Below, in pieces: positions 1-20,830 of a stretch of 20,830 bases of DNA (positions within the stretch are counted from its first letter, which is position 1; each line of letters opens with the position of its first letter). The DNA lies in IMG/VR virus record IMGVR_UViG_3300035694_000035, positions 1 to 20,830 of that record; one strand, given 5' to 3'. The notes beneath the pieces are model-generated. The model was given only the letters and a program-made list of their open reading frames with translations, searched no databases and was not told where the DNA came from. The translations under genes and the position numbers were made by a program. Source of the DNA: a virus.

Positions 1-1455
1 GAACGCAGGCGTGGCGCTGATGCCGACCGTGACTGCACCGCTGCTCGTGGTTGCCGTGATAGGGGCCGTGCCCGTCACCGAAGTGATGCTGCCCGACGCA
101 AGACCGCACGCACCGCCTGCAGCCACTAGGTGATGAGAGCCGTCGAACTGGGCGCACTGGCCTACCGCTTGGTTCGGCATAATCAGGTTGCCGTACACGG
201 TCGCATCCGTGGAGGTGTAGGACGATGTTGATGCGCCTGAGAAGTTCAGTTTGGCAGCCTGCAACTGCGCGTAGTTGGTGGTGCCGCCGTCATAGACGGC
301 TAAACCACTTACAACGCCTGCGTCGTTGTAGTTGACTTCCAGCCACGTGTTTTTGCTGTTGAGATACAACGGCTGGGAAGCCTTCGATGCTAGCGTCATG
401 CCGTCAAACGTCCCGCCGCCGATGGTAGCCGTGCCGTTGACGTTCATAGACGTAGGCCCGAAGTTGGACGAACCCGCCCAGTAGTACCCGCCAGTGTCGA
501 TGGTGCCCTTCAGCACGTTGTTAACGTAGAAGCGATAACCCGCCGAACCGGATGCGATGTTGAACATCATGCCCGGGCTGGCCTGGTAGTCGCCTGCAAT
601 AGCCGGGAGTGCGGCGGGCAACGTCACGGTGCCGTTCGTGAACTGGAGGAAGTTGTTAAACGAAGTCTGCCCCGTGAAGGTCTTGTTACCTGCAGCAGTT
701 TGGTTCGTGGCGAGGTCCATGAAGGTCGCGGCAGACCCGTTCGGGAGGAACCCGTTGAAAGGCACCGCCTGGGTAATCATGCCCGTCGTGATGGTGCTCG
801 TGCCGTAAGGAATCACCACGTTACCGACCGCAAGCCAACCCGTGTCGGCAGCGGGTGCGGTTGGGGAAGTGCCCGTCACGCCCGTCGTGGATTGACACAC
901 GACGATGTCTGCACGGTCACGGTCAGCGACTGCGCTGCTTGCGACGTTCGTGCTCGAAACAAAGTTGACCGTTTGCGGCGTGATGTCCTGGGTCTGGACC
1001 TGACACTCGATGGTGTAGGCCGTGGACTGTCCAGACGTTCCTGGCGCGTTCAGAGGGCCGATGGCCGGGGTAGCCGAGAACAGCATGCCGTGATGGAACA
1101 GCTGCGTAGGGTCAGCCGCCAGCTGCTGCGTACCCGTTCCGAACGGGCTGAGGTCAGCCGAGTAAACGGAGTATACCGACCCGATAGTGTTCGTTGTCGA
1201 AGGAGCCACCTGCACGTAGAGGCCGCTCTGCGGAGACACCGTGAGGTTCGTGAAAATCATGCCGTTGTTGGAGCGCCCCAGGAAGTCCCAGATGAGCTGA
1301 CCGAAGCCGTACTCAGTATCCCGGCCCATGGTATTGAGCCAGCTGGAAGGGGGCTGCACGTTCATCGGCCACTGTACACGGTTCACAGCCATCGCAGGCG
1401 CAACCATAGAGAGCGCCATAGCCGCCGACAGAATGAATGCCTTAAGACGTTTCAA
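1..1455 (-). CDS. Tail fibre / adhesin-like protein with N-terminal signal peptide, 3' end cut by window
   Basis: The frame is open from a TTG at 1455 to the window edge (485 codons, no stop). The TTG is preceded by AAGGAG five bases upstream. Residues 1-23 form a textbook Sec signal peptide: a basic n-region (MKRLK), a hydrophobic core and an APAMA cleavage site. Residues 24 to about 200 contain WLNTMGRDTEYGFGQLIWDF and a run of beta-rich, Ser/Thr/Gly-rich sequence typical of fibre or adhesin proteins. Near the visible C-terminal end (about 100-165) is CAQFDGSHHLVAAGGACG followed by SGSITSVTGTAP, a motif style common in phage tail fibres. It follows the collagen-like fibre gene after 77 bases, so it probably belongs to the host-recognition cassette. 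Family and position argue for a fibre; the signal peptide argues for export, which is unusual for a virion protein. The receptor-binding tip is outside the window. Confidence 0.75.
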   Translation of the reverse strand, partial: MKRLKAFILSAAMALSMVAPAMAVNRVQWPMNVQPPSSWLNTMGRDTEYGFGQLIWDFLGRSNNGMIFTNLTVSPQSGLYVQVAPSTTNTIGSVYSVYSADLSPFGTGTQQLAADPTQLFHHGMLFSATPAIGPLNAPGTSGQSTAYTIECQVQTQDITPQTVNFVSSTNVASSAVADRDRADIVVCQSTTGVTGTSPTAPAADTGWLAVGNVVIPYGTSTITTGMITQAVPFNGFLPNGSAATFMDLATNQTAAGNKTFTGQTSFNNFLQFTNGTVTLPAALPAIAGDYQASPGMMFNIASGSAGYRFYVNNVLKGTIDTGGYYWAGSSNFGPTSMNVNGTATIGGGTFDGMTLASKASQPLYLNSKNTWLEVNYNDAGVVSGLAVYDGGTTNYAQLQAAKLNFSGASTSSYTSTDATVYGNLIMPNQAVGQCAQFDGSHHLVAAGGACGLASGSITSVTGTAPITATTSSGAVTVGISATPAF

Positions 1456-1532
1456 TTTGACTCCTTAAAAGGGAAACACGAACCCTCATACCATTCGAGA
1501 GTCCGTGCCCGAATCCCTTGGGAGTATGGCGG

Positions 1533-3122
1533 TTAAGCCACGCGAACAGCCCAAAGGGTGAGTGTACCGTTGTCGTTCAGGCCGCCACCGCCGCTCAGCG
1601 ACCAGGTTACGGACGGCTGTTGGCCGCCGATAGCCGTTCCAAGCAACTGCACGGACTGGTGCGCCACGCCGCTGCCGCCGTCCAAGCCAACGCTATGCGG
1701 TGCTTCCCAGCTGCCGTTTGCGCCCGACAGTGAGGAGTTGCCGCTGCCCGTCCAGGTGTAGAACAAGGCTTGGGCGTAGAGTTTGTAGGTGCCCGTAGGC
1801 AGAACGACAGGCAACTGCAACGAGGTGCTGCTGCCGCTCAGGCGAGTGACGTTGAAGTAGGTTGAGCCCACGCCTCCGGCAGGTCCAGCAGGACCCGTTG
1901 CGCCTGTTGGTCCCGTAGGACCCGAGGGGCCGGGGTTGCCTTGCGGACCTTGAATGCCCGCAGGACCCGTTGCGCCCGTTGCGCCTTTGGGACCTTGCGG
2001 ACCTGCAGGGCCGGGGTTGCCTTGCGGACCCGGAGGACCTTGAATGCCTTGCGGACCCGGGTCACCCTTCGGACCCGGAGGACCTTGAATGCCTTGCGGA
2101 CCCGGAGGACCCGCAGGACCGGGGGTGCCGTTATCGTTGATTTGGAACACGCCCGGGGACAGCTCATCAATGACGATGTTGGGACCTGCCAGAATCTGTA
2201 GGTCACCCGTCCGTGCGTTGACAGAGGTGACGCCAGTGTTTGTGAAGAGCGTGGTCTGGCTATCGGGCTGGGAGAGGCCGATGCCGTTGCCTGCTAGGAA
2301 GCGCAACACGCCCGTCTGCCCGCCCAACGAGGTTACGCCTTCGTTCGTGATGGTGAGGTTGCCGGCATTGTCGAACGTCGCATTGATGCCTGCGCCGCTC
2401 TCAATGGTGACTGCACCCGTGACGCCGTTGATGCTCGTGATACCGAGGTTCTTCAGAACCAGTTGGCCAGCCCCTGGCGATGAGATGCTGATTCCCGTTC
2501 CCGTCACGTTGATGGCGCCCGTGACGCCATTGATGCCCGACACCAACGCGCCCACGACCGTGTCGAACAGGGACTGCATGGACGGTAGAAGGTACTGGAT
2601 GTTAGCCGCCGTTACCGCAGGCGCACCCGGACCCACCGTGATTTGGGCGAACGGAGTGAAGCCTACCGGGGCCGCAGTCGTACCCGGAGAGTACTGATAG
2701 GTGATGCTTTCATTGACCGAGTACACCGTGCCGCCGCTGATGACGCCCGTTTCACTCTCAATGTCGCGTGGCTGCGGGTTCGTCTGCGCCTGCGCGTACT
2801 GCACGGAAATGAGGTCAACACGCGGGGTCGAACCCGTGTTAGGCGTCAGCGGGATGACCTGCGCGGGGCACGTGTCGATGACGCGCTGATTGAGGAACAA
2901 CGTCTGGCCCTGCCCGCCGATGGTGATACCCAAGGCGTTAGAGGCCGGGACGATGGTCAGCGGGCCAGTGCCGTTCCCCGGCTGGGGCATAGCACTCGTC
3001 GCACCGAGCAGGACCGTGAGAGCAGCTGCAACCAGCTGACGGTTAGCGTCAATGTCTTGGTCCAGGTCTGAGCTGAGGACCAATTCACCGTCGCCATACG
3101 TGCGGAACATTACACTAGACAC
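1533..3122 (-). CDS. Tail fibre protein with collagen-like Gly-X-Y stretch
   Basis: This is a 529-residue protein starting at GTG 3122, seven bases after AAGGAGT. Residues 1 to about 190 form a globular, probably virion-attachment, part. Residues about 196-330 carry four imperfect beta repeats of the type [14 protein letters not shown], as in many phage fibres. Residues 332-415 are 28 uninterrupted Gly-X-Y triplets rich in GPP, GPQ and GNP, expected to form a collagen-like triple helix. Residues 416-529 form a beta-rich C-terminal head ([17 protein letters not shown]), probably a receptor-binding or trimerising domain. It lies directly downstream of the baseplate wedge genes (12-base gap to the gp48-like gene), the usual place for fibres. 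The overall shape (attachment part, shaft, collagen rod, tip) is inference; the repeats are visible directly. Confidence 0.85.
1878..2129 (-). repeat. Collagen-like Gly-X-Y coding repeat
   Basis: The stretch encodes 28 consecutive Gly-X-Y triplets of the fibre protein. At DNA level it contains near-identical units on the plus strand (ggaccttgaatgccttgcgg recurs), a possible substrate for slippage or recombination that would change shaft length. Confidence 0.85.
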
Positions 3123-3134
3123 TGATTAGACTCC

Positions 3135-3914
3135 TTACGATACACGGTTGTCGGCATAGACAGGTTGAAATCCGGTTGCTTTGATGCTGTTCACCAGAGC
3201 GCCCACGCTGGGCGTCAGCGGGCCAGGCAGCACTCGAATGACGGGGTTAAGCAACATGGTGCCCCCGCCAGTTTCACGGCTAACATGCGACCGTCCCAGG
3301 AAGAAGCCTGACTGGGTCAAGCCGCCATAGCTGAAGAGGACGCAGAATTGGCCGCTAGTGAGACCCACCTTGGCCGCCATCTTAGGGTTGCTCTGAATGT
3401 CGAAGCACACCACGGTAGGCAGTTCAGGAACGTCCTGGGGCCGTCCGTCAAGGGCGCCATAGCTGTCGATGCCGCCTGCAGAGTCAGCGCCCAGCAACTG
3501 CGCGTTGAGCGCCTCAGACGCCTGGTAGAAGTCGTTGAGGTAGGACTGCACGCGGGTCTGGATAGCGTAGAGCGTATTCCGTCCGGCAATGACCGCCTGT
3601 TGAATGCGAAGCGCATAGCTGGCGTCCGTTTCAGCCTGAAAGTTGCCGTTGACTAACACCGTACCACGCGGGAACCCGCCTGGGCCGAAGAAGTCATTGG
3701 CGATGGCTTCTAGGTTTGTGTCGGTTGCAGTCAACAGCCGTTTTTGCAGACCAACATAGTCAATCTGCTCCTTCGAGGTCTGCAACGGCACCGCAAGGCT
3801 GTTCATCAGCGCGTAGGTATTGCCTCCCGGCTTCAGAGCACCGTCTGAGAACCACGATTGGGGCAACAGCTTCGTGATGCGACTGGTGAAGTCGGCAAGG
3901 TCATAGAAGGCCAT
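3135..3914 (-). CDS. Baseplate wedge protein, Mu gp48-like / tail protein I-like
   Basis: This 259-residue protein begins MAFYDLADFTSRITKLLPQS. Features of the Mu gp48-like family seen here are an N-terminal helical part with a 'LLPQSWF' start, a central 'ETDASYALRIQQAVIAGRNTLYAIQTRV' helix, and a C-terminal beta part ending GPLTPSVGALVNSIKATGFQPVYA. Family members link the J-like wedge to the tail fibre. The ATG overlaps the stop of the J-like gene (TAATG), implying translational coupling, and the next gene is a fibre, the classical J-I-fibre order. Assignment rests on position plus sequence style; I cannot run a profile search. Confidence 0.7.
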   Translation of the reverse strand: MAFYDLADFTSRITKLLPQSWFSDGALKPGGNTYALMNSLAVPLQTSKEQIDYVGLQKRLLTATDTNLEAIANDFFGPGGFPRGTVLVNGNFQAETDASYALRIQQAVIAGRNTLYAIQTRVQSYLNDFYQASEALNAQLLGADSAGGIDSYGALDGRPQDVPELPTVVCFDIQSNPKMAAKVGLTSGQFCVLFSYGGLTQSGFFLGRSHVSRETGGGTMLLNPVIRVLPGPLTPSVGALVNSIKATGFQPVYADNRVS

Positions 3915-5038
3915 TAGGAGAAGGTCACCGTTCCAACTTGGGCCAACTGCGTTTGCGTGATGGTTACATCAGCCGCCACGCCGTTCAGCGTCAAGCCTGA
4001 GTACGAGAACACGCCCGGGACATTCTGAATGACGTTGCCAATGTTGACGTAGTGGCAGGTGTTTCCAACACCGAGCGTGTTGATATACGTCTTCAATGCG
4101 GCCGCTACGGCAGCCTGCACCGCCGAGAGCGAACCTGTGGTTGACGTGGAAATGCTGACGGATACGTTCACCGCTACGTTGGTTGGCTTCTGTACTTCAA
4201 ACTGAGCGCCTGCGGCACGGACCTTCTCAACCGCACTCTGGACAGCGCCCGTCACCGATGTGCTAGCGTTGCCCGTGCCGTCGTCCACGACAACGGTGAA
4301 CCCGGAGGGGAAGGCCGTTCCGTCAAAGTGCTTGTACTCAATAATCTGATACGTCAGGTTCGGCTGCACGCCCGTGATGGCCGATGCGACAGCCGCCCAG
4401 TCAGCGGAGGCCAGTGACTGGATGTAGTCAATAAAGCGAATCTTGAGGGCCGCATCCGTTTCCTGGTCCTCGCCATTGACGAAGTTGGAGGCGTTCGTTA
4501 CGGAGTTGACGCCTTGGAAACCGGACACGATTTGGGAAATGGTGCCTTGCGCCACTTTGCCCGATGCGCCCGTCAGAACCGCCTGGACACGAACCTGGAT
4601 GGAATTCACGCCGGGAGGGAAGTAGTACACCTGCCGAACGGGGTCCCAGCTGTTGAGGCCCGTCGTATCCGCAATGAGCGTGAACTGAATTTGCGATACC
4701 GGGGTCTGCACGGTGCCGCCTAGATTGACCAGCAACTCGTTGGTCGTGATTTGACGCGTCAACGTCACCAGGCCGCTGGAGGAGACAGCCGGGAGGCGTT
4801 TCATACCCCAGTCCGCAACGTACGAGTCAACGTCAACGCCCTTGGAGCTGCCTAGACGGTTCGTGTTGTAAACGTGCGCAATCATCTGCTGCAGGATGAG
4901 CGTGTTGGCTGCAACCGCCTGGATGAAGGCAAGGGCTACAGAACCCGAACGGAGGTTGTTGACCTTCGCAGTACTGTTCGACAACTGCGTCGTCATAGCG
5001 TTGACGTACGTGTTGAAACTGTTTAGAGTAAGCGGCAA
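3914..5038 (-). CDS. Baseplate J-like wedge protein (Mu gp47 family)
   Basis: This is a 374-residue protein. The start is TTG at 5038, immediately after the TAA of the gp25/W-like gene, with GAGG eight bases upstream. Family-typical features are the N-terminal helices (NNLRSGSVALAFIQAVAANT), a TATG-like 'RLGSSKGVDVDSYVADWGM' segment, the central beta domain with 'GASGKVAQGTISQIVSGFQG' and 'NGEDQETDAALKIRF', and C-terminal 'VAAALKTYINTLGVGNTCHYVNIGNVIQNVPGV'. In contractile tails the J protein forms the baseplate wedge together with the W/gp25-like protein encoded just before it. The gene order W, J, I supports the call. Confidence 0.9.
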   Translation of the reverse strand: MPLTLNSFNTYVNAMTTQLSNSTAKVNNLRSGSVALAFIQAVAANTLILQQMIAHVYNTNRLGSSKGVDVDSYVADWGMKRLPAVSSSGLVTLTRQITTNELLVNLGGTVQTPVSQIQFTLIADTTGLNSWDPVRQVYYFPPGVNSIQVRVQAVLTGASGKVAQGTISQIVSGFQGVNSVTNASNFVNGEDQETDAALKIRFIDYIQSLASADWAAVASAITGVQPNLTYQIIEYKHFDGTAFPSGFTVVVDDGTGNASTSVTGAVQSAVEKVRAAGAQFEVQKPTNVAVNVSVSISTSTTGSLSAVQAAVAAALKTYINTLGVGNTCHYVNIGNVIQNVPGVFSYSGLTLNGVAADVTITQTQLAQVGTVTFS

Positions 5039-5446
5039 TTAACTGACCTCAAGCTGCGGAATCAACACGACAGAGCCATCCGCCAACGGGATGGTTGCGT
5101 TGATTATGATGACGTTCTTGTTCTGCTCGACATCGATGGTTGGGACGTTTACCGCCGAGGGCGGCACTTCCTTAGCAACCTGGTCTGCAAGGCGTTTTTG
5201 AATGGCCTGCACGACTTCGCCATTGGCGAGGGTATCCACGTAACTGCGGACGTTCCCGCCGTAGGTGCGGTCAAAGATGTATTCAGCAGGCGTAGGCTTT
5301 ACGGCGGAACCCGGGGCCACATAGGCGTTGGTGAGCATACGTCGAACAACGCGCTCAGATACCTCATCAGTCTTGTCAACTGTAAGGAAGTCGCCAGTCT
5401 CATCAAGGGAAATATCCCCTCCCCAAGGTAACGAGAGGTCCGCCAT
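5039..5446 (-). CDS. Baseplate wedge protein, gp25/gpW-like (Mu gp46 family)
   Basis: This 135-residue protein is the usual length for the gp25/W-like family. The N-terminus MADLSLPWGGDISLDETGDF, then ERVVRRMLTNAYVAPG and 'YGGNVRSYVD', match the helical then beta layout of these sheath-initiating wedge proteins. The C-terminus is a beta pair (NVIIINATIPLADGSVVLIP). The ATG at 5446 follows AAGAAGGG by a few bases. Its stop abuts the TTG of the J-like gene, and the spike gene lies 43 bases upstream. The protein is expected to sit at the base of the sheath. Confidence 0.82.
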   Translation of the reverse strand: MADLSLPWGGDISLDETGDFLTVDKTDEVSERVVRRMLTNAYVAPGSAVKPTPAEYIFDRTYGGNVRSYVDTLANGEVVQAIQKRLADQVAKEVPPSAVNVPTIDVEQNKNVIIINATIPLADGSVVLIPQLEVS

Positions 5447-5489
5447 GGTTTCCCTTCTTCTTTCGATGGCGGAGGTTCAGTTACCTTGG

Positions 5490-6413
5490 TTACTTGATTT
5501 TTACTACAGATGAGCCTGACGGAATCGGGACATCAACGAGCGAAGCCAATTGGGCCAGAACTGCACCCGCGTTCGGTACACCCGCCGCCACCATAGCGGT
5601 CGCAAACTTCGTGAGGTCATCCAAGCGTTTGCTCTTCAGGTCATTCTCGAATTGCGTGAGGTGCGACTTGTTGAGTGCAGCGTGGGTGCTGTCGAGGTTC
5701 GCCACAATGTCGCCCAGACCCACATTCGGGGCAATATGGCTAATCTCACTCGTGGCGTCTGACGCCAGGGTCTTGAGGCCGCCAGCCGTTACATGGCTAA
5801 TTGCGCGTCCCACGTCATCGTACAGAGTGTAGTGACCGCCAGCCGATAGATGCTTAAGGAGCTTGTTAGCATCATCCATAAGAATGACGTGACCGCCAGC
5901 CGAGAGGTGCTTGACGACCTTGTTGATGTCGTCTTGAATTATGTTATGGCCGCCAGAAGTGCCGTGGGTCGTGTAGGCTGCACCTTGTACGTGCGCCCCG
6001 CCCTTCCCGTCACCGGGAGTAGGGCCGTCATCAGTCGTGGTATGGCTTGAGCCGTTCTTATCCTTCCAGCCGTTCGTCTTGCCGTCCGTGAACGGTGGCG
6101 TCTCAACATCGTTGAATAGGAAGATGGCGCCCAGCGGCAGAATATTGTGCATGTCGATGAAGAACAGCACGGCCTGACCGTTCTGCGGTGGGACAAACTG
6201 GGCCCCGTAGCCTGGCCCGTTCTGCGGTGTGCCAATCTGCACCCACCCCGTTTCAATGGGGTTGCCGCCCTTATCGGGGAACAAGGGCAGTGTGAATTTG
6301 CCGAGGTGGCGCGTGGCGTCGTAGGCCGTCAACTCACCGACAGTGCAAGACAGCGTGCGAGGTGCAGCGTCTGCGTGTGCACGCATAGCTGCGAAGAAGT
6401 CCATGTAAGACAT
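5490..6413 (-). CDS. Baseplate spike protein, gpV/Mu gp45-like, with repeat beta-helix
   Basis: This is a 307-residue protein. Residues about 20-110 look like the OB-fold of central spike proteins (GKFTLPLFPDKGGNPIETGW, 'PPQNGQAVLFFIDMHNILPLGAIF'). Residues about 151-228 contain four units of 19-20 residues with consensus S/T-AGGH-x-x-x-L-x-DD-x-x-K, expected to form the trimeric beta-helix needle. About 80 further residues (240-307) form a helical extension rather than the short His-rich iron-binding tip of the P2/phi92 type. The ATG overlaps the hub gene's TGA (TGATG). It lies between hub and gp25-like genes, the standard position. The family call is firm in style; the function of the C-terminal extension is unknown. 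Confidence 0.82.
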   Translation of the reverse strand: MSYMDFFAAMRAHADAAPRTLSCTVGELTAYDATRHLGKFTLPLFPDKGGNPIETGWVQIGTPQNGPGYGAQFVPPQNGQAVLFFIDMHNILPLGAIFLFNDVETPPFTDGKTNGWKDKNGSSHTTTDDGPTPGDGKGGAHVQGAAYTTHGTSGGHNIIQDDINKVVKHLSAGGHVILMDDANKLLKHLSAGGHYTLYDDVGRAISHVTAGGLKTLASDATSEISHIAPNVGLGDIVANLDSTHAALNKSHLTQFENDLKSKRLDDLTKFATAMVAAGVPNAGAVLAQLASLVDVPIPSGSSVVKIK

Positions 6414-7594
6414 CAGTCGTTCGCCAACCCTCCGGTATTTTGCGGCAGCACGTGATTCACCGCCAGAATGTTAATTTTGAGACCACCCTCAACGCTCCAG
6501 TGCCAGGACACGCGCCGGGGATGATACGTCTGGTTATGGGAGCCTTGCGACGCACCCGTCAGCTTGAACAGAAACTCAGGACCGTTCTGGGCCAGGAACG
6601 CGACATCAGCCTGGGTGGGGCTGAACTCTACTTCCAGGATGAACTCGTGACGGCTCAACTCCTCTTGAATCTGCTGCGCCTTGAGTATGCAGGCATCCTT
6701 CGACAGTCCCGGCCAGCTGAACACGTACTCCTCCGTGTCCGTATCTGCAGGCTGGGCACCTGAGATTGACGCGCTCTGTTTTCCCGATGGCGTCTTGGCC
6801 TGCGAGGGCGATTGAGTAGTAGGTACATCCAGGGTCTGCCCGTTCAGCAGGTAGGCGTACTTCTGATTGAAGTCAGTGGTGTGCTTTGCCTTGTTGTGGA
6901 GAAGGTAAGACGTAACTTTAACGTGGATGTTATGGGCGTGCAGCGCGGAGTGCTTCACCTTACATTCCAACAGGTCGCCTTTGCCTTGGCTCTTCACCAT
7001 AGTAGGTAGATTGGCGCTGGTAGTGCCCGGAGGACCGACAATGACTGTCTGGCCCACAACTCTTGTCTTCCAACCCACGCCGTTTGCCAAGGCGTTGATG
7101 TAGTCCATGCGCTTCATCACTGTGGACATCGAAGCGTAGTCGTCAGCGAGAACCTTGCCCACGTCAACGCCTGCATGCCCGACTTGCGCTGTCAACCCGA
7201 CATCCGTGATGACCTTCCTGATGACGTCGCCTACGTCCACGTTTTGGTCAGCCTTGATGGTCATCTTCTTGTCGATGAGCAGCGCAAGGATACCACGCGT
7301 GGTCATGTCGATGGTATCAGCCTTGTAGTCGGTGTTGATTTCATCCAGGTACGAATACAGCACCTGATTCGGCAGGAGCGTCTTGCCGACTTCGCCAGCC
7401 TTAATGATGACCGGGATATACTTGCCCTGCTGCGACATCGCACCGTAGTCTGGAGAGCCGTCGCAAGGGGTGATGAGGGTTGCAGTGTCCGCATTGCCGT
7501 AGGCCGTCTGCTCAACTGTGATTTCAGACGTAGGCACGAAGTTGCCGCCCAGGTACGCTGCAAGGCGTGGGAAGAAGGCACCCGACTTAGACAT
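6413..7594 (-). CDS. Baseplate hub protein, gpD/Mu gp44-like
   Basis: This 393-residue protein is the usual length for gp27/gpD-type hubs. The N-terminal beta barrel segment has 'SYLDEINTDYKADTIDMTTRG', which resembles the signature of these proteins where the first barrel domain gives way to a helical subdomain (DKKMTIKADQNVDVGDVIRKVI). 'MDYINALANGVGWKTRVVGQTVIVG' follows, then a second barrel. The C-terminal half has a disordered insert rich in Ser, Thr, Gln and Pro (about 250-290), then 'QIQEELSRHEFILEVEF'. The start codon overlaps the preceding stop (TAATG). It is encoded directly before the spike that it would hold. The partners are the trimeric spike and the tube-initiating protein. Confidence 0.8.
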   Translation of the reverse strand: MSKSGAFFPRLAAYLGGNFVPTSEITVEQTAYGNADTATLITPCDGSPDYGAMSQQGKYIPVIIKAGEVGKTLLPNQVLYSYLDEINTDYKADTIDMTTRGILALLIDKKMTIKADQNVDVGDVIRKVITDVGLTAQVGHAGVDVGKVLADDYASMSTVMKRMDYINALANGVGWKTRVVGQTVIVGPPGTTSANLPTMVKSQGKGDLLECKVKHSALHAHNIHVKVTSYLLHNKAKHTTDFNQKYAYLLNGQTLDVPTTQSPSQAKTPSGKQSASISGAQPADTDTEEYVFSWPGLSKDACILKAQQIQEELSRHEFILEVEFSPTQADVAFLAQNGPEFLFKLTGASQGSHNQTYHPRRVSWHWSVEGGLKINILAVNHVLPQNTGGLAND

Positions 7595-8514
7595 TAGCTG
7601 AATACCGGAGGAAGGTGGATATCCGTAGGCGTGTTGATGAAGAAGTCCTCCAGGTTATTGGCGGTCGCAATGGAAGGCGCAACGTCCGTTGGGTCTACCT
7701 CAGGGTAGTAGATTGAAGCCAAGTCGAACAGGTTGCCCATGTACTGCGGAATGGTGCGAACGTAGGGGCCTGCGCCCGCAAGCTGGGCCAGGTTCTGACG
7801 CATCAACCCGTAGTTGCCGAGGGCCTGGAGAGAGGCGTTCAACTTCGCCATATCTGCTTCCAGCACGGCAGTGCTCATCAGCGGATTGACGTAGGAATCC
7901 AGCTCAGAGAGGAGCGTGTCCAACGAACCCAGCACGGTCAAGAGGTTGACCAGGGGCTGCACGTTTAACGGAAAAAACTCAGACAGCAGGGTGTCCACCT
8001 GCGTTGCAGCGTCAATGCAGACCAGAGGAAACTCAGCATCAGCCGCCGCAGCCGCCTGGATAGCCGCTTGACCGTTTGAATAGAACTGCTGTACACCTAC
8101 ATCAAAGGGTACAATATAATCTTGAGCGTATACAGCGCCATTGCGGTTCTCCAGAACCACAAGCTCAATCTCGTACTGAAGCTCAAATTGTCCTCCTGCC
8201 GGGGTAGCCTTGAAGCGTTTGATGATGCAGTTGTACTGCAAGGGTCCGTAGACCCATAAAACTTCTTGCTGGGCCGTACAAAGGCGGTCAAGCTGTTCTG
8301 CACGGCTGAGGGCGTTCGCCCCAAACAACGTGGCGTTCCAGGTTGTAGGCAGCGGGAACGCGCCTTGGGTGTGGACCTTGACGACGGGGGCACCGCTCTC
8401 AGAAATGAGTTTGTGCTCGGCCATCATCAACTCGTGGCCAATATCAAACTTCTCCGGCACCTCAAACTTCGTGAGGACGATGTTGCCGAGGCTGAATGTT
8501 AGCCGTTGTGCCAT
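7594..8514 (-). CDS. Tape-measure-proximal tail/baseplate protein
   Basis: This is a 306-residue protein encoded between tape measure and hub, overlapping both by TAATG junctions. In Mu-like and many other myophages this slot encodes the 'DNA circulation' or hub-adaptor protein. The N-terminal 110 residues (GAPVVKVHTQGAFPLP, 'ALSRAEQLDRLCTAQQEVLWVYG', 'IIKRFKATPAGGQFELQYEIEL') resemble the beta domain of proteins that cap the tail tube end. The C-terminal 150 residues are mainly helical (VDTLLSEFFPLNVQPLVNLL). I cannot assign a named family with certainty; position and the N-terminal style carry the call. Confidence 0.6.
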   Translation of the reverse strand: MAQRLTFSLGNIVLTKFEVPEKFDIGHELMMAEHKLISESGAPVVKVHTQGAFPLPTTWNATLFGANALSRAEQLDRLCTAQQEVLWVYGPLQYNCIIKRFKATPAGGQFELQYEIELVVLENRNGAVYAQDYIVPFDVGVQQFYSNGQAAIQAAAAADAEFPLVCIDAATQVDTLLSEFFPLNVQPLVNLLTVLGSLDTLLSELDSYVNPLMSTAVLEADMAKLNASLQALGNYGLMRQNLAQLAGAGPYVRTIPQYMGNLFDLASIYYPEVDPTDVAPSIATANNLEDFFINTPTDIHLPPVFS

Positions 8515-10781
8515 TATTGGGCCCTCTTGAGCATAGCGTCAAACAACAGAGGTGAGGCCGTGTTGCCACCCATAGCGCGTGCTGCACTTCCTGCTCTGCT
8601 CGTCAGACCTTTGACGACATGCGTCTGCGTGTGCTTCGCAACGTCCTTGCCGTCAATCTGAACCGTGATATTGTTCTGCACCGGGACCTGGAGGCCGCCC
8701 AGCGGGTTGTTCTGCTCCATGACCGGACGAACCTGGGACGGGTACACGACGTTATAGCCGCCGTTGACCGTGCCCTGACGTACCATACCGTCATTGGCCT
8801 GGTTGAACGCCTGCCCGAAGTTTTGGAAGCCTGCGCCGACATCCTTGAACCACTGCATGATGCCGCCGCCAGCGTGGACCCAGTTAGACGGGTTCAGCAT
8901 CCACTTGACCATGTTTAAAATCATCTGCCCGACAGCCTGCATACCTACCTGCACGCCGTGGACGATGCCCGGCCACAGCTGCGTTCGCATCCAGCGAACC
9001 AGTGTGCCGAGAACCCAGCCAATGTCCGTCGCATGCGCCTTGAACAAGTTCAACGCGTCAATGGCGAGCATGACCCAACCCACAAACGGAACAAACTTGG
9101 AGCCAACGCGCAGAACCAAGCCTATGATGTCCGCCAGCGCACCGCCTAGACCCGTCTTGAGGATGACCCGGAGTGCAGCCATAGGCGAACGAAACACGCC
9201 CTTGAAAAGGTCGCCCAACGCTTCGCTGAGAGGCTGGATGGCTTCACGAAGGAAGTTGCCGAGTTTGCCGCCATTGCCGAGGAGGCCGCGCTCATTCATA
9301 ACGTAGCCACCACCCGGACGAGCGAACCCGGACCCGAACAGCCTGGTGGGGAGGCCCTTAAACATGGACCAGCCGCCCTTCAACAGGTCTAGACCCAGGA
9401 CAGCACCGATAACACGCCCGATTACACCACCTTTGCCCCCGGCGACAGTGGCAATTGCGGCTGCATCTTCAGCTACGGCCGCACGACCCGCCGAACCCGC
9501 CAAGACGTTGATGGCTGCGTTGAGCGCCCAGATTTGACGACCTGCAATAACAGCTGCGCCGACGAACGCCGTCATGCCGCCTGCGACAAGGGCCAGCGTG
9601 CCTGCCAGCGCTGCTTGAGGGTGGTCGTTCATCCACATCGTCAGATGCGACAACGCGTCAGCGAAGCGCGCCAAGTACGGGGTTGCGACTTTGGCCAGCG
9701 GTAAGAACGTCGCCTCAATCAAGGAGTTGAAGTTAGTGCCGATGAGAGACACGATGCCAGCATAGTTGCCCTTTACAATCATGTCCTGAATCTTCTGGAT
9801 GGTGGGAATCTGAGCCATATGGGCTTTGTTCCGCAACATCTGCTCCGCTGCAGCCTGGTTCGTGATAGCCGCCATGAACGTGCCGCCTGGTTTGCCGAAC
9901 GCAGCAATCAGCATGTTCGTGTACTTGATGGGGTCCGTGTTGGCCGCAACCTTCTGCAGGTGCTTAATCATCGCATCCCACTGAAGTTTGTGGTCCTTCT
10001 GGTAAATCATGTGACCGTTACGGTCCACGATGCCGAGGCCCACGTCAGCCGCAAGCTGTTTGCCTTGACGCGAGTTAGTCATGGCTGCTGCGTTGATTGC
10101 TCCCAGCAAGTCATTCTGCATGCTGGAACCGCCACGGCCCGAGAGGAAGCCTGTCTGACCCATCGTGGCCAGCGCACCGCCAATTTGGTCGATGTTGAGG
10201 CCGAGAGTCGAGGCAAGAGGGCCGAAGTACTTCAGCTGGGTGACAACCTTGTTGAGGTCGCCGCCAGAGTAGCTAATCTTGTTGAACCACTCCAACATCT
10301 TGTCGGTGTCTTTGGTGCTGTACGCCTTCAGCAAGTGAGCCGCTTGGATAGCGAGGCCCACAGAATCGGTGGCGTCATGATGGAACGCATACTGCTGCAC
10401 GTCAGCAAATGCGGCAAACTTCGGAAGCAGGGCCGCTACCTGGTCTTTGTTGAGACCCTTCTTAGCCATCATGGCCGCCTCACTCGCAATGGTGGAGGCC
10501 GATTGACCCGTATTCGCAGAAACCTGGAACACCTGGCGCTGGAAGGCCGCCATCTCATCTGCGTTCGCACCCGTCGCAATCTGGAGGTTGGTCAAAGCCT
10601 GTTGAAGCTGACCTGCACGCTCCAGTCCGTGGGCCACGAAGGCCGTGACTGCAACGCCTGCCCCGGCGAGGCCGACAGCCGCAGCGGTTCCAAGACCGGA
10701 CATGATGTTTTTGAGACGCAATGAAGCAGACTCAGCCTGTTGGGCTGAGGCAACGAAAGAAGCGAACGCTGGGCCCGTCAT
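8514..10781 (-). CDS. Tail tape measure protein (TP901-like)
   Basis: At 755 residues this is the longest complete protein in the window. Residues about 55-330 show the TP901-type tape-measure domain: ALTNLQIATGANADEMAAFQ, 'SASTIASEAAMMAKKGLNKDQVAALLP', 'GGDLNKVVTQLKYFGPLASTLGLN'. Hydrophobic segments that could insert into the host membrane lie near residues 31-50, about 390-415 and about 545-590. The C-terminus is Gln/Asn-rich and contains 'VQNNITVQIDGKDVAKHTQ', common at tape-measure ends. At about 1.5 angstrom per residue the predicted tail is near 110 nm. The ATG at 10781 is the first usual start in the frame but has no Shine-Dalgarno. In-frame, coding-like sequence runs about 20 codons further upstream to a TAG, so the true N-terminus may be longer (see findings). 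Confidence 0.9.
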   Translation of the reverse strand: MTGPAFASFVASAQQAESASLRLKNIMSGLGTAAAVGLAGAGVAVTAFVAHGLERAGQLQQALTNLQIATGANADEMAAFQRQVFQVSANTGQSASTIASEAAMMAKKGLNKDQVAALLPKFAAFADVQQYAFHHDATDSVGLAIQAAHLLKAYSTKDTDKMLEWFNKISYSGGDLNKVVTQLKYFGPLASTLGLNIDQIGGALATMGQTGFLSGRGGSSMQNDLLGAINAAAMTNSRQGKQLAADVGLGIVDRNGHMIYQKDHKLQWDAMIKHLQKVAANTDPIKYTNMLIAAFGKPGGTFMAAITNQAAAEQMLRNKAHMAQIPTIQKIQDMIVKGNYAGIVSLIGTNFNSLIEATFLPLAKVATPYLARFADALSHLTMWMNDHPQAALAGTLALVAGGMTAFVGAAVIAGRQIWALNAAINVLAGSAGRAAVAEDAAAIATVAGGKGGVIGRVIGAVLGLDLLKGGWSMFKGLPTRLFGSGFARPGGGYVMNERGLLGNGGKLGNFLREAIQPLSEALGDLFKGVFRSPMAALRVILKTGLGGALADIIGLVLRVGSKFVPFVGWVMLAIDALNLFKAHATDIGWVLGTLVRWMRTQLWPGIVHGVQVGMQAVGQMILNMVKWMLNPSNWVHAGGGIMQWFKDVGAGFQNFGQAFNQANDGMVRQGTVNGGYNVVYPSQVRPVMEQNNPLGGLQVPVQNNITVQIDGKDVAKHTQTHVVKGLTSRAGSAARAMGGNTASPLLFDAMLKRAQ

Positions 10782-10845
10782 GTTGCGGGCTGAAAGTAGG
10801 ACCGCTACTTTCCAGGATGCGTAGATTAGACCACCGCCTCTCTAG

Positions 10846-11343
10846 TCACGAGCGCCGACTAACCAGGGATGAGTAAGCCTTGCTAACGCCCCGCCCGTAA
10901 ATGAGGGCTGCTTCCAAGCTGATGCCGGTCAACTTGAACAACTTCTCCTCATTCTCTGCGAAAGCCAAGCCCACCGTAGGACGTGCAGGCACGTTCTTAG
11001 CGGGGTCGCCTACTTCCATACCGAGTGCCTTGTCGAGGTCCGACCCGACACCGCCTTCCAGACCTTCCACCTGTTTGTAGTACGAGTCACGCAACTCGCC
11101 CGTTCGCAACAGAGGTTCATCTGGGCTGAACCCGCGTGCTTCCCGGTCCGCAATGGTGGCCGAAGCAAGAGGGGGCCAAGGCTGAAACGGTCCAGCCCCG
11201 CCCTGATACTCGCCAAACTTTTCACGGGTGTCGTGCAGCAGCTTTGCAGTGATGGCTTCCATGCCTTCGTGCAGCACTTCTTCCATAACCTCTGCCAAGC
11301 CTACCGCATGTTCGATAAGCTCACCGAACCCGTGAAACTCCAT
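10846..11343 (-). CDS. HK97 gp10-like / virion morphogenesis-type protein
   Basis: This 165-residue protein has an acidic helical N-terminus (IEHAVGLAEVMEEVLHEGME), then 'FQPWPPLASATIADREARGF' and 'LLRTGELRDSYYKQVEG', then the 'VPARPTVGLAFAENEEKL' end. The W-x-P-L...T-x-x-D...LL-R-T-G-x-L-R-x-S pattern is characteristic of gp10-like and P2 gpS/Mu gpG-type tail completion proteins. Its place, after the chaperone genes and before the tape measure, differs from the usual neck location. The ATG lies one base after the stop of the preceding small ORF (TGAGATG), so translation is probably coupled. Confidence 0.6.
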   Translation of the reverse strand: MEFHGFGELIEHAVGLAEVMEEVLHEGMEAITAKLLHDTREKFGEYQGGAGPFQPWPPLASATIADREARGFSPDEPLLRTGELRDSYYKQVEGLEGGVGSDLDKALGMEVGDPAKNVPARPTVGLAFAENEEKLFKLTGISLEAALIYGRGVSKAYSSLVSRRS

Positions 11344-11344
11344 C

Positions 11345-11533
11345 TCACTTCTTCTTTTCGACCATAGACTGCCAAACCCCTTGAATTTGTTGCCCGGTTT
11401 CGGGGTCTACCCATATCTTGTCCCACAGAAACTTGTCGCCATTCACTTCACCCTTGACGATGTTGATAGCATCAAGTTCAAGTGGGCTCATTGATTGGAC
11501 CTCAGCCCACGTGGGACTGGCCACGGCAGCCAT
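11345..11533 (-). CDS. Small protein, candidate second tail assembly chaperone
   Basis: The ATG at 11533 gives 62 residues: 'SPTWAEVQSMSPLELDAINI' then 'FLWDKIWVDPETGQQIQGVW'. It sits where the second, frameshift-made chaperone (lambda gpT, P2 E' type) is usually encoded, between the first chaperone and the tape measure. There is no Shine-Dalgarno at the ATG. The same frame is open and coding-like for nine codons upstream (L-T-S-D-P-S-F-R-A), overlapping the end of the chaperone gene in its -1 frame. It may therefore be expressed as a fusion or by coupled re-initiation. No database family is recognised. Confidence 0.5.
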   Translation of the reverse strand: MAAVASPTWAEVQSMSPLELDAINIVKGEVNGDKFLWDKIWVDPETGQQIQGVWQSMVEKKK

Positions 11534-11556
11534 GGCTCTGAAGCTGGGGTCCGAGG

Positions 11557-12024
11557 TCAGTCCCGCAGTTTAGCGCGTTTTTCAGCCTCCAGCTTGAAGA
11601 TACGTTCCGTGATACGGTCCTGAATCTCATCAGGGTTGAGGTTCTCAGCGGCTGCCTCTTTGAGCACTTCCTCAATAGCCGACATCATGCCGGGGTTCAC
11701 CAGCTGCTGATACTCGTTCATGAACTCGTCCAGCAACTCGTCGCTGCCGAATCGGTCCATGAGGGCCGCAAACGTGTTGTAGCTGTGGAGGAGGACGGGC
11801 TGGCCGCCGACCGAGCGAATGCTGAGGAATGCAGTCGCAATGTTGACCAACTCTTGGTCTTTCAGTTGGTCTGAGGAGAGAATCTCACGAAGCCTGAGTT
11901 TCATGACGCCCTGCGGTTTGCCGCACACCACAACTGCACCGTCAGGGAGTTTGAGGCTGAACGTAGGTTCGTCAGTGGTGGTCTGCTCCACCTTCTTAGC
12001 CGCTACGACTTTGGCTTGAGCCAT
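11557..12024 (-). CDS. Tail assembly chaperone candidate
   Basis: This is a 155-residue, mostly helical acidic protein with a beta-rich start (FSLKLPDGAVVVCGKPQGVMKLRLREI) and helices such as 'LLDEFMNEYQQLVNPGMMSAIEEVL'. Small proteins of this size between tube and tape measure are normally chaperones that coat the tape measure during tail assembly. The ATG at 12024 follows AAAGG by five bases. A terminator lies just upstream, so it should be expressed less than sheath and tube. The C-terminus (KLEAEKRAKLRD) is where frameshifting would occur. The call rests mainly on gene order. Confidence 0.6.
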   Translation of the reverse strand: MAQAKVVAAKKVEQTTTDEPTFSLKLPDGAVVVCGKPQGVMKLRLREILSSDQLKDQELVNIATAFLSIRSVGGQPVLLHSYNTFAALMDRFGSDELLDEFMNEYQQLVNPGMMSAIEEVLKEAAAENLNPDEIQDRITERIFKLEAEKRAKLRD

Positions 12025-12040
12025 TTGTACCTTTCGATAG

Positions 12041-12069
12041 AAAAAATCAGAGGAGCATTTCTGCTCCTC
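12041..12069 (-). terminator. Intrinsic terminator after tail tube gene
   Basis: On the minus strand a perfect 8-bp stem, GAGGAGCA/TGCTCCTC with a GAAA tetraloop, is followed by TGATTTTTT. This is a classical rho-independent terminator. It separates the sheath/tube pair from the chaperone and tape-measure genes, so partial read-through would set their lower expression. Confidence 0.88.
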
Positions 12070-12102
12070 CTAGTTTCGTGACTGCTGAGGGAAGGTCCTG
12101 TC

Positions 12103-12576
12103 TTAGACCAGACCTTGCCCGCCGAGGGTCAGTGTCGAACCGATGCCGACCGATTCACGCTCTGGGAAGAAGAACTTGAATGTCTGGTTGACTTCGTCCA
12201 CACCCTTAAACGAACCGCCATCCGTAGGGATGATGGTGCCGTTGATGTAGTTGTACTGGTTGCGGCTGCCGTCCGAGTTGACGACCGTTTCCAGCATGCT
12301 GATATCCGGGTCTGCACCGCCTGCCTTGAAGTTGTCTTCCAACCACTGGGCAAGGTCGTCGCCCACGCCGTTGACGCGAGCAAACTGGAGCGTGACTTCG
12401 TAGCCGCCGAAGATGGCGCGTGCAACGAAGACACCGCCGTTGTTCGTGGGCCGCACCTTCGCCTCAGTCCATTGCGGCGTGAAGTGCGTGTCGATATGCA
12501 GTCCAAACTGCTGAATGACGTTACCGTTCACGCTGACGCTGATGGTAAGGTCCCGGCCAATGTTAAACTTTGCCAC
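12103..12576 (-). CDS. Tail tube protein
   Basis: This 157-residue protein is the normal size for myophage tube subunits and is encoded directly after the sheath. It begins MAKFNIGRDLTISVSVNGN and is rich in beta strands (GGYEVTLQFARVNG). A helix 'DDLAQWLEDNFKAGG' is followed by 'NQYNYINGTIIPTDGGSFKG', the pattern of tube proteins that stack as hexamers around the tape measure. The start is GTG at 12576, with GGGGAG ten bases upstream. A terminator follows the gene. Confidence 0.85.
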   Translation of the reverse strand: MAKFNIGRDLTISVSVNGNVIQQFGLHIDTHFTPQWTEAKVRPTNNGGVFVARAIFGGYEVTLQFARVNGVGDDLAQWLEDNFKAGGADPDISMLETVVNSDGSRNQYNYINGTIIPTDGGSFKGVDEVNQTFKFFFPERESVGIGSTLTLGGQGLV

Positions 12577-12592
12577 TTACTTGATGCTCCCC

Positions 12593-14137
12593 TTATGACC
12601 CAGCGGGTTTGGACGATTGGCTGATGATGCTGACCGTCTGTCCAGCCGTGACGTTGACGACCAGGCGGTTGACGACCGACATGAACTCTACGACGATGTC
12701 CACGCGGCAGATGCCCGCTTTAATGTTGGCCACAGGATTGTTCGACAGGTTGCACGTGACGTCGTAGTCGTCAATCTTGAATGCCTTCTTCTGCGGCCCG
12801 AAGTAGGCACGGAGTGCAGCCTCAACGCCGTTACGCAACGGGTCCGGGTCACGCGTGGTCTGCAGCCGATTGACGAACTGACCGAGCGTTGGGCCCGAGA
12901 GGTCGCGCAGGATGGAGTTGAGTTTGCGCGTGTACGCAATCTCACTCGTTGCCTGGTTAGACGAGGTGTTCTTGCCGTGACGCACACCGATAGCCTTAGC
13001 ACCCGGAATCGGGTACGCAAGGAAGATGATGCCGTTGGCTTCGAGCATCGCCATGTCGCTGGCAGAGTACGGCTGCGGGTTCGCACCCATCGTGGTGTCC
13101 GTGCCCAGGATGCCGTACACCGGGTTATTGCCCGGGGATTGCTCTGGGTCAACCGACAGCGCCACACCCGCGATAACGCCCGTAGTTGGGAGCGTCACGT
13201 TGGTGTTGAGGTACGTGTCGAGGTACGTCACCGTGCCGAGGCAGAGAATCAGGTCAGGGTCCGAGACACCCGCCGTGTTCTTAGCTGCAACCGCTGCAGT
13301 AGGCGTCATGGCGCCCATGCCGGCGTACGCAGCCGCCGATTCACTCTTGGCGAACGCCAGAAGCGTGGACCAAGCCGTGGAATCCGTGCTACCCGCAAGC
13401 ATAACGCCGTCGATGCCAGTGCCGCGAAGGGCATACATGCCTGTGCGCGCACCTGCACCGCCATCCGTGCCGAGCAGTTTGGCCGTGTTGAGAGTGGCCA
13501 CGCCGTCCAGACCGCCCGTCAGTACGATGGTTTCACCCGTCGCTGGAGGGAGGACCGTGCTAGGCGTGCCCGGGAGTGCTAGCTTGACGAGTTGCGACGC
13601 AGCGTTGACTGCGTTCATGATGTTCGTCCAAACCGTGGCACCCGCGTTGCCGTCAATGCGGTCGAAAACTTCCGTCACCGAACCGAGGGTGACGAGCACC
13701 TTCCAGGTGAGGTTTCCGGTAACGCTGTTGCTGCCGGGCAAGAGGGACAGTTGAATCTTGTCGCCGTAGCTGCCCGTGTAGAAGGCCGTCGCCAACAGGC
13801 CCGGGGCTGGAGTGCCCGTTGAGTCGCTGAGCGTGCCCGTTGCGGCTGCATCCGTGCCGTCCGTATCACGGACTGCCGTCACGCCACCCTGGGGCTGCTG
13901 CGCGAGGAAAAGCGAACCTACCTGAACGATGTCGTGGCCCGAATTAATCGGAGGACCCCACGTGGTCAGAAGGTCTTGGGGCGTGTTCTTGGTGACCGGC
14001 ACACCGACCGGACCCCACGACGCACCACCTGACAGGCCCAGGTTCATTAGGTCCTGTGCATTCGTAAGGATAGGCTGGGGCGGGTTTACTCCAAGGTAAA
14101 CGTCGTCAACCCCGGTGCCGTTCGACAGTAACGCCAT
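12593..14137 (-). CDS. Tail sheath protein
   Basis: This is a 514-residue protein. Sheath-family features include the N-terminal 'SWGPVGVPVTKNTPQDLLTTWGPP', 'LFLAQQPQGGVTAVRD', 'GSYGDKIQLSLLPGS', and a C-terminal core with 'SEIAYTRKLNSILRDLSGPTLGQFVN' and 'IKAGICRVDIVVEFMSVVNRLVVNV'. The core handshake strands at both ends allow contraction. The start is ATG at 14137, with AAGGAGT centred more than ten bases upstream and overlapping the end of the preceding small gene. The tube gene follows 16 bases later. The central region (about 100-220) is a variable, surface-exposed beta insert. Confidence 0.92.
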   Translation of the reverse strand: MALLSNGTGVDDVYLGVNPPQPILTNAQDLMNLGLSGGASWGPVGVPVTKNTPQDLLTTWGPPINSGHDIVQVGSLFLAQQPQGGVTAVRDTDGTDAAATGTLSDSTGTPAPGLLATAFYTGSYGDKIQLSLLPGSNSVTGNLTWKVLVTLGSVTEVFDRIDGNAGATVWTNIMNAVNAASQLVKLALPGTPSTVLPPATGETIVLTGGLDGVATLNTAKLLGTDGGAGARTGMYALRGTGIDGVMLAGSTDSTAWSTLLAFAKSESAAAYAGMGAMTPTAAVAAKNTAGVSDPDLILCLGTVTYLDTYLNTNVTLPTTGVIAGVALSVDPEQSPGNNPVYGILGTDTTMGANPQPYSASDMAMLEANGIIFLAYPIPGAKAIGVRHGKNTSSNQATSEIAYTRKLNSILRDLSGPTLGQFVNRLQTTRDPDPLRNGVEAALRAYFGPQKKAFKIDDYDVTCNLSNNPVANIKAGICRVDIVVEFMSVVNRLVVNVTAGQTVSIISQSSKPAGS

Positions 14138-14146
14138 CTGTTTTGG

Positions 14147-14383
14147 TTACTCCTTCGGAGGTGTTTGACTAGGACCTTTTGGGCCTTTTGTATCAGCTAT
14201 GTTCTTCGTCGCGCCATTATGGGGTCCCTTGTTTTCAATGGGAGCTGGTGCAAGCACCTTGACGCCGAAGTTGTGGTTGCGGAATTGCTCCTCCACATCG
14301 TCCCAGTCTAGCACATCCCCCGGCTTATGCGGGCCGAACGGGAAGCGCACCTGAAACTTGAACTTGGGAATCTTCAAAGCCAT
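14147..14383 (-). CDS. Small basic protein before the sheath gene, unknown function
   Basis: This 78-residue protein has residues 1-45 rich in aromatic and basic residues (MALKIPKFKFQVRFPFGPHK, 'DVLDWDDVEEQFRNHNFG'). The C-terminal half is a disordered Lys/Pro/Gly tail (DTKGPKGPSQTPPKE). It overlaps the preceding gene by TAATG and its last codons supply the AAGGAG for the sheath gene. The 'PGDVLDWDDVEEQFRNHNFGVKVLA' part resembles small proteins with a short SH3- or beta-like fold found beside sheath genes, but I do not recognise a family. Confidence 0.65.
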   Translation of the reverse strand: MALKIPKFKFQVRFPFGPHKPGDVLDWDDVEEQFRNHNFGVKVLAPAPIENKGPHNGATKNIADTKGPKGPSQTPPKE

Positions 14384-15021
14384 TAGTTACCGCCTTTGTT
14401 TACTAGGAGTAGGCCCAGAGGCTGGCTGTCGAGTGCAGCGTAGAGGTCAACCTCAGACACCGTGTAGGCGGCTGTGGCGTCACCTTGCGGCACTTGCGTG
14501 ACCGTGAAATCAGCCATATAGCTCATCTGGGCAATGTAAATGGAATCTGTTTGCTCGTCGTCAAACTCCAGGATGTTTGAGAACGTGACGGCCGTAACCG
14601 TCGTGTCTGTCTCCGTCTGCCTGAAGAAGTCCGTCAGCCCTGCACGGATACGGTCTTGAATGGCGCGACGGGTCGCACGGTCGTAGGACCACGCCTCAAC
14701 GATGACTTGCTTCTTGGACCGCCCCACTTCGTAGACTGCCTGGTTAGTCTGTCCTACGACCGGGATGCTGTCGTAGTTGTCGATGAAAGGCACCAGCTGC
14801 TCCACCTTGCCGGAGTAGACTGCAACCTGCGCCATGTGGTTCTCCAGCCGTTCCGTCACCTTGACCTGAATCGGGTGGCCGGGGGTCACGAGGGTAGCGG
14901 GAATCTGGCCAGCCGTCGTGGTGAGGTTGACGTAGTTTGGTGGTATGCTAGGCTGGAACGGTGCGAGGACGTTTGCGACCGTTGCTGCTAGGTTGTCGAG
15001 GACATCATCAATGAACGCCAT
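14383..15021 (-). CDS. Putative tail terminator / tail completion protein
   Basis: I take the ATG at 15021 (MAFIDDVLDNLAATVANVL), which has CAGGTG nearby and overlaps the receiver gene by 14 bases. A longer reading to 15045 adds only MRWHWQVL, a shadow of the receiver gene's end. The 212 residues include a helical N-terminus, 'VTPGHPIQVKVTERLENHMAQVAVY', 'VYEVGRSKKQVIVEAWSYDRATRRAIQDRI' and 'TDFFRQ', then beta strands. This helix-plus-sheet layout, with 'RAIQDRIRAGL' like the helix of tail terminators that test tail length, and its place before the sheath suggest a tail terminator. The family is not certain. Confidence 0.55.
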   Translation of the reverse strand: MAFIDDVLDNLAATVANVLAPFQPSIPPNYVNLTTTAGQIPATLVTPGHPIQVKVTERLENHMAQVAVYSGKVEQLVPFIDNYDSIPVVGQTNQAVYEVGRSKKQVIVEAWSYDRATRRAIQDRIRAGLTDFFRQTETDTTVTAVTFSNILEFDDEQTDSIYIAQMSYMADFTVTQVPQGDATAAYTVSEVDLYAALDSQPLGLLLVNKGGN

Positions 15022-15352
15022 GAGCACCTGCCAATGCCATCTCAACGAGCATCTTGGTGAGCGGTTTGATAGCGTGCGGACGGTCCTTCAGTGCAGCCTG
15101 CTGGCCCATCGAGGTCGTCAACACGACGTAGGTATTTAGGCCCGCAGCCTCAACGGCATCTGCAACCTCACCGCCCGTCATGTTCGGCATGATATAGTCG
15201 AGCATGGCCACATCCGGTTTGTGCTCCTGGATAGCCTTCCACGCTGCACTGCCATCGTTGCACTCAGCCACGACTTCGTAGCCCAACTTCAACATGATGC
15301 GTTTGCACACATCCAGCATCAGCGGGCTGTCGTCAGCGATAACTGCCTTCAT
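15008..15352 (-). CDS. Stand-alone CheY-like response regulator receiver protein
   Basis: The chosen start is ATG at 15352 (MKAVIADDSPLMLDVCKRIM), giving 114 residues; the open frame to 15412 only adds sequence shadowing the upstream gene. Key receiver residues are visible: acidic pair D7/D8, phospho-acceptor D52 in DVAMLDYIMPNMTG, conserved T80 in VVLTTSMG, and K96-P97. 'SMGQQA' is the same as the CheY 'SAMGQQA' neighbourhood. The interval from QQ to KP is about eight residues shorter than in Thermotoga-type CheY, so the alpha4/beta5 surface is reduced. There is no output domain. Known receivers take phosphate from histidine kinases and act by protein contact. It overlaps the coiled-coil gene by 20 bases and the tail-completion gene by 14, so it is expressed with virion genes. 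Its target is unknown. Confidence 0.85.
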   Translation of the reverse strand: MKAVIADDSPLMLDVCKRIMLKLGYEVVAECNDGSAAWKAIQEHKPDVAMLDYIMPNMTGGEVADAVEAAGLNTYVVLTTSMGQQAALKDRPHAIKPLTKMLVEMALAGAHGVH

Positions 15353-15590
15353 ACTCTTCTTCCAACTCCTCCATAAGAGTGATGTACTTCTGTTCGATGT
15401 CTCTGCACTCACTCTCCAGCATAGACCAGATGCGTGTCGAAGTCCAGTAGGGGAGGAACCCCAGCGAACCCGCAGACGTCAGACGTTTGGAGCAACGGGC
15501 CTCAGCCTCAATTATCTCCCGTGACTGCGCCTCTTGGAGCGCCACCGCCTTGGCGATGAACTCCTGTTCCTTAGATGAATACGCTTTCAC
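15333..15590 (-). CDS. Small helical/coiled-coil protein of unknown function
   Basis: The open frame reaches 15641, but I prefer GTG at 15590: AGG lies six bases upstream and the overlap with the preceding gene drops from 71 to 20 bases. The resulting 85 residues are strongly helical: 'EFIAKAVALQEAQSREIIEAEA', a short break 'SAGSLGFLPYWTS', then 'MLESECRDIEQKYITLMEEL' ending in an acidic EEEYEGSYR. It is translationally overlapped with the receiver gene downstream, so a physical or functional partnership is possible. There is no HPt or kinase motif (no H-x-x-K-G). It could equally be a small neck protein. Confidence 0.55.
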   Translation of the reverse strand: MKAYSSKEQEFIAKAVALQEAQSREIIEAEARCSKRLTSAGSLGFLPYWTSTRIWSMLESECRDIEQKYITLMEELEEEYEGSYR

Positions 15591-16335
15591 AGATTGCCTG
15601 ATAGCCTTGCAGACCTGACGTGAACGCCGACACCGTCTCAATCTTGAACCTGTTCCCGTTCTGGTCGCTAACCATGTCGCCAGGCATAATCTGCACGCCA
15701 GGCAGTAGCGGGATGTACGCGAAGTGCGTAGAGCGGTGGGTAGCGGTGGGGAACTTCAATTCTTGCGCTGGCCCGAGGCGGGAGTAGGGCTGCAATCCCA
15801 TAGGGATAACGGCAGCGGTTCCCGTCCCCGCGACATCGTACATGCCGTTGTCGAGAACGTAGAGCCATTCGTCCTTCTTGGACTGGCCCTGGTATACGCC
15901 AAGACCCAGCACAGGGTCATCTGTCTGGGAGGGGCCGTTGGGGCGCGTGAGGCTCCCCATAATTTCGGTGCGAGCGAAGACAGCAGGCATGAGAGGCTGC
16001 ACGTCAGAAAGGACGTACGCACGACCGTCCGGTGAACCCGCCAGTGTGGGACCCGTTTCAACCAGTACGTCGCCAATCTTGAGTGAACGAACGTCGCAGA
16101 TGCCGCCGTACAGCATCTTGTAGATGGGCTCATTCTCCAGCGTGGACTTCGGGAGGCCCAGGGTGATACGCGCCGGGAATGACTCGTTGACGAGGTTCAG
16201 TGGGTCGATGATGCTGGTTGCTGCGTTTGCAGTACCGCTCAGGCCGCCCAGACGATAGACCTTGTAGGTGGAGGCGATAGGCTTGATGCGACCCAGACCA
16301 CGACGAAGGGCGCTATCAACTTGAGACAGACCCAT
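15571..16335 (-). CDS. Putative head-tail connector / stopper protein
   Basis: This is a 254-residue protein starting at ATG 16335, three bases after the preceding stop. The N-terminus is 'MGLSQVDSALRRGLGRIKPI'. The middle has 'LENEPIYKMLYGGICDVRSLKIGDVLVETGP', and the C-terminus has 'LLPGVQIMPGDMVSDQNGNRFKIETVSAFTSGLQGYQAICESV'. The C-terminal 'P-G-D-x-V-x-D-x-x-G-x-R-F-x-I' beta unit is typical of small head-closure (stopper) proteins. Here it is joined to a longer N-terminal part. It lies between the adaptor candidate and the tail-completion candidate. Family assignment is by position and motif. Confidence 0.5.
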   Translation of the reverse strand: MGLSQVDSALRRGLGRIKPIASTYKVYRLGGLSGTANAATSIIDPLNLVNESFPARITLGLPKSTLENEPIYKMLYGGICDVRSLKIGDVLVETGPTLAGSPDGRAYVLSDVQPLMPAVFARTEIMGSLTRPNGPSQTDDPVLGLGVYQGQSKKDEWLYVLDNGMYDVAGTGTAAVIPMGLQPYSRLGPAQELKFPTATHRSTHFAYIPLLPGVQIMPGDMVSDQNGNRFKIETVSAFTSGLQGYQAICESVFI

Positions 16336-16338
16336 GGC

Positions 16339-17139
16339 TTACACCGAGTATTGGGTAGTTTTGATACCCGACTGCGCGTTGGGCGGGTAGAACGCCAGCA
16401 TGACGCCCATCTCATAGCGATAGCGCGCAAGAAGGTTGTTGCGAACCTTCAACTCATCAGGACGGAACACCGCCTGACCGAGGCTTTCAGAACCTACCTG
16501 ACTGAATCCGAGGTTCTGGCTTGCGGACAGTAGCTGGGCTTCCAGCGCATCGCAAACCGGGAGGAGGCCGTAGGCCACCTGCGCGGCTGCAGCGTTGCCG
16601 TTGCCGTCGTCAACCACGTACATGGGCGACGGAAGTGAGGTGCCGTTAGCTACTACCACAACATTGCTCACCGGAGTGATGCTGAACGTCGTGGAGCCGT
16701 TGGCCGGCAAAAGTGAGAACTGAATGGCGGTGGACGTCACCAGTCCCAGCCCATTGTTGAGGGCTGAGATAGTCGCACTCTGGGCCAAATAGCCGTTCAG
16801 GTTCTGACGAATCTGAGTCAAGAGGCCGTTGGCGACCGACATCAAAGGGTCAACTGCAACGGTGTCGCTGGCCTGGACCGTGTACGATACCGTGGTTGAG
16901 CCGATGGTGAACGAATAGACTGCACCGACATTCGCCGGGGAGTAGATGATGAACGCCCCGTAAGGCTTGCCGAGCAGCAGGGACTCCTCCTCAGGCTGAA
17001 GCACGTTCATGTAAAACTCCAACTCACCAGCGCGGGTGACTGCACGCAGACCCATCGTGGTGTTAGAATCAATACGACCCGCCGCAGGGATACCCAGGTG
17101 GCGACGGATAGACGCCTTCTGCTGAAGAGTTAGAGCCAA
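16339..17139 (-). CDS. Putative head-tail adaptor protein with inserted beta domain
   Basis: The start is TTG at 17139, just after the TAA of the preceding gene. The 266 residues show helical ends (LTLQQKASIRRHLGIPAAGR and 'LKVRNNLLARYRYEMGVMLAFYP'). They flank a central beta-rich region at about 62-175 with 'YSFTIGSTTVSYTVQASDTV', a repeat style found in virion decoration domains. The helical parts resemble head completion adaptors that sit under the portal. Gene order after the capsid agrees. I could not verify the family; the beta insert is seen directly. Confidence 0.5.
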   Translation of the reverse strand: MALTLQQKASIRRHLGIPAAGRIDSNTTMGLRAVTRAGELEFYMNVLQPEEESLLLGKPYGAFIIYSPANVGAVYSFTIGSTTVSYTVQASDTVAVDPLMSVANGLLTQIRQNLNGYLAQSATISALNNGLGLVTSTAIQFSLLPANGSTTFSITPVSNVVVVANGTSLPSPMYVVDDGNGNAAAAQVAYGLLPVCDALEAQLLSASQNLGFSQVGSESLGQAVFRPDELKVRNNLLARYRYEMGVMLAFYPPNAQSGIKTTQYSV

Positions 17140-17140
17140 A

Positions 17141-17425
17141 TTATCTTACAGGGACGAGGTGCGCCCCTGCCTCACGGAGTGCGTTGAGCAGGATGGGGCT
17201 GGCGACTTCTTGGCCGCTACGAATCAGAATAGGGCCGCTGGCGTGCGTCGCAATGGAGGTGTCCTTGAGAGGCGTCCATACGGTGGCCTTCTCTGGGTCC
17301 ACGCCAATTGCAGCTGCGCGTGCCGCTCCTGCACCGTAGGTGTCCTGGAGCAACTTCTGGGCCGCCATCTGACCGACAACGTCTGTTGCCGGGGCCTTGG
17401 GCTTGTTAGGAACGCCTCTAGGCAT
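17141..17425 (-). CDS. Small hypothetical structural-region protein
   Basis: This is a 94-residue protein: a basic Pro-rich start (MPRGVPNKPKAPATDV), then a helix (VVGQMAAQKLLQDTYGAGAARAAAIG), then a beta part 'TVWTPLKDTSIATHASGPILIRSGQEVAS'. The C-terminal helix (PILLNALREAGAHLVPVR) is typical of small head or neck proteins. The ATG overlaps the preceding stop (TAATG). No family is recognised. Confidence 0.6.
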   Translation of the reverse strand: MPRGVPNKPKAPATDVVGQMAAQKLLQDTYGAGAARAAAIGVDPEKATVWTPLKDTSIATHASGPILIRSGQEVASPILLNALREAGAHLVPVR

Positions 17426-17667
17426 TAGCTAACCAACCCTGCTGCCGTTAGTGCAGCCTTGACCCCCGGCGAAACCACTACGGGCATGCCCTTGTAGAAG
17501 GTCTTGCTGGAGCCGTCCGGCATGACGTACGGGAACGTGCTGTTTGGCGTCACGAGGTTCGGGTCACTATAACCCTTCTCGTCAAACGCGCCCGAAGTCG
17601 TGGCCACTGCAGTGGTTTGCGGGTTCGTTGCCGGGAACCCGGGCGATACGTCTTTAGGTAAACTCAT
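17425..17667 (-). CDS. Small hypothetical protein after the capsid gene
   Basis: This is an 80-residue protein with ATG at 17667 and AAGGA five bases upstream. The first 40 residues look disordered (Pro, Thr, Ser, Ala); the rest (FPYVMPDGSSKTFYKGMPVVVSPGVKAALTAAGLV) reads as a small beta-plus-helix fold. The C-terminal 'K-x-Y-K-G-x-P-V' is reminiscent of small head accessory proteins. It is the first gene after the capsid terminator, so it needs read-through or its own promoter; I see no clear promoter. Confidence 0.6.
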   Translation of the reverse strand: MSLPKDVSPGFPATNPQTTAVATTSGAFDEKGYSDPNLVTPNSTFPYVMPDGSSKTFYKGMPVVVSPGVKAALTAAGLVS

Positions 17668-17709
17668 GGTCCTTTTCCTTTCGCTGCGAAGGCTTGGTTG
17701 CCCTCTTAG

Positions 17710-17748
17710 AAAACAGAAGAGGCCAGGGCGTTAGCCCCAGCCCCTCTT
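17710..17748 (-). terminator. Intrinsic terminator after major capsid gene
   Basis: On the minus strand AAGAGG-(GG bulge)-CTGGGGC pairs with GCCCTGG-CCTCTT around a TAAC loop (13 pairs including two G-T wobbles), followed by CTGTTTTC. It begins 18 bases after the capsid stop codon. This would cut transcripts after the capsid gene. Confidence 0.8.
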
Positions 17749-17766
17749 ACCTGGTTCTGGTTGCGA

Positions 17767-19176
17767 TTATCGCGCCGAGGCGACTTGGAGAGCAACTGCA
17801 CGCTTGTAACGTGCCGCGCTGGCCGAAGGAACCACGATGTTGTTGATAGTCGCATCCGTAGGACACGCGTACCCGCCGATGTAGTACCAGCCCATGCTCA
17901 GGATTTGGCCTGCGCGGTCGAGCGGCATACGGTTGACGAACACGATGTCGTCCACGATGTCGAACTTCTGGATACCCATGTCCGGCATCGAGCGGATGGC
18001 TTCAGCCGTACCCGCGAACGGGGACTGCTGCACGTACTTCTCGCCCGTGATGATTGCATGGCGAACCGTCAGCTGTTTGCCGGCGTGGTTCGTGATGCTG
18101 AACGACGGGCTGTTGGTGGTCGGTACGAACGTCACACCGAAGTTGCGGTTGATGCGCGCCCCCTTGAACTCGGCAGAATCAACCGTGCCTTGCGACATGA
18201 TTTGGTACTGCGGGTCCGTGAAGAACTGAGCGTCAACAATCGGGTCGATGTAGCACGGATAGGTGCCATCGGCCAGAGGCGACTTCACGCCGTTCGCACG
18301 CAGCTCAGACACCGCGTTGATGACGAGTTGGGCACCGATGGTGTCCGTCGCATCAAGCGCCAGTGCGCTGGCTTTGCCGTTCGGACGATAGACCTTCGCA
18401 CCGTCGAACGCCGTGATGACGTCGCCAACTGCAAGGGTTTCGTTCGCAGCGAACGTGACCGTGCCGCTGACGCCGAGGCTGCCCATGCTGGAGGTGCTAG
18501 GCGTATCCGGGGTCCATCCGACGATGGTGGCCGCCGAAGTGCTGCCGTCCGCAGCCTTGATGATGGTGACGTTGAGCGGGTTCGATGGGCTCACCGCCTG
18601 CGGCGCACCCGTTGGGAACGTGTTGCCGTTGATGGTGATGGTAGCGAACGCCGTGTTCAGACCGAGGACGTTGTCCACATGCGCCGTGGTCTGGGCCGTG
18701 GTGGCCGCCGTGGCGAAGCTGGAGCCAGCGAGGTACGCCTGGAACGCCGTCTGCATGACGCGAAGGTCAAGCGACAGTGCCGCGTTCTCACCGATGTTGT
18801 CCACGTTCTGCTTGAACAGGTCCGCAATGACTTCCTTCTCTTGAACGAGGTTCAGGTCAAGGAAGTAAGGCGACATGCCGATGCCGACCGACCACTGTTC
18901 GAACGGATAGGTGGGGTTACCCGCACCGACACCGCCGATGCCCGTCACGCCGTTGTCGAGGCCCGTGTTGGCCGAAGGCGCCAGGTCAGAGAGAACAGGG
19001 CTGATGCGGCCCGCACGCGAATACGTGATGCTTTCGCCCGAGCGAACCGGGACCGGGAGGCGGAACGCCGTCTTGCGGTAGGCGTTCTTCGCGCCCAACT
19101 GCATCTCATAACGACGAGCCAGCATGTTCTGCTGGAAAATGCCTTGGAGCGCGGTTGGAAAGTTTTCAAATGCCAT
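17767..19176 (-). CDS. Major capsid protein (HK97 fold expected)
   Basis: This is a 469-residue protein with AAGGAG upstream of the ATG at 19176. The N-terminus is MAFENFPTALQGIFQQNMLARRYEMQ. The core motifs 'YPCYIDPIVDAQFFTDPQYQIM', 'LTVRHAIITGEKYVQQSPFAG', 'IQKFDIVDDIVFVNRMPLDRAGQILSMGWYYIGGY' fit the N4 gp56-like class of HK97-fold capsid proteins. An inserted beta-rich region at about 165-265 (TITINGNTFPTGAPQAV to 'GTVTFAANETLAVGDVITAF') is likely a surface domain. The gene is flanked by a structured leader upstream and a terminator downstream, as expected for the most abundant virion protein. Confidence 0.9.
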   Translation of the reverse strand: MAFENFPTALQGIFQQNMLARRYEMQLGAKNAYRKTAFRLPVPVRSGESITYSRAGRISPVLSDLAPSANTGLDNGVTGIGGVGAGNPTYPFEQWSVGIGMSPYFLDLNLVQEKEVIADLFKQNVDNIGENAALSLDLRVMQTAFQAYLAGSSFATAATTAQTTAHVDNVLGLNTAFATITINGNTFPTGAPQAVSPSNPLNVTIIKAADGSTSAATIVGWTPDTPSTSSMGSLGVSGTVTFAANETLAVGDVITAFDGAKVYRPNGKASALALDATDTIGAQLVINAVSELRANGVKSPLADGTYPCYIDPIVDAQFFTDPQYQIMSQGTVDSAEFKGARINRNFGVTFVPTTNSPSFSITNHAGKQLTVRHAIITGEKYVQQSPFAGTAEAIRSMPDMGIQKFDIVDDIVFVNRMPLDRAGQILSMGWYYIGGYACPTDATINNIVVPSASAARYKRAVALQVASAR

Positions 19177-19361
19177 GTTGGCGATGACTCCTTAGTCGTG
19201 AGTGTCTTTTCGAGGCTAACAGCGTCAACGGCTCAACCGTGGTTTTCGCCACTACCCCCAAACTCACAGAGTCATCTGACTATCGCTATGGGGTGGTCCG
19301 CTGCCTCAGCATACAGACCATTCCCCATAGCTTCGTTTTTCTATGGTGGACTCCCTTTTAT
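19177..19361 (-). promoter_or_regulatory. Structured leader between protease and capsid genes
   Basis: This is a 185-base stretch without a gene. It contains a long hairpin (19285-19331), a competing stem (19325-19346), and small hairpins at 19228-19240 (acgg/ccgt) and 19239-19252 (gtgg/ccac) that share bases and so exclude each other. The capsid Shine-Dalgarno AAGGAGT lies at its 3' end. No terminator-type T-run and no convincing sigma-70 promoter were seen. Confidence 0.55.
19285..19331 (-). repeat. Long inverted repeat in the capsid leader
   Basis: Plus-strand gctatgggg (19285-19293) pairs with ccccatagc (19323-19331), nine perfect pairs. tggtc (19294-19298) pairs with gacca (19316-19320), five more, with a 2-base bulge between. 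Inside is gctg-cct-cagc. The outer arm also pairs with ctatgg at 19341-19346 (six pairs with 19325-19330). Confidence 0.75.
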
Positions 19362-20060
19362 TTAACTGTAGGGACTTTTGACGACCTCATCCACCAGGTT
19401 CTCATCAAACGCTTCCTGGGCCGTAAGGTACACCTCACGCCGTTTGTAGCGGTCTGCCCAGTACTCAGCAGGCTTGCCGGTACGCTCTGCATAGATGTTG
19501 TTGATGACGGCCATCATCTTGTCGCCACCCTCCATGTAATCCTTGAACTCCCGGTACTTGCCGTAAAACTCGTCACGGTACTCATGAATCATGAATATGG
19601 CTGTGGAGTCAATGAGGCGACGGGTTGCAGCCTGGGTGATGATGGTTCCCATGCTTGACGCCTCACCCATGATGTGGACGTTGACTGGCCGACCTTCGCG
19701 CTGAATCTTGTTCATGATACCCATGACGCCGAGGCCTGAGGATAGGCTGCCCCCGGGTGACGTCAGGAACATCGTGATGGGATGGCCCTTCTTCAGGGTT
19801 AGGTGCGCGCTCAGCAACTCGTGCTGCATCTCAGTGCAGCTGTTCTCCTCAACCTCACCGTGGAAGAACAGAAACCCCTCTTGGTGCGCCAGGTTCTCTT
19901 CAAAAGCACCGTCTGGGATAGCCTTCTCCATGATGGTCCACACTATCTCATCGATAAGCGTGCCCACGTTCTTGAGGCGACGAGGCCGCAGGTGCTCCGT
20001 CACTGCGACCCGTATCTTGTAGTCTAGGGCTTCGTGGGTGAGTTTGCCTGTATCAGACAC
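19362..20060 (-). CDS. ClpP-like serine protease, probable head maturation protease
   Basis: This 232-residue protein starts at GTG 20060, eight bases after GGAG; the codon before is a stop, so this is the first usable start. The ClpP fold is visible: 'ITMFLTSPGGSLSSGLGVMGIMN' (strand and oxyanion region), nucleophile S136 in GEASSMG, H159 in FMIHEY, and probable D203 in WADRYKRREVYLTAQEAFDENLVDEVV. The N-terminal 65 residues are an extra helical region. Immediately upstream of the capsid gene, this is the usual slot for prohead proteases of the ClpP class. No separate scaffold gene is seen, so the target could be an N-terminal part of the capsid or a scaffold elsewhere. A role in host proteolysis is the alternative. 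Confidence 0.85.
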   Translation of the reverse strand: MSDTGKLTHEALDYKIRVAVTEHLRPRRLKNVGTLIDEIVWTIMEKAIPDGAFEENLAHQEGFLFFHGEVEENSCTEMQHELLSAHLTLKKGHPITMFLTSPGGSLSSGLGVMGIMNKIQREGRPVNVHIMGEASSMGTIITQAATRRLIDSTAIFMIHEYRDEFYGKYREFKDYMEGGDKMMAVINNIYAERTGKPAEYWADRYKRREVYLTAQEAFDENLVDEVVKSPYS

Positions 20061-20793
20061 TCAACATTCTCCGCAATTTAAGGGGTGTTAGGGTGGGGAC
20101 GTTTAGATGCCAGGGGAGCAGTTTCCGGTAGACTTTCTCAAGCAGGACAACGTCCTGGGCGTTGTACTTCCGCATGAGGGACCACGCAGCAGGGTCGCCT
20201 GAGATACACTTGCTCCACAACTCCCATCCCGTATGCTGCACCTTGGAGCCAAGGCCCAGGAATTTGGCGATGTAGCTGAGTTTGTTCGAGTTGAACTTGA
20301 AGTGTCTGCGAGCAATCTTGAGCGTGTCGATGGTTCGGAAAGGCGACGTTGGGCCGAAGCCATGAGCGATGAATCGCGCATGAGCCTTGCGTATATCGTG
20401 ACGGTCACCATTGTGCGCGATGATGACGTCAGCTTCGTCAAAGACCTTCCACAACTCCCAAGCCAATGCCCGGTCGTTCATTTTGTCTTTGGCGTAGCCC
20501 TTGAAGTCTGGGAGGGCGTAGGTGTGAACCTTTGATTCACCCTCCCAGCGCACGGAGAAGCTGAGCAGCTGCCATTCCGTGTTAACGTCAATGACGTTCT
20601 GCTCGTAATAGTCCCAAACCCACGCTAGGTTCGGGGCGTTCTCAATGTCGAGGAACGCTATGCGGAGGTTATGCTTTTGACCAGGCGTCTTCAAACGCTT
20701 CGTCTGTGACCGTCTTGTCCGAGAAGTCGGTGGGCTTGCCTTGTGCGCGGTTGTTCGTGCCCGGGGTGATTTTTGCGCCTTCGGTCTTGCCAC
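20053..20793 (-). CDS. DEDDy-type 3'-5' exonuclease (PolB/RNase H-like)
   Basis: The motifs are clear: Exo I D49-I-E51 in RIAFLDIENAPN, Exo II in IIAHNGDRHDIRKAHARF (N128, D130 or D133), and Exo III Y210-N-A-Q-D214. This matches stand-alone PolB-type proofreading or RNase H-like exonucleases. The start is uncertain. GTG 20793 has GGGAG six bases upstream but would overlap the upstream gene's coding-like tail by 125 bases, adding 33 arginine-rich residues. TTG 20694 gives a 26-base overlap but no Shine-Dalgarno. The core fold starts around residue 40 either way. It is encoded beside the protease, in the packaging/head cluster rather than with replication genes, so a role in DNA end processing is possible (inference). 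Confidence 0.8.
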   Translation of the reverse strand: MARPKAQKSPRARTTAHKASPPTSRTRRSQTKRLKTPGQKHNLRIAFLDIENAPNLAWVWDYYEQNVIDVNTEWQLLSFSVRWEGESKVHTYALPDFKGYAKDKMNDRALAWELWKVFDEADVIIAHNGDRHDIRKAHARFIAHGFGPTSPFRTIDTLKIARRHFKFNSNKLSYIAKFLGLGSKVQHTGWELWSKCISGDPAAWSLMRKYNAQDVVLLEKVYRKLLPWHLNVPTLTPLKLRRMLSV

Positions 20794-20830
20794 CTTTATC
20801 TCCCTTGTCGCCCTCGTTGGCGCTGGTGTC
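20669..20830 (-). CDS. C-terminal tail of upstream head gene, truncated at window edge
   Basis: In frame with the window edge, 53 codons end in TAA at 20669-20671. The tail is acidic/lysine-rich and disordered-looking (GDKGDKGGKTEGAK) and ends FSDKTVTDEAFEDAWSKA. The composition reads as real coding. In head gene clusters the protein just before the protease is often the portal, whose C-terminus is frequently charged and disordered; that identity is a guess from position only. Confidence 0.55.
   Translation of the reverse strand, partial: DTSANEGDKGDKGGKTEGAKITPGTNNRAQGKPTDFSDKTVTDEAFEDAWSKA

Follow-up and report, generated by a model that had tools for sequence, protein, structure and literature searches.

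The window (the whole stretch of DNA that was analysed, a 20,830-base virus record) encodes on its minus strand a small receiver gene, which we call REC, among the neck-type genes of a myovirus late operon. The order of this operon is terminase, portal, scaffold, Clp-like protease, major head protein, neck-type genes, sheath, tape measure and baseplate. Contig L001 (32,311 bases), which differs from the window by 1 base over 11,820 compared bases, reaches further upstream than the window and adds the scaffold, portal and terminase genes. The sole difference between the two lies at window position 15151 and is a missense change (E68K) inside REC, which could be population variation or sequencing error. 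The features of the region, listed from upstream to downstream, are as follows.

19362..20060, minus strand: Clp-like head maturation protease, upstream of the head protein (PF00574, E=9e-24; phrog_94, E=2e-35).
17767..19176, minus strand: major head protein (phrog_1357, E=1.4e-12), the basis of the tree used below.
16339..17139, minus strand: c266, neck-type gene after the head genes; relatives have homologues in the same order.
15571..16335, minus strand: c254, neck-type gene directly before the p102-REC pair and left border of the slot (phrog_14605, E=6e-7; role by position only).
15333..15590, minus strand: p102, small all-helical (hairpin) protein with a probable GTG start at 15590 and a 20-nt overlap with REC.
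15008..15352, minus strand: REC, 114-aa single-domain receiver with D7/D8, D52, T80 and K96-P97 (PF00072 match, AlphaFold2 model, PDB fold matches).
14383..15021, minus strand: n212, directly after REC in the neck/tail-completion position (phrog_13532, E=3e-6; role by position only).
14147..14383, minus strand: small gene between n212 and the sheath; L016 has an orthologue, and L002 a short gene at the corresponding position.
12593..14137, minus strand: tail sheath (phrog_23, E=7e-30).

The neck roles of c254 and n212 are assigned from position and weak PHROG links, since PDB profile searches with both proteins gave nothing useful. In a profile comparison the n212 protein matched its positional counterpart in L002 and L009 (E=4.5e-7). 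The reading frame of p102 is open as far as a TTG at 15641.

The REC reading frame runs from 15352 to 15008 (MKAVIADDS...IKPLTK...GVH). As the first-pass annotation had described, it overlaps both of its neighbours, at 15333-15352 (20 nt) with the open reading frame ending at 15333 and at 15008-15021 (14 nt) with n212, the latter if n212 starts at the ATG at 15021. The claim that the gene has no promoter or terminator of its own also held, in that a search of 14100-16400 turned up neither a sigma-70-like promoter nor an intrinsic terminator. Because of the overlapping neighbours and the lack of such patterns nearby, REC is very probably co-expressed and co-translated with the neck genes, and from the position of the gene we infer that this happens late.

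The profile search and structure prediction proposed for REC in the first-pass annotation both bore out its description as a complete single-domain receiver, with the residues D7/D8, D52, T80 and K96-P97 as named there. PF00072 (Response_reg) matched far beyond chance and above its curated cut-off (E=6.1e-16; 59 bits against 30.2). The AlphaFold2 model, built from six phage sequences, had a mean pLDDT of 90 and consisted of five strands and five helices, with the lowest confidence at residues 81-90 and the C-terminal end. The best fold matches in the PDB were receivers, namely Mycobacterium tuberculosis NarL, Thermotoga maritima CheY and archaeal CheY, with TM-scores up to 0.86. REC is thus a receiver by profile cut-off, by its acidic pair, Asp, Thr/Ser and Lys residues, and by its (beta-alpha)5 fold.

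The tie to the CheY group made in the earlier reading turned out to be loose; its receiver part stands while its family part does not. The best NCBIfam match was an archaeal (halobacterial-type) CheY model at 57.5 bits against a cut-off of 200, followed by CheB, and the E. coli-type CheY model reached 30.4 bits against a cut-off of 189, so that REC scored below the curated cut-off of every CheY model reported. In trees the phage receivers fell nearest CheB and NarL-type receivers, although the grouping was weakly resolved. The CheB receiver domains of two chemotaxis operons (L127 and L150) are placed close to the phage proteins there; unlike the phage receiver, CheB carries a methylesterase domain. 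A single origin of the phage receivers, seen as a single change, was obtained in 50% of bootstrap trees and is neither rejected nor proven, 114 residues being too few. Codon composition (GC3) was 0.69 for REC and 0.70-0.71 for its neighbours, and REC is therefore not a recent import.

The survey of related phages, also proposed at first pass, found eight diverged phage lineages in which the receiver occupies one slot upstream of the sheath gene, with c254 before it and n212 after it; the pocket residues are kept in all REC-bearing relatives. None of the outcomes listed at first pass as refuting was seen, whether in the profile search, in the predicted fold or in the relatives. Receiver queries against IMG/VR found L006, L002/L005, L007/L008, L009 and L019/L096, of which L019 was retrieved through its sheath as well. 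In each of these the receiver lies between a c254 homologue and the gene in the n212 position, and, on contigs long enough to show it, has the head genes on one side and the sheath gene on the other. As a control for the bias of searching with the receiver itself, we took the L005/L009 sub-clade's head protein as query instead. This gave two new usable phages, L164 and L166, both with a receiver in the slot (2/2). Homologues of c254 adjoin REC in all eight lineages, and among receiver-bearing phages the identity of the major head protein to that of the window goes down to 26%.

Two details of individual relatives can be added. An HNH-type endonuclease reading frame lies between c254 and the receiver of L009 (L009:4941-5750), where p102 lies in the window. 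The first ATG of the L019 receiver falls inside strand beta1 (L019:6800-6830), with no usual in-frame upstream start in the sequence read; this receiver may be N-terminally trimmed or have an unusual start.

Other candidates were rejected. A receiver search in annotated phages gave 12 matches, of which H1 and H6 were inspected. The former, in an Acinetobacter record, is bacterial chromosome with ypdA/ypdB beside hemC and argH, and the latter (Komp_PAO1_1) is a match on the plus strand beneath a gene annotated on the minus strand; the other ten may include a neck-slot relative. L097 encodes a response regulator of 224 aa, close to a phage-like stretch that is unrelated, and is no relative.

We then compared which parts of the receiver are conserved. 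Residues D7, D8, D52, Q84, K96 and P97 are invariant in 8/8 receivers and position 80 is Thr or Ser, while only 14 columns are invariant in total. Compared with 500 draws of eight random bacterial receivers, from a source set picked by similarity to the window receiver, which makes the comparison indicative only, mean identity of the phage receivers was 0.40 against 0.28 in beta1-alpha1 (0/500 draws as high), 0.45 against 0.27 in beta4 and the following loop (1/500 as high) and 0.17 against 0.25 in alpha4-beta5, which is among the least conserved regions. The remaining regions showed ordinary conservation relative to the random sets. Helix alpha1 is the usual kinase-docking helix of receivers, and alpha4-beta5 is part of their usual output face. 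The conserved alpha1 region and variable alpha4-beta5 therefore suggest that the phosphate-accepting side has been kept and the output-giving side has not.

The same comparison bears on the possibility that REC is an effector which, like CheY, is phosphorylated by a host kinase and then binds and changes a host target such as the flagellar switch, a regulator or another enzyme. Single-domain receivers commonly work in this way, the closest solved sequences and folds include the CheY proteins of T. maritima and archaea, and the pocket intact in 8/8 lineages also fits an effector that needs phosphorylation to act. Against this, few regions are less conserved than the alpha4-beta5 output face, the residue three before the Lys, which corresponds to CheY Tyr106, differs freely between the receivers (H, I, L, T, F, W, L, A), and REC scores far below the cut-offs of the curated CheY models. 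The combination by which a FliM-binding face would be recognised, an aromatic switch residue with a conserved alpha4-beta5-alpha5 surface, was not found in the eight phage receivers. The window receiver is also short in alpha4-beta5. The first-pass annotation had noted this shortening but put it at about 8 residues; the Gln84 to Lys96 spacing, 12 in the window receiver and 16-17 in the other seven phage receivers (17 in L006), indicates about 5, and the deletion is private to the window phage among the eight lineages. Mimicry of CheY at FliM is hence unsupported, given the varying Tyr106 position, the poorly conserved alpha4-beta5 and the low CheY scores, and we consider an effector role in general not very likely.

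A second reading takes the conserved docking side, the most conserved part of the phage receivers, as the working part of the protein. REC would dock on a host histidine kinase and inhibit it directly, with no phosphotransfer needed. An alphaproteobacterial precedent is Osp of Rhodobacter sphaeroides, a CtrA-controlled protein that inhibits CckA by docking (PMC9430884). Osp is single-domain and receiver-like, as is REC, and acts on a kinase, as REC might by analogy; it is however a cellular protein. PIT4 of Pseudomonas phage LSL4 acts on host histidine kinases and motility by binding several histidine kinase domains (PMC10714779). PIT4 is an early gene and is not called a receiver in the abstract of that study, whereas REC is a receiver in the late operon. 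Pure docking would not need D52, Thr/Ser80 and K96, yet these are retained in 8/8 lineages, and we regard direct inhibition as distinctly unlikely.

The closest relative of the window phage, L016 (head protein 85%, tube 94% and sheath 73% identical), lacks the gene. It has orthologues of every protease-to-baseplate gene that its contig covers, and only REC and p102 are missing; the stop of c254 overlaps the start of n212 there. In the tree of head proteins, receiver presence needs two changes, with L016 nested among REC-bearing phages with strong support and the root not known. One gain and one loss of REC would be the simplest reading of these sequences. Since L016 has no REC and the window phage has its private alpha4-beta5 deletion, the function of REC is dispensable in at least one lineage.

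Receivers were also rare in more distant relatives. Only one of 40 records from the wider sheath family, L019, had a PF00072 match above the cut-off. A further record of this family, the L085 contig, has a 26-bit receiver match, below the cut-off, which lies on the strand opposite to the sheath and outside the neck genes (G039:C1:2711-2947, minus strand). Prophages carrying this sheath were present in 131/299 Acetobacteraceae genomes, and for the 20 best-matching loci the fetched flanks, some of them incomplete, contained no receiver. A search with the c254 profile for prophages of the REC clade was negative in 385 alphaproteobacterial and 397 Acetobacteraceae genomes, apart from one weak match.

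These absences bear on an idea raised at first pass, that the receiver fold has been reused structurally. The constant neck slot, the overlapping neighbours and the late operon would all suit a neck protein with a structural or assembly role. However, L016 keeps all of the surrounding genes without REC and p102, about 40 wider sheath-family records have no receiver (L019 being the exception), and the catalytic residues that a purely structural reuse does not need are conserved. The absence in L016 and the conserved residues weaken the idea, and we judge it very unlikely. It is similarly very doubtful that REC belongs to the near-core of the neck module in this clade and is regulated by phosphorylation. 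In that reading the phosphorylation state of the host, sensed by a viral receiver produced along with the neck proteins, would tune the timing or manner of head-tail joining or the timing of lysis, with p102 as a partner in one sub-clade.

REC could on the other hand be a cargo gene under little selection that is now decaying in the window lineage. Its loss in L016, the private deletion in the window phage, and a missense change in REC as the sole difference of two near-identical contigs are all consistent with decay. The pocket has nevertheless stayed intact across phages whose head proteins are down to 26% identical, and the GC3 of REC, close to that of its neighbours, does not point to a recent import. 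We find this explanation quite improbable.

Only the window, L006 and L019 have p102, which is placed between c254 and REC and has products of 85-115 aa; none turned up in the remaining five receiver-bearing lineages, and in L016 it is missing jointly with REC. Its model is a long, all-alpha two-helix hairpin (pLDDT 86). It has no family and no confident fold match, with nothing below E=0.4 in Foldseek, and a profile match to interferon gamma in the PDB (E 1e-4) was judged a chance match of helical composition. CheS, the helper of Sinorhizobium meliloti CheY1, is a STAS protein (PMC12654446); the mixed alpha/beta fold of STAS rules out that the predicted all-helical p102 is CheS. A CheZ/CheT-type phosphatase or a His-phosphotransfer protein was rejected as well, the window p102 having no His and no DxxxQ, and neither being conserved in the three homologues. 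In the sub-clade of the window p102 may be a partner of REC.

The reading that we favour is that REC is a phosphoacceptor made late in infection, a competing substrate or phosphate sink for host kinases. A sink or decoy had been among the possibilities raised at first pass and stays plausible. The well-conserved kinase-facing regions (beta1-alpha1 and beta4 with its loop), the variable output face and the fixed slot with overlapping late genes speak for it, while the lack of the gene in L016 and the private deletion in the window phage speak against it. The intact pocket, the absence of an output domain and the late, probably coupled production make a competing phosphoacceptor the best supported function, although we hold it tentatively, somewhat short of an even bet, and direct kinase inhibition and a CheY-like effector are its close rivals. 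The phage would make REC late, translationally coupled to the neck genes; REC would take phosphoryl groups from at least one host histidine kinase (CheA or another) and so would drain or divert host signalling, with the p102 hairpin as its candidate partner in the window's sub-clade. No histidine kinase (HATPase_c) was found in the REC-bearing contigs tested, a set outside which L164 and L166 lie; these contigs are fragments and a kinase could lie beyond them. The phosphate would therefore come from host kinases or small-molecule donors.

The alphaproteobacterial precedent for a sink is S. meliloti CheY1, which serves as phosphate sink for CheA (PMC4214558). PIT4, described above, is a precedent for a phage protein that targets host histidine kinases (PMC10714779). 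Both CheY1 and REC are single-domain receivers without an output domain, REC being receiver throughout its 114 residues with an intact pocket, as expected of a sink of this type. CheY1 competes with another regulator for phosphate from the latter's kinase, and by analogy REC may do the same; CheY1 is a cellular gene of a che operon, however, while REC is a phage gene.

Phage CheY-like genes have already been reported, and viral receivers of several kinds exist. Those of the Alteromonas phages V22 (ORF30), A5 (gp11) and P24 were proposed to be auxiliary genes (PMC7289586, PMC10579305). They resemble REC in being stand-alone and of similar size, with a pocket that is intact by eye and with neighbour overlap in the late structural region, but they lie in the tail-fibre module and REC in the neck. 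The similarity is structural only, at 27% identity, and a tblastn search with the window receiver (E<=0.01) did not retrieve the V22 gene. REC thus has neither the sequence kinship nor the tail-fibre-module position that would place it in the Alteromonas-phage family. The cREC proteins of jumbo phages are divergent, receiver-like and linked to NAD+/ADP-ribose enzymes (PMC7824862). They share with REC a phage receiver fold with catalytic Asp residues; REC differs in matching canonical PF00072, and no NAD+/ADP-ribose enzyme is among its annotated neighbours, which are head, neck and tail genes.

Relative to the open-licence papers searched, what is new here is the slot in the neck operon conserved across diverged phages, the selective retention of the side that takes phosphate, and the pairing of p102 with REC, together with the fact that L016 cleanly lacks the pair. 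The phage receivers that we found in the literature were noted singly as auxiliary genes, whereas here one slot is occupied in eight diverged lineages. If the favoured sink reading is true, L016 and the REC-bearing phages would form a matched comparison from which one could learn directly how a viral phosphoacceptor affects signalling in the host.

Some observations concern the rest of the phage. One phage contig encodes two different proteins resembling DNA polymerase exonuclease subunits (window 20053-20793, minus strand, and L152:13433-14137, minus strand; phrog_403 and phrog_192). The same phage has an RNA ligase plus Dda-like helicase gene (L152:11599-12774, minus strand), which suggests that it has its own replication and RNA-repair genes, and no integrase was noticed among the genes scanned in the phage of L152. 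In the window, positions 1533-3122 (minus strand) encode a tail-fibre-like protein with a long collagen-like Gly-Pro-Pro/Gly-Pro-Gln repeat.
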